NCBI GenBank assembly: GCA_016874235.1
Contig: VGUJ01000001.1
Coordinates: 186,001-250,000, forward strand
Origin: Gammaproteobacteria bacterium
GTDB taxonomy: Bacteria > Pseudomonadota > Gammaproteobacteria > Steroidobacterales > Steroidobacteraceae
DNA length: 64,000 bases
Reading direction: 5' to 3'
Below, piece by piece: positions 1-64,000 of this stretch. A program made the translations under genes and the position numbers. Position 1 is the first letter of the stretch; the number at the start of each line of letters is the position of its first letter. The notes beneath the pieces were generated by a model. It saw nothing but the letters and a program-made list of their open reading frames with translations. It searched no databases and was not told the DNA's origin.

Positions 1-310
1 CTGACGAGAGTGCAGGTTCGGTTCGAAGCGGATCGGCGACCAAGTCGACTTGAAGGACCGTCCCTTCGACGGCAAGACCTTCTACGAGCCCACGGCGATC
101 GAGAGAGGAGAGATACGCGATGCTTCGATTGCGATCGATCTGGATGTCCTCTGCACTGGCATTCAGAGGCAGTGTGGAGCAGGCGCCGGGCGACCGGACG
201 CTGAGATCGCGGAACTGCCCCCCGAAGGACATGAACTCCAAGGTGAACAGACCGACGACGAGCACCAATGCGCCTACAACGGTCAGCGTTCTTTTTTGCC
301 ATTTTTTCAC
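1..310 (-). CDS. Arylesterase/SMP-30-like protein, N-terminal part (cut by window edge)
   Basis: Only the first ~103 residues are present; the gene continues past the left edge. The GTG at 310 is the only sensible start I see. It is followed by a lysine/arginine-rich stretch and one hydrophobic helix (about residues 9-24), giving a signal anchor. The next part contains SAEDIQIDRN and AYLSSLDRRG, which resemble the first beta-propeller blade of paraoxonase/arylesterase-like calcium-dependent lactonases. It lies about 58 bp downstream of the FAD hydroxylase gene on the same strand and is probably the last visible gene of the 1-4121 operon, where lactone or ester hydrolysis would fit. The family call rests on this short segment and is moderate. 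Confidence 0.5.
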   Translation of the reverse strand, partial: MKKWQKRTLTVVGALVLVVGLFTLEFMSFGGQFRDLSVRSPGACSTLPLNASAEDIQIDRNRSIAYLSSLDRRGLVEGLAVEGTVLQVDLVADPLRTEPALSS

Positions 311-368
311 GTAGCTAAGACCCCCGAAGCACCGTAATGTTCCACTTTGGACGATTGTAGCGCCTTTG

Positions 369-1571
369 TTACTCGATCGACGCCGCGGCTCTCAGTCCCT
401 CGATCATGGCGGTTCGCAAAAGATACTGCCGCGCCCGTTCTGGATCTGCGGCAATCGCACGCATCTCCCTCTGGCGAGCCGTGCGACGACCGGCATCGCT
501 CTCTTCTAAAAGCTCTTTGTTTGCGATGGTTTGCGCTTGGAGGTAACGCTCGGCGACGGTCCGCCGTTGTCGATCGTATCGATCAAGTGGAGCGCTATCA
601 CCATTCTCGATCGCTCTGATCAGATGTCCAGCGAGCGAGTGTGCATCGTGGATACCGAAGTTGAGTCCCATTCCACCGAGGGGATTATTGATATGCGCAG
701 CATCGCCGACGAGCAGAACCCGACCCTTTCGATAGGTGGCCGCGACGCGTTGGTGCACGGCATACAGATTCACGTGTAAGACGCGCCCCGACACGCTCTC
801 CGGCACGAACTCCGCGAGACGGGCAGCGGCGCGCGACCGGTCTAGTAGATCTGCCTCATTCTCATCGGGCCGAGTCGGAAACACGCAGCGCCAAATCCCG
901 CGCCCATCGTCCCCTGGCACCTTGAAAGTTGCGGCCCATTCCACAGGATCCATGGTGTACGAGCTGTAAGCGTACCCCAGAGACTCGAAGTCGAAGGTCG
1001 TTGTGATGACGAGAAAACGTTCCGGCCAGGTAAATCCTTTGAACTCGATGTGCTGACTCTTTCGAACAAGACTTCGACCTCCATCAGCGCCGATGAGATA
1101 GGAGCCTGAAAAGCACTCAGACCGTCCGTCTGTACGAGCGACTCTGACGCGCACGCTCGATTCGTCTTGGGCTACCTCATCCACAGCGGTACCGTGAATG
1201 ATCGTTGCAAGCGGCGAACTTGCTACGCGTCGCTCCATCATCTCGACCAGTTTGTGCTGCTCGCACTGAAGTCGGTAAGGGTAAGGGGTATCGCCTGCGA
1301 GGATCCCGAGATCGAACTCTGCAACGAGTCCCTCACGTCGATCTCGGAACTGCCATCGCGGCGCGATGAGGCCGTTCGAATGCAGGTCGTCGGTAACGCC
1401 GGATGGTGCGAGCATCTCGAGCGTAGGCGGATGATAGGTGGCGGCTCGAGGGTCGGCGTGCGGTTCTACGCTACGTTCGATCACCGTAACGGGAATGCCA
1501 CGCTGAGTCAGAAACAGCGCGGCGGCCATACCGCTCGGCCCGCCTCCAGCGATGAGTACGCGTTCGCTCAT
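369..1571 (-). CDS. FAD-dependent monooxygenase (PHBH/TfdB-type aromatic hydroxylase)
   Basis: A 400-residue class A flavin monooxygenase. The N-terminal GGGPSG (residues 9-14) is the FAD dinucleotide-binding loop, GADGGRS (161-167) the DG motif, and GDAAH (289-293) followed by a glycine-rich segment is the second FAD site that contacts the ribityl chain. The length is right for a single-component NAD(P)H-dependent hydroxylase such as the phenol, salicylate or resorcinol group. It begins 12 bp after the racemase-like gene and is clearly co-transcribed with it. The substrate cannot be read from the sequence. In this context a ring hydroxylation in an aromatic or heteroaromatic degradation route is likely. 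Confidence 0.85.
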   Translation of the reverse strand: MSERVLIAGGGPSGMAAALFLTQRGIPVTVIERSVEPHADPRAATYHPPTLEMLAPSGVTDDLHSNGLIAPRWQFRDRREGLVAEFDLGILAGDTPYPYRLQCEQHKLVEMMERRVASSPLATIIHGTAVDEVAQDESSVRVRVARTDGRSECFSGSYLIGADGGRSLVRKSQHIEFKGFTWPERFLVITTTFDFESLGYAYSSYTMDPVEWAATFKVPGDDGRGIWRCVFPTRPDENEADLLDRSRAAARLAEFVPESVSGRVLHVNLYAVHQRVAATYRKGRVLLVGDAAHINNPLGGMGLNFGIHDAHSLAGHLIRAIENGDSAPLDRYDRQRRTVAERYLQAQTIANKELLEESDAGRRTARQREMRAIAADPERARQYLLRTAMIEGLRAAASIE

Positions 1572-1583
1572 GGCGTCATGTCG

Positions 1584-2327
1584 TCAGAATTCTTCGAGGG
1601 TTCGCCCATAACCCTGAATCCGATCTTCGATACCGCAACGTCGCAGCGCATCCCAATAAGTGATCGCATTGATCGCCAGCACGGGTTTTCGGAAAGTCCG
1701 CTCTGCCTCGGCACAGATGCCGATCGCGGCGAGGTTAGTTCCCACCTGTACGATGGCATCAACGTCATCGCCATTCAGTGCATGCAAAGCATCCACAACT
1801 TGTTGCCGAGTGGTGTGAGCAATCTGCACGGGGGAAGGGCATTTGAGTCCGATGAGTCGCGGAATGGAAAACCCCGCCTCCTCGAAGTATCGTCGAACTT
1901 GCTCATCGCCTCGTGGCTGGTGAGGCGTGAGTACCGCGATCGATTTGGAGCCGAATCTTTGTAATGCTGAAACGGTCGCGGTTGATCCCATCGATACGCC
2001 GACGCCCGCTCGTTCAGCGAGTTCGCGCTGCAACTCGTTCGCAGCAGCAACGCCACCCCAAAAAGCCTCGAGTGCCACACCCATGATCACGTGTGTCGGC
2101 TGGCAGGTCATGACCTGATCGATAGCCGTGCGCATACCATCGCGCATGGCTTGCACGTGTTCCATGAATGCCTGATCGCTGGTGAGCGGTCTTTCTTTAA
2201 TGCTGATACGACCGGTTTGGTTGGTGACTCCGAGAGGCCTCAGCATCTCGGATTCCGGCTGACAACTGGTATTGGTCGAGGGAACGACGAGAGCAATACG
2301 CGCTCGATGGCCGAGTTGATCCGTCAT
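1584..2327 (-). CDS. Maleate isomerase / Asp-Glu racemase superfamily protein, catalytic cysteines apparently absent
   Basis: 247 residues. VPSTNT at 15-20 resembles the substrate-carboxylate loop of maleate cis-trans isomerases and arylmalonate decarboxylases. The second conserved segment, normally a Cys-Thr-Asn-Leu loop, reads VGTNL (195-199), with Gly at 196 where Cys is expected. The first cysteine position falls near Val84 in IMGVALEAF. Both usual catalytic cysteines therefore seem replaced, although Cys205 is close to the second site. The start ATG overlaps the stop of the upstream SDR gene by 4 bp, so the two are translationally coupled. It could be a decarboxylase or hydrolase variant of the fold rather than an isomerase. 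The residue assignment is from memory of the family, not an alignment. Confidence 0.65.
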   Translation of the reverse strand: MTDQLGHRARIALVVPSTNTSCQPESEMLRPLGVTNQTGRISIKERPLTSDQAFMEHVQAMRDGMRTAIDQVMTCQPTHVIMGVALEAFWGGVAAANELQRELAERAGVGVSMGSTATVSALQRFGSKSIAVLTPHQPRGDEQVRRYFEEAGFSIPRLIGLKCPSPVQIAHTTRQQVVDALHALNGDDVDAIVQVGTNLAAIGICAEAERTFRKPVLAINAITYWDALRRCGIEDRIQGYGRTLEEF

Positions 2328-3139
2328 ACGGTGATCGAAGTTCCGGTGAGATGGCTGGACAATGACGATGCGAAGAACGCCACATAGGTCGCGACGTCCT
2401 CTGGTGTAACGAGTTCGCGAACACCCGTTCGCTCAAGGAATGCAGTAGTCGCTTGCTCGGGGGTTACGCCGGTGCGTTCCGCCTCGGCTTTCATCAGGGC
2501 ATCGAGGCGCGGCGAGCGGACGGGGCCAGGATTAACGGCATTGAGGCTGACGCCGAGAGGTTTAAGTTCCGTCGCGAGGCCGCGGACCACGGCGAGCAAG
2601 GCGGCGTTCGCAGCCGCGCCCGGCAGCATACGGGGATCAGGTTTTTCAGCAGAGTTTCCGGCAATGACAACGACACGCCCCCTTTTCGACTGCGCCATAC
2701 GGGCCGTCACAGTACGGAGGATACGTAGAGTACCGAATAGCTTCACTTCGAGATTGCGCTGCCACGCCGCATCATCGAGCTCCCAAAAAATTCCACCTTG
2801 CGAAGCACCTGCCGCCGAGATGAATACGTCGATGCCACCGAGATCTTTCTGGGCGGTTTCGATAGCTCTATCGATCGATTCCTGTTGTCCGAGATCGCAG
2901 TGAGCGATGAGATGAGGATGGCCACTTGTTGAGGCGGGTAAGCCCTCGACTACGTTACGCAGCGAGTCGATATTCCGACCGAGTAGCGCGAGGTGCGCAC
3001 CCTCATCCGCGAGTTTTCGTGCGATGGCGCGACCCAGGGTTCCATTCGCCCCGCAGAGGACGATCCGGTGATCCGAGAGTTGAAGATCCTCGGACACGAG
3101 TTGGTCAGAGACGGTTGCGCGCGATGGCCGCGCCGGCAC
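2324..3139 (-). CDS. Short-chain dehydrogenase/reductase-like protein lacking the Tyr/Lys active-site pair
   Basis: Rossmann-fold SDR. GANGTLG (residues 30-36) is the nucleotide-binding glycine motif, ISAAG (107-111) corresponds to the NNAG strand, and NAVNPGPV (200-207) is the usual C-terminal PG motif. In the helix that normally holds YxxxK the sequence is GAAAN (174-178), so Tyr and Lys are replaced by Gly and Asn. The start is uncertain: the first start at 3139 overlaps the upstream MetE-like gene by 35 bp, while a GTG at 3097 would clear it and still leave a normal N-terminus. The stop overlaps the next gene by 4 bp. It may be a non-classical SDR, a binding protein, or act on a different reaction. 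Confidence 0.75.
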   Translation of the reverse strand: MPARPSRATVSDQLVSEDLQLSDHRIVLCGANGTLGRAIARKLADEGAHLALLGRNIDSLRNVVEGLPASTSGHPHLIAHCDLGQQESIDRAIETAQKDLGGIDVFISAAGASQGGIFWELDDAAWQRNLEVKLFGTLRILRTVTARMAQSKRGRVVVIAGNSAEKPDPRMLPGAAANAALLAVVRGLATELKPLGVSLNAVNPGPVRSPRLDALMKAEAERTGVTPEQATTAFLERTGVRELVTPEDVATYVAFFASSLSSHLTGTSITV

Positions 3140-4121
3140 CCAGCGCGCGTAATTTACCGCGGGCGAGTTCAGCCGAAAGCGGCGCCATACCGCAATTGGT
3201 GCAAGGCAGAAGACGCGACTTCTCGACGTGCTGTGTGGCCTCGAGAATGTTGTGGGCGACTTCTTCAGGGGTCTCGAGTTTGCCTGGCAGCACTCCGATC
3301 GCGCCGACCAATAATTCTTTGTCCGGCAACAGACGCAGCACCTCGTGAGGGACGCGCGACCCTGCGAACTCGAGCGAAACCTGCTTCACGCTACTCTGGT
3401 TGATCCACGGGAAGATCTGTTCGTACTGCCGCCACTGATTGCCGAGTGACGCCTTCCATCGAATGTTCGCTTCGATTCCGTAGCCGTAGCAGATATGCAC
3501 GACCGTGGTCGCTTTGAGCCCCTGCATGGCACGTTCGAGGGCCGGTAGTCCCCAGTCACGAACTTCTTCTAGGAATACGTTGAATGCGGGTTCGTCGAAC
3601 TGGATCACATCGGCGCCGGCCGCTTCGATTTCTCGAGCTTCTGCATTGAGCAGCTCGGCGAAACGCATTGCCATGTCGGCACGTCGGCCGTAGTACCCAT
3701 CGGCGAGGGTGTCGCAGATCGTCATCGGGCCGGGCAACGTGATTTTGAGTCGATGCTCGGTATGGCGACGCATGAATGACGCATCAGCCACATGAACCGG
3801 GCGAGGGCGCGAGAGGGGTCCGGTGACCGTGGGGACATCGGCTTCGTAACGATTGTTACGGATGCCCATCCGTGTCTTGCGATTCCAATCGATTCCCTCG
3901 AGTTGCTCGAGGAAGCCGTGGACAAAGTGGATGCGGAATTGCTCGCCGTCGCCAACGACGTCGATGCCCGCCGCTTCTTGCTCGCGCAGCCATTCGAGCG
4001 CAGAACGCTCTTTGCCTTGCTGCAACTCAGCGTCCTTGAGACGCCACTCGGGCCAGAGTTTTTCAGGTTCGGCCAGCCAGTCCGGCTTGGGAAGGCTGCC
4101 TACGGTCGTGGTGATCAACAC
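3105..4121 (-). CDS. MetE-like (cobalamin-independent methionine synthase C-terminal domain) protein
   Basis: 338 residues forming the C-terminal MetE barrel alone. The N-terminus TTTVGSLPKP is typical of the standalone domain. All four zinc ligands of MetE are recognisable: His209 and Cys211 (VHICYG), Glu251 (LEFAG) and Cys310 (CTNCGM). A DEPAF motif (176-180) matches the substrate-binding region. It is therefore likely to be a zinc enzyme that activates a thiol for methyl or alkyl transfer. It heads the 4121-1 operon with a hydroxylase, an SDR and an isomerase-like protein, so a role in removing a methyl group from a catabolic substrate is as plausible as methionine synthesis. The choice between these is inference. 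Confidence 0.8.
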   Translation of the reverse strand: MLITTTVGSLPKPDWLAEPEKLWPEWRLKDAELQQGKERSALEWLREQEAAGIDVVGDGEQFRIHFVHGFLEQLEGIDWNRKTRMGIRNNRYEADVPTVTGPLSRPRPVHVADASFMRRHTEHRLKITLPGPMTICDTLADGYYGRRADMAMRFAELLNAEAREIEAAGADVIQFDEPAFNVFLEEVRDWGLPALERAMQGLKATTVVHICYGYGIEANIRWKASLGNQWRQYEQIFPWINQSSVKQVSLEFAGSRVPHEVLRLLPDKELLVGAIGVLPGKLETPEEVAHNILEATQHVEKSRLLPCTNCGMAPLSAELARGKLRALGAGAAIARNRL

Positions 4122-4150
4122 CTGCGCATCTTACGACGCTCAACCGTCGT

Positions 4151-4260
4151 CCGGGGTGGAGTGAACCTTTCGGCCCACTCCACCCGGATCATCCTTGGAC
4201 GGGGGTTTCCTTACATCCGGACATCCGTGTCCGGAACGGCGCCCCGGACGGGGACGCCGT
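4151..4260. terminator. Three consecutive hairpins between the fasciclin gene and the MetE-like gene
   Basis: In this 155-bp gap I see three inverted repeats in a row. The first has arms 4155-4163 and 4176-4184 around GTGGAGTG/CACTCCAC. The second is a perfect 8-bp stem TCCGGACA/TGTCCGGA (4216-4223, 4228-4235) with a 4-nt loop. The third is ACGGCG plus CCCC pairing with GGGG and CGCCGT (4236-4260). There is no T-run, so these are not textbook intrinsic terminators. They lie downstream of the fasciclin gene and just upstream of the catabolic operon on the same strand, and could stop or attenuate read-through. Confidence 0.4.
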
Positions 4261-4276
4261 GTCCTTCATGATTCGA

Positions 4277-4759
4277 TCAGTTCGGCAGCAGGACGCTGTC
4301 GATGGCGACGACCACGCCGTTGGTGGCGTTGAAGTCACCCGAAACGCGGGCGCCGTCGACACGGACGCGGCCACGAACGAGCTCGATCTTCACGTCGTCA
4401 CCGGAGACGGTCTTGGCGCTGCGGGTGCGCTTCAGATCGTTCTCCTCGAGGGCCTTTCCCGGCACCACGTGGTTGGTGAGGATCTTGACGAGCTGGTCCT
4501 TGTTCTCGGGACGGAGCAGGGCTTCGAGCTGGCCCGAGGGTAGCTTGGCGAAGGCTTCGTCCGTCGGGGCGAAGATGGTGATTGGGCCGTTGGCCGTCAG
4601 GGCGTCGTTGAGACCGGCCGCTTCGATGGCCTTGGAGAGGGTGCTGAAATTACCCTTTTCCTTCGCGACATCGAGAACGGTCGAGTCGATGGCTTGGGCG
4701 GCAACCGACGCCAGGCCCAAGAGGGCGGCGGCGGCAAAGTTCTTGGCGTTGAAAATCAT
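4277..4759 (-). CDS. Secreted fasciclin (FAS1) domain protein
   Basis: 160 residues. The ATG at 4759 is chosen over a longer TTG start because GGAGGA sits directly upstream and the resulting N-terminus is a clean Sec signal peptide (hydrophobic run, cleavage near AQA, residue 23). The rest is a single FAS1 domain: the first conserved box is near ITIFAPTDEAFAKLP (60-74) and the second is NATNGVVVAIDSVLLP at the C-terminus. Such small periplasmic or secreted FAS1 proteins are adhesion-type or stress-associated, with no known enzymatic role. It is divergently transcribed from the CarH-like regulator and is its most obvious candidate target. Confidence 0.9.
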   Translation of the reverse strand: MIFNAKNFAAAALLGLASVAAQAIDSTVLDVAKEKGNFSTLSKAIEAAGLNDALTANGPITIFAPTDEAFAKLPSGQLEALLRPENKDQLVKILTNHVVPGKALEENDLKRTRSAKTVSGDDVKIELVRGRVRVDGARVSGDFNATNGVVVAIDSVLLPN

Positions 4760-4898
4760 GGCAGTCCTCCGTGGGTTAGCTCTGGGGCGTACCGGATTCC
4801 CTGCGTACGCTGAGTTTCGACATAACAAAGGATGACAGGGGCTGAGGAATCTGTCAAGCTTCTGTACAGGTAGAGGCTATACACGAGATGAACAAATC
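4760..4898. promoter_or_regulatory. Divergent control region, fasciclin gene / CarH-like regulator
   Basis: This 139-bp region separates two diverging genes. It holds a perfect 8-bp palindrome CTGTACAG (4862-4869), the kind of short dyad bound by MerR-family proteins. A TTGACA hexamer reads towards the fasciclin gene (minus strand, 4857 to 4852), but I find no good -10 at 17 bp. On the plus strand CTATACA (about 4877-4883) could be a -10 for the regulator. A tiny in-frame ORF of four codons (ATG at about 4888) ends at the real start. Autoregulation plus control of the fasciclin gene is an inference. Confidence 0.4.
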
Positions 4899-5837
4899 AT
4901 GAACAGGCTTGCGACGATCCCCTCTGCGGGCCAGTTCACGATCAAGGCCGTGTCCCAGGCCACCGGCCTCACCGTCGAGACCCTGAGAGCATGGGAGCGC
5001 CGGTACGAAGTGGTGCGTCCTTCCCGAGATTCTGCGGGCCGACGCACTTATTCCGCTGCAGATGTCGCTCGCCTGCGCCTGCTACGAACGGCGACCGAAC
5101 TTGGCCATACCATCAGTCGGCTTGCCTCTCTTCCTGATGACGAACTCGCAAAGCTGGTGGCCGATTCGGGCGGCCAAGCGCGTCCTGGTCCACCACGTGG
5201 ACAGTCGTACGTCGAGCGCGCCATCGACGCCACCGAGCACTCCGACCCCTCCGGCGTGGAAGAGGTGCTGACTTCTGCGGTCGCCCTGCTGCCCCCAAAC
5301 GAAGTCGTCAATACAGTGCTCGTACCGCTCGTCCGCGAAGTGGGTGAGCGTTGGCACCGCGGCGAGGTGTCGATCGCCCAGGAGCACATGGTCACGGACA
5401 TCGTGCGCCGCTTGATCATCAGCGTGTCGCGCGGATACCTCCGCTCCGACAGCGGCCCCTGCCTGGTGCTTTCCACGCTCTCGGGAGAGCGGCATGAACT
5501 CGGCATCCTGATGTGTAGCTGGCTCGCAGCCACCCGTCGTTTCCGCACACATAATTTAGGAGTCGATGTTCCGCCTGAGGAGCTGGCTCGCTTTGCACTC
5601 GAGGTCGATGCGCGTGCCGTGCTGGTATCGCTCGTCATGCCGGAGAACGAAGTGCCGGCTCTCGATCAATTGCGTGAACTCGCGGAGCAACTCAGCGGCC
5701 GATGCGAAGTATGGGTCGGCGGTTTCGCAGCGCGCTTGGTCACGCCTGAGGAGCTGCCTCCGGGCTGCGTCTTGCTGCCGACCGGCGCCGACTTCGAGCA
5801 GCGACTCGACCTACTCGCCGCACAATACTTTTCCTGA
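4899..5837 (+). CDS. CarH/LitR-like MerR-family transcriptional regulator with a cobalamin-binding light-sensing domain
   Basis: 312 residues. The N-terminal MerR winged helix (about 13-75) has the family pattern FTIKAVSQATGLTVETLRAW. The C-terminal half is a B12-binding helical bundle plus Rossmann domain. Residues that surround adenosylcobalamin in CarH are all recognisable: Trp152-His153, Glu162-His163, and His199 in GERHELG, with the same spacing as in the CarH photoreceptor. In characterised members dark AdoCbl-bound tetramers repress and light releases them. No Shine-Dalgarno sequence is evident. It is a strong candidate for a B12-dependent photoreceptor; the target genes are unknown, with the divergent fasciclin gene the nearest. 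Confidence 0.88.
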   Translation: MNRLATIPSAGQFTIKAVSQATGLTVETLRAWERRYEVVRPSRDSAGRRTYSAADVARLRLLRTATELGHTISRLASLPDDELAKLVADSGGQARPGPPRGQSYVERAIDATEHSDPSGVEEVLTSAVALLPPNEVVNTVLVPLVREVGERWHRGEVSIAQEHMVTDIVRRLIISVSRGYLRSDSGPCLVLSTLSGERHELGILMCSWLAATRRFRTHNLGVDVPPEELARFALEVDARAVLVSLVMPENEVPALDQLRELAEQLSGRCEVWVGGFAARLVTPEELPPGCVLLPTGADFEQRLDLLAAQYFS

Positions 5838-5861
5838 TTCGGGATCTGCTTCGCATCTTCA

Positions 5862-5877
5862 CAATTCTTTTGAATTG
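5862..5877. repeat. Short perfect inverted repeat in the gap before the DUF1800 gene
   Basis: CAATTC-TTTT-GAATTG, a 6-bp stem with a T4 loop, lies between the regulator and the DUF1800 gene, both on the plus strand. It is AT-rich against a GC-rich background. It could be a weak terminator of the regulator gene or a protein-binding dyad for the DUF1800/DUF1501 promoter. Nothing else notable is seen in the 89-bp gap. Confidence 0.3.
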
Positions 5878-5926
5878 AAAGTGTGACCCTTTAGACTCTC
5901 GCTCCGGGCTGCGTTAGATTCGCGTC

Positions 5927-7726
5927 ATGGGGTCTGTTTCTCGTCTTAACGCCTCGGTGCCGCGGCTGTGTGTCGCGGTCGTCCTGCTGCTGCTTTCGTC
6001 GTGTGGCGGGGGCGGGAGTGGGGGCGGATCCTCTACAAATCCTACGAGCGCTGCGCCGGCTCCGCCTCCGATCACCAAGGCCGACGCGTATCGGTTTCTC
6101 AATCAGGCCAGCTTTGGCGCAACTGAAGCAGAAGCATCGCGGCTCATCGCACTCGGAGATTCGAGCAATGGCTATGCTCGTTGGATCGACGCTCAGTTCA
6201 CTCGCGAAACGTCTTTGCTCTTACCGGCGGTTGAGTCGGCTTACCCAGATCCTGTTCCGCAAGGATTCAACGTCGGATCTCTCAACGCCGTTCGTTTAGA
6301 GCGCTGGTTCGCCAATGTTCTTCGGGGTGACGATCAGCTGCGTCAGCGCGTGGCTTTCGCCTTATCCGAGATTTTTGTCGTATCTCAGGTCGGCGCATTA
6401 CTCAATTTGCCCAATGCCACGGCCGATTTTCATGACATGTTGGCTCGGAACGCGTTCGGCAATTACCGAACATTATTGGAGGAGGTGACGTTACATCCGG
6501 CGATGGGCGTTTACCTATCGATGTTGGGTAACCAAAAAGCGGTGGCGGGTACAAATCTTAGGCCCGACGAGAACTACGCTCGCGAAATGATGCAGCTGTT
6601 CAGCATTGGACTTGTACAGCTCAATCTCGACGGGACTGTTCGAACTGATGCGACCGGACAGCCACTACCCACCTATAACCAGGATGTCATCGAGGGGTTT
6701 GCTAAAGTCTTTACGGGCTGGAAGTGGGAATGCCCCTCGACGCTGCCAGCCTGTACCTTCGCCAACACGCGTCCGCAGCTCGCGCCTGTCATCGGCTATA
6801 ACCAAGTGAGGCCGATGCGGCTTTACCCTGAGCAACACGAGACGGGTAGCAAGCTCGTGCTGAGTTATCCCGGCATGGCTCTCGCAAACGCCACCATCCC
6901 GTCAAGCCAAACGGGAGCACAAGATTTGAAAGACGCTTTGGATAACGTCTTCAATCATCCAAACGTTGGCCCGTTCATCTCGAAGCAACTGATTCAAAGG
7001 TTAGTCACCAGTAACCCGTCGCCCGCTTACGTCCAGCGCGTTGCGGAACGATTCAATAACGATGGAAACGGACGCCGTGGAAACCTTGAGGCGGTCGTCC
7101 GGGCAATCCTCCTCGATTCTGAAGCGCGCGCCGCTCCCAGTGGTAATGCAGCCTCTGCAGCGGGCAAACTGAAGGAGCCCTTGTTGCGCTTGACCCAATT
7201 CTGGCGGGCCTACGAGGCGACATCGCGATCCGGAAAGCTGGGCGTGGCCGCGAATTTCACGGGCGGTGTCTCGGCGGTTTTTGGTCAGGCGCAGGGCAGT
7301 GCACCTTCAGTCTTCAATTTTTTCAGTCCGTTTTACGCGCCGCCGGGTGAAATTGCTGATGCGAGGCGAGTGGCTCCCGAGATGCAACTGGCGACTGAGT
7401 ATCTCAACACCCAGATTGCAAACTTTTTCTGGGTACAGGCTCAGAGCCGTACGCATACGGCGACCAACCTTGCTGTCGATACCATGTACATCAATACGGC
7501 GGATGAGTTGTTGGTTGCCGCAGATAGCGAAGCACTGATCAATCGTGTCGCGGACCGGCTGCTCGGCGGATCAACGCAGATATCAAATTCGCTCAAGACG
7601 CAAGCCAAGGCTCAGATTGAAAGAACGTCGGTTCCAGCTACTAACCCCAACACGGCACTTGCGACTCGAACAGCTGATGCGATTTTCTTTGTTGTGACGT
7701 CACCTGAATACACCCTGCAGCGCTGA
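5927..7726 (+). CDS. DUF1800 family lipoprotein
   Basis: 599 residues. The N-terminus has a hydrophobic run ending in LLSSC (lipobox), followed by a Gly/Ser/Pro-rich linker, so it is predicted to be a lipoprotein. The DUF1800 body begins with ADAYRFLNQASFGAT (about 48-62), the hallmark opening, and includes conserved blocks around LRQRVAFALSEIFVVS, NYAREMMQLFSIGL and FTGWKWECP. DUF1800 proteins are large uncharacterised exported proteins that nearly always occur next to a DUF1501 gene, as here (12 bp downstream). No enzymatic activity is established. The pair may be a surface or periplasmic two-protein system. Confidence 0.88.
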   Translation: MGSVSRLNASVPRLCVAVVLLLLSSCGGGGSGGGSSTNPTSAAPAPPPITKADAYRFLNQASFGATEAEASRLIALGDSSNGYARWIDAQFTRETSLLLPAVESAYPDPVPQGFNVGSLNAVRLERWFANVLRGDDQLRQRVAFALSEIFVVSQVGALLNLPNATADFHDMLARNAFGNYRTLLEEVTLHPAMGVYLSMLGNQKAVAGTNLRPDENYAREMMQLFSIGLVQLNLDGTVRTDATGQPLPTYNQDVIEGFAKVFTGWKWECPSTLPACTFANTRPQLAPVIGYNQVRPMRLYPEQHETGSKLVLSYPGMALANATIPSSQTGAQDLKDALDNVFNHPNVGPFISKQLIQRLVTSNPSPAYVQRVAERFNNDGNGRRGNLEAVVRAILLDSEARAAPSGNAASAAGKLKEPLLRLTQFWRAYEATSRSGKLGVAANFTGGVSAVFGQAQGSAPSVFNFFSPFYAPPGEIADARRVAPEMQLATEYLNTQIANFFWVQAQSRTHTATNLAVDTMYINTADELLVAADSEALINRVADRLLGGSTQISNSLKTQAKAQIERTSVPATNPNTALATRTADAIFFVVTSPEYTLQR

Positions 7727-7738
7727 GACCCGGGTGCC

Positions 7739-9142
7739 ATGAACCGACTACGCAGAAAATTCATCAAAGCAGCGGCAGCAGGCGGAATCGCCCACGCTTT
7801 CGCTCGGACAGCCGGTACGGTCCATGCCCAAATGGCGGGCACGGGTGGTTTCGGTGATTACAAGGCATTGGTCTGCCTGTTTTTGTTTGGCGGAAATGAC
7901 TCTTGGAATATGGTCGTCCCGAGCAGCACGGCTGAGTACAACGCTTACGCGCGTTCGCGCGGAGGGGGCACATCCTCGAGCCTGGCAATCGATCGCTCCG
8001 CGTTGCTGCCCGTAACACTTCAAGGGCAGTTGTCTGGAGACCCAACCTACGGATTTCATCCGAGCATGGTGGGGGCGCGAGACCTGTTTTCGTCCGGGAA
8101 GCTTGCGGTCATGGCGAATGTGGGTCCGCTGATTCGGCCGACTACGAAGACCCAATATCAGACGGCTGCGACAACTGGCCATACGCTCCCACCTCAATTG
8201 TTTTCCCACAATGATCAGCAGGATCAGTGGCACAGCCTACGCGGACGCGTAACGCTAAAGTCCGGCTGGGCTGGGCGAGTCGCCGATGTGCTCAACGCGC
8301 AGACCGGAGCCCAGTCACTCTCAGTCAACGTCTCACTGGCGGGGCAGACCTATTTTCAGGCCAGTGAGATTGCCAAGCCCTATGTCATGGGTGCGAACGG
8401 TCCGACGCCTTTTACGGCGTTTCCCACGACGGGCGCCGGACCCGCGCGGCGTACGGCCTTCGAGGCCGTGTTGTCGGCCGCAGCCGGGTCCGCCTCGAAT
8501 ACGATTTACGAACGGTCCTTCGCGGGAGTACAGCAGCGGGCTGTTCAATTCGCAGACCGCATCAGCGCGGCCATTGCTTCGGGCTACAGTTTTACCGCTT
8601 TGCCTAACACAGGCACCCTTTCGGCGCTGCAGCAGCAACTTAGGACCGTGGCAAAGATTATTTCGATGCGCCAGAGCTTAGGGTTGTCTCGCCAAATTTT
8701 CTTCGTATCTGCTGGAGGTTTCGACCAGCACGATGATCTTGTTCGCGACCAGCCGGGCCTGTTATCGAATATCAGTTTGTCGATCAAATCTTTCCATGAC
8801 GCGATGGTCGAAATCGGCATGGACAACAACGTGACCTTATTCACTCACTCCGATTTCGGACGTACCCTGACTTCGAATGGCGATGGTTCAGATCATGCCT
8901 GGGGCGGCCTGCAACTCGTTGCGGGCGGCGCTGTTCGGGGCAGTCGATTTTATGGAAGCTATCCGCTACTCGAGATCGGCAGTACCCTGGAGATTGGTGG
9001 AGGACGGATCATCCCCACGATCTCTGCCGATCAGTACGCGGCGACGCTGGCGAGTTGGTTCGGGGTCGCCGATTCGGATCTCCCCAAGGTCGCACCAAGC
9101 CTCTCCAACTTTACGACCCGAAATCTCGGCTTTTTAGTCTGA
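7739..9142 (+). CDS. DUF1501 family protein with Tat signal
   Basis: 467 residues. The N-terminus MNRLRRKFIKAAAAGG carries the twin-arginine motif, so the protein is exported folded, with cleavage probably near VHA (about 30). The DUF1501 body shows ALVCLFLFGGNDSWNMVVP (about 44-62), HNDQQDQW (159-166) and GFDQHDDL (about 328-335), the conserved metal-type motifs reminiscent of the alkaline phosphatase/sulfatase superfamily to which DUF1501 has been linked. It follows the DUF1800 gene by 12 bp in one transcription unit. The substrate is unknown. Confidence 0.88.
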   Translation: MNRLRRKFIKAAAAGGIAHAFARTAGTVHAQMAGTGGFGDYKALVCLFLFGGNDSWNMVVPSSTAEYNAYARSRGGGTSSSLAIDRSALLPVTLQGQLSGDPTYGFHPSMVGARDLFSSGKLAVMANVGPLIRPTTKTQYQTAATTGHTLPPQLFSHNDQQDQWHSLRGRVTLKSGWAGRVADVLNAQTGAQSLSVNVSLAGQTYFQASEIAKPYVMGANGPTPFTAFPTTGAGPARRTAFEAVLSAAAGSASNTIYERSFAGVQQRAVQFADRISAAIASGYSFTALPNTGTLSALQQQLRTVAKIISMRQSLGLSRQIFFVSAGGFDQHDDLVRDQPGLLSNISLSIKSFHDAMVEIGMDNNVTLFTHSDFGRTLTSNGDGSDHAWGGLQLVAGGAVRGSRFYGSYPLLEIGSTLEIGGGRIIPTISADQYAATLASWFGVADSDLPKVAPSLSNFTTRNLGFLV

Positions 9143-9169
9143 GCGAACGTGCGGTTATAGATAGGGTTA

Positions 9170-9865
9170 CTAGCGCCGAGTCGTCCCTGCAATCGCGCGC
9201 TCCACGAAGCGAGCGACTCCGTCACCCGCCGGATACCCTGACCCCGTCTTCGGGTTCCGTCCGCTCACGATCCCGCAGTGATAACGGGTGCGTCCCGCAT
9301 CGATCCAGAGTTCATCCGCGAGCGCGAGGGTCATTCCGTCATTCGCATCGTAGAGCCGGAAACGATCCATCTCCACGCGAAACCAAAGATTTTCGTGGTG
9401 GAGTAACCGACGGACCTGCAGTCCCAGCGCGCGCCCTGACGAACTCGGCGTGATGACTGAACGATCGGATGACTGCGACGAGATACGTATTTCATCGAGC
9501 GGCCCCTGTGGTGATTGCAACTGCTCAACGACGACGGTCGCCCAGACCGGCGGCGTTTCTCCGGTTCGTGATTGATCGCTATCGATGACGAGACTCGATG
9601 CGAAGATCGGTCTCTCGCTCCGATACTCCGGCGATGCATAGGCCTGACAGAGGGGCTCGAGATGCGCCGCACCCGCCCAGCCCCATGCAGCGATACCGAG
9701 AGGGATCGACGCGGGCAACGCAAGCGCCCAAAGGCACACTCGAATCCAGCGTTTGCGTCGCCCCTCGCCCTCGAGTCGAATGATATCCGCGAGCGCAAGT
9801 AGTAAGAGCGACGCGGGTACCGCGACGAACGTAAATACAACGATGCCGAGAGCGAGGTCGCTCAA
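9170..9865 (-). CDS. Uncharacterised membrane-anchored protein
   Basis: 231 residues, not recognised. Two hydrophobic segments (about 4-26 and 40-66) frame a short basic loop, followed by a ~165-residue soluble domain that probably faces the periplasm. The soluble part has no cysteine pair or enzyme motif I can name; it contains [15 protein letters not shown] and a C-terminal [14 protein letters not shown] segment. The ATG overlaps the hslU stop by 4 bp, so it is translated from the hslVU message. It is the last gene of the dapF-to-hslU transcription unit and runs tail to tail with the DUF1501 gene, leaving 27 bp. The coupling to a protease operon is the only functional hint. Confidence 0.7.
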
Positions 9866-11211
9866 AGAATGAACCGACTCAGATCTTCGTCCTGTGCTAA
9901 CTTGCCGAGGTGGCTGTCGACATATGCGGCATCGATACGAATGGAGCTGCCGGTGCGTTCACTGGCGTCGTAAGAGAGACTTTCGAGCAGTCGCTCCATC
10001 ACGGTGTGCAGTCGACGGGCACCGATGTTCTCAGTACGATCGTTAACGTGAGCAGCGATTTCGGCCAACCGGCGCACGCCTTCCGAAGCGAACTCGACCT
10101 CGACTCCTTCAGTACGAAGTAGCGCGGCATATTGGGTGGTGAGAGAGGCATCGGGTTCGGTCAGGATCCGCACGAAATCTTCGATCTTGAGCGGTTCGAG
10201 TTCGACCCGAATCGGGAAGCGACCTTGCAGCTCCGGAATCAGATCGGAGGGCTTCGAAACATGAAATGCTCCTGAGGCGATGAAGAGCACATGATCGGTC
10301 TTGATGGGACCGTACTTCGTATTGACCGTACAGCCCTCGACGAGTGGGAGTAAGTCACGCTGAACACCTTCGCGTGAGACATCGGCACCGTACGTGTCTT
10401 GTCGACGACAGACTTTATCGATTTCATCGATGAACACGATGCCGTTTTGTTCTGCATTGCGAACGGCTTGGGCGCGCAGCTCTTCTTCGTTGAGCATTTT
10501 TGCAGCTTCCTCATCGACGAGGATCTTTGCTGCATCGCGCACTTTCATCTTTTTCGAGCGACTTTTACCCGCCCCGAGATTCTGGAACATCGTCTGCAGT
10601 TGTTGCTGCATCTCCTCCATGCCTGGAGGAGCGAGAATCTCAATGCCGGGGCCCATGCCTCGAAGTTCAATCTCGATCTCACGTTCGTCCAGCGCGCCTT
10701 CGCGCAGCATCTTTCTAAACTTCTGTCGGGTCTCGGCGTCCCGCGGAGCGGCGGGCTCGTCCGTCGAAAAACCCATCAGCTTGGGTTTTGGGAGCAGCGC
10801 ATCGAGGATGCGTTCTTCAGCCGCATCGGCCGCTCGATCCTTTACTCGGGCGATTTCCGCTTCGCGCGTGATTTTGACGGCGACATCCACGAGTTCTTTG
10901 ACGATGGAGTCGACATCTCGGCCGACATAACCCACCTCGGTGAACTTGGTCGCCTCCACTTTGACAAACGGCGCGTTGGCGAGACGAGCGAGCCGACGTG
11001 CAATTTCTGTCTTGCCGCAGCCGGTCGGGCCGATCATCAAAATATTCTTCGGTGTGATCTCAGACCGAAGACGCTCATCGACCTGCATACGACGCCACCG
11101 ATTGCGAAGCGCGATCGACACGGCACGTTTGGCGGCGTCTTGTCCGACGATGTGTTTGTCGAGTTCGCCCACGATCTGTCGTGGACGTAGGCTCGTGGCC
11201 GGGTCGGTCAC
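9862..11211 (-). CDS. hslU: ATP-dependent protease ATPase subunit HslU
   Basis: 449 residues, normal length. Walker [16 protein letters not shown] (about 60-74), the pore-loop region [16 protein letters not shown], the intermediate (I) domain rich in charged residues (about 110-240), Walker [11 protein letters not shown], and the C-terminal DLSRFIL, which ends in the hydrophobic tail that docks into HslV. HslU unfolds substrates and feeds them into the HslV peptidase in the cytoplasm. The gene overlaps the hslV stop by 4 bp. There is nothing unusual in the ATPase motifs. Confidence 0.97.
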
Positions 11212-11753
11212 GATGACAGCTCCTCGATGACGAGATTACGGTTGGTGTACACGCAGATGTCCGCCGCGATGTTGAGTGCGCGCTCGACGATCTCGCGAGC
11301 GGACAGATCGGTGTTTTCGAGTAGGGCGCGGGCTGCGGCCTGCGCGAACGGACCGCCTGAGCCGATCGCGACGAGATCATGCTCGGGTTCGATGACATCG
11401 CCATTTCCGGAAATGACGAAAAGTTTGTGCGGATCACCGACCAGCAGGAGAGCTTCGAGTCGGCGCAGGTAGCGGTCAGAGCGCCAGTCTTTGGCAAGCT
11501 CGATGGCTGCACGAGTGAGGTTGCTGAATTTGTCTAGCTTGCCTTCGAAGCGCTCGAAAAGCGTGAAAGCGTCTGCGGTGCCACCCGCGAACCCGCCGAG
11601 CACTTTGCCTTGTCCGAGTGGCCGAACTTTTCGGGCATTGCCCTTCATGACGGTGCTACCGAGCGTGACTTGTCCGTCTCCGCCAATCGCCACGACTCCG
11701 TTTCGACGTACGCCGAGAATGGTGGTGCCGTGCGGGTTGAATCCTTCGCTCAT
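11208..11753 (-). CDS. hslV: ATP-dependent protease peptidase subunit HslV
   Basis: 181 residues. Proteasome-like N-terminal-nucleophile hydrolase: TTILGVRR begins at residue 10, so a nine-residue propeptide must be removed to free the catalytic Thr, slightly longer than the single Met of E. coli Hsl[15 protein letters not shown] and ARKVR follow, giving the conserved Lys. [19 protein letters not shown] and [16 protein letters not shown] are typical. It forms the dodecameric core capped by HslU. It overlaps xerC by 4 bp upstream and hslU by 4 bp downstream. Confidence 0.97.
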
Positions 11754-12673
11754 GTCTTCTTCCTGGCTCGCGGGTGGGCCTGATCATAGATGCGGGCGAG
11801 ATGCTGGAAATCAAGGTGGGTATACACCTGCGTCGTCGCGATGTCTGCGTGGCCGAGTAGCTCTTGGACGCCGCGCAGATCTTGACTCGACTCGAGCAGA
11901 TGCGACGCAAAAGAATGTCTGAACAGGTGAGGGTGTACGTGGACGGGAAGTCCCTGCAATCGGGCCCAGCGTGCGATACGCGTCTGGATGGTGCGATGCC
12001 CCACACGGCGGCCTTTGCCGCCTGTGAATAGAGCCGTCTCGCCCGCACCGGCGTGATCGCCGCGTACCTTGAGCCAAGCCTCGAGCGCGTCGATGGCTTT
12101 TCGACCGACCGGGAGAATACGAGATTTGTTTCCTTTGCCTGTGACGCGAACGGTTCGATCTGCAAAATCGATGGCGCCAAGATCGAGATCGATGAGTTCG
12201 GAGAGGCGTAGTCCTGAGGAATAAAAGAGCTCCATGATCGCGCGATCACGTAGGGCGAGTGGATCATCGCTCTGGATTGCGAGCAGACGACTCATCTGAT
12301 CAACGTCTAGCGTCTCCGGTAATCGACGCGTTGCCTTAGGGGCCCGGACATCTGCCGCAGGGTTTTGGGTAATGACCCGCTCACGTTGCAGATAACGAAG
12401 AAACGTACGCACCGCCGAAAGACGGCGCTGAACGCTTCGTGGCGATAATCCACCGGCATGAGAGCGTGCTGCGAAAAGGCGCAGATGCTGCGCATCGAGT
12501 GACTTCCACGACGCGACCTGGTTGGCCTCACACCAGATGAGTAACGCATCGATTTCGCGAAGATAATTGGCGGCGGTGTGTGGCGAAAGTCGACGCTCGG
12601 TACCGAGGTGAGTACCGAAGCGATCACGCCATCGTCGCGCCTCAGGCTTCACACCTGAAGTCCGCTTCCGCAA
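11750..12673 (-). CDS. xerC: Tyrosine recombinase XerC
   Basis: 307 residues. The N-terminal SAM-like core-binding domain (about 12-105) is followed by the catalytic domain with Arg in SSGLRLSEL, the Lys in [14 protein letters not shown], the [12 protein letters not shown] box (His-x-x-Arg) and [15 protein letters not shown] carrying the nucleophilic Tyr. It acts with XerD on dif to resolve chromosome dimers. It sits downstream of dapF and DUF484 as in many gammaproteobacteria, and its 5' end overlaps the DUF484 gene by 25 bp. A second xer gene is not in this window. Confidence 0.95.
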
Positions 12674-13272
12674 CGCGTGAGCGCCGCGCTGATCATTTCG
12701 CCGATACGCGCCAGGAAGTCTGTGCTCACCGCCGGATTGAATCGATCCGCATCCGTACTGCCGAGTACGAGTGCGCCCAGCGTCGCACCCGGTCCGAGGG
12801 GAATGATCGCCATCGACGCGATACTCGCGCCTGAATCGCCGAGTAAACTCTTACGTTGCGCCTCTGAAAAATGACCACAACGCGGTTTGCCTGCCGACAG
12901 CAGAGATTCCAGCATCGGGCGTTTCTCGGGCTCCAGTACGAGCTGCGTGGGGGCGACATCAAAGTCTTCCCGCATCGAGGCCTCGACCTGAGCGCATACG
13001 TCGGCCGCGGTTCGGGTATGCAGCAAGCGCAGCGTCAGTTTATGGATTCGCTCCGCGAGTTGATCGTTATTACGCGCCACCCGAACGAGCTCTGCAAGCC
13101 GCTCACGGCTCGCCGCCTGCCGCTCGCGCAGTACTTTGAGTTGTCTCTCGACGAGGGATACCGTTCCGTTTCCGCCATGCGGGACATGAAGGTTTTCGAG
13201 TAGCTCGGGGTGAGCGTCGAAAAAGCCTGGATGCTGCTTCAGATATTGCGCAACGTCATCCGCACTGCTCAT
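12649..13272 (-). CDS. DUF484 family protein (YigA-like, GAF-fold)
   Basis: 207 residues. It opens with VAQYLKQHPGFFDAHPELLENLHVPH, split here between a helical hairpin and the HP motif typical of DUF484 (residues about 7-32). A coiled-coil stretch (VERQLKVLRERQAASRERL) follows, then a GAF-like domain to the C-terminus. Its function is unknown; the family is consistently found between dapF and xerC, as here. It starts 13 bp after dapF and overlaps xerC by 25 bp. The length is normal. Confidence 0.9.
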   Translation of the reverse strand: MSSADDVAQYLKQHPGFFDAHPELLENLHVPHGGNGTVSLVERQLKVLRERQAASRERLAELVRVARNNDQLAERIHKLTLRLLHTRTAADVCAQVEASMREDFDVAPTQLVLEPEKRPMLESLLSAGKPRCGHFSEAQRKSLLGDSGASIASMAIIPLGPGATLGALVLGSTDADRFNPAVSTDFLARIGEMISAALTRCGSGLQV

Positions 13273-13285
13273 GGCTTCATGCTCC

Positions 13286-14101
13286 TCAAAGAAAATCGAG
13301 TTCGCCCCGATAGGCGACTGCTGCAGGGCCCGTCATCCAGAGTACCGAGTTTTCACCGCGCCAGCTGATCTGTAGTGATCCACCGGGTAAACGGACGTTT
13401 ACGTCATCTCCGAACCAACCCGATCGACGACCCGCGGCCATCGCAGCACAGGCTCCTGTGCCGCAGGCGAGAGTTTCACCCACTCCGCGCTCGAAGACGC
13501 GCAATCGCGCATGAGCGCGATCGATCACCTGCAAAAACCCAACATTCGTTCGATTGGGGAATCTCGGATGAGATTCAAGGAGGGCACCGAGCGTTGCGAC
13601 GGGGGCAACATCAACCTCATCGACTCGCAGGACGACATGAGGATTGCCCATCGAGACTTCGGTGAACGAGACGTCTCGATTTGCAACCGAGAGAGTCGTG
13701 TTGCCCTTAGTCAAAAAATGCGGGGTTCCCATATTCACCGAGACCATCCCCGGTTCGCCGAAGCGGGCCTCGATACGACCGCCAAGACTCTCGAGGCTGA
13801 AGCCCATCTGGACGGCTTGATCAGAGAGTCTTGCTGATAATCTGAGCCACTCAGCAACGCAGCGGGCACCATTTCCACATTGCTCGACTTCACCGCCATC
13901 CGCATTGAAGATTTTGTAGGACGCGACGGAGTCCGGTTGGTGAGGCGGCAAAATCACGAGGGCCTGATCAAAGCCGACGCCCGTATGGCGGTCCGCCAGC
14001 TTTCGCCAAGTTGATGTATCGGGAAGCGGATCTCCCTTACGCGCTTCGATAACCATGAAGTCGTTCCCGAGCCCGTGCATTTTGGTGAAGCGAAGCGTCA
14101 T
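13286..14101 (-). CDS. dapF: Diaminopimelate epimerase
   Basis: 271 residues. LRFTKMHGLGNDFMVIEA is the standard N-terminus. The two catalytic cysteines are visible in CGNGARC (about residue 76) and ACGTGACAA (about 213), the acid/base pair that interconverts LL- and meso-diaminopimelate for lysine and peptidoglycan synthesis. GNPHVVL and ERGVGETLACG are also conserved. It lies 15 bp downstream of the dehydrogenase/CoA-binding fusion. The lptM and lysA genes that often precede dapF in this group are not next to it here; lptM is found at 33211. Confidence 0.97.
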   Translation of the reverse strand: MTLRFTKMHGLGNDFMVIEARKGDPLPDTSTWRKLADRHTGVGFDQALVILPPHQPDSVASYKIFNADGGEVEQCGNGARCVAEWLRLSARLSDQAVQMGFSLESLGGRIEARFGEPGMVSVNMGTPHFLTKGNTTLSVANRDVSFTEVSMGNPHVVLRVDEVDVAPVATLGALLESHPRFPNRTNVGFLQVIDRAHARLRVFERGVGETLACGTGACAAMAAGRRSGWFGDDVNVRLPGGSLQISWRGENSVLWMTGPAAVAYRGELDFL

Positions 14102-14116
14102 GAATGGGCTCCGAGA

Positions 14117-15412
14117 TCAACCCATCGCCGCGCGATCGCGGAAGAGGCAGCGGTCCATCACCGTGAAGACCCCGGCATTACGAGCCCGTCGTGCGGCAGC
14201 CTCGTCGATGACGCCATCTTGCAGCCATAACGCGGGCAGCTTCAGACGAATGCAGTCCTCGACGATAGCCGAGACATGTTCAGGCCGTCGAAACACGTCG
14301 ACGAGATCGACAGTCTCTCCCGGAGAGAGCACGTCGCCGAGTCGATCGAGCGACGGTACGCAACGCTCGCCGAGGATTTCGGGGGCAGAGGGTGTGATGG
14401 GGATGATGCGATACCCGAACTTCTGTAGTGATCGCGCGACGCCATGACTCGGACGCGTACGATCGGCGCTCAAACCCACGATGGCGATGGTCTGCACACG
14501 ACGCAGCAAGGCCGAGATCTCATTCTCTGGAGGGTTCGTGAAAGATGCGTTCTCGAACAACTCCCACTTGAGTCGATACACGGCAGAGATATCCTCGTCC
14601 CCGTAGCCTCGACGAATCAGCTCTCCGAATTCGCGCAGCATGTCATCCACGACGGGAAGCGAGACACCACAGGCAGCGGCCATGTCTCGGCAGATACGCA
14701 GATCTTTCTCGTGCAGCCGAACTCTGAAGCCTGCGGGAAAGGTTCCGCGAATCATATTGGGGGCCCGATTGACGAAGTACCACGCGCTACCCGCGCCTTT
14801 ACCCAGCGTATCGACGAGCAATTCGAGGGGTAATTTTTGAGCGCGTGCGAACGCCATCGCTTCGGCTGCCGTGCGGATAATGCCCGCACAAAGAATCTGG
14901 TTCGTCGCTTTCGTAGCCTGACCCGCGCCATGCGGCCCAAATAGACTGATCGTCTTGCCCATTGCTTCGAGCACGGGTCGGGCTCGATCGAAGTCTGCGG
15001 TGTTGCCACCGCACATGATGGCGAGGGTGCCTTTTTGTGCGCCCTCGACTCCGCCGCTCACAGGACAATCCAAAAATGCAGCGCGACGTTCTGCAAGCAA
15101 GGCGGCAGCAGTACGGGCCGTGTCGGCACTGACGGTGGAGCAGTCGATGACGAGAGTATTCGGCCGGATGACGGGTACTACCGCGCGCAGTACTTCAAGC
15201 ACGTCGGCATCTGCCGAGACGCATAAAACCAATATGTTGCAACGCTCCGCGAGTTCAGTCGGACTCGAGGCGGCGTGACAGCCGAGCTCGAGTGCAAGCG
15301 CGGCAGATTTTTCGACGGAGCGATTCCAGACTGCAGTAAGCAGCCCCACCTTATGGAGGTTGCGCGCCATGGAAATACCCATAGCGCCGAGCCCGATGAA
15401 TCCGACTTGCAT
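14117..15412 (-). CDS. Fusion of a 3-hydroxyisobutyrate dehydrogenase-family enzyme with a CoA-binding (YccU-like) domain
   Basis: 431 residues, about 130 more than a normal beta-hydroxyacid dehydrogenase. Residues 1-290 are a complete dehydrogenase: GFIGLGAMG (4-12) binds NAD(P), DCPVSGGVEGA (115-125) binds substrate and Lys168 in GAGQATKATN is the catalytic lysine. Residues about 298-431 are a separate Rossmann-type CoA-binding domain (IAIVGLSADRTRPSHGVA, then GYRIIPITPSAPEILGE and ALWLQDGVID), like the small protein YccU. No frameshift is needed, so this is a genuine single ORF. Such proteins reduce or oxidise small 3-hydroxy acids (tartronate semialdehyde, methylmalonate semialdehyde); the CoA domain may sense or bind acyl-CoA. 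The substrate is unknown. Confidence 0.85.
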   Translation of the reverse strand: MQVGFIGLGAMGISMARNLHKVGLLTAVWNRSVEKSAALALELGCHAASSPTELAERCNILVLCVSADADVLEVLRAVVPVIRPNTLVIDCSTVSADTARTAAALLAERRAAFLDCPVSGGVEGAQKGTLAIMCGGNTADFDRARPVLEAMGKTISLFGPHGAGQATKATNQILCAGIIRTAAEAMAFARAQKLPLELLVDTLGKGAGSAWYFVNRAPNMIRGTFPAGFRVRLHEKDLRICRDMAAACGVSLPVVDDMLREFGELIRRGYGDEDISAVYRLKWELFENASFTNPPENEISALLRRVQTIAIVGLSADRTRPSHGVARSLQKFGYRIIPITPSAPEILGERCVPSLDRLGDVLSPGETVDLVDVFRRPEHVSAIVEDCIRLKLPALWLQDGVIDEAAARRARNAGVFTVMDRCLFRDRAAMG

Positions 15413-15463
15413 GCCCGGAAGTTTAGCAGGCCGTTACCGCTCGGTAGCCGCAGAGACCGCTAC

Positions 15464-15500
15464 AAAAAAAACGGGGCGGCAACCTTTCGATTGCCGCCCC
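15464..15500 (-). terminator. Intrinsic terminator of amtB
   Basis: Read on the minus strand, a 10-bp perfect stem GGGGCGGCAA/TTGCCGCCCC with an 8-nt loop (arms 15491-15500 and 15473-15482) is followed by an eight-T run (15471-15464, after one intervening G). It lies 37 bp after the amtB stop. This is a textbook Rho-independent terminator for the glnK-amtB unit and separates it from the downstream dehydrogenase operon. Confidence 0.9.
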
Positions 15501-15536
15501 CAGGCTTTACAGGGGACAACTGTAACCTCAAAAATC

Positions 15537-16985
15537 TCAGCTGGTGTACGCCCGCTCGTTGTGCTCGTTGGTATCGAGCCCCTCGCGCTCGGATTCTTCA
15601 GCGACCCGCAGCCCGACGATCAGATCGGCAATCTTGAAGGCGATGAACGCGGCGACGGCGGACCAGACGATTGTGACGCCGACGGCCTTCGCCTGAGTCA
15701 ATACCTGCGTGGCAATGGGGTTCGACCCCACTGAGGCCATAACCCAATCCGTGACGAGGCCGGGCCCGCCGAGGCTTTGGCTGTTAAAGACGCCCGTGAG
15801 CAGGGCACCCAAAATTCCGCCGATGCCATGGACACCGAACACATCGAGAGAGTCATCGGCCTTAAGCAATCTCTTGAGGCCCGTGACACCCCAGAGGCAG
15901 ACAGGACCTGCAACGAGACCGATGACGAGTGCGCCCATCATTCCAACGTTACCTGCTGCCGGCGTAATCGCGACGAGACCCGCCACGGCACCGGAGGCGG
16001 CGCCGAGCATCGACGCGTGCCCCTTCAGCGCCCACTCAGCGAAGGACCAGGCGACGACGGCGCCCGCCGTAGCAAGCAGGGTGTTGAGAAAGGCGAGGGC
16101 TGCGAAGTTGCCGGCCTCGAGGGCTGAGCCCGCATTGAAACCGAACCAACCCACCCACAGTAGCGATGCGCCGACCATGGTGTGCACGAGGTTGTGCGGC
16201 GGCATGGGTTCGCGTCCGTAGCCCACACGCTTGCCCACCATATAGGCACCGACGAGGCCAGCGACACCCGCATTGATGTGGACGACCGTACCACCGGCGA
16301 AATCGAGCGCACCCCATTGCCATAGCAGACCCGCCTTTGAGTTCAACTCATCGACGACGCTGGGATCGGTGTATGCGTCGGGTCCCATCCAGAACCAGAC
16401 CATGTGCGCGATCGGCAAATAGCAAATGGTGAACCAGATCACCATGAAGATCAGTACCGCGGAGAACTTCATTCGCTCGGCGAAGGCGCCGACGATCAGG
16501 GAGCACGTGATACCCGCAAATGTCGCCTGAAAGGCCACGAAACTGATTTCCGGAATGACGACACCTTTACTGAAGGTCGCTGCGTAGGCAAAAGTTCCGG
16601 CGACCGGATCCCAGACGCCGTTTAGGAAGAGCCGATCGGTGCCACCGATGAAGGCGCTGCCTTCGGTGAATGCAATCGAGTAACCGTAGATGCACCACAG
16701 GACCACGATGAGGGAGAAGCCCACCATCACCTGCATCAGTACGGAGAGAATATTTTTTGATCGAACCAGGCCACCGTAGAAGAGAGCGAGACCCGGAATC
16801 GTCATCAGCACGACCAGGAGCGTCGACACCATCATCCACGAGACGTCGCCCTTGTCCGGAGTGGGCGCATCCTGTCCAAGCGATATCGCCGGTGCAAAGA
16901 GGCCGAGCACAAGTGCCGAAAGCCCGATGGCCTTGCGATGCCAGCCGCTTATCGAAGTGATCCAATCTTTGGTCGTCGTCATCAT
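15537..16985 (-). CDS. amtB: Ammonium transporter AmtB
   Basis: 482 residues. It begins with a cleavable signal peptide (about 1-38), as Amt proteins often do, then eleven membrane helices starting near WMMVSTLLVVLMTIPGL. The twin pore histidines are seen in VHINAGVAGLVGAY and in FGVHGIGGILGALL; GGTVVH and the Phe gate region AFQATFAGIT are also present. AmtB forms trimers that conduct ammonium into the cell and is plugged by GlnK, whose gene lies 25 bp upstream in the same operon. Expression is expected to be nitrogen-controlled through the sigma-54 promoter upstream of glnK. Confidence 0.96.
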   Translation of the reverse strand: MMTTTKDWITSISGWHRKAIGLSALVLGLFAPAISLGQDAPTPDKGDVSWMMVSTLLVVLMTIPGLALFYGGLVRSKNILSVLMQVMVGFSLIVVLWCIYGYSIAFTEGSAFIGGTDRLFLNGVWDPVAGTFAYAATFSKGVVIPEISFVAFQATFAGITCSLIVGAFAERMKFSAVLIFMVIWFTICYLPIAHMVWFWMGPDAYTDPSVVDELNSKAGLLWQWGALDFAGGTVVHINAGVAGLVGAYMVGKRVGYGREPMPPHNLVHTMVGASLLWVGWFGFNAGSALEAGNFAALAFLNTLLATAGAVVAWSFAEWALKGHASMLGAASGAVAGLVAITPAAGNVGMMGALVIGLVAGPVCLWGVTGLKRLLKADDSLDVFGVHGIGGILGALLTGVFNSQSLGGPGLVTDWVMASVGSNPIATQVLTQAKAVGVTIVWSAVAAFIAFKIADLIVGLRVAEESEREGLDTNEHNERAYTS

Positions 16986-17010
16986 GTCTCTCTCCCTGCT
17001 CGCCGTGTAA

Positions 17011-17349
17011 TCAAGTTGCCGCCACCCCGGTTTCGCCGGTGCGAATGCGTATAGCCTGTTCGATGTTGGTTACGAAAATCCTGCCGTCTCCGACTTTGCC
17101 AGTGCGGGTTACGTTGGCGATGGCCTCGATCACGGGTTCGACGATGCTTTCGTCTACAGCGATCAAGACCTGCATACGTGGTACAAAATCGACGTGATAC
17201 TCCGCGCCCCGATAAACCTCGGCATGGCCATGTTGAGCGCCATATCCCTGCACTTCCATCACGGTCATGCCCTGCACCCCGATTTGCGCCACGGCCATTT
17301 CCAGATCGTCCAACTTGTAGGGCCGGATGATCGCGGTGATCATTTTCAT
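17011..17349 (-). CDS. glnK: Nitrogen regulatory protein P-II GlnK
   Basis: 112 residues from the ATG at 17349. A longer frame extends upstream, but MKMITAIIRPYKLDDLEMAV is the invariant PII N-terminus. Tyr51, the uridylylation site at the T-loop tip (VYRGAEYHVDF), is conserved, as are GKVGDGRIFV (ATP/2-oxoglutarate site) and the C-terminal IRTGETG. GlnK senses 2-oxoglutarate, ATP/ADP and glutamine (through uridylylation) and blocks AmtB when nitrogen is plentiful. The T-loop sequence GYGAQHGHAEVY deviates slightly from the common GRQKGHTELY. It is paired with amtB 25 bp downstream. Confidence 0.97.
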   Translation of the reverse strand: MKMITAIIRPYKLDDLEMAVAQIGVQGMTVMEVQGYGAQHGHAEVYRGAEYHVDFVPRMQVLIAVDESIVEPVIEAIANVTRTGKVGDGRIFVTNIEQAIRIRTGETGVAAT

Positions 17350-17476
17350 CGCCACGCCTTCATCGCTTTGCCTACCCAGCTGGGTGCCAAACCGAACGAT
17401 CCGGCGGCTAATGCCGCTCGGCGCAGAGCCTAAGGTCGCGTTATCCTTCGCAACGTCCGGCCTGCACTCGGGGTTT

Positions 17477-17492
17477 TGCAGATTCCATGCCA
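17477..17492 (-). promoter_or_regulatory. Sigma-54 (RpoN) promoter of glnK-amtB
   Basis: On the minus strand the site reads TGGCATGGAATCTGCA. Against the RpoN consensus TGGCACGnnnnTTGCW it has the essential GG at -24 and GC at -12 with correct spacing, and mismatches only two fixed positions. It lies 128 bp upstream of the glnK ATG, giving a leader of about 115 nt. This is the expected arrangement for a nitrogen-starvation operon. Confidence 0.85.
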
Positions 17493-17552
17493 TCCCCCGA
17501 CTGCCCCAAACCGGGCGTTTCGGGTCTTTTTCACGGCTTTTTTCGAGTTTGG

Positions 17553-17569
17553 CGCACCGTTTTGGCGCT
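17553..17569. promoter_or_regulatory. NtrC-like binding site upstream of glnK
   Basis: CGCACCGTTTTGGCGCT is a near-palindrome matching the NtrC operator pattern TGCACCnnnnnGGTGCA at most positions (GCACC, 5-nt spacer, GGCGC). It is about 60 bp upstream of the sigma-54 promoter, the normal enhancer distance. No ntrBC genes are in this window; the only such pair is NtrYX, and that NtrX looks unable to activate sigma-54. Confidence 0.6.
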
Positions 17570-17615
17570 TCGGGCGAAACCGCCTGCGTCAATAGGGGGC
17601 AAAGGAGGTAGCACC

Positions 17616-17870
17616 ATGGATTTTCGCGTCGATGATCTCGCCCGCCGGCTGTTCGAGAGCATGCCTCCGACCGTCCAAAACATGCGTCATGACCTCGAAG
17701 CTAACTTTCGGGCCGTGCTGCGCGCTAATCTCGCTCGCCTCGACCTGCTCGCTCGCGACGAATTTACGGCTCAAACCAAAGTGCTCGAGCGTACTCGTGC
17801 TCGGCTTGAAGACGTCGAACAGCGACTCGCGCAACTCGAAGCGCGTCTCGCGGCGACGGCTCGCGACTGA
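17616..17870 (+). CDS. ubiK: UbiK/BMFP-type accessory factor (YqiC family)
   Basis: 84 residues from the ATG at 17616, which is preceded by a strong AAAGGAGG. The N-terminal amphipathic helix DDLARRLFESMPP is typical, and the C-terminal half (VLERTRARLEDVEQRLAQLE) is a trimeric coiled coil. UbiK helps assemble the ubiquinone-biosynthesis complex under aerobic conditions by interacting with UbiJ and membranes. It is divergent from glnK and directly upstream of the comM remnant, a neighbourhood also common in related bacteria. Confidence 0.9.
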   Translation: MDFRVDDLARRLFESMPPTVQNMRHDLEANFRAVLRANLARLDLLARDEFTAQTKVLERTRARLEDVEQRLAQLEARLAATARD

Positions 17871-17879
17871 TCCTCCGTC

Positions 17880-19429
17880 ATGTCGGTCGCACGCATTCTC
17901 TGTCGTGCGTAAGTCGGGTTGATCGCGCCCCGTGTCGATGTCGAGGTTCATCTCGGCGCGGGATTACCGTGCTTCAACATCGTCGGCTTGCCCGCCACTG
18001 AGGTCAAAGAGAGCAAGGAGCGAGTTCGGGCTGCACTCGCGAATTCCGGATTCGAGTTTCCTGCCGGGCGCATCACGATCAATCTTGCGCCCGCTGAGTT
18101 ACCCAAGGACGGCGGTCGTTTCGATCTTGCCATTGCAATCGGCGTTCTGGTGGCGAGCGAGCAAGTATCGCTCCGCTAAGCCCTCGACACCCTCGAGTTT
18201 TATGGCGAGCTCGGCTTATCGGGTGATCTGCGTCCGATTCGTGGTGCGCTTCCCGCCGCTGCGGCTGCGGCCGCCGATGGCCATCAGGTCGTCCTGCCGT
18301 TCGGCAATCATCATGAATTACCTGGTGCCCGAATCTCGAAGCCGTGATCGCTGACAGCTTGCGCTCCGTCTGCGAAAAACTTGTAGCCAAAGAAATCCAG
18401 AGGTCTCCTATATCGGCGAGCTCTTCGAACAGCTCTTCGATCTTTTTTGTGGTGATTCGGCGATCGAAGGATTGAGGCTGTCGGAGGTGTGCGGGCAGAC
18501 GAGGGGTAAGCGCGCGCTCGAGCTTGCGGCCACGGGCGGACACAGTCTTCTCATGGTGGGGCCACCCGGATGTGGAAAGACCATGCTCGCGGAGCGACTG
18601 CCCTGGTTGCTGCCGACGCTCACCCGAGACAAAGCCCTCGAAGTCGCGATGATCTTGTCGTTATCCGTTGCCTCATTACCCGAAGTCGTCCCACGACCAT
18701 TTCGAGCCCCCCATCGCACGGCCTCAGCGAGCGCCATCATCGGCGGGGGCGCGTCGGCAGGGCCGGGGGGAGATCACCGTCGCCCATCGGGGCGTTCTAT
18801 TTCTCGACGAGTTACCGGAATTCGATCGACGAGTTCTCGAGGCTTTGCGTGAGCCGCTCGAAACGGGGCGAGTCGCAATCTCTCGCGTCGGTACGAAAAC
18901 CGAGTACCCTGCGCATTTTCAGTTGATCGCTGCGATGAATCCCTGTCCTTGTGGGCACACCGGATCGTGCTATGGGCGCTGTCGATGCACGCCTGCATCG
19001 GTCGATCGATATCGAGCCCGACTATCTGGGCCTTTACTCGATCGACTTGATCTCAGGGTGATGCTTGAGTCAGTGGGAGATGCCGACCTCGCCGAACACC
19101 GTCGAACTCGACATGGTCCCGAGGAGAGTGCAGCGATCGCCGATGAGCAGCGTATTCGATCTAGAGTCGTCGCCACGAGGGCACGCCAACTTGATCGACA
19201 GGGCTGTTTAAATGTTTCTTTGACGGTACAAGCGCTGGCCTCGGCGTGTCGCCTCGATCACGCCGCGCATCGAGTCTTGCTGTCATCACGGGTGTTGGCG
19301 GGGGGGGACCTTCGCTCCTACGACCGGTTGATCCGGGTCGCGCGAACCATCGCAGACCTACGCGAATCGCCCTCGATCAGCGAGGCCGATGTACTCGAGG
19401 CGGTCGCGTTGAGACAGGCGCTGTCTTGA
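17880..19429 (+). pseudogene. comM: comM (YifB, Mg-chelatase-like competence helicase) broken by several lesions
   Basis: Homology runs the full length of a ~500-residue ComM but in three frames. From the ATG at 17880 codon 11 is TAA (17910-17912), then APRVDVEVHLGAGLPCFNIV continues in the same frame to a second in-frame TAA at 18177, and on through EFYGELGLSGDLRPIRGALP. A 1-base loss near 18328-18335 moves the frame to NLEAVIADSLRSVCEKLV, another near 18395 to YIGELFEQLFDLFCG and Walker A GPPGCGKT. An extra G in the run 18765-18770 (after GGGASAGPG) moves it to EITVAHRGVLFLDELPEFDRR and the intact C-terminus ending at 19429. ComM is a branch-migration helicase for natural transformation. 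Five independent lesions in one gene, with intact neighbours, indicate a true pseudogene rather than sequencing error. Confidence 0.9.
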
Positions 19430-19440
19430 TCGACGGGCGC

Positions 19441-19965
19441 TTACTGCGCCTTGGTGACCATGTAGTCGACAGCGGCTTTCACGAGATCATCCGGGAGATC
19501 CGTGCGTCCACCCTTCGCGGGCATCACGCCGCCCTTTCCGGTATAACCCTCGATGGCGTGCTTATAGAGAGTGGGTTTGCCTTGTGCCAATCGAGGTGCC
19601 CAAGCAGCGCGGTCGTCGGAGCGCGGCGCGCCACCGATGCCGTTGAGATGACATGCGCCACAGACCTGTTCATACACACCGATGCCATCGGTCGGAATAG
19701 TGAGCTCGGCAACGATAGCGCCGGCAGCCGGAACGATATCGAGCCCCGAATTATCTCGTCCTGCGACGGCAACTCGACCCGTCGAGAGATTTTTTTCGAC
19801 GTCGGCGACGTACTTCGGATCGAGCAGGAGATGTGCGTTCTGGGTATCGCGGCCCACTGCGCGTGCAAGTGCGAACAGCAAGATCGCGATGACGATGAGG
19901 ATGCCGAGCACGAGGCTGAAGATGTTGAAAAACTGGGAGTCCTGTTTGCTCACGACGTTATCCAA
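19441..19965 (-). CDS. Membrane-anchored cytochrome c5 family protein
   Basis: 174 residues. A single hydrophobic helix (about 14-35, FSLVLGILIVIAILLFALA) anchors the protein, with the rest in the periplasm. One haem-binding CGACH motif (about 108-112) and a downstream MP (VMPAKGG) as the probable Met axial ligand define a class I cytochrome c of the c5 type. It is likely to carry electrons between the bc1 complex and terminal oxidases. Its stop lies 11 bp from the end of the comM remnant, in convergent orientation. The 197 bp upstream hold no gene. Confidence 0.88.
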   Translation of the reverse strand: MDNVVSKQDSQFFNIFSLVLGILIVIAILLFALARAVGRDTQNAHLLLDPKYVADVEKNLSTGRVAVAGRDNSGLDIVPAAGAIVAELTIPTDGIGVYEQVCGACHLNGIGGAPRSDDRAAWAPRLAQGKPTLYKHAIEGYTGKGGVMPAKGGRTDLPDDLVKAAVDYMVTKAQ

Positions 19966-20162
19966 AAAGCCCTTGGGAAAATCGGGGCGGAGTATAGCCG
20001 CTACCGGGGGGCAGGCGCACGGGTTGGGCCGGATTCTCGCTGCAGCGAAACCCCCACCAAGTTCGCCCCGCCGCTCCTGATCTGGCCGAACCGGATACGG
20101 CCGTCGAGGGGTAGGGGGTGAAACGATGCCCGCCGATTTACTCGTTAGCAGGCGAAAGTCTC

Positions 20163-20822
20163 TCAGCTTGGGCTGAGTCTCGAGATCGAGACGTGCTGCC
20201 CTGCGGCACGCATCGCCTCCCAGTCCTCACGTCGATCGGGATGCAAGCCTGCGGTGGGAATGATCGTACGTAGCACCACGCCACCATGGTTCGGGATATC
20301 GCCCGCGGCGAGGCCATAGTCGAGAGCGAACCACGCGCTGCTCGAGTGTTGCCACGTCGGCCATTGATCGAGAGGTGCCGATTCGTCGATCCCCACTTGA
20401 TCGATCAATAGACGAACGACATCGATCATCGTGGTGATGAGCGTGTGCCCTTCGAACCGCAAGCCTTGGATAATCCGGTCGAAGAAATGTGGCGTCGCGA
20501 GCAGGGGGAAGTCGTATCGCTCGCTCCACACACCATCCGCATGTTTGCGCAGCGCGTGTCCGTGCAACTGATACACGCAATATTCATTCAGCTCGCAATA
20601 CCCCCACATCGCAAACTTCCGGGTGCCCTCGATCATAATCACTCTGCTGTGACCGAGAGTGTCGAATAAAAACTCGTGGACCATCCGAACCCGAGGTCCG
20701 AATTTCTGGGGTCGGCGTACGGGTTTGTAACGAGCACGCCGATCGCGGATCCGGCGCTCGAGATTACGCCGCAGTCCCCGTGCATGACGGTCGCTGATGG
20801 GGTGATCTGGCAGATTGAGCAT
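20163..20822 (-). CDS. Uncharacterised conserved-looking protein
   Basis: 219 residues; I do not recognise it. There is no signal peptide or membrane helix. The N-terminal 40 residues are very Arg-rich (RHARGLRRNLERRIRDRRAR), possibly for nucleic-acid or membrane binding, followed by a mixed domain with aromatic clusters (FAMWGYCELNEYCVYQLHGH, WPTWQHSSSAWFALDYGL). Codon use resembles its neighbours. The stop lies inside a small hairpin CTCAGC-TTGG-GCTGAG (20162-20177). It is transcribed alone, divergently from the HutX-like gene, with a 194-bp gap in which I see no further gene. An alternative shorter start within the Arg-rich part is possible. Confidence 0.55.
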   Translation of the reverse strand: MLNLPDHPISDRHARGLRRNLERRIRDRRARYKPVRRPQKFGPRVRMVHEFLFDTLGHSRVIMIEGTRKFAMWGYCELNEYCVYQLHGHALRKHADGVWSERYDFPLLATPHFFDRIIQGLRFEGHTLITTMIDVVRLLIDQVGIDESAPLDQWPTWQHSSSAWFALDYGLAAGDIPNHGGVVLRTIIPTAGLHPDRREDWEAMRAAGQHVSISRLSPS

Positions 20823-21016
20823 GACCGAATCCTCGGAAGGTCCACGAGCGGGGAGAAGCGCCCCTCCTATGTCGTATCGGTTACAGGGCGGCGATGTTGA
20901 GGAGATCGTCCGCGCGATGAACGGGCCTACGTCACATTATTCGGATCACTGACTCGTGCGAGCTTTTCTAGATGAGAATGCCGGGGTGGGCTGATCCGAC
21001 GGACTTCGGGGGTAAC

Positions 21017-21655
21017 ATGTCGAGAGCCAATACGTTTTCGTGCCTGCTCGTCATGCTGGCGGTGGTGGTTGCTGCCGCGGCTCTTCAGGCGCAGGGGCAA
21101 GCCGCACCGATGTGCGCGTCATCGGAGCAGATCGCGGTCGTTCGGACGGCGCTTGCTGGAAAAGAGCCCGCGCCGCTGGGTGCCACCGCTGCAGCCCTCA
21201 AGATGCCGGAGGCCCTTGTCGCGAGCGCGTTGCCGCACGAACAAACTCATGGGGTGAGCGCCATCCATTTTCAGACGATCTGGAAAAGCATCGAAACTTG
21301 GAGCGATGCGACGACATTCATCATCAAGGGCCCGAACCTTTTTGAGATTCAGGGGCCGGTTGGACGAGGCGAGCCCTCGACCCGAAGCAAGTTCTTCAAT
21401 CTTCACCGAGAAGGACCGGGACTCGCCGGCCATCTTCGACCCGATCTCTACGCATCGATCTATCTGCTCGAGATCCCCGGCGCCTCGACGACACTCCGTG
21501 GCATCGTCTTTTTCGATCAGTTCGGAGACGCCGTGTTTTCGGTTTACGTGCCGGGGGAAGGCGTCCCAGCGCCGGAAGCCGTGGTCACACAATTCAAGGC
21601 GACCTCTGCGCTCATCCTAGCCTTGCCACGACTCTGTGCAGAGTACACTCAATGA
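21017..21655 (+). CDS. Exported ChuX/HutX-like haem-utilisation family protein
   Basis: 212 residues from the ATG at 21017, favoured because GGGGG precedes it and it gives a clean signal peptide (MSRANTF, a hydrophobic run, then AQGQA). After the signal the layout follows HutX: a small helical domain ending in ASALP, then FQTIWKSIETWSDATTFII, FEIQGPVGRG, FFNLHREGPGLAGHLRPDLY, IYLLEIPG and IVFFDQFGDAVFSVYV. HutX/ChuX proteins bind haem in the cytosol and pass it on, so a signal peptide is unusual. There are no haem-uptake genes nearby. It may be a periplasmic haem-binding relative; the family call is from the pattern only. Confidence 0.65.
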   Translation: MSRANTFSCLLVMLAVVVAAAALQAQGQAAPMCASSEQIAVVRTALAGKEPAPLGATAAALKMPEALVASALPHEQTHGVSAIHFQTIWKSIETWSDATTFIIKGPNLFEIQGPVGRGEPSTRSKFFNLHREGPGLAGHLRPDLYASIYLLEIPGASTTLRGIVFFDQFGDAVFSVYVPGEGVPAPEAVVTQFKATSALILALPRLCAEYTQ

Positions 21656-21718
21656 GCCGAGCAGAATCTGTTTTCAGGGTGCTGAATAGGGCGTGATCGT
21701 CGTGAAGACCGAGAGAGT

Positions 21719-21795
21719 TGGCGCGCCCGGCGAGATTCGAACTCACGACCCCTGCCTTCGGAGGGCAGTACTCTATCCAGCTGAGCTACGGGCGC
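21719..21795 (-). tRNA. tRNA-Arg (anticodon CCG)
   Basis: The minus strand folds as a tRNA. The 7-bp acceptor stem GCGCCCG/CGGGCGC is followed by discriminator G and an encoded CCA (21721-21719). The D arm is GCTC/GAGT, and the anticodon stem CTGCC/GGCAG encloses loop CTCCGAA, with CCG at positions 34-36. The T arm contains GTTCGAATC. It decodes CGG. It is a single tRNA gene 40 bp from the divergent serine-hydrolase gene. Confidence 0.97.
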
Positions 21796-21841
21796 TTCCG
21801 CGAGGCATTATATCGGAGCGGCTCGAGGGAGGCGGATGGTG

Positions 21842-22747
21842 ATGAACAGACGTGCGATGTTATGGGCGAGTTTGCTGTGGGCGGTCCCGCGTGGCGTGCG
21901 GGCGGACGGAGCCGACCTTCTCGAGACCAAGCTTCGAGACATGCTCACGGACTTTCGCGGAACGGTTTCTTTGTATGCCCGCAACCTCGATACGGGCCAC
22001 GAGGTCGGCATAGATCCCGATCGCCGTATTCGTACGGCGAGCACTATCAAACTTCCGATCGCTTGTGCCTTGGCCGCAGAAGTCGAAGCGAAGCGGGCAC
22101 GTTGGGATGAGCGTCTTGTGATCCGAGAACAAGACAAAGTCTCCGGATCAGGCGTACTCACCGACTTCTCGGATGGAGAATCCATCAGTCTGCGCGATGC
22201 TCGAACGATGATGATCATCGTCAGTGACAACACGGCGACCAACCTGATCCTCGATCGAATCAGTGCGGATCGAGTCAATGATTTTATGCAGTCTTTGGGG
22301 CTCACGCAAACTCGCTCGATGCGCAAGGTCCGCGGAGATGGTACCCAGCTCAAACCTGCGGAGGGGTGGAGTCGGGAGGGGGATAAGCCTGAGAACAAGC
22401 GGTTCGGCATCGGCGCATCGACCTCTCGAGAGATGGTCCGTCTGCTCGAGATGTTGGAGCAAGGCAAGGTGGTGAGCGCAGCCCATTCAAAAGAACTACT
22501 CGCTGTACTTGAGCGTCAGCAGTACAAGGACGCCATCGGGCGTTACAGCGGCGAGTGGCGAGTGGCGAGCAAGTCCGGCAGTCTTGATGCGCTTCGAAGC
22601 GATGTGGGTATCGTCTACACGCCGCACGGTCGTATTGCGATCGCTATCACGATCGACGATATGCCTAATATCGATTATTCGCCGGACAACGTCGGTTTGA
22701 AGCTCATGGCTGAGCTGTCGCGGGTACTGATCGCCGAACTCAAGTAG
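21842..22747 (+). CDS. Class A beta-lactamase-like serine hydrolase (exported)
   Basis: 301 residues from the ATG at 21842, spaced 9 nt from GGAGG; an ATG at 21836 is too close to it. It has a short signal peptide. The three penicillin-interactive motifs are present: STIK (about residues 67-70), SDN in [12 protein letters not shown] (about 128-130) and KSG (about 244-246). The Omega-loop ExxLN that supplies the deacylating Glu166 of true class A enzymes is not recognisable; the region reads [16 protein letters not shown]. It may be a beta-lactamase of the Beta-lactamase2 family, a DD-peptidase-like enzyme or another serine hydrolase. Its 3' end overlaps the convergent subtilase by 8 bp. Confidence 0.8.
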
Positions 22748-25007
22748 TTCGGTTAGGTCGAAGCGATCGACGCCACGCCAAGGCGGCGATCAACATCAAC
22801 AGAGTCCAAAGATCGAGCGAGCCGCCTCCGCCACGAGAGGCAGTCACCGTGATCGAGACGCTTTGAGGGGCGCTGGTGACGAGCCCGTCGCTGGCGGTTA
22901 CCGTGACCGTAAACGTTCCCGCTGTGGCGTTCGGCCAAGAAAATTCACCTGTTCCAGCACTCAGCGTGGCGCCCGATGGAAGACCCGCCGCACTGTAGGT
23001 GAGTGGATCGTTGTCCGGATCAGTGGCGGATGCTCTGAAGCTCACCGTGTTTCCAGCGGATGCGGAGATTGCGGGTAAGGCAGCGAGCACAGGCGTGCCG
23101 TTAGACCGAACGTCTACGGAGCGCGACGCTGAAAACCCGTCGCCATCGGTTGCGGTCAGTCTGAACGTCATTCGCGAACCGTTCGGTGCCGTGAAAGTGG
23201 TCTGAGCAGAGGTCGCGCTGCTCAAGGTCACTGTTGCGCCGGCTGTCTGCTGCCAACGCAAGCTGAAAAGGGTGTTACCTCCCGCCTTGGGGGTCGCCAT
23301 CCCGGACAGGGTCACTGTCGAACCATTTTCGACAAGCGCGGCGTTGACCTGTGCTGTAACCGTGGGCGCCAGTGCAGCAAGACGCTGTATGGCCCGCGCG
23401 GCATCGAGCATGCCGGCTCCGCAGGGATTATCGACCTTGCCGAAGCAGAATGTACCGGCAGGGAACTCTCGCGCGCTGGCAGCGAGTACATTTCGAACGC
23501 TATCGACAGTGAGAGTGGGCATTGCGGAGATCAGAAGCGCCGCGACACCTGACACATGTGGCGCCGCCATACTGGTACCGGACTTTCCCGAGTAAACAGC
23601 AGCGCCCGGCGTCGTGGTTCCGTCGTTGGTCGTCGAGGCGATGAGACGCCAGATCGTTCCGGTCGCGCCGCTGCTGCCTTGCGGAAGGCAATTTAAGACT
23701 GACGTCGTACACGAGCCGCCCCCCGGCGCACTCAGAGTCGTACCCACTCCGTAATTAGCGAAGCTTGCCTTATCCCCCTCAACCGTATGGGCGGTCACGG
23801 CGATCACGCCGGAGCAATTGGCGGGAGAGCTGATGGTGGCGCGACTGTTATTACCGGTGGCAGCGACCACGACGGCGCCCATCGCGCGGGCTGCGGTGAC
23901 GGCATTCTGACGACTGTTCGAACAACTTGAGCTGGTGGAGCCGAGACTGAGATTGATGACTCGCGCAGGCGACGCATTGACTGGAATGCCAAGATCGGGC
24001 CACGTGCCGCTCGCCGGTTGCGCGCCCGCGGCCCAGCGGATGGCGTCAGTGATATCCGAGCCGTAGCCGAAACATTTTCCGAGGGCGCGGACGACGAGCA
24101 CCTTGCCTTCGTGGGCGATGCCGACCACGCCCGCGTTGTTCCCTGTCACCGCACCCACTGTTCCGGCGACGTGCGTACCGTGCCATGAACTATTTGCTTT
24201 GGTGCACGGCGAGCTTCCACCGGAGAACACGGTCTTGGTGAGATCGTTGTCGTCAATCCAATCGCCTGGGTCCGCAGGATCGGCATCGCGTCCGTCACCA
24301 TCATTGGCAACGAGAAAGCCTCCGCCATTGTCGCCGGAGATGAAATCGTGTCCCCGAATAATGTTGGTATCGAGGTCGAGATGCGTCGTGATTCCGGAGT
24401 CGATCACTGCGACGACGACATTTCGGCCGGTTGAGGTGTCCCAAGCCTCTGGCAAATTCGCGCCACCCGGACGCTCAACAGTAGGCGCTTTCAAATGCCA
24501 AAGAACTTCTCGTGAGTCCGTCCAGAAGGGATCGGTTGGCGTCAAGAAAGGAAACACATACTCGTCGATCTCAACGCTCGCGATCGCCGGGTCGAGTCGC
24601 AGACGCTGCGCGACGCGTTCTGCATCGGCGCGCGGCAACGGCTCGCCGAGACGCAGGACATGCGAAAAATCGGCAGTCGGTCTTCGGTAGGCAAGACGCC
24701 CACCGGCACGGCTCGAAAGCGATTCCAGTTTTGCCAGCGAGGGGCGAGCTAGGCGACCGGCTGCGACATCGTCGCGAAATCGAACGATCAGTTGCGTGAT
24801 CGGCAGATCGGTCCCGCGCTGCGGTTCGGCAATCGCCAGCAGTTTGGCCGTTGACTGAGCGCCTGAGGCTTGTGCGAGCGGCGCGATGAACGACAAGCAC
24901 GCTCCAACGAGCAGAGTCGAAACGTTCAGTGACAGTTGGCGATGTGTGGTCGAGCGCACACCCAAGAAGTTACCGACCCTTATTGTGATCGGCAAGCGAA
25001 TTGACAT
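22740..25007 (-). CDS. Subtilisin-like serine protease (S8) with a GlyGly-CTERM sorting tail
   Basis: 755 residues. Signal peptide (to about 48), inhibitor I9-like propeptide (about 65-150), then an S8 catalytic domain with Asp203 (VAVIDSG), His276 (HGTHVAGT) and Ser479 (SGTSMAAPHVSG). Several cysteines in the domain suggest disulfides. Two Ig/cadherin-like beta domains follow (about 545-720). The C-terminus is GGGGSLDLWTLLMLIAALAW plus a basic tail, which matches the GlyGly-CTERM signal cleaved by rhombosortase in gammaproteobacteria. The mature enzyme is therefore probably secreted through type II secretion and surface-processed. No rhombosortase gene is in the window. An S41 protease gene lies 13 bp upstream on the same strand. 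Confidence 0.92.
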   Translation of the reverse strand: MSIRLPITIRVGNFLGVRSTTHRQLSLNVSTLLVGACLSFIAPLAQASGAQSTAKLLAIAEPQRGTDLPITQLIVRFRDDVAAGRLARPSLAKLESLSSRAGGRLAYRRPTADFSHVLRLGEPLPRADAERVAQRLRLDPAIASVEIDEYVFPFLTPTDPFWTDSREVLWHLKAPTVERPGGANLPEAWDTSTGRNVVVAVIDSGITTHLDLDTNIIRGHDFISGDNGGGFLVANDGDGRDADPADPGDWIDDNDLTKTVFSGGSSPCTKANSSWHGTHVAGTVGAVTGNNAGVVGIAHEGKVLVVRALGKCFGYGSDITDAIRWAAGAQPASGTWPDLGIPVNASPARVINLSLGSTSSSCSNSRQNAVTAARAMGAVVVAATGNNSRATISSPANCSGVIAVTAHTVEGDKASFANYGVGTTLSAPGGGSCTTSVLNCLPQGSSGATGTIWRLIASTTNDGTTTPGAAVYSGKSGTSMAAPHVSGVAALLISAMPTLTVDSVRNVLAASAREFPAGTFCFGKVDNPCGAGMLDAARAIQRLAALAPTVTAQVNAALVENGSTVTLSGMATPKAGGNTLFSLRWQQTAGATVTLSSATSAQTTFTAPNGSRMTFRLTATDGDGFSASRSVDVRSNGTPVLAALPAISASAGNTVSFRASATDPDNDPLTYSAAGLPSGATLSAGTGEFSWPNATAGTFTVTVTASDGLVTSAPQSVSITVTASRGGGGSLDLWTLLMLIAALAWRRSLRPNRTT

Positions 25008-25020
25008 TCAGGTGCTTGGA

Positions 25021-26499
25021 TTAGAAGAGGCCGGGGATTTCTCGCTGCGCTGGAGTCGGTTGACCCGAGACCGGCACCGGCTCGAGATCGAGGATCTCCC
25101 CGCTTTCGACGGTCGTACCTTGCCCAATTCCGGAGGCTGATGCTGCTTGGGCCGTCGTCGCCGGAATAGGTGTACACGATCGACCCTGAAGCCAGTCCAG
25201 CGCTTGCCGAGTCGAGCCTTCACTGGCGATGCCGAGCGCTCGAGTGAAATCGTCACTGGCTCGGCAGCTGGCCTTCACGGCTTCGGCGAGACCGTTGAAG
25301 TACGCGTCGGAGTTGGCGGAATTGCGGGTCGTGAAGGCGAGCACCCGAAGCCGATCGTCACAGGCGGCGTTGTCGGCAGCAATCTGGCCTACTGGTTTGC
25401 CGAAGGTGTTGCCACCGATCAGAGCAAGGCGATCATTGAAGTAGGGAATGAAACTGTTGATCACGAGCTCGCTCGCCGACGCCGACGATGACGTCGTGAT
25501 GAACGCCAGTTTCATCGGGGAGATGGATTCGGGTTGAGGCGAGAACCGCTTCAATGAATTTCGTGAAGACTTGGAGCTGCGGTAAACGGTTTCCGAGAAG
25601 GTTTCGGAGGTTTGACGGTTTCCGCCCAGCAGATCACCCATGGTCTCGGCAACGCTGACGAGACCGCCACCGTTATAGCGAAAATCGATCACGACCTCGG
25701 TGATACCGGCAGTCCTGAACTTGGCGAACTCTTCCCTCAGGCGAGTGCTCGCAGAGCTCACGATGAACGTACGCAGGTTGATGTAGCCGTATCGCTTGCC
25801 ACCGTCGTCGATGATGCGAGCGCCGTATCGCGGCGACAGCGGCTCGAGTGAATAGTCGGCCTTCGAGACGGTCACATCGCGAACATTAGATCCGCGCGCG
25901 ATCCGCAGCACCCGAGTGAGGCCTGCGGTGCTCGGACCCAGCGCGTTCGACACACCTTGACGACCCTCGGCAGCCAGGATGTCGGAGACCGAACGCAGGT
26001 CGTTGGCGGATGTGCCGATTGCGATGATTTCATCGCCGCGGTCGATGCTCGCGGTGATGTACGCGGGCGCACTTTCATAAGCCTCGAGGATGAACACTCG
26101 ACGAGCCGTCAGGTCGTAATAGAGCAAAATGCCGAAGCCGGCCGTCGAGCCTGAATTGATCAGCGCGGTTTCTTGCGCGATCGATGTGAGGTAGGTGAAA
26201 TCGCGATCTTTGTTCTGCGATTTCGCCGTGGCGATGAGGGCGCTGATGAGCGCGTCGATCGACGCATAGTTCGCGACGTTGATATTCGCCGGCAGTGTTT
26301 CGGGGTAGAGATACCACTCGTTCATCTGCGTGACGACCCAGTTCTGGCGATTCGTCAGCGAACAAGTAGAGCCGGTGTTACCACCGCCCGTATTGCCTCC
26401 ATTTCCGCCACCCCCACCCCCGCCGCAGGCGGCAACGAGAAGCGCAGCGATCAGGGCAAGAGAGAGTCCACGGACGTGGGGCGAAATGGAGAGTCGCAT
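25021..26499 (-). CDS. S41-family (C-terminal processing) peptidase, lipoprotein
   Basis: 492 residues. The lipobox is LVAAC with Cys25, followed by a long Gly/Asn-rich linker (26-44), so the enzyme is tethered to a membrane. A PDZ-like domain occupies about 115-215 (GFGILLYYDL, DRGDEIIAIG). The tail-specific protease core has YNGGGL (275-280), the probable nucleophile Ser341 in SASASE and the general base Lys368 in GNTFGKPVGQ. S41 enzymes use a Ser-Lys dyad on unfolded or C-terminally exposed substrates. It lies 13 bp upstream of the subtilase gene and is likely co-transcribed with it; the two may share an extracytoplasmic proteolysis role. Confidence 0.9.
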   Translation of the reverse strand: MRLSISPHVRGLSLALIAALLVAACGGGGGGGNGGNTGGGNTGSTCSLTNRQNWVVTQMNEWYLYPETLPANINVANYASIDALISALIATAKSQNKDRDFTYLTSIAQETALINSGSTAGFGILLYYDLTARRVFILEAYESAPAYITASIDRGDEIIAIGTSANDLRSVSDILAAEGRQGVSNALGPSTAGLTRVLRIARGSNVRDVTVSKADYSLEPLSPRYGARIIDDGGKRYGYINLRTFIVSSASTRLREEFAKFRTAGITEVVIDFRYNGGGLVSVAETMGDLLGGNRQTSETFSETVYRSSKSSRNSLKRFSPQPESISPMKLAFITTSSSASASELVINSFIPYFNDRLALIGGNTFGKPVGQIAADNAACDDRLRVLAFTTRNSANSDAYFNGLAEAVKASCRASDDFTRALGIASEGSTRQALDWLQGRSCTPIPATTAQAASASGIGQGTTVESGEILDLEPVPVSGQPTPAQREIPGLF

Positions 26500-26511
26500 G
26501 GGGGCATTATC

Positions 26512-27486
26512 TCAGAGCCAACCACGCCGTTGGAAGTAGATGAAAGGAATAACGGCGGATAAAGCCATCATGGCGAGCGCTCCCCAGAAGCCCCATTCAG
26601 CGTGCGAGCTCGAATTGACATCAAAATTCATTCCAAATATCGCACCGATCACCGAAGGCGGTAGCAGAACAACGGTAGCGACAGAAAAGATCTTCAAGAT
26701 ATTGTTCTGATCGATATTGATCATCCCGAGCGTGGCATCGAGCAGAAACTGAACTTTGTTGCTCATGAACCCCGCATGACTGCTCAACTGCTCGGCATCC
26801 CGGAGGATCGAGTTCAGACGACCCTTGAGATCCTCATCCAGGCGTTGTCCATTCGATTGCTGCATGAACCCGATCAAGCGCGCGAGGCTGCCGAGGGTTT
26901 CGCGCGCCTTTGAGTTGAGATCCCCATTTCGACCGACTCGCTCGAGGATCGCACGGTAGTCCCGATCACGTCGTCTGACGACGGTCGACGAACCGAACAC
27001 CTCGGCCGAGAGCGTGTCCATCTCATCGCCCGTACGTTCGAGCACATCGGCGATCCGATTGACCATGGCTTCGAGCAAGCCTGCAAGCACTGCTGCAGCG
27101 GAGTTGCAGAGCGCAGGGTGGCGTTCTGCGTACGCGATATACCGTCGAAACGGCAGCGGATCGACGTATCGGTTGGTTATCAGTCGATCGGGTGTGAGAA
27201 TGAACGTGATCTGGCTATTCTCGGGGCGCGCGGTATCGAGTTTGGTGACCACGGTCGCCGTCATGTAAAACGCATCGCCTTCCTGATAAAAGCGATTCGA
27301 CGTCTCGATTTCCCGCATCTCCTCGCGCGTCGGCACGTCGATGCGCAGGAACTGCTCGATTCGTGATTCCTCCTCGGCGGAAGGCTCCACGAGATCGATC
27401 CAGATGGCGTCGTCAGGCACGACGGCTCCTTCGTGCAGGGTTTCGCCGTGCAGCCCGGTCGCGTCGAGTTTGAAAAATCGGATCAC
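26512..27486 (-). CDS. corA: CorA-type Mg2+/Co2+ transporter
   Basis: 324 residues. A large N-terminal cytosolic funnel domain is followed by two C-terminal membrane helices, with the universal selectivity motif GMNFDVN (GMN, about residues 283-285) in the loop between them. The C-terminus is basic (YFQRRGWL), as in the family. The N-terminus MIRFFKLDATGLHGET is typical of the subgroup annotated CorA; a ZntB-like role in zinc efflux is less likely but cannot be excluded. It acts as a homopentamer in the inner membrane. It is 12 bp upstream of the S41 gene on the same strand. Confidence 0.92.
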   Translation of the reverse strand: MIRFFKLDATGLHGETLHEGAVVPDDAIWIDLVEPSAEEESRIEQFLRIDVPTREEMREIETSNRFYQEGDAFYMTATVVTKLDTARPENSQITFILTPDRLITNRYVDPLPFRRYIAYAERHPALCNSAAAVLAGLLEAMVNRIADVLERTGDEMDTLSAEVFGSSTVVRRRDRDYRAILERVGRNGDLNSKARETLGSLARLIGFMQQSNGQRLDEDLKGRLNSILRDAEQLSSHAGFMSNKVQFLLDATLGMINIDQNNILKIFSVATVVLLPPSVIGAIFGMNFDVNSSSHAEWGFWGALAMMALSAVIPFIYFQRRGWL

Positions 27487-27517
27487 GCGCGCTGCTCGAA
27501 AGTCGCGCGCTCGAGGC

Positions 27518-28207
27518 TCAGCGAGCCTTCTCCGAGTTGGCGAGGTCGCTGATCAGACTGAGCATCTGCTCAGTACCGCCCGCCATGCCCACATCGGTGG
27601 AGTAGCGGCCGTTTACCGCCATGAACGGCGTGCCTTCTGCCCGATACCGTCGAACGATATCGTCGGCTTGTCGCAGCTTGGTGCTGACCCACATGGAGTT
27701 CCAGGCATCACGGAAGGCTTTTTCCTGGATCCCGTTCTGTTTGGCCCAGTCGATCATCGTTTCGAGAGTCGACGCTTCATCGCGACCGAGCAGGCCATTG
27801 CCCGTACGGAAGATGGTGTCGAAAACCTTAGTATGCAGCCGTTCGTCTTGCTTGAGCGCCTGCAGCGTGTAGTAGAGGCGCGCATGTAATTTGGCACCGG
27901 CATTCCAAGTGACTGGGACGCGCACGAACTCGACGTTCGCCGGCTTGCCGTTTTTCTTCCAACGCTCAAGGAACGGATCGAGCGTATAGCAGTGGCTGCA
28001 GCCGTACCAAAAAATTTCGATGACTTCGACTTTACCCGCAGCGACGTTAGTCGGAATGGCCGGGGAGACACGACGATAATGGCGGCCTTCTTGCCAGCGC
28101 GAGAGACCTTGAGCAGCGCCTTGGGCTTCGGCCGTGTTCGGGGTGATCGACGTGCCGATCAGCACGACACCCACGACAGCCCACCATGCCGCCCGGAGAA
28201 TCCTCAT
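27518..28207 (-). CDS. Thiol:disulfide interchange protein, DsbA family
   Basis: 229 residues. A signal peptide (about 1-28, cleaved near AEA) precedes a DsbA fold. The active site is GCSHC in EIFWYGCSHCYTLDPFL (about 67-83), with the dipeptide Ser-His between the cysteines. The cis-Pro segment is FRVPVTWN- or TPFMAVNG-like (EGTPFMAVNGRY near 195-206). It oxidises cysteines in periplasmic proteins. It is coupled to cytochrome c4 by a TAATG overlap. DsbA next to cytochrome c4 is a common gammaproteobacterial arrangement and fits cytochrome c maturation in the periplasm. Confidence 0.93.
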   Translation of the reverse strand: MRILRAAWWAVVGVVLIGTSITPNTAEAQGAAQGLSRWQEGRHYRRVSPAIPTNVAAGKVEVIEIFWYGCSHCYTLDPFLERWKKNGKPANVEFVRVPVTWNAGAKLHARLYYTLQALKQDERLHTKVFDTIFRTGNGLLGRDEASTLETMIDWAKQNGIQEKAFRDAWNSMWVSTKLRQADDIVRRYRAEGTPFMAVNGRYSTDVGMAGGTEQMLSLISDLANSEKAR

Positions 28208-28857
28208 TAACGCAGGCCCTGGATGTAGCTCGCCAACGCCTTCTTGTCGTCTTCGGTGAGGCGCTTGGCAATGGCGGACATCATGTGTCCGTTGCGCGAT
28301 TTGGTCGGCGTGCCGGTTGCGACATCGACGTAACGCTGATCATTGGTGTAGTCGAGCAACTGCTTGAGCGTATACGTGGAATGCTGCGCACGCAGCGCAG
28401 GATAGCCCGCCGTTACGTTACCGAGCCCTCTCGGGCCATGGCACGAGGTGCACGATGGAATGTTGCGGGTACGATCGCCCCCTCGGTATAGCGCTTCGCC
28501 CACCTTGTAGTAAGAGGGGTCTGCCTCAAGCCCGTACGGCCTCTGTGTGGCGAAGTAAGCCGCGAGATCAGCGATGTCTTCGTCGGTGAGCGCCATGGCG
28601 AGCGGGTACATCACCAAGTTGTTACGGTGACCGGCGCGGAACAAGCGCAGTTGTTCTTCGGCGTACGCAGCCCCTTGGCCAGCGAGGTTGGGCCACTCCG
28701 GATTGACACTGTTACCGTTCACGCCGTGACAGGCCGCGCAGATCGCCGCTTTAGTCGCCCCCGCTTCAGCGTTGCCTTTGGCAAGCGCTGCAGGAGCCAT
28801 GAGGACGGCGAGGGCAGCAGTAGCCAGGACGGCAGCGAAGGGCTTGGCGATAAACAT
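28207..28857 (-). CDS. Dihaem cytochrome c4
   Basis: 216 residues. A signal peptide (to about 26, LAKG) is followed by two homologous c-type domains with haem motifs CAACH (about 40-44) and CTSCH (about 134-138). Methionine ligands are likely in NLVMYPLAMALTDED and NGHMMSAIAKRLTEDD. Cytochrome c4 is a periplasmic, often membrane-associated, electron carrier feeding cbb3 or other terminal oxidases. Its stop shares one base with the DsbA start. It is divergent from engB with an 83-bp gap, as in Pseudomonas and relatives. Confidence 0.95.
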   Translation of the reverse strand: MFIAKPFAAVLATAALAVLMAPAALAKGNAEAGATKAAICAACHGVNGNSVNPEWPNLAGQGAAYAEEQLRLFRAGHRNNLVMYPLAMALTDEDIADLAAYFATQRPYGLEADPSYYKVGEALYRGGDRTRNIPSCTSCHGPRGLGNVTAGYPALRAQHSTYTLKQLLDYTNDQRYVDVATGTPTKSRNGHMMSAIAKRLTEDDKKALASYIQGLR

Positions 28858-28939
28858 TTCTCAGGGCTCCGAACGTGGATTTAACGCCCGGGAGTTTACA
28901 CTACCGACCCTTTTTCGTGCCTGTGCGGGCGGTCCCACC

Positions 28940-29530
28940 GTGTCGCGTTTTCCCAAGGCGGATTTCATTCTGAGCGTGGCGGCACCGATCCAGTTCCCAG
29001 CCGATACGGGGGCGGAGGTGGCGTTTGTGGGTCGCTCCAATGCCGGTAAATCAAGCGCCATTAATGCGATCTCTGGCCGCAAAGCCTTGGCCAGAACCAG
29101 CAAGACCCCAGGACAGACCCGGTTGCTCAATTACTTCGAGCTCGAGGCGGGACACCGGATCGTCGACCTGCCCGGGTACGGGTATGCCGACATTCGCTCC
29201 GAAGAACGTCGTAAGTGGGTACCGCTGCTCGACGCCCTTCGCGAGCGCGAGAGTCTGAGGGGGCTGCTGTTGATCGTCGATTGTCGGCGTGGCCTTCGGG
29301 ACGAGGATCTAGGGCTCATCGAGTGGGCCGACCCGTCGCGCCGCCGAATCCATGTGCTGATCGCCAAGGCAGACAAGCTCAACCAGGCGGAGCGCGCCGC
29401 GGCCTTGCGTGAGGCGCAGGCAGTGCTCGGCGAGGCCGCGACGGCGCAGTTGTTCTCGGCTCATTCGGGGCTGGGCGTCGAGGAAGCTCGCAATCGGCTC
29501 GACGAGCTGTGGGCGAATGCCGAGGGATAA
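28940..29530 (+). CDS. engB: Ribosome biogenesis GTP-binding protein EngB/YihA
   Basis: 196 residues from the GTG at 28940. An open frame extends upstream to 28772, but family members start about 30 residues before the P-loop, as this GTG does. G1 GRSNAGKSS, G2 near TSKTPGQTR, G3 DLPGYGYAD and G4-like AKADKLNQ are all present. It is an essential GTPase for 50S subunit assembly. It lies opposite cytochrome c4. Its stop codon is embedded in the T-run of the minus-strand terminator that follows polA. Confidence 0.94.
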   Translation: MSRFPKADFILSVAAPIQFPADTGAEVAFVGRSNAGKSSAINAISGRKALARTSKTPGQTRLLNYFELEAGHRIVDLPGYGYADIRSEERRKWVPLLDALRERESLRGLLLIVDCRRGLRDEDLGLIEWADPSRRRIHVLIAKADKLNQAERAAALREAQAVLGEAATAQLFSAHSGLGVEEARNRLDELWANAEG

Positions 29531-29563
29531 AAAAACCCCCGGAAACCTTGCGGTAACCGGGGG
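29529..29563 (-). terminator. Intrinsic terminator downstream of polA
   Basis: Read on the minus strand, CCCCCGG pairs with CCGGGGG (29557-29563 with 29536-29542), and the stem is followed directly by seven T residues (29535-29529). It is about 180 bp downstream of the polA stop. On the plus strand there is no T-run after the hairpin, so it serves the minus-strand transcript. The region 29564-29741 contains no gene that I can support. Confidence 0.85.
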
Positions 29564-29741
29564 CAGACGAACCCGGCACAGGTCTCACGGCCGGGATCCC
29601 GCTCAGGGAGGGTTGAAGCGGGGAACGCTCTACGTTCAGAAGTTAAGACCCGCTGAGACCCGAAATAGTTCAGAAATAAAAATATAAGAAAATCAATGAG
29701 TTAAGTGGGTTTCTGTCGCATGTTCGCAACAGCAAACAGGA

Positions 29742-32528
29742 TCAGTGGGCTTCGTCCCAGTTCTGGCCGATTCCCACGTCGACCTTGAGCGGTACGCGCA
29801 GCGCCCCACGTCCCGCGTCGATCATGCAGCGACGCACGGCATCAGTGACCGCAGCGACGGCCTCTTCGCGTACTTCGAGTACGAGTTCGTCGTGCACCTG
29901 CATGATGAGCTGCGCTTTGCCCGCAGACTCGTGCTCGCACCAAGCATCGACATGGATCATCGCAAGCTTGATGAGATCCGCAGCCGTCCCCTGCATCGGT
30001 GCGTTGATTGCACTGCGTTCGGCGTACTGCTGCAGCGCGCGATTACGCGAGCGGATGTCGGGCAGGTACAGACGACGTCCGAAGACGGTCTCGACGAAGC
30101 CCGCCTCCTTGGCGTGTTCGCGAGTTCGATCCATATACGCCTTCATGCCCGGGTATCGTTCGAAATACAAATCGACATATCTTTGAGCGGAACTTCGATC
30201 GATGCCGAGTTGTCGAGCGAGGCCGAAGGCGGACATACCGTAGATGAGTCCGAAGTTGATGGCTTTGGCCGATCGCCGCTGATCGGCGGACACCGAATCG
30301 AGCGGTACGCCGAACACTTCGGCCGCCGTGGTTTGGTGCACGTCGCGATCGGCTTCGAACGCGCCGAGCAGCCCTGCATCGGCCGACAGATGCGCCATGA
30401 TGCGCAGCTCGATCTGCGAGTAGTCCGCGGCCAGCAGTACATGCTTTGGCGGCGCGATGAAGGCCTTGCGAATGCGACGCCCCTCAGGCGTTCGGATGGG
30501 AATATTCTGAAGGTTTGGATCGGTCGAAGAGAGTCGCCCAGTTTGCGCGACGGCTTGGTGGTAGGACGTATGGACGCGTCCCGTCCCCGCGTTCACCTGC
30601 AACGGCAGTTTTTCGGTATAGGTGCTGCGCAGTTTCGCGATGCTTCGATAATCGAGAATTAATCGCGGGAGCGCGTATGCATCCGCGAGCTCTTCCAGTA
30701 CATCCTCCGCAGTCGAGGGCTGGCCGGTCGGCGTCTTACGCAAAACCGGAATCTGCATCTTCTCGAACAGAATTTGCTGTAACTGCTTGGGTGAGTCGAG
30801 ATTGAAATCCGTGCCGGCTTCAGCATGCGCCTGCGTTTTGAGCTCTTCGGCTCGACGTGCGAGTTCGCCGCTTTGCAGACGCAGCATTTCTCGATCAATG
30901 AGCACGCCGCGTCTTTCCATACGCTGCAATACGCCGACGAGCGGCTGCTCGAACCCCTCGTAAAGACGCTTCAATAGGGATTGATGTTCGATTGCAGGCC
31001 ACAGCGTTCGGTGTAGTCGCAGCGTGACATCAGCATCTTCGGCGGCGTATTCGCCGGCGCGCTCGATCGCCACTTGCTCGAAAGGAATTTGCTTCGCTCC
31101 TTTTCCGGCGACGTCTTCATAAGTGATCGTCGTCAGTCCCAGATAGCGAAGCGCTGCAGAATCCATGTCGTGGCGCGTCGCGACGCTGTTCCAGACATAC
31201 GACTCGAGCATGGTGTCATGACGCATACCGCGCAGCGTGATGCCGTGATTAGCGAGCACGTGGGCGTCATATTTCAAGTTATGACCGATTTTGTAGTGAG
31301 ACTCGCTCTCGAGCAGGGGTTTGAGACGCGCAAGAACGGTGTCGCGATCGAGTTGTTCGGGCGCTCCGACGTACTCATGCCTCAGCGGCACATAGGCGGC
31401 CACTCCAGGTTCGATGCAGAACGAAACGCCCACGATTTGCGCAACCATGTAGTCGAGACTGGTGGTTTCGGTGTCGAACGCGAAGATCTCTGAGCGCTCG
31501 AGTGCCTGGTACCAACGCTCGAGAGAGGCTTGATCGAGTACGGTTTCGTAGCGCCGCGGAGCGTTGGCGATGTCGGGACGCAGTTCGAGCCTCGAAGCAT
31601 CTGGTGCGCTCTGTGAGGTCGTTGTCTCGGCGCGAGTTTCGGTAGAGTCGTCTGAGTCTTTGCCGCCACCGAGCGTACGCAGCAAGGCTCGGAATTCGAG
31701 GCGTGTATACAGTGTGCGCAGAGCCTCGTCGTCGGTGGGTTGACGTTCAAGCGTCTCGGCCTCGGCGGGCAATTCGAGATCGCATCGAATGGTTGCGAGT
31801 TTTCGAGAGAGTTCGAGCGTCTCGAGACCGGCGCGCAAGTTGTCGCCGACTTTTCCGGTCACTTCGTGAGCGTTCGCGATGAGTTGATCGAGTGTTTGAT
31901 ATTGGCCAAGCCACTTTGCTGCGGTTTTCGGCCCAACTTTGTCGATGCCTGGAATGTTGTCCGAGCTGTCGCCCACCAGCGCGAGGTAATCGATGATCTG
32001 TTCGGGCCACACATCGAACTTTGCTTTCACGCCCGCGCGATCGTAGACGCTGCCGCTCATCGTATTGACGAGGGTGATGCGCGGTTCGACGAGCTGGCAC
32101 ATATCTTTGTCGCCCGTCGAGATCAATACGTTGTGCCCCGCACTCGACGCACGTCGGGCGAGAGTACCGATGACATCGTCGGCCTCGACACCCGAGATAC
32201 GCAACAGAGGCAGGCCGAGAGTACGAACCACGTCGAGCAAGGGCTCCACCTGCGAGCGCAAATCGTCGGGCATCGGTGGTCGATGCGATTTGTATTCGGC
32301 GAAGAGCTCATCGCGGAATGTCTTTCCCGGCGCATCGAATACGACGGCAAAGCGAGCCGGCGCGGTTTCGCGCATCAGCTTGAGCAGCATGTTGACGACG
32401 CCGAGCACGGCACCGGTCGGCTCACCTTTCGAGTTGGTGAGCGGCGGAAGCGCGTGGAAGGCGCGGTAAAGGTAGGAGGATCCGTCGACGAGGACGAGAT
32501 CGGGTGGGGAAGTGGAGATGGCAGTCAT
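29742..32528 (-). CDS. polA: DNA polymerase I
   Basis: 928 residues, full length. The N-terminal 5'-3' exonuclease domain (1-290) has VDGSSYLYRAFHALP and the flap-nuclease acidic cluster (SGVEADDVIG, STGDKDMCQL). The 3'-5' proofreading domain keeps its catalytic DTET in FAFDTETTSLDYM (about 350-362). The polymerase domain shows motif A AADYSQIELRIMAHL, the O-helix RRSAKAINFGLIYGMSAFGL and motif C MQVHDELVLEV. It acts in Okazaki-fragment maturation and repair. A single gene ended by the hairpin at 29529-29563. Confidence 0.98.
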   Translation of the reverse strand: MTAISTSPPDLVLVDGSSYLYRAFHALPPLTNSKGEPTGAVLGVVNMLLKLMRETAPARFAVVFDAPGKTFRDELFAEYKSHRPPMPDDLRSQVEPLLDVVRTLGLPLLRISGVEADDVIGTLARRASSAGHNVLISTGDKDMCQLVEPRITLVNTMSGSVYDRAGVKAKFDVWPEQIIDYLALVGDSSDNIPGIDKVGPKTAAKWLGQYQTLDQLIANAHEVTGKVGDNLRAGLETLELSRKLATIRCDLELPAEAETLERQPTDDEALRTLYTRLEFRALLRTLGGGKDSDDSTETRAETTTSQSAPDASRLELRPDIANAPRRYETVLDQASLERWYQALERSEIFAFDTETTSLDYMVAQIVGVSFCIEPGVAAYVPLRHEYVGAPEQLDRDTVLARLKPLLESESHYKIGHNLKYDAHVLANHGITLRGMRHDTMLESYVWNSVATRHDMDSAALRYLGLTTITYEDVAGKGAKQIPFEQVAIERAGEYAAEDADVTLRLHRTLWPAIEHQSLLKRLYEGFEQPLVGVLQRMERRGVLIDREMLRLQSGELARRAEELKTQAHAEAGTDFNLDSPKQLQQILFEKMQIPVLRKTPTGQPSTAEDVLEELADAYALPRLILDYRSIAKLRSTYTEKLPLQVNAGTGRVHTSYHQAVAQTGRLSSTDPNLQNIPIRTPEGRRIRKAFIAPPKHVLLAADYSQIELRIMAHLSADAGLLGAFEADRDVHQTTAAEVFGVPLDSVSADQRRSAKAINFGLIYGMSAFGLARQLGIDRSSAQRYVDLYFERYPGMKAYMDRTREHAKEAGFVETVFGRRLYLPDIRSRNRALQQYAERSAINAPMQGTAADLIKLAMIHVDAWCEHESAGKAQLIMQVHDELVLEVREEAVAAVTDAVRRCMIDAGRGALRVPLKVDVGIGQNWDEAH

Positions 32529-32610
32529 GCGGCGGCAATCATGCCCTTAAAAGAGAACGCCGGGCAGCGCGAGCGAACCCACGCGGCCCGGCGTGATGAT
32601 GCGACGTGAA

Positions 32611-32970
32611 TTAGACGGTGACGCCGGGTGCCTTCACCCAGACTTTGCACCAGCCCGGGTTCTTGACGAGCTTGCCCGGGAAGAGGTTGCACTTGGCGAG
32701 TGGAGCCTTGCGATCTTTGTCTGCCCACTGCAGGCAGTTGCCGCAGTGTTGTTCCGGCTTGTGATTCGGGTTGGCTTTACGGTCGACCTTCTTGGTGTCC
32801 TCGATGTAGCCGAGAGCTTTGGCAGCGGGCTCAGTCGGACTCAGGACAGGCAGGGCGCCGGCGGCCGGCTTGGCCTGCGCAAACGCGGTTTCGACAACGA
32901 CCGGAATGGCCGGCAGACCCAGCACGGTGGCACCGAGTACCTGACGGCGAGAGAGCTTGTCAGACTTCAT
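32611..32970 (-). CDS. High-potential iron-sulfur protein (HiPIP), Tat-exported
   Basis: 119 residues from the ATG at 32970, which has AAGGA 9 bp upstream. The N-terminus SRRQVLGATVLG is a Tat signal, as expected for a cofactor-bearing periplasmic protein. The C-terminal domain has the four HiPIP cysteines: CGNC, then KCNLFPGKLV and GWCKVWV, binding one 4Fe-4S cluster. HiPIPs carry electrons from the bc1 complex to oxidases or reaction centres. Monocistronic in appearance, between polA and lptM. The 240 bp upstream to lptM contain no convincing gene. Confidence 0.93.
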   Translation of the reverse strand: MKSDKLSRRQVLGATVLGLPAIPVVVETAFAQAKPAAGALPVLSPTEPAAKALGYIEDTKKVDRKANPNHKPEQHCGNCLQWADKDRKAPLAKCNLFPGKLVKNPGWCKVWVKAPGVTV

Positions 32971-33210
32971 GAGCAAATCCTTTTGGTGAGAGGTCGAATA
33001 GCGGCGCAATTATACGCGTCGACTCAACCTGCAGGCGGACCGCGAACTCGATTGTCTCGAGGATTCGAATTCGTGTGCGCTGTATCACGATTGATTCTCA
33101 TTACCAGCGGTAGAGCGAGACCGAAGGCCCATAGCATCCAGAATGTTCCGAGGCCGGTCACGCGACTGGGCAGGCACGGCGAACTTTGATGCTGCGGAAA
33201 ACCTGAGGGG

Positions 33211-33390
33211 TCAGCGCTGAGGCGGCGGAGGCGCGGGTGTATCGGATGGCGCAGGTGAGCTGGACGCATCTCGCTCCCGCACCACGACCTGCTGGGGTTC
33301 ATCGGGAAGGTAAAGTGCACCGGTCTGTCCGCAGGCTACGAGCAGCAAGGTCAGCGAGGCGGCGACGAAGGGCTTCAAAAAAAACCTCAT
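33211..33390 (-). CDS. lptM: LPS-assembly lipoprotein LptM (YifL family)
   Basis: 59 residues from the ATG at 33390; the longer frame upstream lacks a signal structure. MRFFLKPFVAASLTLLLVAC is a lipoprotein signal ending in the acylated Cys, followed by GQTGALYLP, the hallmark LptM sequence, then a Pro/Ser-rich tail. LptM mimics LPS to stabilise the LptD-LptE translocon in the outer membrane. It usually precedes lysA-dapF; here it instead ends the arginine operon, 16 bp after the DUF4870-like gene, and dapF is 19 kb away. Confidence 0.9.
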   Translation of the reverse strand: MRFFLKPFVAASLTLLLVACGQTGALYLPDEPQQVVVRERDASSSPAPSDTPAPPPPQR

Positions 33391-33406
33391 ACCGTGTCGG
33401 CGCTCC

Positions 33407-33814
33407 TCATGGCACGGGCATCGTTTGGCTATCGCGCAAGGCGAGCCAGCCACGTGCCACGCGATAGAGCACCCAAGCGCCGATGATCAGGAAGCCGATC
33501 GCGGCGGTAGCGAAGCCGACCAGAATCAGCATGAGTGGTGCGGAAAAAATGAGCACCAGAGCACTCGCAATGAAGGCAATCCAGAACGTGCGGATCTGCC
33601 ACGAGAAGTGTGATGCGAGCCAGGTTCCTTGGACATCGCGTCGCCGTGCGTAATTCATGATGACTGCCGCGATGGATGGCAGACCGAAGATGAAACTGCC
33701 GACGATGGTGGCTGGTCCGGTGATGCCGATGAGTACGGACAGTGCATGCAGTCCGTAGACCACATGCGTCCAAGTGAGGAGAGACGGATCGGGCGTGCGT
33801 TGGGGTTCGTTCAT
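33407..33814 (-). CDS. DUF4870-like small membrane protein
   Basis: 135 residues from the ATG at 33814 (4-bp overlap with the thioesterase stop). Three hydrophobic segments (about 16-42, 66-90 and 94-118) indicate an integral inner-membrane protein. Conserved-looking stretches are WTHVVYGLHALSVLIGITGP, FIFGLPSIAAVIMNY and GTWLASHFSWQIRTFW, the last typical of DUF4870-type proteins common in proteobacteria. Function is unknown. Its place between a thioesterase and lptM at the end of the arginine operon gives no clear clue. Confidence 0.75.
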   Translation of the reverse strand: MNEPQRTPDPSLLTWTHVVYGLHALSVLIGITGPATIVGSFIFGLPSIAAVIMNYARRRDVQGTWLASHFSWQIRTFWIAFIASALVLIFSAPLMLILVGFATAAIGFLIIGAWVLYRVARGWLALRDSQTMPVP

Positions 33815-34251
33815 GGTCGTCGCTTGATGATGGCGATGGTGATACGAGAAATGCAAACGGGTTGACCCTGCTCGTTGCTGATATCGATGGTCCAGACCTG
33901 GCTGCGGGCGCCGGCATGTACGAGTCGAGTGATGCCCGTCACGGTTTCGCCCTCGCGCGCGGGGCGTAGGTGGTTGGCATTGATTTCCTGACCGACCGCC
34001 GCCTGGTCGTCGTTGAGAGACCAATTGGCGGCAATGCTCGCTAAGGACTCGGCAAACGCGACTGAGGCGCCGCCATGCAAGATGCGCATCGGTTGGCAGT
34101 TGTGTGAGGTGACCGGCATCGTGCCTTTGAGATAGTCGTCCCCGACCTCAGTGAGTACGATGCCAAGCGTCTCGACCATGGTGTCGTGCGCTTTCGCGTT
34201 CATCGCCGCGAGGGTTGCCTCGGGGCGCCAAGGAATTTTTTGTCCTTTCAC
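33811..34251 (-). CDS. Hotdog-fold thioesterase (PaaI/EntH-like)
   Basis: 146 residues. The hotdog fold is recognised by MRILHGGASVAFAESLASIA (about 55-74), where the HGG turn and the Glu in FAES form the usual 4HBT active site, and by EINANHLRPAREGETVTG. Members hydrolyse aryl- or acyl-CoA thioesters, including mischarged CoA adducts. The start overlaps the argH stop by 4 bp and its stop overlaps the next gene by 4 bp, so it is co-translated within the arginine operon. Any role in acyl-group turnover of the acylated arginine route is speculative. Confidence 0.88.
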   Translation of the reverse strand: MKGQKIPWRPEATLAAMNAKAHDTMVETLGIVLTEVGDDYLKGTMPVTSHNCQPMRILHGGASVAFAESLASIAANWSLNDDQAAVGQEINANHLRPAREGETVTGITRLVHAGARSQVWTIDISNEQGQPVCISRITIAIIKRRP

Positions 34252-35453
34252 GAGTTACCGCCTTCTTTGTCGGTTCGCAAAGCAGCGCCCACCCGTCTGT
34301 AGGCCTCTCTGAAGGGGATCCGTTCTTTGACTACGAGTTCATTAGCGCGTTCAGCCGCATGAATTGCCGGATCCATCATGATGCGCTCTGGCTTGAAGGA
34401 CATCGCATCGATGGCCGGCGCGACGATCGACGTGCTCGCGAGCGCGAGATCGATACCGCGGAAGAGCGGCGCCTTGAGCAATTGCAGATCGCGCTGATAG
34501 CCCGACGGCAGTTTGGCGAAGATGCCGAGCGCTTCGACGAGGCAGCCGTGTGCCGAGGCGGTTCGACCGCGCAGCAGCTCGAATACATCAGGATTGCGCT
34601 TTTGCGGCATGATCGAAGAGCCCGTCGTGAACTCGTCCGGCAGCTCGAGAAAGGCAAACTCCTGCGTATAGAAGAGACAGGTATCGGCCGCAAATCGTCC
34701 GAGGTCTTGCATCAACAACGTGATTTCGAAAAGTAGCTGCGCTTCGGCTTTGCCACGCGAGAGTTGCACCGCCGTGACCGGTTCGTGTGTTTCGTCGAAG
34801 TCGAGCGCCTGACGAGTCGACTCTCGGTCGATGGGCAGACCGGGCGTGCCGTAGCCTGCAGCCGAGCCGAGAGGATTTTTTCCGAGACGCCGTTGCACGG
34901 CGCGCAGGCCCGACGCATCGTCACGCAGCTCGGATGAAAAGCCGTTCGCCCATAGGCCGACGGAACTCGGCATCGCCTGCTGCATGTGGGTGTAGCCTGG
35001 CAACTCGATGTCGCCTTGTCGCGCAGCGAGGCGATCGAGCGCAGAGGCCACCTCTTCGGCTCCTCGCGTCAGTTGCTCGGTGACGTCGCGCAAGTAAAGC
35101 CGAAGTGCCGTCAGCACCTGATCGTTACGAGAGCGTCCGAGGTGAATACGACCACCCGCTTCGCCGATTTTCGCCGTGAGGCGCCGCTCGAGCGCAGTCT
35201 GACCGTCTTCGTCCGAGAGCTCGATCTTCCACTCACCTTTGGCATGCGATGCAGCCTGGGCCTCGAGGCCGCTCTCGATGGCTTCGCAGTCGGCATCCGA
35301 GAGGAGGCCTTGCTCGTTCAGCATCTGGGCGTGAGCGATCGAGGCGCGTGCGTCATACGGAACAAGGCGCTCGTCGAGAGCGTGATCCTCTCCCGCCGTG
35401 AAGGCGAGCACCCGCTCATCAAGCGGTGCGCCTTTATCCCAGAGGCGACTCAT
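34248..35453 (-). CDS. argH: Argininosuccinate lyase (short form)
   Basis: 401 residues, shorter than the ~460 of E. coli ArgH; the missing part is at the C-terminus. The catalytic core is intact: SRNDQVLTALRLYL, PGYTHMQQAMPSS with the catalytic His, and the superfamily signature GSSIMPQKRNPD with the catalytic Ser. It splits argininosuccinate into arginine and fumarate, the last step of the pathway. The gene overlaps argB upstream and the thioesterase downstream by 4 bp each. The short C-terminus seems natural, since the ORF ends directly in the next coupled gene. Confidence 0.95.
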   Translation of the reverse strand: MSRLWDKGAPLDERVLAFTAGEDHALDERLVPYDARASIAHAQMLNEQGLLSDADCEAIESGLEAQAASHAKGEWKIELSDEDGQTALERRLTAKIGEAGGRIHLGRSRNDQVLTALRLYLRDVTEQLTRGAEEVASALDRLAARQGDIELPGYTHMQQAMPSSVGLWANGFSSELRDDASGLRAVQRRLGKNPLGSAAGYGTPGLPIDRESTRQALDFDETHEPVTAVQLSRGKAEAQLLFEITLLMQDLGRFAADTCLFYTQEFAFLELPDEFTTGSSIMPQKRNPDVFELLRGRTASAHGCLVEALGIFAKLPSGYQRDLQLLKAPLFRGIDLALASTSIVAPAIDAMSFKPERIMMDPAIHAAERANELVVKERIPFREAYRRVGAALRTDKEGGNS

Positions 35454-36397
35454 GACTTCGAGCTGCTGCCGGCCGCAAGTTCGGTCGGTGCGAGCTTGCC
35501 GATGTCGGCCACGACGAGTGTGCCGGTTCCTTCGTTGGTGAAGACCTCTGCGAGGATGGCATCCGGCGACTTGTAAGAGATAACGTGGACGCGTTTGACA
35601 CCACCCTGGATTGCACCCTCGATCGCTTTTGCTTTTGGGAGCATGCCATCGATGATGCGCTTCTCGTCGCGTAGCCGTTTAATTCCCGCGAGATCCGTAC
35701 AAGAAATGACGGAGGACGGGTCCTCTACGCGCTCGAGGATGCCGGGAGCGCCGGTACAAAGAATAAGTTTTTCTGCGCCGAGCGCTGCCCCGATGGCCGA
35801 GGCTACGGTATCGGCATTGATGTTCAGCAAGGTGCCAGAGCCGTCGCTGGAGAGCGGGGAGATCACTGGCATGAGTCCATTGTCGAGGAGTTTGCGCAGG
35901 ACGTCGGTATCGATGTAGTCGATGTCGCCGACGAAACCGTAGTCGATGGTCGCATCGCCCGTTTGTAGTTTTACGGGGGCGCGCTTGTGAGCCTGGATGA
36001 GACCGGCATCGACGCCGCTGAGACCGATCGCTCGAATCTCGAGCTCACGGCAGGTTGCGAGAATGCGTGTATTGATGAGTCCCGAGAGCACCATGGCCGT
36101 GGCATCGATGGAGCGAGCATCGGTGACACGCCGGCCTTCCACCATTTGGGTCGGTACGCCGAGCTTCTCGGTGACTTCGGTGAGCTGCGGACCGCCGCCG
36201 TGCACGAACACGACGCGGATTCCGAGCGAGTGGAGAATGGCGATCTGTTCGATCAAGCCTCGCGTGGCATCGGGATCACCGAACACGCCACCGCCTGCTT
36301 TGACGACGAAAGTCTTCCCCTTGTATAAGCGGATGTACGGGGCCGCGCTACGCAGTGCTCGGATGACGGCGGCAGGGTCGACTCGGTGCGTGATCAT
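35450..36397 (-). CDS. argB: Acylglutamate kinase (ArgB)
   Basis: 315 residues. Amino-acid kinase fold: KGKTFVVKAGGGVFGD, FVHGGGPQLTEV, GLSGVDAGLIQA and LNINADTVASAIG are the conserved blocks. It phosphorylates N-acetylglutamate, or another N-acylglutamate. The N-terminal 25 residues (VIRALRSAAPYIRLYKGK) resemble those of the N-acetylglutamate synthase/kinase group found in Xanthomonadales, but no C-terminal GNAT acetyltransferase domain is present, so the synthase activity must come from elsewhere. Overlaps argF' and argH by 4 bp each. Confidence 0.93.
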   Translation of the reverse strand: MITHRVDPAAVIRALRSAAPYIRLYKGKTFVVKAGGGVFGDPDATRGLIEQIAILHSLGIRVVFVHGGGPQLTEVTEKLGVPTQMVEGRRVTDARSIDATAMVLSGLINTRILATCRELEIRAIGLSGVDAGLIQAHKRAPVKLQTGDATIDYGFVGDIDYIDTDVLRKLLDNGLMPVISPLSSDGSGTLLNINADTVASAIGAALGAEKLILCTGAPGILERVEDPSSVISCTDLAGIKRLRDEKRIIDGMLPKAKAIEGAIQGGVKRVHVISYKSPDAILAEVFTNEGTGTLVVADIGKLAPTELAAGSSSKS

Positions 36398-37407
36398 CGT
36401 TCGGCTCCTCCATTCGAAAGCATGCGGTGCAGCACCGCCATCTGTGCGGGCAAACGATTGTGTGCCTCGCGTTGAACCACACTGCGCGGACCGTCGAGTA
36501 CTTCATCGGCGACGGCTACGTTGCGGCGTACCGGCAGACAATGCATGAACTTGCAGTCGCTCGCGGATTTTGAAAACCAATTCTCGCGTACGCACCAGTC
36601 GGTGAGGCCCGCGCGTAGCGTGGCATCGCCGACGGAGTCGCCGTAATGCGCAGTCGATCCCCATTCTTTGGCGTACACCACGTGAGCACCGTTGAGCGCT
36701 TCGGATCGATCGTTGGTTTCGCGAACCGAGCCGCCGGAGGCCGCTGCGGCCGCTCGCGCTTTATCCATGATTTCTGGTGGGAGCGCAAAACCCTCCGGGC
36801 GAAGCACGACGACTTCCATGCCGCGTTGTGCGGCTATGTGCACGGTGGCGGCAGGAACGGCGAGCGGCGTCACGCGCGGATGATTCGCCCAAGTGAGCAC
36901 GAACTTCGCACGCTGAGGTACTCGAAGGTCTTCGAGGGTTTTCCAGTCGGCGAGCGCCTGACACGGGTGATTCATTGCCGACTCGAGATTGATGAGCGGC
37001 TTGTCGACGACTGCAGCCATCGCCTTGAAGTTGGTCTCTGCCAAATCATGACGAAGATCTTTGCCCTCGGCGAAGGCGCGGATACCGAGTGCGTCGGCAT
37101 ACGATGCGAGCACGGGGAGTCCTTCGCGTACGTGCTCGGCCGCCGCGCCATTCATGATCGCGCCGGTGCGTGTTTCGAGTTGCCAAGTTCCCTGGCCCGG
37201 TGTGATCACGAAGGACTGGCCGCCGAGCCGCATCATGCCGACTTGAAACGAAGAGAGCGTGCGTAGCGAGGGGTTGAAGAATACGAGCCCGAGAATCTTC
37301 CCAGTGAGTGCGCGCGGTTCGGGGTGTTCTTCGAGGCGACGAGCGAGCGCGAGCAGATCGAGGATCTCCTCACGACTGAAGTCTGCGAGATCGAGAAAGT
37401 GTTTCAT
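36394..37407 (-). CDS. N-acylornithine carbamoyltransferase (AOTC/SOTC family, ArgF')
   Basis: 337 residues from the ATG at 37407, which overlaps the argD stop by 4 bp; an open frame further upstream is not used. The carbamoyl-phosphate loop reads FFNPSLRT instead of the STRTR of ornithine transcarbamoylases. The protein also has INLESAMNHPCQALADW and FMHCLPVRRN, the latter diagnostic of N-acetyl- or N-succinylornithine carbamoyltransferases from Xanthomonas and Bacteroides. In the loop that selects the acyl group the sequence is MNGAAAEHV: the position occupied by Glu92 in the Xanthomonas and Pro90 in the Bacteroides enzyme appears to be Ala. It makes N-acylcitrulline, so a deacylase must act afterwards. 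Confidence 0.9.
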   Translation of the reverse strand: MKHFLDLADFSREEILDLLALARRLEEHPEPRALTGKILGLVFFNPSLRTLSSFQVGMMRLGGQSFVITPGQGTWQLETRTGAIMNGAAAEHVREGLPVLASYADALGIRAFAEGKDLRHDLAETNFKAMAAVVDKPLINLESAMNHPCQALADWKTLEDLRVPQRAKFVLTWANHPRVTPLAVPAATVHIAAQRGMEVVVLRPEGFALPPEIMDKARAAAAASGGSVRETNDRSEALNGAHVVYAKEWGSTAHYGDSVGDATLRAGLTDWCVRENWFSKSASDCKFMHCLPVRRNVAVADEVLDGPRSVVQREAHNRLPAQMAVLHRMLSNGGAER

Positions 37408-38540
37408 AGGTCTTGCAGGGCCTCTCTCAGGAGGTCGACGTGTGTTTCCTGAAGAATGTACGGGGGCAAGAGTCGGACAACATGCGGATCGCCACTCGTG
37501 CCGACGAGGATGTTCCGCTCCAGCAGTGACTTCTGGATATCTTTGGCCGGCCGAGAGCAAATCAGGCCGTGCAGGAAACCCGCGCCCTGGTGACCGGTGA
37601 CGGGGCCCACAGTGCATGTATCTCGCAAGTACTTTGCAACACGACGAACGTTTTCGAGAAGTTTTTCGTTCTCGATAGCTTCGATCACCGCCTCGATGGC
37701 CGCGCAGGCCATCGGTCCGCCGCCGAAGGTGGTACCGAGCCCTTCCAGTTTGAGAGCGCTCGTGACGCGAGGGGTCATCAGCAAGGCGCCACAGGGAAAG
37801 CCGTTACCGAGCGCTTTGGCCGTCGTGATCATGTCTGGCATGACACCGTAGAAATGCGCGGCGAAAGGCTGACCGCTACGACCGACGCCGATTTGTACTT
37901 CGTCGAAGATGAGCAAAGTACCGGTCTCGTTGCAGCGCGCACGAAGTGCAGCGAGGAATTCGTGACCCAAGTCGAAGGCACCGCCGACACCTTGAACCGG
38001 TTCGACGATGACCGCCGCCGTATCGGAATCGATCTGACCCGCGATCGCGCTGACGTCACGTCGCGGGATCCAGCCGATGTCGAAAGGTGCGCGTGGGAAT
38101 TCGTACCATTTTTGATCTGCTCCCCAGGTCACTGCGCCGGCGGCCGCAGTGCGTCCATGCCAGCCGCCTTCGATAGCGACGATCTTGGAGCGATGCGTCA
38201 TCTTGAACGCCATACGCAGTGCGTTTTCGTTGGCTTCTGCGCCCGAGTTCACGAAAAAAATGCTGTCGAAATGACCGCCCGCGAAGCGGGCGAGCCGGGT
38301 GGCAGCGCGTGCTCTCACATCCATGGGCACGGCGTTACTCTGGAAGCTACAAGCATCGGCTTGTCGAGCCAGCGCGCGCGTCCAGCCCGCGTGCTTGTAG
38401 CCGAGCGCCGCGACGGCGTGACCGCCATAAAGATCGAGAATATGGCGCCCGTCCCGCGTATGCAGCCACACGCCTTCCGCATCGATCACCTCGATGGGGT
38501 ATTGCGCGAAAACCGGAGCGAGATGATCGATAGGACTCAT
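37404..38540 (-). CDS. argD: Acylornithine aminotransferase (ArgD-like, class III PLP)
   Basis: 378 residues. PLP enzyme with ILDLYGGHAVAALGYKH near the N-terminus, NSGAEANENALRMA (phosphate site), EPVQGVGG, LLIFDEVQIGVGRSG and TTAKALGNGFPCGAL, where the Lys forms the Schiff base. It converts N-acylglutamate semialdehyde to N-acylornithine, which is the substrate of the downstream carbamoyltransferase. It starts 24 bp after argC, the widest gap in the arginine operon, and its stop overlaps the ArgF' start. Confidence 0.93.
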   Translation of the reverse strand: MSPIDHLAPVFAQYPIEVIDAEGVWLHTRDGRHILDLYGGHAVAALGYKHAGWTRALARQADACSFQSNAVPMDVRARAATRLARFAGGHFDSIFFVNSGAEANENALRMAFKMTHRSKIVAIEGGWHGRTAAAGAVTWGADQKWYEFPRAPFDIGWIPRRDVSAIAGQIDSDTAAVIVEPVQGVGGAFDLGHEFLAALRARCNETGTLLIFDEVQIGVGRSGQPFAAHFYGVMPDMITTAKALGNGFPCGALLMTPRVTSALKLEGLGTTFGGGPMACAAIEAVIEAIENEKLLENVRRVAKYLRDTCTVGPVTGHQGAGFLHGLICSRPAKDIQKSLLERNILVGTSGDPHVVRLLPPYILQETHVDLLREALQDL

Positions 38541-38564
38541 TAGTAAAGGCTCTCAGGTAAAAGG

Positions 38565-39632
38565 TCAGGTCCAGCCTGCAGCCGGTGCCGTGAGACCGAT
38601 ATGCTCGGGCAAATTGAGTAAACGGTTCATCCACTGCACGGCGCCCCCGGCGGCGCCCTTGGTGAGGTTGTCGATCACGCACATCACGGCGAGCGTGCGG
38701 CCATCGGTGGAGGCATGCAGACACGCGTAATTACTCGCGACCACGTCCTTGAGGCGAGGCGGGGTATCGACGATATGAACGAATACCGAGCCCTCATAGA
38801 AGCCGCGCAACTTAGTGAGGAGCGCTTTAGAATCTAGGCCCACATATGCCGGCGCGAGGGTGGCTTGCACGGCGACATGGATCCCGCGGGCGAACGGACC
38901 GGAGTGAGGTACGAAGGCGAAGTTCGCCGTGATTCCGCTTGCCGCCGTGGCGCAGGCGGTGATCTCCGGAGCATGACGGTGGGCGAGTGCGTTGTAAGCG
39001 TAAAAATCGCTGTGCCGCGTTGGATGATGCGTACCGTCGACTGGCTTTCGGCCTGAGCCTGTGCTGCCGGTGACGCCGCTGACGAAGAGCGTCGGCGTGA
39101 CGAGACCCAGCGAGAGTAACGGCACACTCGCGAGCAAAGTTGCCGTCGCGAAGCAGCCCGGGTGGGCGACGTGCGGTGTCGGTGACTGTTGCAAATGCTC
39201 GGGCAGGGCGCAGGTGAAATCTTTGAGTCGTGACGGTGCGCCGTGAGGATGCTTGTAGACCGCGGCATACGCATCCGCCGAGGCGTAGCGGTAGTCGGCC
39301 GAGATATCGACGACGCGGGGATGGGTGCCCGCAGCTTCCGCAGCCTTCAACAGCTTGTCGATGAGCTCGGCACTGACGCCATGAGGTGCTGCCGAAAAGA
39401 CAGCGCTCTTCGGCAGCGTCGTGATGAGTGTCGTGATCTCCGATTCGGAGAGGAAGCGCAGGTCACCCAGCGCTGGCGCGAGGTGGGGGAGGGCTTTTGC
39501 GACCGATTCGCCGGGTTGCGAGTCGGACATGACACCGGCGATTTCGAGTTGCGGGTGACCCGCCACGAGGCGAAGGACTTCGCCCGCGACGTAGCCCGTG
39601 CCGCCGAGCACGAGTGTCGGAATCTTCTTCAC
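38565..39632 (-). CDS. argC: N-acylglutamyl-phosphate reductase
   Basis: 355 residues. NADP-binding GGTGYVAGEVLRLVAGHP near the N-terminus, the catalytic Cys in HPGCFATATLLAS (about residue 160), GSTGSGRKPVDGTHH, and the substrate His in YNALAHRHAPEI. It reduces acylglutamyl phosphate to the semialdehyde. The start overlaps the DUF1611 stop by 4 bp, which ties synthesis of the two proteins together. Nothing suggests loss of activity. Confidence 0.95.
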   Translation of the reverse strand: MKKIPTLVLGGTGYVAGEVLRLVAGHPQLEIAGVMSDSQPGESVAKALPHLAPALGDLRFLSESEITTLITTLPKSAVFSAAPHGVSAELIDKLLKAAEAAGTHPRVVDISADYRYASADAYAAVYKHPHGAPSRLKDFTCALPEHLQQSPTPHVAHPGCFATATLLASVPLLSLGLVTPTLFVSGVTGSTGSGRKPVDGTHHPTRHSDFYAYNALAHRHAPEITACATAASGITANFAFVPHSGPFARGIHVAVQATLAPAYVGLDSKALLTKLRGFYEGSVFVHIVDTPPRLKDVVASNYACLHASTDGRTLAVMCVIDNLTKGAAGGAVQWMNRLLNLPEHIGLTAPAAGWT

Positions 39633-40708
39633 GATGCTGCCACCACGGGGGATCGTGCGCCGAGTCCGATGGCATCGATGACGCAGTCGCCGAGCGCTGC
39701 GCCATCGGATAGCGCATTGAAGGCAGCGACGTTCATCTGCTCGCGAATGATGTCGACGCCGACGGCGTTGTCGGTGGCTGGCCCGGTCACCGCGCAGGGC
39801 TCGATCCCGAAGCGCTCACGCAGTAATTTGACGCCGCCCCAGGCTGCGACGGGATCGTTCGCCGACAGGACGACACCCGTCAGTGCTCGACGGATGTCAG
39901 CGCTTTCGAGAATCGAGTCGACGCCGTAGGTGCCGAGAATGCCATCGCCAAGCTCGAAGACGATGACATCGGGTTTCTTGACTGCGATGTCGGTGATCAT
40001 CGTGCGTGTGAGCGCAGGACCGACGGCACGAGTCGTCGTGATGATCCCGAGATCGGTGAAGATCATGGAATTTCTCGCGCCCGCATCTTCCATGGCGAGG
40101 ATGTCGCGACGGAGTGAGACGCCTGTCGCCTTGAAGCAATCGACGACGAGACCGCGATGACGCATACGACTTACCATCGCGCAGGCCGCAGCGGTCTTAC
40201 CTGCTTCCATGCACGTGCCAGCGAGTGCCACGACGGGAACGCCTTGGGAATCGAGCGGCGCTGCGAGATCGAGTTTTCGATAACCGGCTCGCGCTGGCAC
40301 GCCGATACGCTCGCCGAGGTAGGGGAAGTGCAACACCACGCCCAGCACGCGACAGTCGAAGGGTTTGCCTTTGTCAGGGTTGGTCGAATCGCATACGCCC
40401 AAGACACCGCCGATGTTGAGCATCTGGATCACATCGCCCACGGCGAGTTTCTCGGGTACGTGACCCGAGTAACCGAATAGGGCTTTTCGATGTCCAAGCG
40501 CGCCGACGACGATGTCACCCTTCGTGACCTTCGCCATGCGGCCGCTCGTCAGTTCGAGCGTGTTATAGCTCGACTTGGTGTTCAGGATTTCCACGACCAC
40601 CACGACACCTTCTTCCGAAGGCAGATTTTCCGTGGCGATGCGCAACTCTTGTCCGAGACCACAGGCCTGCGTGACGGAGGCGATCTTGTCGACGACGATA
40701 GTTCTCAT
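39629..40708 (-). CDS. DUF1611 P-loop protein inside the arginine operon; candidate N-acylglutamate synthase
   Basis: 359 residues. The first ~150 residues are a beta-rich domain (GVVVVVEILNTKSSYNTLEL, GALGHRKALFGYSGH). The C-terminal part is a P-loop domain with Walker A GTCMEAGKT (164-172), then VDCFKATGVSLRRD and PDVIVFELGDGILGTYGVDS. This is the DUF1611/COG3367 family. From memory, one member (DgcN) was reported to N-acetylate D-glutamate. The gene overlaps argG upstream and argC downstream by 4 bp each, so it belongs to arginine synthesis. No argA, argJ or NAGS domain is in the cluster. I infer that it may make the N-acylglutamate that ArgB uses; a regulatory role is the alternative. Confidence 0.8.
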   Translation of the reverse strand: MRTIVVDKIASVTQACGLGQELRIATENLPSEEGVVVVVEILNTKSSYNTLELTSGRMAKVTKGDIVVGALGHRKALFGYSGHVPEKLAVGDVIQMLNIGGVLGVCDSTNPDKGKPFDCRVLGVVLHFPYLGERIGVPARAGYRKLDLAAPLDSQGVPVVALAGTCMEAGKTAAACAMVSRMRHRGLVVDCFKATGVSLRRDILAMEDAGARNSMIFTDLGIITTTRAVGPALTRTMITDIAVKKPDVIVFELGDGILGTYGVDSILESADIRRALTGVVLSANDPVAAWGGVKLLRERFGIEPCAVTGPATDNAVGVDIIREQMNVAAFNALSDGAALGDCVIDAIGLGARSPVVAAS

Positions 40709-41931
40709 TTCTTGAAAGTCCCCTGAGCTGTCGCGAGCTCACCTGCTCGACGATGGAAAACACCTGTGAGTCCGACGATGCGTGAGAAGCCGAGTGCGTC
40801 GGCAGCCGTCCATTCTCCCGTGGCTTCACCGTAAACGCCCTTCGAGGCGGCCATCAGCGAGTAAGGAGAGTCCACGCCCTCGACGAATACCGAGCCCGGG
40901 CGGAAGAGCACGTTTACGACGCCCGTTACGCGTTGCTGAGACGAGATGAAGAACGCCTCGATGTCCCGGCATACCGGATCGAGGAGTTGCCCTTCATGAA
41001 CCCAGTCGCCATAAGGTCCAGACAGCATTTCTTTGATTCGCTGCTGTCGCCCGGTGAGTACGAGCTTCTCGAGTTCGCGATGGGCATTGAGCAGCACTTC
41101 GGCAGCGGGCGCTTCGAAGGCTACGCGCCCTTTGGTGCCGATGATGGTATCGCCGAGATGAATGCCCCGACCGATGCCGAAAGGCCCGGCAAGCGCTTCG
41201 AGCGTCTCGATGACCTCCACGGGTGACATCGCTTTGCCATCGAGGCCGCAGGGCACGCCGTTTTGAAAGTGCACCGCATACCGCTTAGGTGCTCGCGGTT
41301 GAGTGAACGCCTCTTTCGAGAGTACCCAGGCGTCATCGGGAATGCTGCCTTGGGAGGTCAAGGTCTCTTTTCCGCCGATGCTCACGCCCCAGAGGCCGCG
41401 ATTGATCGAGTAGGCCGCGCCGAAGGGTGGCACGGGCAAGTTTCGAGTCTGCAGAAATTCCAACTCTTCCTGTCGCTTGAAGTGTCGATCTCGGACGGGT
41501 GCGATCACCTCGAGTTCGGGCGCGAGCGTTCGCAGGGCGACTTCAAAGCGAACTTGGTCGTTTCCGGCGGCCGTGCAGCCGTGGGCAATGCTGCCCGTAC
41601 CGAGCTTTCGCGCCATGACCGCGATCGTCTGGGCTTGCATCACGCGTTCGGCACCGACGCAGAGCGGATAGAGCTGACCACGTCGGACGTTGCCCATGAT
41701 GAGGAATCGCAGCACTTGATCAAAGTAATCGGCACGGGCATCAATCTGGTGGTGCTCGACGGCACCGAGCGCGAGCGCTCGTTGTTCGAGCGTCTTGGCC
41801 GCCTCAGCATCGATACCGCCCGTGTCGACCGTGACCGTGATGATTGGGCGTTGATATTGCTCTTTGAGCCAAGGCACCAAGAAAGAGGTGTCGAGGCCGC
41901 CCGAGTAGGCGAGAACGATGGGCTGAGACAT
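40705..41931 (-). CDS. argG: Argininosuccinate synthase
   Basis: 408 residues, normal length. PP-loop ATP-pyrophosphatase motif AYSGGLDTSFLVPWL at residues 9-23, and the conserved IAHGCTAAGNDQVRFE (about 115-130). It condenses citrulline and aspartate to argininosuccinate. It begins 9 bp after argR and overlaps the DUF1611 start by 4 bp. It is the first enzyme gene of the operon, as in Xanthomonas clusters where argG also lies near the acylornithine carbamoyltransferase gene. Confidence 0.97.
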   Translation of the reverse strand: MSQPIVLAYSGGLDTSFLVPWLKEQYQRPIITVTVDTGGIDAEAAKTLEQRALALGAVEHHQIDARADYFDQVLRFLIMGNVRRGQLYPLCVGAERVMQAQTIAVMARKLGTGSIAHGCTAAGNDQVRFEVALRTLAPELEVIAPVRDRHFKRQEELEFLQTRNLPVPPFGAAYSINRGLWGVSIGGKETLTSQGSIPDDAWVLSKEAFTQPRAPKRYAVHFQNGVPCGLDGKAMSPVEVIETLEALAGPFGIGRGIHLGDTIIGTKGRVAFEAPAAEVLLNAHRELEKLVLTGRQQRIKEMLSGPYGDWVHEGQLLDPVCRDIEAFFISSQQRVTGVVNVLFRPGSVFVEGVDSPYSLMAASKGVYGEATGEWTAADALGFSRIVGLTGVFHRRAGELATAQGTFKK

Positions 41932-41940
41932 GGAAAATCC

Positions 41941-42390
41941 TTAGACGCGGAAGAGTTCGCGCAGGCGCGCGACGACGGCCGTCTGCGCAGCAGCGCTGTC
42001 GGTGGCAATGAAAATGGTGTCGTCACCCGAGATCGTTCCGGCGATTTCGGGCCACTCGGCCTTATCGATGGCGATCGCGACACTTTGGGCCGCGCCGACG
42101 GTGGTACGCAGGACGGTGAGCGAGCTGCCGGCGGTGGCGACCCCTCTGACGAACTGCCGCAGGGTTCCAAAGTCATCGAGTGAGCGTTGGGTGGAATCAG
42201 GGGCGAGGTAGCGCCCCCCGGCCTTGAGTACGCCGAGATCGCGCAGGTCGCGACTCACCGACGACTGGGTGACTGGAAACCCCTGCGCCTTCAAAAGGTC
42301 GACGATCTCCCCCTGTTTGCGCACGGCACTCCCGCGCAGGAGGCGCAGGATGGCGTTTCGGCGATCGGTTTGTTGGAGATCGGTCTGCAT
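41941..42390 (-). CDS. argR: Arginine repressor ArgR
   Basis: 149 residues from the ATG at 42390; an ATG at 42411 is also possible but falls inside the operator. The N-terminal winged helix (AILRLLRGSAVRKQGEIVDLL, with TQSSVSRDLRDLGV as recognition helix) is followed by the C-terminal hexamerisation and arginine-binding domain (GTISGDDTIFIAT). ArgR is the first gene of the arginine operon, 9 bp before argG, so it would autoregulate the whole unit. No Shine-Dalgarno sequence precedes either start; the message may be leaderless. Confidence 0.94.
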   Translation of the reverse strand: MQTDLQQTDRRNAILRLLRGSAVRKQGEIVDLLKAQGFPVTQSSVSRDLRDLGVLKAGGRYLAPDSTQRSLDDFGTLRQFVRGVATAGSSLTVLRTTVGAAQSVAIAIDKAEWPEIAGTISGDDTIFIATDSAAAQTAVVARLRELFRV

Positions 42391-42406
42391 AAAAGTGCGC
42401 GCATTA

Positions 42407-42420
42407 TGCATATTGATGCA
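42407..42420. promoter_or_regulatory. ARG-box-like operator before argR
   Basis: TGCATATTGATGCA is a perfect inverted repeat of TGCAT/ATGCA with a 4-nt spacer, the same geometry as the ARG box half-sites TGAAT/ATTCA, differing at one symmetric position. It sits 17 bp upstream of the ATG at 42390, where a bound repressor would cover the promoter or transcription start. A second related half-site ATGCA is near 42387, at the argR start. A binding site for ArgR is likely but not proved. Confidence 0.6.
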
Positions 42421-42436
42421 GGCCAGTCAATAGGCG

Positions 42437-42491
42437 GGGGCCCACCCGGGACGGGTGGCCCGGCCGGGTCGGGGGTGCCCTTCGGCACCCC
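42437..42491 (-). terminator. Two strong GC hairpins after the M48 protease gene
   Basis: The first has arms GGGCCCACCCG and CGGGTGGCCC (about 42438-42461) with one bulge. The second is a perfect 8-bp stem GGGGTGCC/GGCACCCC (42472-42479 with 42484-42491) around a 4-nt loop. They lie between the M48 protease stop (42506) and argR. There is no T-run, so termination may be imperfect or Rho-assisted. They would insulate the arginine operon from read-through. Confidence 0.6.
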
Positions 42492-42505
42492 TTGGGGCAG
42501 GGGTC

Positions 42506-43780
42506 TCAGCCTGACTTGAGGGCGGCGAGCCGCTCGATGACCGGGGGGTGCGAGTAGTTGAACCGGACGTACCACGGATCGGGGGTCAGAGTGCTCGCGT
42601 TGTCCTCGGTCAATTTGACGAGGGCGGTGCTGAGATCCGCGCCACTCGACTGCTTCTTGGCGTAGGCGTCCGCCTGGAACTCATATTGGCGCGACCGACC
42701 ACTTGAAAGCGGTCCGAAGACGACGCTGAGGCAGGGCAAAACTAAAAGAAAGAGAAGTAATGCCAAAGCATCGTTGGAGGCTGAGGCATTGGGCGTCACG
42801 CCTAGGCCGAGATAGAACGCCGGTTGCTGAGCGAGCCACCCGAGCGTGGCTAGTCCGATCAGACTCATGACAAAGAGTCCGGCGATCAGCTTCATGATGT
42901 GTTTGTGATGGAAGTGTCCGAGCTCGTGAGCGAGCACCGCTTCAAGCTCGCCCGCGGACAACCGTGCCAGCAGCGTGTCGTAGAAGACGACTCGCTTGGA
43001 TCGACCGATACCGGTGAAGTAGGCGTTTGATTGTGCAGAGCGCTTGCTGCCATCCATCACGAACAGCCCCTTCGCGGAGAACCCACAGCGCTGCATCAGC
43101 TCATTGACTCGAGCGCGAAGCCCTTCGTCTTCGAGCGGTTTGAATTCATTGAACAGCGGCGCGATGAAAAGCGGATAGATGACCATGAGCAATAGGTTGA
43201 AGGCCATCCAAAGCGCCCACGCCCACAGCCACCACGTGGGGCCCGCCGCGCCCATCAACCAAAGCACTGCAGCAATGAGAGGGACACCGATGACGATCGA
43301 GAGCAGCGTATTCTTGATGACGTCGGTGAGCCACAGCCGATGCGTCATGCGATTGAAGCCGAATTTCTCTTCGATGCGAAAGTTTTGATACCACTCAAAG
43401 GGCAACTCGATGATGCTACCAACGAGCGTGAAGAGCACGACGAGCGTAACGGGGTAGAGAAGACTGGCCGTGGCGCTTTCGTCGCCACCAAAAAACCGCA
43501 GCACACCATCGTTCAGTAGATCGAGGCCGCCCCCGACCGTCCATCCCAGAAGTATCAGCGTGGCAAACGCCAGTTGCACCAGTCTTAATCTTTGATTCGC
43601 ACACGTGTAGTCGGCGGCCTTGACGTGCGCCTCGTGACTGATGACTTCGCCAAAACCTTCAGGCACCCGGTCGCGATGGGCACTGACATGCCTGATCTGC
43701 CGGCGAGCAAGCCAGATCTGAAGCAGTACGCTCAGCCCGAGAAAGACCAAAAAGAGCGTTGTTACGAGATCAGTGGTCAT
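42506..43780 (-). CDS. M48 family (Ste24/CAAX protease-like) zinc metallopeptidase
   Basis: 424 residues from the ATG at 43780; a GTG at 43792 adds four residues and neither start has a clear ribosome-binding site. It is a multi-pass membrane protein (six to seven hydrophobic segments) with the zinc motif HELGHFHHKH (HExxH) after LSAGELEAVLA, and the third ligand Glu probably in SRQYEFQADAYA. The layout matches the Ste24/CAAX prenyl protease 1 branch rather than HtpX. In bacteria these degrade or process membrane proteins; prenyl processing is not expected. It begins about 18 bp after the PhoD gene stop on the same strand. Confidence 0.9.
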   Translation of the reverse strand: MTTDLVTTLFLVFLGLSVLLQIWLARRQIRHVSAHRDRVPEGFGEVISHEAHVKAADYTCANQRLRLVQLAFATLILLGWTVGGGLDLLNDGVLRFFGGDESATASLLYPVTLVVLFTLVGSIIELPFEWYQNFRIEEKFGFNRMTHRLWLTDVIKNTLLSIVIGVPLIAAVLWLMGAAGPTWWLWAWALWMAFNLLLMVIYPLFIAPLFNEFKPLEDEGLRARVNELMQRCGFSAKGLFVMDGSKRSAQSNAYFTGIGRSKRVVFYDTLLARLSAGELEAVLAHELGHFHHKHIMKLIAGLFVMSLIGLATLGWLAQQPAFYLGLGVTPNASASNDALALLLFLLVLPCLSVVFGPLSSGRSRQYEFQADAYAKKQSSGADLSTALVKLTEDNASTLTPDPWYVRFNYSHPPVIERLAALKSG

Positions 43781-43797
43781 GGAAAACGCCACGGTCG

Positions 43798-45423
43798 TCA
43801 GATGAGATCGAGTTTGCGGGCGCCGCGCGCGGCGCGCAGCGTCTGCGTGCCATCAAGCGCAGTCCCGCGCTCACGAACGGTTTTAAGGAAATGGAACTGC
43901 CCGGTGACGGATTCGGGTGTTAGCAGAATGCTCGTATAGCCGCGTCGACTTGCATCCATGTACGCAAGACCTGGGTTGTGCGCCGTCACCGCGCGTGCGA
44001 TGTCGAGCGGATCGACGCCGGGCAAGTTGTATTCGAATCCCGGCGATGCAACCGACTGAGTCGCGAACTCGACCCCGACCTTCTGTTGTCCGATAGAGAG
44101 ATTTTGTGCCCACGCGTTGTGGGTATCGCCGGCGAGAACGACGAGATCCGCGTTGGCATCTGCTGCATCTTTGAGGAGGTGTGCTCGAGCAGCAGGGAAG
44201 CCTCCCCAGCTGTCGAGGTTATAGGGTAAACCTGCGCGTGAGGCGGCGAGACCGACACGAAGTCGTCGTCGAATGAACTCCGGCGACTCTGTGCTCACCC
44301 ATTTTGCGGCGTCCTGCGGCATGATGATTTCACCCATCAACACCTGTTGCGCCAATACTTGCCATCGCGTTTTGGCAGCCGTCGATCGTCGCAAACCGCG
44401 ACGCAGCCACTCTTCTTGTTCTGCGCCGAGCATCGTTCGGCTCGAGGAATTCACTACACCCTCACGAAATTCCACGAGGGCCTTGGCAATGTCTTCACGT
44501 CCTTTCAGTGCGCTTTCGAGATCCGGCGGGGCGTTGCGACCGGAAATGCGAGTTTCGAGCTTGAACAGTGTGGCTAAAGAGCCTATTTGATAGTCGCGCC
44601 AACGCGAATCGCTGACGGGCATCCATTCGCGATACACCCTCTCAGCGACCGCGCGACGTGTCGGCCAATCACCCTCCGTAGCGGGCTGATGATTTTCGGC
44701 ACCCTCCATCCACGCATCGTTGGTGAGTTCGTGATCGTCCCATTGCGCGATCATGGGATAAAACTGATGAATTCTTTGCAGATCGGGATCGAGTCGGTAG
44801 CTTGCATATCGCAAGCGGTAGTCGGCGAGCGAGACAATTTCGTGTTCGGGCTCGATATGGCGACCCGGGATCAACGATTTCAAATCAGGATAGCTGCCGA
44901 GTGGATACTCATAGATGTAATCGCCGACATGAACGATAACGTCGAGATCGCTGCGTTCACAGGCGTGAGCGTAGGCATTGAACCAGCCAAATCCGAGGTT
45001 CGAGCAAGAAAAGAGTCCGATACCAAATTTTGAAACCTCGCCGACCGGCAGCGTACGCGTACGACCCGTCACACTCATCGAGCCATCAGGAGCGATGAAC
45101 CGATAGAAGTACCAACGGCCAGGCTCGAGACCGCGAATCGTGAGGCGTGCGGTGTGGTCACGCTGAACTTCGGCGACGACTTCGCCACCGTTGACGATGC
45201 GAGTGAATCCGACATCTCGAGCGATCTCCGCTTTTAGGCGGACATCACCCTCGGCGACGAATCGCGTCCAGAGCAGTACGGAATCAGAGTCCGGCTCACC
45301 GCTCGTAACGCCGTGGGTGAAGCCGCGCGCCGAAAGCACGCTGGCCATCGCCGGCAGCGACAGGGCGCCGAGACCGAACATGGCGGCGTGAATCAGTTGG
45401 CGACGATCGAGGCGTAAAGTCAT
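43798..45423 (-). CDS. PhoD-like alkaline phosphatase/phosphodiesterase (Tat-exported)
   Basis: 541 residues from the ATG at 45423, chosen because AGGAG lies 6 bp upstream and the N-terminus DRRQLIHAAMFGLGALSLPA is a Tat signal. The N-terminal Fn3-like PhoD_N domain (FTHGVTSGEPDSDSVLLWT) is followed by the metallophosphatase domain with HVGDYIYEYPLG, IAQWDDHELTND, LAGDTHNAWA and ATQSVASPGFE, which supply the iron/calcium ligands. PhoD enzymes release phosphate from phosphomono- and diesters in the periplasm. Substrate and Pho-box control cannot be read here. Confidence 0.9.
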   Translation of the reverse strand: MTLRLDRRQLIHAAMFGLGALSLPAMASVLSARGFTHGVTSGEPDSDSVLLWTRFVAEGDVRLKAEIARDVGFTRIVNGGEVVAEVQRDHTARLTIRGLEPGRWYFYRFIAPDGSMSVTGRTRTLPVGEVSKFGIGLFSCSNLGFGWFNAYAHACERSDLDVIVHVGDYIYEYPLGSYPDLKSLIPGRHIEPEHEIVSLADYRLRYASYRLDPDLQRIHQFYPMIAQWDDHELTNDAWMEGAENHQPATEGDWPTRRAVAERVYREWMPVSDSRWRDYQIGSLATLFKLETRISGRNAPPDLESALKGREDIAKALVEFREGVVNSSSRTMLGAEQEEWLRRGLRRSTAAKTRWQVLAQQVLMGEIIMPQDAAKWVSTESPEFIRRRLRVGLAASRAGLPYNLDSWGGFPAARAHLLKDAADANADLVVLAGDTHNAWAQNLSIGQQKVGVEFATQSVASPGFEYNLPGVDPLDIARAVTAHNPGLAYMDASRRGYTSILLTPESVTGQFHFLKTVRERGTALDGTQTLRAARGARKLDLI

Positions 45424-45527
45424 GCGCGCTCCTGGAATTGGCGAAGCTAGACAGGCGTCCGTGATCGGAAGGATAGCCGAGTCACTTGCGATAGAATGCG
45501 ACAAGTTAATGACGTACGGAACCCCTG

Positions 45528-45833
45528 ATGAGCAGCCCCGAACAATTCGTCCTGATGGTCAACGCCGTCATTCTCATCTGCGCATACTTCGTCATTTATC
45601 CGTGCTTTGCGGGCTCTGATCAGAATCACCTCGCCATCAACGATTTGATCGCCAACGCTTGTGCGTTGCTCGTCGTAGGTTTGAATTTCTGGGGCTCCGG
45701 GGAGCGTTTCGACTTGCTGATCACAGAGGTGGGTTGGTTCGGTTTCACCGTGGTGACGTTCTTACTGATGGAGCTACCACTGTTCGTTTGGTATGCGCGG
45801 CGTCATCAGCTTTTCAGATCGAACGACGAGTAA
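45528..45833 (+). CDS. Small uncharacterised membrane protein
   Basis: 101 residues, not recognised. Three hydrophobic segments (about 5-27, 39-55 and 63-86) and a positively charged C-terminus (ARRHQLFRSNDE) predict an inner-membrane protein with little outside the bilayer. It is divergent from the PhoD gene (104-bp gap, with a possible -10 TAGAAT near 45493) and its end lies 6 bp from the convergent aroE stop. The clean hydropathy pattern and neat fit between neighbours support it as real. Confidence 0.7.
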   Translation: MSSPEQFVLMVNAVILICAYFVIYPCFAGSDQNHLAINDLIANACALLVVGLNFWGSGERFDLLITEVGWFGFTVVTFLLMELPLFVWYARRHQLFRSNDE

Positions 45834-45839
45834 GTTGTC

Positions 45840-46673
45840 TTACGCCGCGATCTTGCGGTGAACGTCTGCGGTGTTGGGGGCGATACCCCGCCAGATTCGG
45901 AAAGACTCCGCCGCCTGTTCGACCAACATCCCAAGTCCCTGAGCGACGCCAGCTGCGCCATACTGTCGTGCCCAGCGTATGAACGGCGTGTCGGGTTTGC
46001 CGTAACCGAGATCGTACGCAAACGTTCGTGGGCCGATGACTCGTGGATCGACCGCCGGAATGTCACCAGTCAGACCGAGTGGTGTTGCATGAATCACGAG
46101 ATCAAAGTTACCTCGATTCAAGAACGGACCGAGTTCGTCATAGCGGCAACCTTGCTCTCCTGCTAAGGCTCGCGCGCGCTCGGCCGTACGATTGGCGATG
46201 ACGAGTTCGGCGGGGCGACGTTCTTTTAGAGGTCCGAGGATGCCGCGTGTCGCACCGCCCGCTCCGAGAATGAGCAGACGACGATCGCTCACTTCGATAC
46301 CGAGTCGTGTGAGATCTGCCATGAGACCCGCGCCATCGGTGTTGTCCCCGCGTATACGACCGTCCTCAAGTTTGACGAGAGTGTTGACCGCACCGGCGCG
46401 TTGGGCGCGCGGGGTCAGCTCGTCCGCCCACGTCGCAGCGCGCTCTTTATGAGGCACCGTGACATTGAGACCACGGCCTCCGCTCTCGAAGAACGCAGAG
46501 ACTTCACGATCAAAGTTTTCGGGTGCGATGTCGTATCGGTCATAACTCATGGATTGTCGGTTCGCATCGGCGAATGCGCGATGGATCAATGGCGATAGGC
46601 TGTGCGCGACCGGATGACCGACAACGCCATAACGATCCGGTATCGCCGAAACAGGTTTATTGGATCGCGTCAT
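45840..46673 (-). CDS. aroE: Shikimate dehydrogenase AroE
   Basis: 277 residues. The N-terminal shikimate-binding domain has GHPVAHSLSPLIHRAFAD and NVTVPHKERAATWADE with the catalytic Lys; the NADP domain has LGAGGATRGILGPL and the NRT motif VIANRTAERA. It reduces 3-dehydroshikimate in aromatic amino acid synthesis. It is 13 bp downstream of rlmJ on the same strand. All expected motifs are present. Confidence 0.96.
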   Translation of the reverse strand: MTRSNKPVSAIPDRYGVVGHPVAHSLSPLIHRAFADANRQSMSYDRYDIAPENFDREVSAFFESGGRGLNVTVPHKERAATWADELTPRAQRAGAVNTLVKLEDGRIRGDNTDGAGLMADLTRLGIEVSDRRLLILGAGGATRGILGPLKERRPAELVIANRTAERARALAGEQGCRYDELGPFLNRGNFDLVIHATPLGLTGDIPAVDPRVIGPRTFAYDLGYGKPDTPFIRWARQYGAAGVAQGLGMLVEQAAESFRIWRGIAPNTADVHRKIAA

Positions 46674-46686
46674 GACTTACACGATG

Positions 46687-47592
46687 TTATCTCACGGCGC
46701 AGCCGCCGCGGGACTCCGGATCGAGCGCCGCATGCAGCGCAGGCAACCATTGGCGGGCATGCTCCTCGAATTGAAACGGCGGATTGATGATCAACATCCC
46801 CGATCCGTTTAACCCCACCCGCGTATCGAGAGGATGGATCCAAAGTTCGAGGGCCAGAGTCGAGAGGGCCTCGCCGCCGGCTTTCTGCGGTAGTGCTGAA
46901 ATCAGCTTCGTCCGCCATGTGTCTGTATCTTTGACCTGCTTGATGGGATACCAGATCGCAGTCACCGCATTGGCCAGCCGACGCAAGGCCTCTTGAGAGG
47001 CGCGCTCTGCGGCCTTGAAGTCGCTGGTAGTGTCCTCGTATGGCGGATCGATCACTACAAGTGCACGTCGCTCGATGGGAGGCAGCCAGGCGGCGAGCCG
47101 CCCATAGCCATCAGCACATTCGATGGTGATCGATGCCGGCGTTCCGTCGTGCTCCCGAGCGTACCTGCTCGCGTTTTTGACCGCCTCGCGCAGCGCTGCG
47201 TGTTCGGCGGGCTGCGACTCGATGAGAGTGAGCCGATCTTGAGGTCGAAGGGCTGCGAGTGCGATGAGGGGGGATCCGGGATACGCCTGTCGATCGGACG
47301 TACGTTGACGTGTCTCGCGCACGACCTTGAGATAATCGGCGATCTCAGGAAAGGGAGCGAACCTTGTGCCGTCTTGCGCCGCGTGAACGAGCAATCGCTC
47401 GATACCTTTCGCAGCTTCGTTGGCCTGCTTCGATTCGCTGGACGACAAATCATAGAGACCGCGGCCCGCATGAGTGTCGAGCAGTAGCAGTCCCTTGTCT
47501 TTTTTGGTGAGCGACCTGAGCAGCGCAAGCAGCGTGACGTGCTTCAGCACATCCGCGAAGTTTCCAGCATGAAACGCGTGTCGGTATTTCAC
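46687..47592 (-). CDS. rlmJ: 23S rRNA (adenine2030-N6)-methyltransferase RlmJ
   Basis: 301 residues. N-terminus MKYRHAFHAGNFADVLKHVT is the family signature (ComJ/YhiR). LLLLDTHAGRGLYDL binds S-adenosylmethionine and the catalytic DPPYED motif lies in ALVVIDPPYEDTT (about 175-187). It methylates A2030 of 23S rRNA before subunit assembly. In some bacteria the same protein is needed to use DNA as a nutrient, which is of interest beside the dead comM. It is 9 bp downstream of topA. Confidence 0.95.
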   Translation of the reverse strand: MKYRHAFHAGNFADVLKHVTLLALLRSLTKKDKGLLLLDTHAGRGLYDLSSSESKQANEAAKGIERLLVHAAQDGTRFAPFPEIADYLKVVRETRQRTSDRQAYPGSPLIALAALRPQDRLTLIESQPAEHAALREAVKNASRYAREHDGTPASITIECADGYGRLAAWLPPIERRALVVIDPPYEDTTSDFKAAERASQEALRRLANAVTAIWYPIKQVKDTDTWRTKLISALPQKAGGEALSTLALELWIHPLDTRVGLNGSGMLIINPPFQFEEHARQWLPALHAALDPESRGGCAVR

Positions 47593-47601
47593 CGGCCCGC
47601 G

Positions 47602-50145
47602 TCAGTCTGCAGCGTCCGTCGCCGCTTTCTTGCTCTTGGCTTTGGCTTTCTTTTTCTTAGGTGCCGACTTCGTCGGTGCCTTCGATGCGGATTTCGTGCG
47701 CCCAGGCTTGGCCGGCGCCTCTGCAGTCTCGACGACATCACTCACAGTCTTTTTTGCAGCGGTTTTCTTGCCGGCCGATTTTGCAGTCTTGCCGCCGAAG
47801 CGACCACGACCCGGGCGTTGCGGCGCCGCGGCCAGCAATGCGCGACACTCGTCGAGCGTCAAGGTTTTCGGGTCGCGGTCTTTCGGGATGCGCGCATTAC
47901 GTTGCTTGTCGGTGATGTACGGACCATAGCGCCCGTTCAGTACTTGAATATCGTCGATACCGAAGTCTTGGATGATGCGGTTCGCATCGGCGAGCTTCTT
48001 TGCTGCCACGACCTCGATCGCGCGCTCGAGTGTGATGGTATACGGATCATCTTCAGCCTTGAGCGAAGCATATTTGCTCCCGTATTTGATGTACGGGCCG
48101 AAGCGTCCGATGTTCGCTTCAAGCGGTTCGCCCTCCGGGCTCTCACCGAGCTTTCGCGGCAGCTGGAAAAGCTGCAGCGCTTCGGCCAGCGTGATCTTGT
48201 CCATGCTTTGCCCGGGACGCAGCCCTGCGAAGCGGGGTTTGTCTTCGTCATCACGCGTGCCGATTTGAACGAAGGGTCCAAAACGACCCATTCGAACCGA
48301 AATGGGCTTGCCACTCGCCTGGTCGGTACCGAGTTCTCGAGCTTGCGCCGCTTCGTCTCGCGAAACCGTTTTCTCGATGTGCTCGACGCGATCGATGAAC
48401 GGTTGCCAAAATTTCTGTAGCGGATCGGTCCAGGCTTCTTCGCCGCGCGAAATGGCATCGAGTTCGTCTTCCATGGCTGCTGTAAAACCATAGTCGACGT
48501 ATTCGCCGAAGTTCGAGCTCAGGAAGTTGTTGACGATCTTGCCGATGTCCGTCGGGATGAAACGGCGACCATCCATGTCGACATACTCGCGATCTTTGAG
48601 GGTCGAGATGATGGAGGCATAGGTCGACGGACGACCGATGCCATGCTCTTCGAGCGCTTTAACGAGCGAGGCTTCCGAGTAGCGCGGAGGCGGCTCAGTA
48701 AAATGTTGGGTACCGCGAAGGTTGACGAGTTTGACTTCGTCGCCTTCGTTCATGACCGGCAAAATGCGATCGCCCTCGTCGTCTGAGGAGTCGTCTTGCC
48801 CTTCGATATAGACTGCAATGAAGCCGGCCTTCAGTAGCGTCGAACCGTTGGCGCGCAGCAAGTGACGCTGCGGACCATCGGGGCCGGCAAGCAAGTCGAT
48901 GGCGACGGTGTCGAAAACGGCATGAGTCATTTGGCACGCGACCGCGCGTTTCCAGATGAGCGAATAGAGTTTGTGTTGGTCCGCGTCGATTTTGCCTTCG
49001 AGCATCTGAGGTAACACAGATGCCGACGTCGGACGGATGGCCTCGTGCGCCTCTTGGGCGTTACGAGATTTGTTCTTGTAGAAGCGTGGGGACTCCGGCA
49101 GCGACTCGGCGCCGTAAACGCGTCCGATGACTTCGCGGATCTCGGTGATGGCTTCGTTAGCCAGATTCACCGCATCGGTACGCATGTAGGTGATGAGACC
49201 CACAGCGCCCTCACCGTAATCGACGCCTTCATACAGTTGCTGTGCGAGACGCATGGTGCGCTGCGCCGAGAAACCGAGCTTGCGCGCAGCCTCCTGTTGC
49301 AACGTCGAGGTGGTAAATGGCGGCGCGGGGTTGCGATTACGCTGTTTGCGATCGACGGAGAGCACCCGCAACTTTCCGGACGGTGACAGTGGCGCTTCGC
49401 CGGCGGGAGCCCCTGCACCGCTCGCTTTGCACAGCGCGCGTTCGACGGTTTGTGCTTGGTCTGCATTGGTGAAACTGAACTGCTCGACTTTGCGCCCCTC
49501 GAATTCGACGAGCTTCAAAGGGAAAGACTGAGTCTCACGCTCGCCCTGAGCATCGAGCGACCAATACTCGCGCGGAATGAAGGCCTGAATCTCGGCCTCG
49601 CGCTCGCAGATCATGCGCAGCGCAGGGCTCTGAACGCGACCCGCCGAGAGACCTCGACGGACTTTCTTCCAGAGCAGCGGTGAGAGATTGAACCCGACGA
49701 GGTAGTCGAGTGCGCGACGCGCCTGCTGAGCATTGACGAGATCGAGCGACAGATCGCGCGGTGACTCGATCGCTTGGCGTACGGCATTTCGGGTAATTTC
49801 AAAGAATTCGACGCGATGCACTTCCTTGCCATCGAGATCGCCACGATCTTGCAGCAACTCGCGCAGATGCCACGAAATGGCTTCGCCTTCGCGATCAGGG
49901 TCGGTCGCGAGGTAAAGCGCCTTGGCTTTGCGGACGGCGCGCGAGATGGCCTCGACGTGACGCTCATTACGCTCGATGACGTCGTACTTCATCGCGAATC
50001 GACGTGATGGATCCACGGCGCCTTCCTTAGGCACGAGATCTCGTACGTGGCCATACGAGGCAAGCACCTCGAATTTGGGGCCGAGGTACTTCTTGATGGT
50101 CTTGGCCTTCGCCGGTGATTCGACGATGACGAGGTTTTCAGCCAT
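47602..50145 (-). CDS. topA: DNA topoisomerase I
   Basis: 847 residues. N-terminal TOPRIM domain (NLVIVESPAKAKTIKKYL, acidic DPDREGEAISWHL), and the active-site Tyr in GLITYMRTDAVNLANEA. The C-terminal region has no CxxC zinc fingers; instead there are Topo_C repeats (MGRFGPFVQIG, IGRFGPYIKYGS, NGRYGPYITDK) and a Lys/Ala-rich tail similar to actinobacterial and Xanthomonas enzymes. It relaxes negative supercoils. The gene follows smg by 21 bp, in the usual smg-topA order. Confidence 0.97.
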   Translation of the reverse strand: MAENLVIVESPAKAKTIKKYLGPKFEVLASYGHVRDLVPKEGAVDPSRRFAMKYDVIERNERHVEAISRAVRKAKALYLATDPDREGEAISWHLRELLQDRGDLDGKEVHRVEFFEITRNAVRQAIESPRDLSLDLVNAQQARRALDYLVGFNLSPLLWKKVRRGLSAGRVQSPALRMICEREAEIQAFIPREYWSLDAQGERETQSFPLKLVEFEGRKVEQFSFTNADQAQTVERALCKASGAGAPAGEAPLSPSGKLRVLSVDRKQRNRNPAPPFTTSTLQQEAARKLGFSAQRTMRLAQQLYEGVDYGEGAVGLITYMRTDAVNLANEAITEIREVIGRVYGAESLPESPRFYKNKSRNAQEAHEAIRPTSASVLPQMLEGKIDADQHKLYSLIWKRAVACQMTHAVFDTVAIDLLAGPDGPQRHLLRANGSTLLKAGFIAVYIEGQDDSSDDEGDRILPVMNEGDEVKLVNLRGTQHFTEPPPRYSEASLVKALEEHGIGRPSTYASIISTLKDREYVDMDGRRFIPTDIGKIVNNFLSSNFGEYVDYGFTAAMEDELDAISRGEEAWTDPLQKFWQPFIDRVEHIEKTVSRDEAAQARELGTDQASGKPISVRMGRFGPFVQIGTRDDEDKPRFAGLRPGQSMDKITLAEALQLFQLPRKLGESPEGEPLEANIGRFGPYIKYGSKYASLKAEDDPYTITLERAIEVVAAKKLADANRIIQDFGIDDIQVLNGRYGPYITDKQRNARIPKDRDPKTLTLDECRALLAAAPQRPGRGRFGGKTAKSAGKKTAAKKTVSDVVETAEAPAKPGRTKSASKAPTKSAPKKKKAKAKSKKAATDAAD

Positions 50146-50166
50146 GGGGCCGTCTCCGGCGCTGGG

Positions 50167-50658
50167 TCAGTGGGGCCGTTCGACCGGCAGATCGAACACG
50201 AGATTTTCCATACGCGAGCAGGCGAGTTCTTCGCCGGGCTGGCTGGAGAGCACCATGAGGGCAACCCACTTCAGCTGGTCGACATCGAGTTCGGAGGAAT
50301 CGAGCGCGAGCAGGCGCTCGATGACAATTTCGCGTTGCTGGGGCGAGAGGATGCCGGTGCGCTCGAGCTCGAGCAGATAACCGCGGCAGTCTGCCGGCAA
50401 ATGATTGAGTTCCGCGTCCGTGAACACCCGCATCGCGCGCGGGCCGGACTCAGCGAGCGACGGGCGGTGGCGTTCATAGGCGAGATCAGCGAGCCAATCG
50501 AGCGCGCGCTCGACGTTATCGCCCGGGAAACCGGCGCGCTCGAGGTCTTCGGCCAAGGCATCCCGCTCCGGCACCTCAGGGGCGTCGGCCAGCATGTACC
50601 GGTCGAACACATAGATGAGGATGTCGAGGACGCTGCCGTTGTCGGTCGTTTGAGTCAT
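50167..50658 (-). CDS. smg: DUF494 family protein Smg
   Basis: 163 residues. It begins with SVLDILIYVFDRYMLADAP, the Smg signature, and contains LERAGFPGDNVERALDWLADL and NHLPADCRGYLLELERTGIL. Function is uncertain; the gene almost always lies between dprA and topA, as here. It overlaps the dprA stop by 4 bp. The length is normal and no cofactor motif is visible. Confidence 0.93.
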   Translation of the reverse strand: MTQTTDNGSVLDILIYVFDRYMLADAPEVPERDALAEDLERAGFPGDNVERALDWLADLAYERHRPSLAESGPRAMRVFTDAELNHLPADCRGYLLELERTGILSPQQREIVIERLLALDSSELDVDQLKWVALMVLSSQPGEELACSRMENLVFDLPVERPH

Positions 50659-51776
50659 TCGATATGGGTTGACTGGAGCACTCTATAAAACCGGCCTGAC
50701 GAGTCCGATGCGATACGCCCCTCGGTCTCGAGGGAGAGGAGCAAGGACGCTACAGATGTGCTGGAGAGGCCGGTGCTCGCGATGAGCGCATCGAGGCTCG
50801 TAGGCTCGAAGCCGATGGCATCTAACAGGATTTCGGAGGGGTTGTCCAACCGCGACCCCCCGAGAGGCTCCGCTGACGAGAGCGGAAAAGGTAGTGTAAA
50901 GCCATGATTTAATTGATTAATTTTAAGCTCTCGAAAAACATCGTCAGCGTTCTCTACCAAGACGGCCCCCTCCCGGAGAAGTGCGTGGCATCCCCGCGAC
51001 AGGGGGCTATGGATGGATCCGGGGACTGCGAACACCTCCCGGCCTTGGTCCCCGGCGTATCGGGCCGTCGTCAGGGACCCGCTTTTGAATGCCGCCTCGA
51101 TCACGAGGACCCCCACCGACAGACCGCTGATAAGGCGATTTCGTTGCACGAAATGATGAGGGAGCGGGGCGGTCTCCGGTGGGAACTCGCTGATGAGAGC
51201 GCCACGGTCGAGGATGCGCGCGGCGAGGTCCGTGTGAGTATCGGGGTAGATACGGTCGAGCCCCGTTCCGCAGACGGCGAGCGTGGTGCCCTCGGCCGCT
51301 AAGGCGCCCGAGTGACTCGCCGCGTCGATACCGATGGCGAGTCCGCTCGTGATGGCGAGCCCGCATTGAGCAAAATGAAAGGCGAGATCGCGGGCGGTGA
51401 GCGCCCCGTTGGCAGTCGGGTGTCGGCTACCAACCATCGCCAATTGCGGCATTTTCAGCGCTTCGTGATGACCGCGAATGAAGATTACGGCCGGCGCACC
51501 GCGCACTTCGAGTAGCTGTGGAGGGTAGTCGGATTCGTGGGCCGCGATGATCTTGATGTGGTGTCGGGCCAGTGCCTCGAGCGTCGCGCGATGTCGAGAT
51601 GGGTCGTTGCGTTGAAGGGCCAGCGCTGCGGGTTTGGATAACCCGAGCGACATCAGGCGATCTTCAGGTAGGCCGATCAAGTCGAGTGGAGAAGACACGC
51701 GCTCGACGAGGCGACACCACGAACTCGCGTCGAGTCGCGGGAGGCAGGCAAAGCGGTAATGTTCCGGTGTGGTCAT
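50655..51776 (-). CDS. dprA: DNA processing protein DprA
   Basis: 373 residues from the ATG at 51776; a TTG three codons upstream is less likely. N-terminal SAM-like domain, then a Rossmann-fold with [28 protein letters not shown] and [17 protein letters not shown], and a C-terminal winged helix ([20 protein letters not shown]). DprA loads RecA on incoming single-stranded DNA in natural transformation. It is intact although comM at 17880 is broken. It lies divergent from def and overlaps smg by 4 bp. Confidence 0.95.
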
Positions 51777-51840
51777 GGGTGCCAAAGAGTACGGAGCGCC
51801 ACAGTTTCGGCGAGCCGCAAAAGGCGCGAAACCTCACTGA

Positions 51841-51846
51841 TATAAT
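51841..51846 (+). promoter_or_regulatory. Consensus -10 TATAAT upstream of def
   Basis: A perfect TATAAT with G at the following position lies 40 bp before the def start at 51887. The hexamer at 17 bp spacing (CAAAAG) is a poor -35. The 110-bp dprA/def gap holds no gene. This is the likely housekeeping promoter of the def-fmt-rsmB-DUF4390-ntrYX unit. Confidence 0.55.
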
Positions 51847-51886
51847 GCTGTCCAACGAATTACCTTTCTGGCAGGGGTCTCCTCCC

Positions 51887-52438
51887 ATGGCATTGCTCGA
51901 CATCCTCGAATTTCCGGATCCCCGACTGCGAACCCGTGCCGTGCCGGTGACGGCTTTCGATGGCGAGCTCTCTCGGCTCATCGACGACATGTTCGAGACG
52001 ATGTATGCCGCGCCGGGTATCGGGCTTGCGGCGTCGCAGGTGGACGTTCATCGACAACTCATCGTGATGGATTGCAGCAATGACCGCAGTGATCCTTTGG
52101 TCTTTATCAACCCCGAGATTCTCTCGCGCGAAAACGTGGGCGTGATGGAGGAGGGGTGCCTATCTGTCCCTGGAATTTTTGACGAAGTCGAGCGCGCACA
52201 ACGCGTACGTGTACGAGCGAAGGATCGCGACGGTAAGGTATTCGAATGCGAGCTCGACGGTATTCGTGCCGTTTGCCTTCAGCACGAGATGGATCATCTC
52301 GATGGCAAGTTGTTCGTCGACTACCTCTCGATGCTGAAGCGAGACCGGATTCGCAAGAAACTTGAGAAAGAGCGCCGTGATCGGCCCGCCAAGCAGGAGT
52401 CGGACAAGGTTCCTGCCGGCGCAGCGCTCGGTCGCTGA
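51887..52438 (+). CDS. def: Peptide deformylase
   Basis: 183 residues from the ATG at 51887. Motif 1 GIGLAASQ, motif 2 EGCLSVPG (metal-binding Cys) and motif 3 QHEMDHLDG (HExxH) are all exact. It removes formyl groups from nascent N-termini, using Fe2+ in the cytoplasm. The open frame extends upstream but [15 protein letters not shown] is the conserved start. It forms a unit with fmt, whose product adds the formyl group, 19 bp downstream. Confidence 0.97.
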
Positions 52439-52457
52439 CTTCAGACCTCTCGCCCCG

Positions 52458-53390
52458 ATGCGAATCGTTTTTGCCGGTACGCCGGACTTTGCGGTGCCCC
52501 CGCTCGCTGCACTCGTGCAGTCGGGACATGAGGTCGTCGGCGTACTGACGCAGCCGGATCGTCCTGCCGGACGCGGAAGAACTCTTTCGTCGAGTGCCGT
52601 CAAAGAATTCGCACTCAAACACGCGCTGTCGCTTGCGCAGCCCCAAACCTTGCGTACGGCAGAAGGTCGTGCGGCGCTCGAGGCCTGGCGACCCGATGTA
52701 CTTGTGGTCGTCGCTTATGGACTGATCTTGCCCACCGAGGCGCTGGCTATCCCGAAACATGGATGTCTCAATATTCATGCGTCGTTACTGCCACGGTGGC
52801 GGGGTGCCGCTCCGGTACAGCGCGCCATCCTCGCGGGGGATACTGAAACGGGTGTGACGATCATGCAGATGGACGCGGGGCTCGATACGGGACCGATCCT
52901 GTTGCAGCGAGCGCTGACCCTCTCGGATATCGACGATTCGGTCTCCGTGCTCGAGAAGCTTGCGAAACTCGGTGCACCCGCGCTTCTCGAAGTGCTGGCG
53001 GGCATCGAGTCGGGTTCGCTCGTGTCGAGGCCACAACCCTTGGACGGCGTCACCTACGCCAAAAAAATCGAGAAATCGGAGGCGCGCATCGATTGGCGGC
53101 GCGCTGCGTCGGAGATCGATCGTCAAATTCGGGCCTTCAGACCTTGGCCGATCGCCGAGACGACTCATCAGGGTGAGCAGGTTCGGGTGCATCGCGCGCA
53201 AGTCCTACCTGTCTCAACCGCGACATCCCGACCCCCTGGCTCGATTCTCGGGCTTGAAGACGGTCTTATTCTCGTGGCTTGCGGTGAAGCGGTGCTCGGT
53301 ATCGCCGAACTGCAACGCGCTGGGCGTCGCAGTATGACCGCTCGTGAATTTGCCAATAGCCTACGTTCCACTGAGGAATTTTTTGAATGA
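52458..53390 (+). CDS. fmt: Methionyl-tRNA formyltransferase
   Basis: 310 residues from the ATG at 52458 (MRIVFAGTPDFAVPPLAAL). The formyltetrahydrofolate site and catalytic loop are in HASLLPRWRGAAPVQRAIL, with the SLLP signature; the C-terminal tRNA-binding domain follows. It formylates initiator Met-tRNA. Nineteen bp after def and overlapping rsmB by 4 bp, the standard gammaproteobacterial order. Confidence 0.97.
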   Translation: MRIVFAGTPDFAVPPLAALVQSGHEVVGVLTQPDRPAGRGRTLSSSAVKEFALKHALSLAQPQTLRTAEGRAALEAWRPDVLVVVAYGLILPTEALAIPKHGCLNIHASLLPRWRGAAPVQRAILAGDTETGVTIMQMDAGLDTGPILLQRALTLSDIDDSVSVLEKLAKLGAPALLEVLAGIESGSLVSRPQPLDGVTYAKKIEKSEARIDWRRAASEIDRQIRAFRPWPIAETTHQGEQVRVHRAQVLPVSTATSRPPGSILGLEDGLILVACGEAVLGIAELQRAGRRSMTAREFANSLRSTEEFFE

Positions 53391-54772
53391 ACGCCGATGC
53401 AGAGGTCATGGAATCGCAGTCCGCAAAAGGCGATTCTCGACTCGCCCCAGGCGCCGCGACGCTCGCGGCTGCGGTGGAAGCCGTCAGCGCCGTAGCCCAT
53501 TCGGGTCGCTCCGCCGATTTCGCTCTGCAAGCGGCGGACGAGCGTGGTGATCGAGCGGCTGTCCGCGCCATCGCTCTCGGCACTCTTCGTTGGTATCTCA
53601 GGCTTGCGCCGGCGCTTTCGTCCATCGTCGATCGCCCGGCCGAAGACATTCCACCGCTACTTCGCTCGCTTCTCGTGACCGCTGCGCATCAGATCGAGTA
53701 CTCGCGCTCGGCTCCTGAGGTGAGCGTTCACCTTGCTGTAGATGCCGCTCGAGCGCTCGGACTCGGACGGGCGACAGGATTCGTGAATGCCGTGCTGCGC
53801 CGATTTGTTCGTGAGCGCGACGATCTACTCGAGCGCGCAGATCGAGATCTTGCGACGCGGGTTGCGCATCCTAAGTGGTTTGTCGATCGACTCGAGTCGG
53901 TTTATCGCGATCGAGCGAGCTCGATACTTGCGGCGAACAACGAGCATCCGCCCATGACGCTTCGAGTCGCACCCTCGACCGCCGTTGCAGACTATCTCGC
54001 CGAACTTGCAGCGGCAGGGCGCGAGGCATTCGCGCTTGAAACCCCGCCGGGGGCGGTGGTGCTTACTCAATCCATTCCGGTCGCGGGTCTACCCGGCTTC
54101 GCAGAGGGCCGGGTGTCGGTGCAGGATGCAGGTGCGCAGTTCGCGGCGTGGCTACTCGACGTACAGCCGGGGCATCGTGTGCTCGATGCCTGTGCGGCAC
54201 CCGGAGGCAAGAGCGCGCATATCTTGCAGCGACAACCGAAGATCGAGTTACTCGCCGTCGATGACGATGCAGCGCGTCTCGCGCTCGTCTCATCTACTTT
54301 TGAGCGTATCGGCGCTTCTCCCTCTCGCGCTCGAACTCGCCTTGCGGATCTCGCAGACCCCGAAGCACTCTCGGATGAATTGCATTTCGATCGGATTCTC
54401 GTCGATGCACCGTGTTCGGCCACGGGGGTGATTCGACGTCATCCAGATATCAAGTTGCTTCGTCGAACGGAGGACGGCGCGCGATTCGCGGCGCTTCAAA
54501 AGCGGATTCTCGGCCATTGCTTTTCTAAGCTGATACCGGGCGGAAAGCTCGTTTATGCCACCTGCTCCGTGTTACCCGAAGAGAACGAGGCGGTAGTGAA
54601 AGCCTTTTTGGCGGCTACCCCGGAGGCGAAGGTGGTGCCGTGGCCGGAGGACATCGTTCTACCCCCGGGGGCTCTGCGTCGCGAGGTCGGTGTACAGCTG
54701 ATTCCAGCGCCGGGTCAGGCGTCGACGGACGGCTTCTATTATGCTTGCCTCGTTCGGGATAGAGGCGCATGA
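53387..54772 (+). CDS. rsmB: 16S rRNA (cytosine967-C5)-methyltransferase RsmB
   Basis: 461 residues with an N-terminal NusB-like RNA-binding domain (ATGFVNAVLRRF at its end) and a C-terminal SAM domain. DACAAPGGKSAHILQ binds SAM; the two catalytic cysteines of m5C enzymes are in VDAPCSATGVIRRHPDIK and YATCSVLPEEN. The N-terminus has about 25 extra residues relative to E. coli, and a downstream start is possible. It overlaps fmt and the DUF4390 gene by 4 bp each. Confidence 0.96.
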   Translation: MNADAEVMESQSAKGDSRLAPGAATLAAAVEAVSAVAHSGRSADFALQAADERGDRAAVRAIALGTLRWYLRLAPALSSIVDRPAEDIPPLLRSLLVTAAHQIEYSRSAPEVSVHLAVDAARALGLGRATGFVNAVLRRFVRERDDLLERADRDLATRVAHPKWFVDRLESVYRDRASSILAANNEHPPMTLRVAPSTAVADYLAELAAAGREAFALETPPGAVVLTQSIPVAGLPGFAEGRVSVQDAGAQFAAWLLDVQPGHRVLDACAAPGGKSAHILQRQPKIELLAVDDDAARLALVSSTFERIGASPSRARTRLADLADPEALSDELHFDRILVDAPCSATGVIRRHPDIKLLRRTEDGARFAALQKRILGHCFSKLIPGGKLVYATCSVLPEENEAVVKAFLAATPEAKVVPWPEDIVLPPGALRREVGVQLIPAPGQASTDGFYYACLVRDRGA

Positions 54773-55380
54773 CCACAAAGGACGGAAAAGCCCGGCAGCT
54801 GTGGGTCAGAATCATGACCATGGTCTGTCTTTGGCTCGCAGGAGCGATGCCTTGGCAGTGGCCGGAACTCCGCGCCGATCCGCTCGAAGGAACCCTCGAA
54901 GTTCAGTCCGCGTTTGTCAATGTGGTGGGCGGGGTTTACCAGCTGCACGTGAAGACCCGATATTCCTCGAGTGACGAAACGGCCAGCGCGTTACGGGATG
55001 GTGTTTCGTTGTCCTACGACGTCGACGTAGAAGTCGCGCGCGAGCGGCGTTTCTGGGCCAATGAAAACATCGTGACGCTGCAGCTGAGACGAGAGCTGAG
55101 TTATCACTCTGTCAGCGAGCGCTATGTGGTGCGTGATCCTCTGCTCGATGACGAGCAAAAATCATACGCCACGCTCGATGAAGCGCTCGCCGCGCTAGGC
55201 AGCATTGAAAGCTGGCCAATTCTCGTGGTTTCACAAGTCGTTGAGCCGGGGGCTTACCTCGTCAGTGTCCGGGCCAGTGTGCGGCGTGGACGTCTCACCG
55301 ATGCGCTGCGCGCGCTCATGTTCTGGTCGGATGACTGGCAACGAGAGAGCGAGTGGTATTCATGGTCGCTGCCGCGCTGA
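54769..55380 (+). CDS. DUF4390 family protein
   Basis: 203 residues. A hydrophobic N-terminal segment (about 12-28) is a signal peptide or anchor, followed by a beta-rich domain (LEVQSAFVNVVGGVYQLHVK, then RYVVRDPLLDDEQKSYATLD and DWQRESEWYSWSLPR). This is the DUF4390 pattern; family genes sit directly upstream of ntrY in many beta- and gammaproteobacteria. No function is known; proximity suggests an extracytoplasmic partner of the NtrY kinase. The gene overlaps rsmB by 4 bp and ntrY by about 19 bp. Confidence 0.85.
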   Translation: MTTKDGKARQLWVRIMTMVCLWLAGAMPWQWPELRADPLEGTLEVQSAFVNVVGGVYQLHVKTRYSSSDETASALRDGVSLSYDVDVEVARERRFWANENIVTLQLRRELSYHSVSERYVVRDPLLDDEQKSYATLDEALAALGSIESWPILVVSQVVEPGAYLVSVRASVRRGRLTDALRALMFWSDDWQRESEWYSWSLPR

Positions 55381-57602
55381 GCAATCGTCGCACTCGTATC
55401 GTGATCGCGATTTGGATCGCGGTCGTCGTTGGTGCGCTCTTCGCGCTCTTCTTGTCTGCGCAGAACTCTGAGCAATTTGGTCGACTGCAGCCCTGGATCT
55501 TGCTCGCGAGTGCAGCGGCTGTTGTCGTGATCATTGGACTGCTTGCGCGAAAAATTTATCAGCTCGTCTCGGCCTATCGCAGCGGCGTGCCGGGTTCTCG
55601 ACTGACCTCCCGAACCGTACTCGTGTTCAGCGCCTTAGTGGCGCTCCCCTTGCTGACGGTCTATATATTCTCGCTCGAGTTTTTGAATCGTGGCATCGAC
55701 AGTTGGTTTCGCGTGGAAATCAAGCAAGGTCTCAACGACGCCGTGGTGCTGTCGCGATCAGCGCTCGATCTTCGCATGCGTGAATATGGTGGACGGACCG
55801 AGCGTTTTGCCGCATCGCTGTCCAATCAGAGCGCGGGGGGCGCGCTCTTTGCATTGGACGAAGAGCTTCGAAGCTCTGGAGCCAGCGAGATCGTACTCTA
55901 TGGCGAATACGAAAGAATCGTCGGCGCTGCGAGTCAGGAGGTTGCGGACGCGTTGCCCGATCGCCCGCCTGCCGACCTTGTTCGTGCCGTCTCGAGTGGA
56001 TCAACTTATCTGAGTCTTGAGCCCGTCGGCGATTCCCGCTACCTGATCCGTACTGCTGCGCCGATTCCAGGCACGCCGTTCTCGCGAGGCGATGCGCGGT
56101 TCGTCGTCGTGGTCTACGAACTTCCTAGGCAGTTCGCCGAGCTGACCGATACGGTTCAGCGCTCCTATTCGCAGTATGGCGATCTCGCGGCGTTACGCGA
56201 ACCATTGAAATACAGCTTCAGGCTCACGCTGACGATGGTGCTGCTCGTTACTTTGCTCGGAGCCATCTACGGCGCTATTTACTCAGCAGAGATTTTGTTC
56301 AAACCCGTACAGGATCTCATGGCAGGTACACGTGCGGTCGCCAAGGGTGATTTCGGCATGCGTGTGCCGCTGACGTCTCATGACGAGATGGGTTTTCTCG
56401 TGCAATCGTTCAACGATATGACCAAGAGGCTGCGACGCGCACGAGAGGAAACAGAAAGTAGTCGTGCAGCGGTTGAGCGTGAACGCGAGCGGCTCGCGAT
56501 TATTTTAGCTCGTCTTTCGGCGGGAGTGATCACGGTCGATCGTAATCTACTCGTTCAGCGAGTCAACGAATCAGCCGGAAGCATTTTGGGCGTCGATCTC
56601 AGCTCGACGGTGGGCCGTGTGCTTGGCCTGGGCGCTAACGCCGAGACGGGTCTGCTATCGGCCTTTGTTGTGGAATTACGATCGAGATTCGCGACGGGGC
56701 GCGATGAATGGCGCGAACAAATCGAGTTGCAGTCCGCCTCGAGTAAAGCCGGTTCACGGGTGCTCGTCTGTGCCTGTGTTCCGCTGCCTAAAGAAGAAAG
56801 TGGAGCAGAGCAGTTCGTCATCGTCTTTGACGATGTGACCCATTTGTTACAGGCGCAACGCGATGCGGCATGGGGCGAGGTGGCGCGTCGCTTGGCTCAC
56901 GAGATCAAAAATCCGCTCACCCCAATACAGCTCTCCGCGGAAAGATTGCGCCGGAAGTTGTTACCGGCTTTATCGGGGTCCGATGCGGATATGGTCGAGC
57001 GCTCGACTCACACCATCGTTCAGCAAGTCGAGTCGATGAAGCAGATGGTGAACGACTTTAGCGAGTACGCCCGGGCGCCAGCAATGCAAGTTGCGATTTT
57101 CGACCTCAATCGTCTCGTGACCGAGGTGACGGATCTTTATCGATCGCAGGATGCGGCGATCGAGATGGTGACTCATCTTGGGGAGACGCTTTCGGAGATC
57201 GAGGCGGATCGATCCCGTATCAGGCAGGTCCTCAACAACCTCTTGGCGAACGCATTCGAAGCGCTAGAAGGGGTTCGACCGGCGGTGATCGAGATCCGGA
57301 CGTCGGCAATCACGCTGGAGGGGCATACGTTCATCGAATTGGCCGTCGCCGACAACGGACCCGGGTTCCAGTCCGACATGATCGGCCGGGTATTCGATCC
57401 TTATGTCACCAGTAAGCCGCGCGGTACGGGTCTCGGCCTCGCCATCGTCAAAAAGATCGTTGAAGATCATCGTGGACGCATCGAGTTGGGGAATCGTCCC
57501 TCGGGCGGTGCTATGGTCCGTGTTATGTTCCCGGTATCGGAGCAAGAGAGGGCGATAGCCCCCGGCGCCGAACAGGGGGAGCGGAGGAGGGAGCGGGCAT
57601 GA
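55362..57602 (+). CDS. ntrY: NtrY-like membrane sensor histidine kinase
   Basis: 746 residues from the ATG at 55362; a GTG at 55353 is also in frame. Three N-terminal membrane helices (about 13-33, 43-61 and 87-107), a periplasmic domain, a further helix near 285-310 and a HAMP linker (FKPVQDLMAGTRAVAKGDFG) precede a PAS domain (RERLAIILARLSAGVITVDR). The phospho-acceptor is about His513 in RRLAHEIKNPLTPIQL, then N-box NNLLANAFEAL and G-boxes DNGPGF and GTGLGLAIVKKI. It phosphorylates the NtrX protein encoded by the overlapping next gene and is linked to nitrogen, redox or envelope control. Confidence 0.93.
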   Translation: MVAAALSNRRTRIVIAIWIAVVVGALFALFLSAQNSEQFGRLQPWILLASAAAVVVIIGLLARKIYQLVSAYRSGVPGSRLTSRTVLVFSALVALPLLTVYIFSLEFLNRGIDSWFRVEIKQGLNDAVVLSRSALDLRMREYGGRTERFAASLSNQSAGGALFALDEELRSSGASEIVLYGEYERIVGAASQEVADALPDRPPADLVRAVSSGSTYLSLEPVGDSRYLIRTAAPIPGTPFSRGDARFVVVVYELPRQFAELTDTVQRSYSQYGDLAALREPLKYSFRLTLTMVLLVTLLGAIYGAIYSAEILFKPVQDLMAGTRAVAKGDFGMRVPLTSHDEMGFLVQSFNDMTKRLRRAREETESSRAAVERERERLAIILARLSAGVITVDRNLLVQRVNESAGSILGVDLSSTVGRVLGLGANAETGLLSAFVVELRSRFATGRDEWREQIELQSASSKAGSRVLVCACVPLPKEESGAEQFVIVFDDVTHLLQAQRDAAWGEVARRLAHEIKNPLTPIQLSAERLRRKLLPALSGSDADMVERSTHTIVQQVESMKQMVNDFSEYARAPAMQVAIFDLNRLVTEVTDLYRSQDAAIEMVTHLGETLSEIEADRSRIRQVLNNLLANAFEALEGVRPAVIEIRTSAITLEGHTFIELAVADNGPGFQSDMIGRVFDPYVTSKPRGTGLGLAIVKKIVEDHRGRIELGNRPSGGAMVRVMFPVSEQERAIAPGAEQGERRRERA

Positions 57603-58948
57603 GTGCAGCACGCATTCTTGTAGTGGATGATGAGGCGGATATCCGCGGTCTCGTCAAAGAAATTTTGAGCGAAGAAGGGTATGAGGTGGACGTCGCGGCG
57701 AACGGGGCCGAGGCCCGCGCGCTGCGTCAACGTCATCAACCCGATCTCGTGCTGCTCGATATCTGGATGCCCGATGTCGATGGCATCACCTTGCTTCGCG
57801 AATGGTCCTCGACCACGGCCAATTCATGCGCCGTCGTGATGATGTCTGGACACGGTACGGTCGATACTGCCGTTGAGGCGACCCGACTCGGCGCGATGGA
57901 CTTCGTCGAAAAGCCGTTGTCACTCGCCAAGTTGTTGCGAACCGTCGAGAAGGCGCTCGAGGGAGCGCGAGCGCGCAAAACGTCAGCCAAGACCAAGTCG
58001 AGCGCGATTGCCACCCCAGTCGGAAAGAGTCGTCAGGTTCAGCAGTTGCGAAACGAGCTGCTTCGACACGCCACTAGTGACGCCTCGCTGATGTTGATCG
58101 GCGAATTTGGCTCCGGCCGAGAGGCTTTTGCGCGGTTTGTACACGATCATGGTTCGCGCGCGGCCAAGCCGTTTGTGGCAATCGTCTCGAGTGCACTCCG
58201 TGAGCTCGATGCTGAGACGGCCCTGTTCGGACAAGGGGATCGGGGCGGCATGATCGAGGAGGTGAGCGACGGTACGTTGTTCATTAATGAGATCGGCGAT
58301 CTTCCGCCGGCGGCACAGCGCGCGTTGCTCGGGCTGCTCGAGACCCGCAGCTATTCGCGCCTTGGCGATTCGAAATCCCGACCTTTCCACGCACGCATCA
58401 TCTGCTCAGCGCAACCGGATATCGAGCAAGGAGTCTTGCGCCATGACTTGCTGTCGCATCTGAGTGCTGCTCTCACGCGAGTACCTCCGCTCAGGGAGTA
58501 TGCGGAGGATGTCCCTGATCTTCTGCGACACCATGTTGATCGGGTGGTCGACGGCGAGGGCCTCACATTCCGTCGCTTCAGCATCGCCGCACAAAATCGC
58601 CTGCGTAACTACCCGTGGCCGGGGAACGTCCAAGAGTTGCGTACCATGGTCCGTCGTTTGTTACTCCAAGGCGGGGGCGAGGAAGTCTCGCTCGAAGAGA
58701 TTGAGCGCGAGCTTTCGCAGGCCGCGCCTCCCGCCGAGACGTTGGTAAAACAAGATCTTTTGGCCCTGGGTTTGCGCGAAGCGAGAGAACATTTTGAGCG
58801 CGCCTATCTGCAGCAGCAGCTTCTGCTGTGCCACGGGAAAGTAGGTCAGTTGGCCAAACGAGTTGGCATGGAGCGAACGCACCTTTATCGCAAGCTGCGC
58901 GCGCTGGGTGTCGATTTCCGAAGCGTGTCGGACGACGTCGAAGCTTAA
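57599..58948 (+). CDS. ntrX: NtrX-like response regulator with a degenerate AAA+ domain
   Basis: 449 residues. The receiver domain is normal, with phospho-acceptor Asp54 (LLDIWMPDVDG) and Lys105. The AAA+ domain is altered: Walker A is GEFGSGRE (168-175) with Arg174 instead of Lys; the GAFTGA sigma-54 contact loop is absent, replaced by GQGDRGGM (211-218); and Walker B reads LFINEIGDL with Asn230 for Asp. The C-terminal Fis-type HTH (GKVGQLAKRVGMERTHLYRKL) is intact. It probably binds DNA and regulates without activating sigma-54. It overlaps ntrY by 4 bp. Confidence 0.93.
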   Translation: MSAARILVVDDEADIRGLVKEILSEEGYEVDVAANGAEARALRQRHQPDLVLLDIWMPDVDGITLLREWSSTTANSCAVVMMSGHGTVDTAVEATRLGAMDFVEKPLSLAKLLRTVEKALEGARARKTSAKTKSSAIATPVGKSRQVQQLRNELLRHATSDASLMLIGEFGSGREAFARFVHDHGSRAAKPFVAIVSSALRELDAETALFGQGDRGGMIEEVSDGTLFINEIGDLPPAAQRALLGLLETRSYSRLGDSKSRPFHARIICSAQPDIEQGVLRHDLLSHLSAALTRVPPLREYAEDVPDLLRHHVDRVVDGEGLTFRRFSIAAQNRLRNYPWPGNVQELRTMVRRLLLQGGGEEVSLEEIERELSQAAPPAETLVKQDLLALGLREAREHFERAYLQQQLLLCHGKVGQLAKRVGMERTHLYRKLRALGVDFRSVSDDVEA

Positions 58949-59523
58949 TCGCCGACGCGAATCACGACGGCGTCGATCTCGGCGCGCTGGAGCGCAGCAC
59001 GAGTTCGATTGAGATCATTGAGATTACTGACCGGTCCGATTCGAACTCGGTGTAACACTTCATTTTCGATGGCGATGCGCTGGACGGCCGATTGCACGCC
59101 GAGGCGCAGTAACTTGGCCTGCAGGCGCTCTGCCTCCTCGAGATTTTTGAACATCCCGAGCTGAAGAACGTAGACCCCTGGCCTTTCGATCGGCGTATTG
59201 GGAATCGCCGCGACGGGTGCTTTGGGATCCGTCTCTGGGACGATGACCTCGCTTTTCGGCAGCATTCCGTAAAAATCGTACTCACGCTCAGGTTCTGCCG
59301 CCGTCACCGAGGCCGGGTCTCGCCGGGCGGGCCGCGGCGTCGGCTGATTTTCGTCGATCGAGTTTCGAGCGTCTTTGACAGCCTGCTGCTGCCAAAAAAA
59401 GACCCCCACCGCCACGGCAAGTCCCGCAGCGAGCCCTGCAAAGAATTCACGCGAAAAACTAAACTCGGTGCCGCTACGACGGCCTGTGCGCTTGAAGTCT
59501 CGGCCGATGGGTGTTTTGGTCAC
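58945..59523 (-). CDS. SPOR-domain membrane protein
   Basis: 192 residues. A basic cytoplasmic N-terminus (TKTPIGRDFKRTGRRSG), one membrane helix (about 28-43, FAGLAAGLAVAVGVFFW), a Pro-rich linker and a C-terminal SPOR domain (GVYVLQLGMFKNLEEAERLQ, then LHRVRIGPV). SPOR domains bind denuded peptidoglycan at the septum, so it is probably an FtsN- or DedD-like division-site protein. Encoding it directly after argS is the known position of ftsN-like genes in several proteobacteria. The start overlaps the argS stop by 4 bp; the 3' end overlaps ntrX convergently. Confidence 0.9.
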   Translation of the reverse strand: MTKTPIGRDFKRTGRRSGTEFSFSREFFAGLAAGLAVAVGVFFWQQQAVKDARNSIDENQPTPRPARRDPASVTAAEPEREYDFYGMLPKSEVIVPETDPKAPVAAIPNTPIERPGVYVLQLGMFKNLEEAERLQAKLLRLGVQSAVQRIAIENEVLHRVRIGPVSNLNDLNRTRAALQRAEIDAVVIRVGD

Positions 59524-61292
59524 ATCGACTCCGGAGCCGAGACACCGAGTACCTCGAGGCCATTTCGAAGGACCTGTTGCACGGCGAGTAACGCATAGAC
59601 CCGGGCACTACGAATCTCTGTCTCGGGGACGAGTACGCGTTCGGCGTTGTAGAAGGCGTGCAAGGTCGTCGCGAGTTCGCGCAAGTAGTGTACGAGCGCA
59701 TGGGGTGCGCGCTGCGTAGCCGACTGTCGGATGACCTCAGGGTAGCGCGATACGCACGAGAGCATGGCTTCGGCCTGCGGTCCCGCGAGCAGGGAGGCGC
59801 CTCGATCTAAGACGATTTGGCGCGCGTTCTCTGCATCGTACTCCATGCCTCGGACCGCAAGCTCTTTCATGACGCTCGCGACGCGAGCATGTGCGTACTG
59901 CACGTAAAAAACAGGATTCTCGTTGCTCTTCGATTTTGCAAGATCGAGGTCGAAGTCGAGCGACTGATCGTTGCTACGCATCAGATAAAAGATTCGGCAG
60001 GCGTCGTTACCCACTTCTTCGCGCAGTTGGCGAAGCGTGACGAAATTAGCCTCACGCTTACCCATCGACATCTTGACGCCATTTCTGAACAGCGCGACCA
60101 GTTGGATCAACGGTGCTTCGAGGCAATCGCCAGAATGACCGAAGGCCTGCAGCCCACCGCGTACTCGGGTGACGTAACCGTGATGATCAGCGCCGAGGAC
60201 GTCGATGAGCAAGTCGAACCCCCGTTCGCGCTTGTCGAGGTGATAGGCGATGTCTGAAGCAAAATAAGTTTTGACGCCGTTCTCGCGTACGACGACGCGA
60301 TCTTCATCGTCGCCGAACTGCGTGGCTTTGAACCATTCAGCACCGTCTTTGACGTAAAGCAAATCTTTGGCACGCAGTCTTTCAAGCGCACGGTCGACAG
60401 CGCCGCCTTGAGTGAACGCGCGCTCGGAAATCCAGTTATCGTAGTGAACCCCGTATCCGTCGAGATCATCGCGAATCTCGGCCAGCATCGCGGCGATGCT
60501 CGATTCCAACACGCGCTCCCACGCAGGCTCCCCAATCAGCGTGCGACATCGTGCGATCAGCGCATCGATATGCTTTTCTTTGTCGCCCTCTGGAGCGTCG
60601 GCGGGCAGCCCCTCGAACACCGTTGTCACAGGGTGTCGTAGGGCGTTGCCCTCGCGTTGGTGCAAGGCGTGTGCGACGGGCCGGATGTAGTCACCTCGAT
60701 ACCCGTTTTCCGGAAACTTCAAAACCTCCCCGCAGGCCTCGAGGTAACGAACCCAGACGGACACCGCGAGAATTTCTGTCTGGCGACCCGCGTCGTTGAT
60801 GTAGTACTCGCGAGTGACGACATCGCCTGCTGCGGCGAGCACATTTCCCAAGGCATCCCCAAAGGCCGCTTGACGGCCGTGACCGACGTGCATGGGTCCG
60901 GTGGGATTGGCGGAGACGAACTCGAGCAACACCTTTCGGGGATGCTCGGGGCGGTGGCGCCCGTAGGCCTCGCCCTGTTCGTGGATGCGCACGAGCTCGC
61001 GCGCGTAGAGATCTTTGGCGAGGAAGAAATTGATGAATCCGGCGCCGGCAACTTCCACGCGTTCGACGATGGGCGATGCGGGCAGTGCGGCGATGATGGC
61101 CTCGGCGATCGCTCGAGGCGGTTTGCCCGCAGCTTTTGCCAGGCGCATGGCGATGTTCGAGGCGAAGTCGCCGTGCGCGGAATCACGCGCTCGATCGAGC
61201 ACGATCAGTTGCGGATCGACGGGGCCTGAGCGCAGTGAGCCCTCGAGCGATTGCAGCGCGCGCTGCAGCAGGATGTGCAGGTCTTCTTTCAC
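59520..61292 (-). CDS. argS: Arginyl-tRNA synthetase
   Basis: 590 residues. N-terminal Arg-tRNA additional domain, then VSANPTGPMHVGHGRQAAFGD split across the HIGH-type motif HVGH, and KMSMGKREANFVTLRQL in the KMSKS position. The C-terminal anticodon-binding domain ends in LAVQQVLRNGLEVLGVSAPESM. It charges tRNA-Arg, of which one (CCG) lies at 21719. It is 18 bp downstream of priA and overlaps the SPOR gene by 4 bp. Confidence 0.97.
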   Translation of the reverse strand: MKEDLHILLQRALQSLEGSLRSGPVDPQLIVLDRARDSAHGDFASNIAMRLAKAAGKPPRAIAEAIIAALPASPIVERVEVAGAGFINFFLAKDLYARELVRIHEQGEAYGRHRPEHPRKVLLEFVSANPTGPMHVGHGRQAAFGDALGNVLAAAGDVVTREYYINDAGRQTEILAVSVWVRYLEACGEVLKFPENGYRGDYIRPVAHALHQREGNALRHPVTTVFEGLPADAPEGDKEKHIDALIARCRTLIGEPAWERVLESSIAAMLAEIRDDLDGYGVHYDNWISERAFTQGGAVDRALERLRAKDLLYVKDGAEWFKATQFGDDEDRVVVRENGVKTYFASDIAYHLDKRERGFDLLIDVLGADHHGYVTRVRGGLQAFGHSGDCLEAPLIQLVALFRNGVKMSMGKREANFVTLRQLREEVGNDACRIFYLMRSNDQSLDFDLDLAKSKSNENPVFYVQYAHARVASVMKELAVRGMEYDAENARQIVLDRGASLLAGPQAEAMLSCVSRYPEVIRQSATQRAPHALVHYLRELATTLHAFYNAERVLVPETEIRSARVYALLAVQQVLRNGLEVLGVSAPESM

Positions 61293-61310
61293 GGGCGCGA
61301 TTCTACCGGG

Positions 61311-63560
61311 TCAGAACAGTTCGAGCGGGTCGACATCGAGGGCCCATCGAACTCTCCGAGCTTCGGGTAGAGCCTCGACGGCGGGCAGCCACTGATCGAG
61401 CAGGCGATGCAGCGCACCTCGATCGGCGCTTTCCAGAAGCAACTGCGCATGATGGCGGTCAGCCCGACGGGCCATGGCGGCCGGCGCCGGCCCGAGCAGT
61501 CGAACGGCCCCGGTGTTGAGCATCCGGGTTGCGCGACGCGCGGCTTCGAGGAAACGGATGGCCGTCTCCGCTTCGGTGGCGGATGCGCGCAACGCTGCAA
61601 GCCGCGAGAACGGTGGCCAGGCGGCACTGCGCCGCTCCTCGAGCGCCGCGGAAGCGAAGGCTTCGTAGCCGCCCGTGAGCAGACCCGAGAGCAAAGGGTG
61701 TTCGGGATACTCCGTTTGGATCAGCACTTCGCCGGGACGATTGGCCCGACCCGCGCGTCCAGCCACCTGGACGATGGTCTGCGCCAGGCGCTCGGCGGCA
61801 CGAAAGTCCGTGCTGAACAGGCCTTGGTCTGCGTTGAGTACGACGACGAGGGTAAGTGAGGGGAAGTCGTGTCCCTTCGCCACCATCTGAGTCCCCACCA
61901 AAATGCGCGCCTCGCCGCCGGACATTCGAGTCACCACCGCTTCGAGTTCGTCGCTGCGACGGACGACATCGCGATCGAGTCGGGCGATCCCGATGCCGGG
62001 AAAGGCTTCGACGAGACTTTCCTCGACGCGCTCCGTGCCTTGCCCGACGGTTTTTACGGCATAGCCGCATTGAGGGCATTGGCGCGGTAAGTCGCGGTCG
62101 GCGCCACAGTGATGACACCGCAGTCGTGCTGCCTGACGGTACACCGTCATGCGCGCATCACAGGACTGGCAGGGCGCCACCCAGCCGCAAGCCGTACAGG
62201 CGAGCGTGGGCGCATAGCCGCGTCGATTGATGTACACGAGTACCTGACCGTCGGCGGCGAGATGACGTTGGATGGCGGATACGGCCGTGGTCGACAGCCC
62301 TGCGTGCACATGCTCCTGGCGTAAATCGACGAGACGCAGCGTTGGGGGTGATGCTGACGCGGCCCGATCGGGGAGCGACAGACGGGTGAGCCTTCCTGAC
62401 GCCGCGTTATGAAGCGATTCGAGCGAGGGCGTCGCCGATCCGAGCACGATCGGAATATCAAGAAAGTGAGCACGCACCATCGCCAGATCGCGCGCCGAAT
62501 AACGGAATCCTCCTTCCTGCTGCTTGAAGGACGAATCGTGTTCTTCATCGACGATGATGATTCCGAGCGACGGGATGGGGGCGAAGACTGCTGAGCGTGT
62601 ACCGATCACGAGTTGCGCGTGACCACTGTGCGCGGCACGCCACGCGGCGAGTCGCTCTGAATCCGTCAGTCCTGAGTGCAGGACGGCCAGAGGCGCTTGA
62701 GGAAATCGTCGAGCAAATCGACCGACCAGTTGGGGCGTGAGACCAATTTCGGGCACTAGCACGAGTACGCGACGACCCGCTTGCAACTGCTGTTCGGCGA
62801 GCCGTAGGTATACCTCGGTTTTGCCGCTGCCCGTTACGCCGTGCAGAAGCCACGCGTGATACTGAGTCACGCCTGCAGATTGCACGGCTTCGAGTACCTG
62901 GCGCTGTTGCGCGGAGAGTTCGGGCCGGAGGTCTGTCGAGGTCGAATCGCTCGTCGGGAGTCGCTCGCGAGGCTCAAAGAAAGTTTCGCGTGAGGAAGAG
63001 GTCAGCCACTCGCGCTTGGCGAGAGCCTTTGCCGCCTCTCGCCAGCTAGGCAGTCGCTCATTGAGGGCGTCGACATCGAGACCCCGAGCGCCCGCCGCGA
63101 CGAGGCACTCGAGGAGCTCCCGCTGTTTCGGTGCACGCTTGGGTTCGCCCGTCGCAAGGGCTGCGATTCCCGCTTCAGTCGCCGACCAATAGTCGATCTG
63201 TGAGACGAGCGAGGCACCGTCGCGCAAGAGTTTAGGCAAGGCGGCGGCGATCACCTCGCCAATCGGATGGTGGTAGTACTCCGTCGCCCACCGAAGCAAC
63301 TTCAAAAGAGGGGCGTCGAACGTGGGTGCTGGGTCGAGTATTTTCGAGATCGACTTGAGTTTGGATTCGTCGACGTCCGACTCGGACTCGAGGGAGATCA
63401 CAACACCGACGAGTTGACGTCGCCCAAAGGGCACAGAGACGCGACTTCCGAGGGTTGGCGCCGGCACCTCAGCCTCGATGCGATAGTCGAAGGTTCGTCT
63501 CAGCGGCGTATCGAGAGCCACTCGACAAATCGACGCTTTCGGCGTCTGAAGTTTGTCCAC
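61311..63560 (-). CDS. priA: Primosomal replication protein N' (PriA helicase)
   Basis: 749 residues if the GTG at 63560 is used; a TTG at 63599 adds 13 residues that only translate DnaA-box DNA, and a GTG 14 codons further in is also possible. N-terminal 3'-DNA-binding domain (LDTPLRRTFDYRIEAE), Walker A GVTGSGKTEVYL, Walker B DEEHDSSFKQQ, and the eight zinc cysteines in CTACGWVAPCQSC, CHHC and CPQCG. PriA restarts stalled replication forks by loading DnaB. Three DnaA-like sites lie at its 5' end. Confidence 0.95.
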   Translation of the reverse strand: MDKLQTPKASICRVALDTPLRRTFDYRIEAEVPAPTLGSRVSVPFGRRQLVGVVISLESESDVDESKLKSISKILDPAPTFDAPLLKLLRWATEYYHHPIGEVIAAALPKLLRDGASLVSQIDYWSATEAGIAALATGEPKRAPKQRELLECLVAAGARGLDVDALNERLPSWREAAKALAKREWLTSSSRETFFEPRERLPTSDSTSTDLRPELSAQQRQVLEAVQSAGVTQYHAWLLHGVTGSGKTEVYLRLAEQQLQAGRRVLVLVPEIGLTPQLVGRFARRFPQAPLAVLHSGLTDSERLAAWRAAHSGHAQLVIGTRSAVFAPIPSLGIIIVDEEHDSSFKQQEGGFRYSARDLAMVRAHFLDIPIVLGSATPSLESLHNAASGRLTRLSLPDRAASASPPTLRLVDLRQEHVHAGLSTTAVSAIQRHLAADGQVLVYINRRGYAPTLACTACGWVAPCQSCDARMTVYRQAARLRCHHCGADRDLPRQCPQCGYAVKTVGQGTERVEESLVEAFPGIGIARLDRDVVRRSDELEAVVTRMSGGEARILVGTQMVAKGHDFPSLTLVVVLNADQGLFSTDFRAAERLAQTIVQVAGRAGRANRPGEVLIQTEYPEHPLLSGLLTGGYEAFASAALEERRSAAWPPFSRLAALRASATEAETAIRFLEAARRATRMLNTGAVRLLGPAPAAMARRADRHHAQLLLESADRGALHRLLDQWLPAVEALPEARRVRWALDVDPLELF

Positions 63561-63587
63561 AGAGGGTGTGGATAACGTTGTGGATAG
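63553..63587. promoter_or_regulatory. Cluster of three DnaA-box-like sites at the 5' end of priA
   Basis: Within 35 bp I read TTGTCCACA on the plus strand (63553-63561, one mismatch from TTATCCACA), a perfect TTATCCACA on the minus strand (63567-63575) and CTATCCACA on the minus strand (63579-63587, one mismatch). An AT-rich stretch (about 63645-63700) lies just upstream of priA. DnaA control of priA is the simplest reading; a secondary DnaA-binding locus is an alternative. Confidence 0.6.
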
Positions 63588-63769
63588 CGAGCTTTTCAAG
63601 CGAAAAATCGCCGCTTTTTCCGCGGATTTTCGTTGGCTTGGTTAAAGATTGACCAGATCAGAAAAAACTCATTTAAATCAATTAGTTAACTACGAGTGTA
63701 TCCGTTATCAGACACTCTTATGACGCATTTGTGAAACCGTTTCTCCACGACCTCACGCAAGTCACTGAT

Positions 63770-64000
63770 TTATCGTGACCGGCTCCAGTTCGTCAGCGTC
63801 ACGCCGGCGACGGCAACGAGACCGCCGACCCACATCGAGACGAGCAACGACTCTCCCAGCAGGAGTGTGCCGAACGATACGCCGAACACGGGGACGAGAT
63901 TATTGAAGACGGCCGTGCGCGCAGCACCCAGGCGTTGCAGCCCCTCGGCGTACCACACGAAAGCCAACGCGGTCCCTCCCGCGCCAAGATAAACGATCGA
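63770..64000 (-). CDS. EamA/DMT-family transporter, C-terminal part (cut by window edge)
   Basis: Only the last 76 residues are present; the frame stays open to the window edge. It shows the final two membrane helices of an EamA permease: ALAFVWYAEGLQRLGAARTA, then VFNNLVPVFGVSFGTLLLGE and a last helix ending TNWSRSR. The motif with Pro followed by GxxxxxxLLGE is the usual end of the second EamA repeat. Substrates of this family are amino acids, nucleosides or other metabolites and cannot be predicted. It is upstream of priA on the same strand, with a 170-bp AT-rich gap. Confidence 0.85.
   Translation of the reverse strand, partial: SIVYLGAGGTALAFVWYAEGLQRLGAARTAVFNNLVPVFGVSFGTLLLGESLLVSMWVGGLVAVAGVTLTNWSRSR

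Follow-up and report, generated by a model that had tools for sequence, protein, structure and literature searches.

Gene X within the arginine operon

An arginine operon lies on the minus strand of the window (the whole 64,000-nucleotide stretch analysed here), and with HMM identification of the arg genes its order reads argR, argG, gene X, argC, an argD-family aminotransferase gene, argF', argB and argH (Table 1). Gene X is a single intact reading frame of 359 amino acids, which has 4 bp in common with argG upstream and 4 bp in common with argC downstream. These overlaps were already described in the initial annotation and are borne out by the ORF coordinates, as is its statement that the operon lacks argA, argJ and a GNAT domain on argB: in the HMM scan, ArgB consists of the kinase domain only. 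The start of argF' at 37410 was set by alignment, the ORF caller running on to 37617. At the distal end, a gene for a hotdog-fold thioesterase (33811-34251) shares 4 bp with the end of argH; among the related loci inspected (the best 80 of 311), many of which end earlier, 24 have a relative behind argH.

Table 1. Genes of the arginine operon and parts of protein X, with the basis of each assignment.
Feature	Coordinates	Strand	Basis
argR-type repressor	41941..42411	-	Pfam domains above cut-off; TIGR01529 below cut-off
argG, argininosuccinate synthase	40705..41931	-	TIGR00032, 284.7 bits (cut-off 268.2)
X, candidate N-acyl(succinyl)-L-glutamate synthase	39629..40708	-	359 aa, ATG start; ORF list, argG-X-argC conservation, genome without ArgA, ArgJ or NAGS-K domain
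X, N-terminal strand-rich domain, residues ~1-150	40259..40708	-	low-confidence model, no significant fold match
X, Walker A, residues 164-172, GTCMEAGKT	40193..40219	-	alignments; start of BioD-like P-loop domain (~155-350)
argC, N-acyl-gamma-glutamyl-phosphate reductase	38565..39632	-	GTG start; TIGR01850, 256.5 bits (cut-off 233.6)
argD-family aminotransferase	37404..38540	-	TIGR00707, 302.7 bits, below cut-off of 410
argF', N-acylornithine transcarbamylase, SOTCase-like, A91/P182/A299	36394..37410	-	NF003384, 350 bits (cut-off 288)
argB, N-acylglutamate kinase without GNAT domain	35450..36397	-	TIGR00761, 208 bits (cut-off 151.3)
argH, argininosuccinate lyase	34248..35453	-	TIGR00838, 298 bits (cut-off 279.5)

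A scan of GTDB species genomes yielded 311 stretches that encode relatives of X, and the best 80 of these, with 74-93% identity over X and titles mostly of Gammaproteobacteria and Steroidobacteraceae, were inspected. Gene X adjoins arg genes in all of these best 80 of 311 loci, one of which (L080) is from the cultured Povalibacter uvarum DSM 26723. Within the same set, argG is found in 79 loci and argC in 78, both argC-less loci running off the contig; the one locus with no argG match, L036, reads argR-X-argC. The gap between argG and X does not exceed 100 bp in 77 of 79 loci, nor does that between X and argC in 77 of 78, and the argG-X overlap is exactly 4 bp in 25 of 79. Mean identity to the window across the best 80 of 311 amounts to 81.4 for X (80 loci) and 80.6 for argG (79 loci), with lower values of 63.9-76.0 for argC, argD, argF', argB, argH and argR; X is conserved as well as argG and better than the remaining arg genes. 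The intact frame and the conservation beside arg genes rule out a chance ORF or a degraded gene.

Distribution of gene X and of known acylglutamate synthases

Among 369 genomes sampled evenly from the window's class, 28 match the X profile: an upper tier of 10 scores above 300 bits and a lower tier of 18 at ~62-105 bits. The ten genomes of the upper tier (X genomes) span the window's order and three other families, and all ten carry argG-X-argC. Two operon orders occur among them: G276, G360, G038 and G112 show argD-argF'-argB-argH-argG-X-argC, and the operon pieces of G225 are as in these four, spread over two contigs. Across 397 genomes sampled from the phylum, X is detected at E 1e-40 only in the window's genome and in G598, a genome placed in another class, where the protein is 70% identical and the arrangement is argR-X-argC-argB, on a short flank without argG (locus L176).

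The initial annotation suggested a search of the rest of the genome and a survey of other genomes for the known synthases. In the window's genome (1.8 Mb, 27 contigs, 95.4% complete), ArgJ has no match on any of the 27 contigs, the ArgA profile (TIGR01890) picks up nothing but the ArgB of this operon, with a sub-cut-off score, and the NAGS-K GNAT domain (PF04768) is absent. The GNAT families searched were PF00583 and PF04768; the former matches four proteins, one of them RimI above cut-off and three (L083-L085) without family assignment. In the class sample, surveyed for X next to argC, ArgA (E up to 1e-60) is found in 248 of 369 genomes, namely in 0 of the 10 X genomes versus 248 of the 359 others (Fisher p 1.1e-5, without phylogenetic correction; the ten genomes share ancestry, so the counts are not independent). 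The presence of ArgA in the ten X genomes and in the 18 genomes of the lower tier was read by eye from the match list. ArgJ is likewise absent from all ten X genomes, and so is PF04768, which is present in 4/4 genomes with an acetyl-type transcarbamylase; PF04768 matched 0 of 14 named control genomes, its matches in 4 of 18 genomes serving as the positive control. Protein X itself matches neither GNAT, the domain of the known NAGS kinds ArgA, NAGS-K and ArgA2, nor PF01960, that of ArgJ.

Family and fold of protein X

The initial annotation regarded X as a DUF1611 protein and DgcN as its precedent within the family; neither assignment stands. The score of X against PF07755 (DUF1611) is 15.2 bits (E 0.014), below the cut-off of 25, and X has no match at E 0.001 in either Pfam or NCBIfam. 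A PF07755 search of the 369 class genomes matched 20 genomes, none of them via X. Separate DUF1611 copies occur in four of the ten X genomes (G015, G161, G276 and G360), and in the window's genome and G363 the PF07755 matches reach only 26 bits, to proteins with BioD-like starts. Comparison of the X-clade profile with 14 true DUF1611 proteins, among them the close DgcN relative L177 (489 bits to 7XRJ), gave 30% probability, over the P-loop half. Collectively, the sub-cut-off score, the genome search and the profile probability rule out X as a member of DUF1611. The Walker A motif differs as well: GxDCxxGK[MKR] is found in 13 of the 14 fetched DUF1611 proteins and GTDGAIGKR in one, whereas X departs from this form, its GKT being invariant in 37/37 rows of alignment A1 and 11/11 rows of alignment A2. 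The full motif of X reads GTxMxxGKT or GTxAxxGKT in 35 A1 rows and 9 A2 rows, with GSCM in the other 2 A2 rows.

The predicted model of X (mean pLDDT 73), better in the P-loop half than in the N-terminal half, matches CTP synthase, BioD, the DUF1611 structures 2OBN and 2G0T, and DgcN (7XRJ) with Z values of 15-17, mostly over residues ~155-350. The best match is 3of5 by Foldseek and 4zdj by Z; 2obn and 2g0t reach 16.2 and 7xrj 15.3. With Z values so nearly tied, the modelled fold names a class for X and not a function. The likeness of DgcN, 2OBN and 2G0T to X consists in the BioD-like P-loop domain (Z 15.3-16.2 in the model comparison) and is not specific, BioD and CTP synthase having equal scores. 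By its sequence and model, protein X belongs to a separate P-loop family, related to DUF1611 at the fold level at most, with DgcN as a remote fold-level analogue. DgcN reportedly acetylates D-Glu, and the PDB title of 7XRJ reads N-acetyltransferase DgcN. In the accessible text of a citing paper, dgcN is placed in D-Glu metabolism (PMC12363236). The N-terminal domain of X taken alone (pLDDT 66) has no match at E <=0.001, a missing match that is no evidence either way, and a phmmer search of X against the PDB led nowhere.

An alignment of 11 diverse X proteins shows, among its invariant residues, the Walker A Gly-Lys-Thr, Lys193, Arg201-Asp202, E-x-G-D-G and Asp285-Pro286. Dethiobiotin synthetase BioD and CTP synthase are the closest folds, and their Walker A and the following lysine line up with those of X; the sequence match, however, covers no more than the P-loop and falls short of significance (E 0.57), and X has an extra N-terminal domain. 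In BioD, the lysine after the P-loop that aligns with Lys193 (in the same non-significant match), together with a later Glu, is presumably catalytic. Binding of ATP and Mg by X is suggested because the Walker A GKT is intact, the lysine aligns with that of BioD and E-x-G-D-G is acidic.

The lower tier of X-profile matches consists of X-like paralogues (L101-L120; 20 loci in 18 genomes, ~62-105 bits). For 18 of them, homology to X extends over 290 columns (E 6.7e-52), and all 18 share the GKT Walker A; unlike X, they stand outside arg operons, with no arg gene nearby in 20/20 loci (flanks of ~1.5 kb or less). ArgA is present in 18/18 of these X-less paralogue genomes. In the tree, a supported branch (98/96) separates the X clade from the paralogues, long-branch warnings concerning other parts of the tree. 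To label the paralogues canonical DUF1611 proteins would be wrong: among the five scanned, only L101 reaches the PF07755 cut-off. Their neighbourhoods are of at least two kinds, one with a flavin reductase and an M20 hydrolase (L199 and L203; the reductase also in L201), the other with an ABC transporter (L198, where a porin and a protein weakly matching a hydrolase also lie; an ABC-F-like protein in L205).

The acyl group and the predicted role of protein X

The acyl group handled by the pathway can be approached through the diagnostic residues of ArgF'. In the portions of the literature consulted, the Xanthomonas AOTCase has Glu92, Asn185 and Lys302, and SOTCases have A/S/P/V/Q, P and V/I/E at these positions (PMC4581275), while a succinyl preference results from having S, P, A or V at the first of these positions (PMC7311316). 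A match to NF003384 (E up to 1e-60) is found in 18 of the 369 genomes, comprising all 10 with X and 8 of the 359 others. In the ten X genomes, position 92 is A (5), P (3) or V (2), position 185 is always P, and position 302 is E (5), V (2) or A (3), never Lys; the four acetyl-type enzymes of X-less genomes (G010, G159, G263 and G350) uniformly have E, N and K. Two sequences with a gap at position 92, L137 (from G063) and L139 (the second copy of G161), are outside these residue counts. The window ArgF' has A91, P182 and A299 at these positions, and thus agrees with SOTCases at positions 92 and 185 and differs at 302, where the Ala shared with two kin lies outside the published V/I/E list; because of this third residue the enzyme is called SOTCase-like, on sequence grounds, and not SOTCase. 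Furthermore, ArgF' is matched in 72 of the 80 related loci (the best 80 of 311), and of these, the 69 with a residue at position 92 all show A. Since the diagnostic residues are not of the acetyl type, the pathway most likely proceeds on N-succinyl intermediates, and X would most likely be an N-succinylglutamate synthase. The Xanthomonas-type pathway of NAGS-K and AOTCase is similar in the transcarbamylation of an acylated ornithine, but its genomes (4/4) combine residues E/N/K and the PF04768 GNAT domain with the lack of X.

Four further X-less genomes match NF003384. In G363, ArgF' is of the succinyl type (P, P, V), and the operon encodes an M20 deacylase and an argininosuccinate synthase with an N-terminally fused GNAT domain (L140:12821-14704). 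G363 is thus a natural control, with a GNAT next to argG where X stands in the X genomes. G317, of the same genus as the X genome G112, has a non-acetyl-type ArgF' on a 3-kb contig that ends inside argF', and no ArgA, ArgJ or PF04768 was found in its genome; G147 also has a non-acetyl-type ArgF' on a 3-kb contig, together with ArgA and an ArgJ fragment. These two are exceptions without an identified partner synthase, for which an assembly gap or contamination may be guessed. In the eighth, G063, position 92 falls in a gap, and the match to ArgJ is fragmented.

No deacylase was found in the window's arginine operon by the HMM scan. Elsewhere in the genome, the sole match to TIGR01910 (ArgE/DapE) at E 1e-15 is DapE, above cut-off; M20 matches number five, the scan covering all except L089 and L090. 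A DapE relative is present in 10/10 X genomes, as a fragment in one, assignment beyond the window's genome being by identity only and L175 of G161 standing outside the scan; ArgE above cut-off occurs in two X genomes (G276 and G360). DapE, an enzyme of the lysine pathway and the best candidate deacylase in the window's genome, cleaves an N-succinyl amine and may, by analogy, cleave N-succinylcitrulline.

The conserved operon place, the absence of the searched synthases, the co-occurrence with a non-acetyl-type transcarbamylase and the P-loop class of the modelled fold make it fairly probable that X is the missing acylglutamate synthase and, jointly, that the acyl group is succinyl. The proposal of the initial annotation that X replaces the missing NAGS is in this way supported by comparative genomics (operon place, and synthase absence in 10/10 X genomes); acetyl as the acyl group gives way to succinyl, which is likelier with SOTCase residues at two of three positions of ArgF' and a third that is not of the acetyl type. 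X would make N-acyl-L-glutamate, most likely N-succinyl-L-glutamate, as the first step of arginine synthesis. Its succinylated product would be taken on by ArgB, ArgC and ArgD, the SOTCase-like ArgF' would yield N-succinylcitrulline, a deacylase outside the operon (candidate DapE) would release citrulline, and ArgG and ArgH would complete the synthesis. A known counterpart is the Bacteroidetes GNAT ArgA2 (BT3761), proposed with genetic support as N-succinylglutamate synthase in the available parts of two papers (PMC7311316, PMC9026213). ArgA2 resembles X in the inferred reaction and the SOTCase partner, and differs from it in having the GNAT fold, X being a P-loop protein without GNAT match; in X, a P-loop family would have supplied a non-orthologous substitute for NAGS.

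Should X be an acylglutamate synthase that uses acetyl or another small acyl group, ArgF' would simply have drifted at its diagnostic residues. NF003384, whose cut-off is passed, carries the label N-acetylornithine carbamoyltransferase, position 302 of the window enzyme is Ala, the fold relative DgcN is titled an N-acetyltransferase, and two X genomes have ArgE above cut-off. However, positions 92 and 185 are of the succinyl type in 10/10 X genomes and of the acetyl type in 4/4 NAGS-K genomes, and the only TIGR01910 match at E 1e-15 in the window's genome is DapE, which together render this alternative unlikely. The operon also leaves two steps without an enzyme, the deacylase among them, and the G363 operon has both a GNAT and an M20 protein; X might therefore deacylate N-acylcitrulline, or transfer its acyl group to glutamate in an ArgJ-like cycle, with the first acylation elsewhere. 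Such a role seems quite improbable, since a DapE relative is present in 10/10 sampled X genomes and a known synthase of the kinds searched in none, since it is the GNAT of G363 that joins argG, next to the place of X, and since a Walker A motif would not be expected in a hydrolase.

Alternatively, the synthase might be a hidden GNAT elsewhere in the genome, and X might regulate the arginine operon or play an auxiliary part in it. The three unassigned GNATs L083-L085 would lend themselves to this explanation, the GNAT search having been confined to PF00583 and PF04768 and a short NAGS being conceivable. The occurrence of X in 80/80 loci (the best 80 of 311) and the lack of ArgA, ArgJ and NAGS-K in 10/10 X genomes speak against it; moreover, the GNAT of G363 matches none of the four in the window's genome, and the invariant residues of X look enzyme-like. 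It is regarded as very improbable.

For the predicted N-succinylglutamate synthase, the donor could be succinate with ATP or succinyl-CoA. The intact Walker A favors ATP. The CoA route fits the reported DgcN activity, and the ATP route fits Walker A and the BioD-like fold. In the least certain part of the proposal, X would convert succinate with ATP into an acyl phosphate, which the glutamate amine would then attack, by analogy with BioD, which acts in this way on a carbamate. That X is specifically a BioD-type, ATP-dependent succinate:L-glutamate ligase, working with neither CoA nor a GNAT in a gammaproteobacterial succinylated pathway with deacylation by DapE, is a tentative and rather doubtful proposal.

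If X is the predicted synthase, the gap in arginine synthesis would be filled for a group of Gammaproteobacteria that is sizeable and has cultured as well as uncultured members (311 relative stretches counted, 80 inspected), and a function would be gained for a P-loop clade whose scanned members have no family above cut-off (six in Pfam, the window's in NCBIfam). The succinylated route, described for Bacteroidetes in the parts of the literature consulted, would then also occur in Proteobacteria with a different first enzyme; the pathway type is already known, and the first-step enzyme would be new. Gap-based tools would presumably miscall such species as arginine auxotrophs. In the open-access literature searched, no publication, assay or mutant of an X-type synthase was found, nor a record of arginine prototrophy for Steroidobacter or Povalibacter, a term search of the available text of PMC7966939 being empty.

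A second transcarbamylase is encoded in G161 (L152:7317-8390, L160). It has a gap at the diagnostic loop residue and directly adjoins a YgeY-type M20 hydrolase above cut-off.
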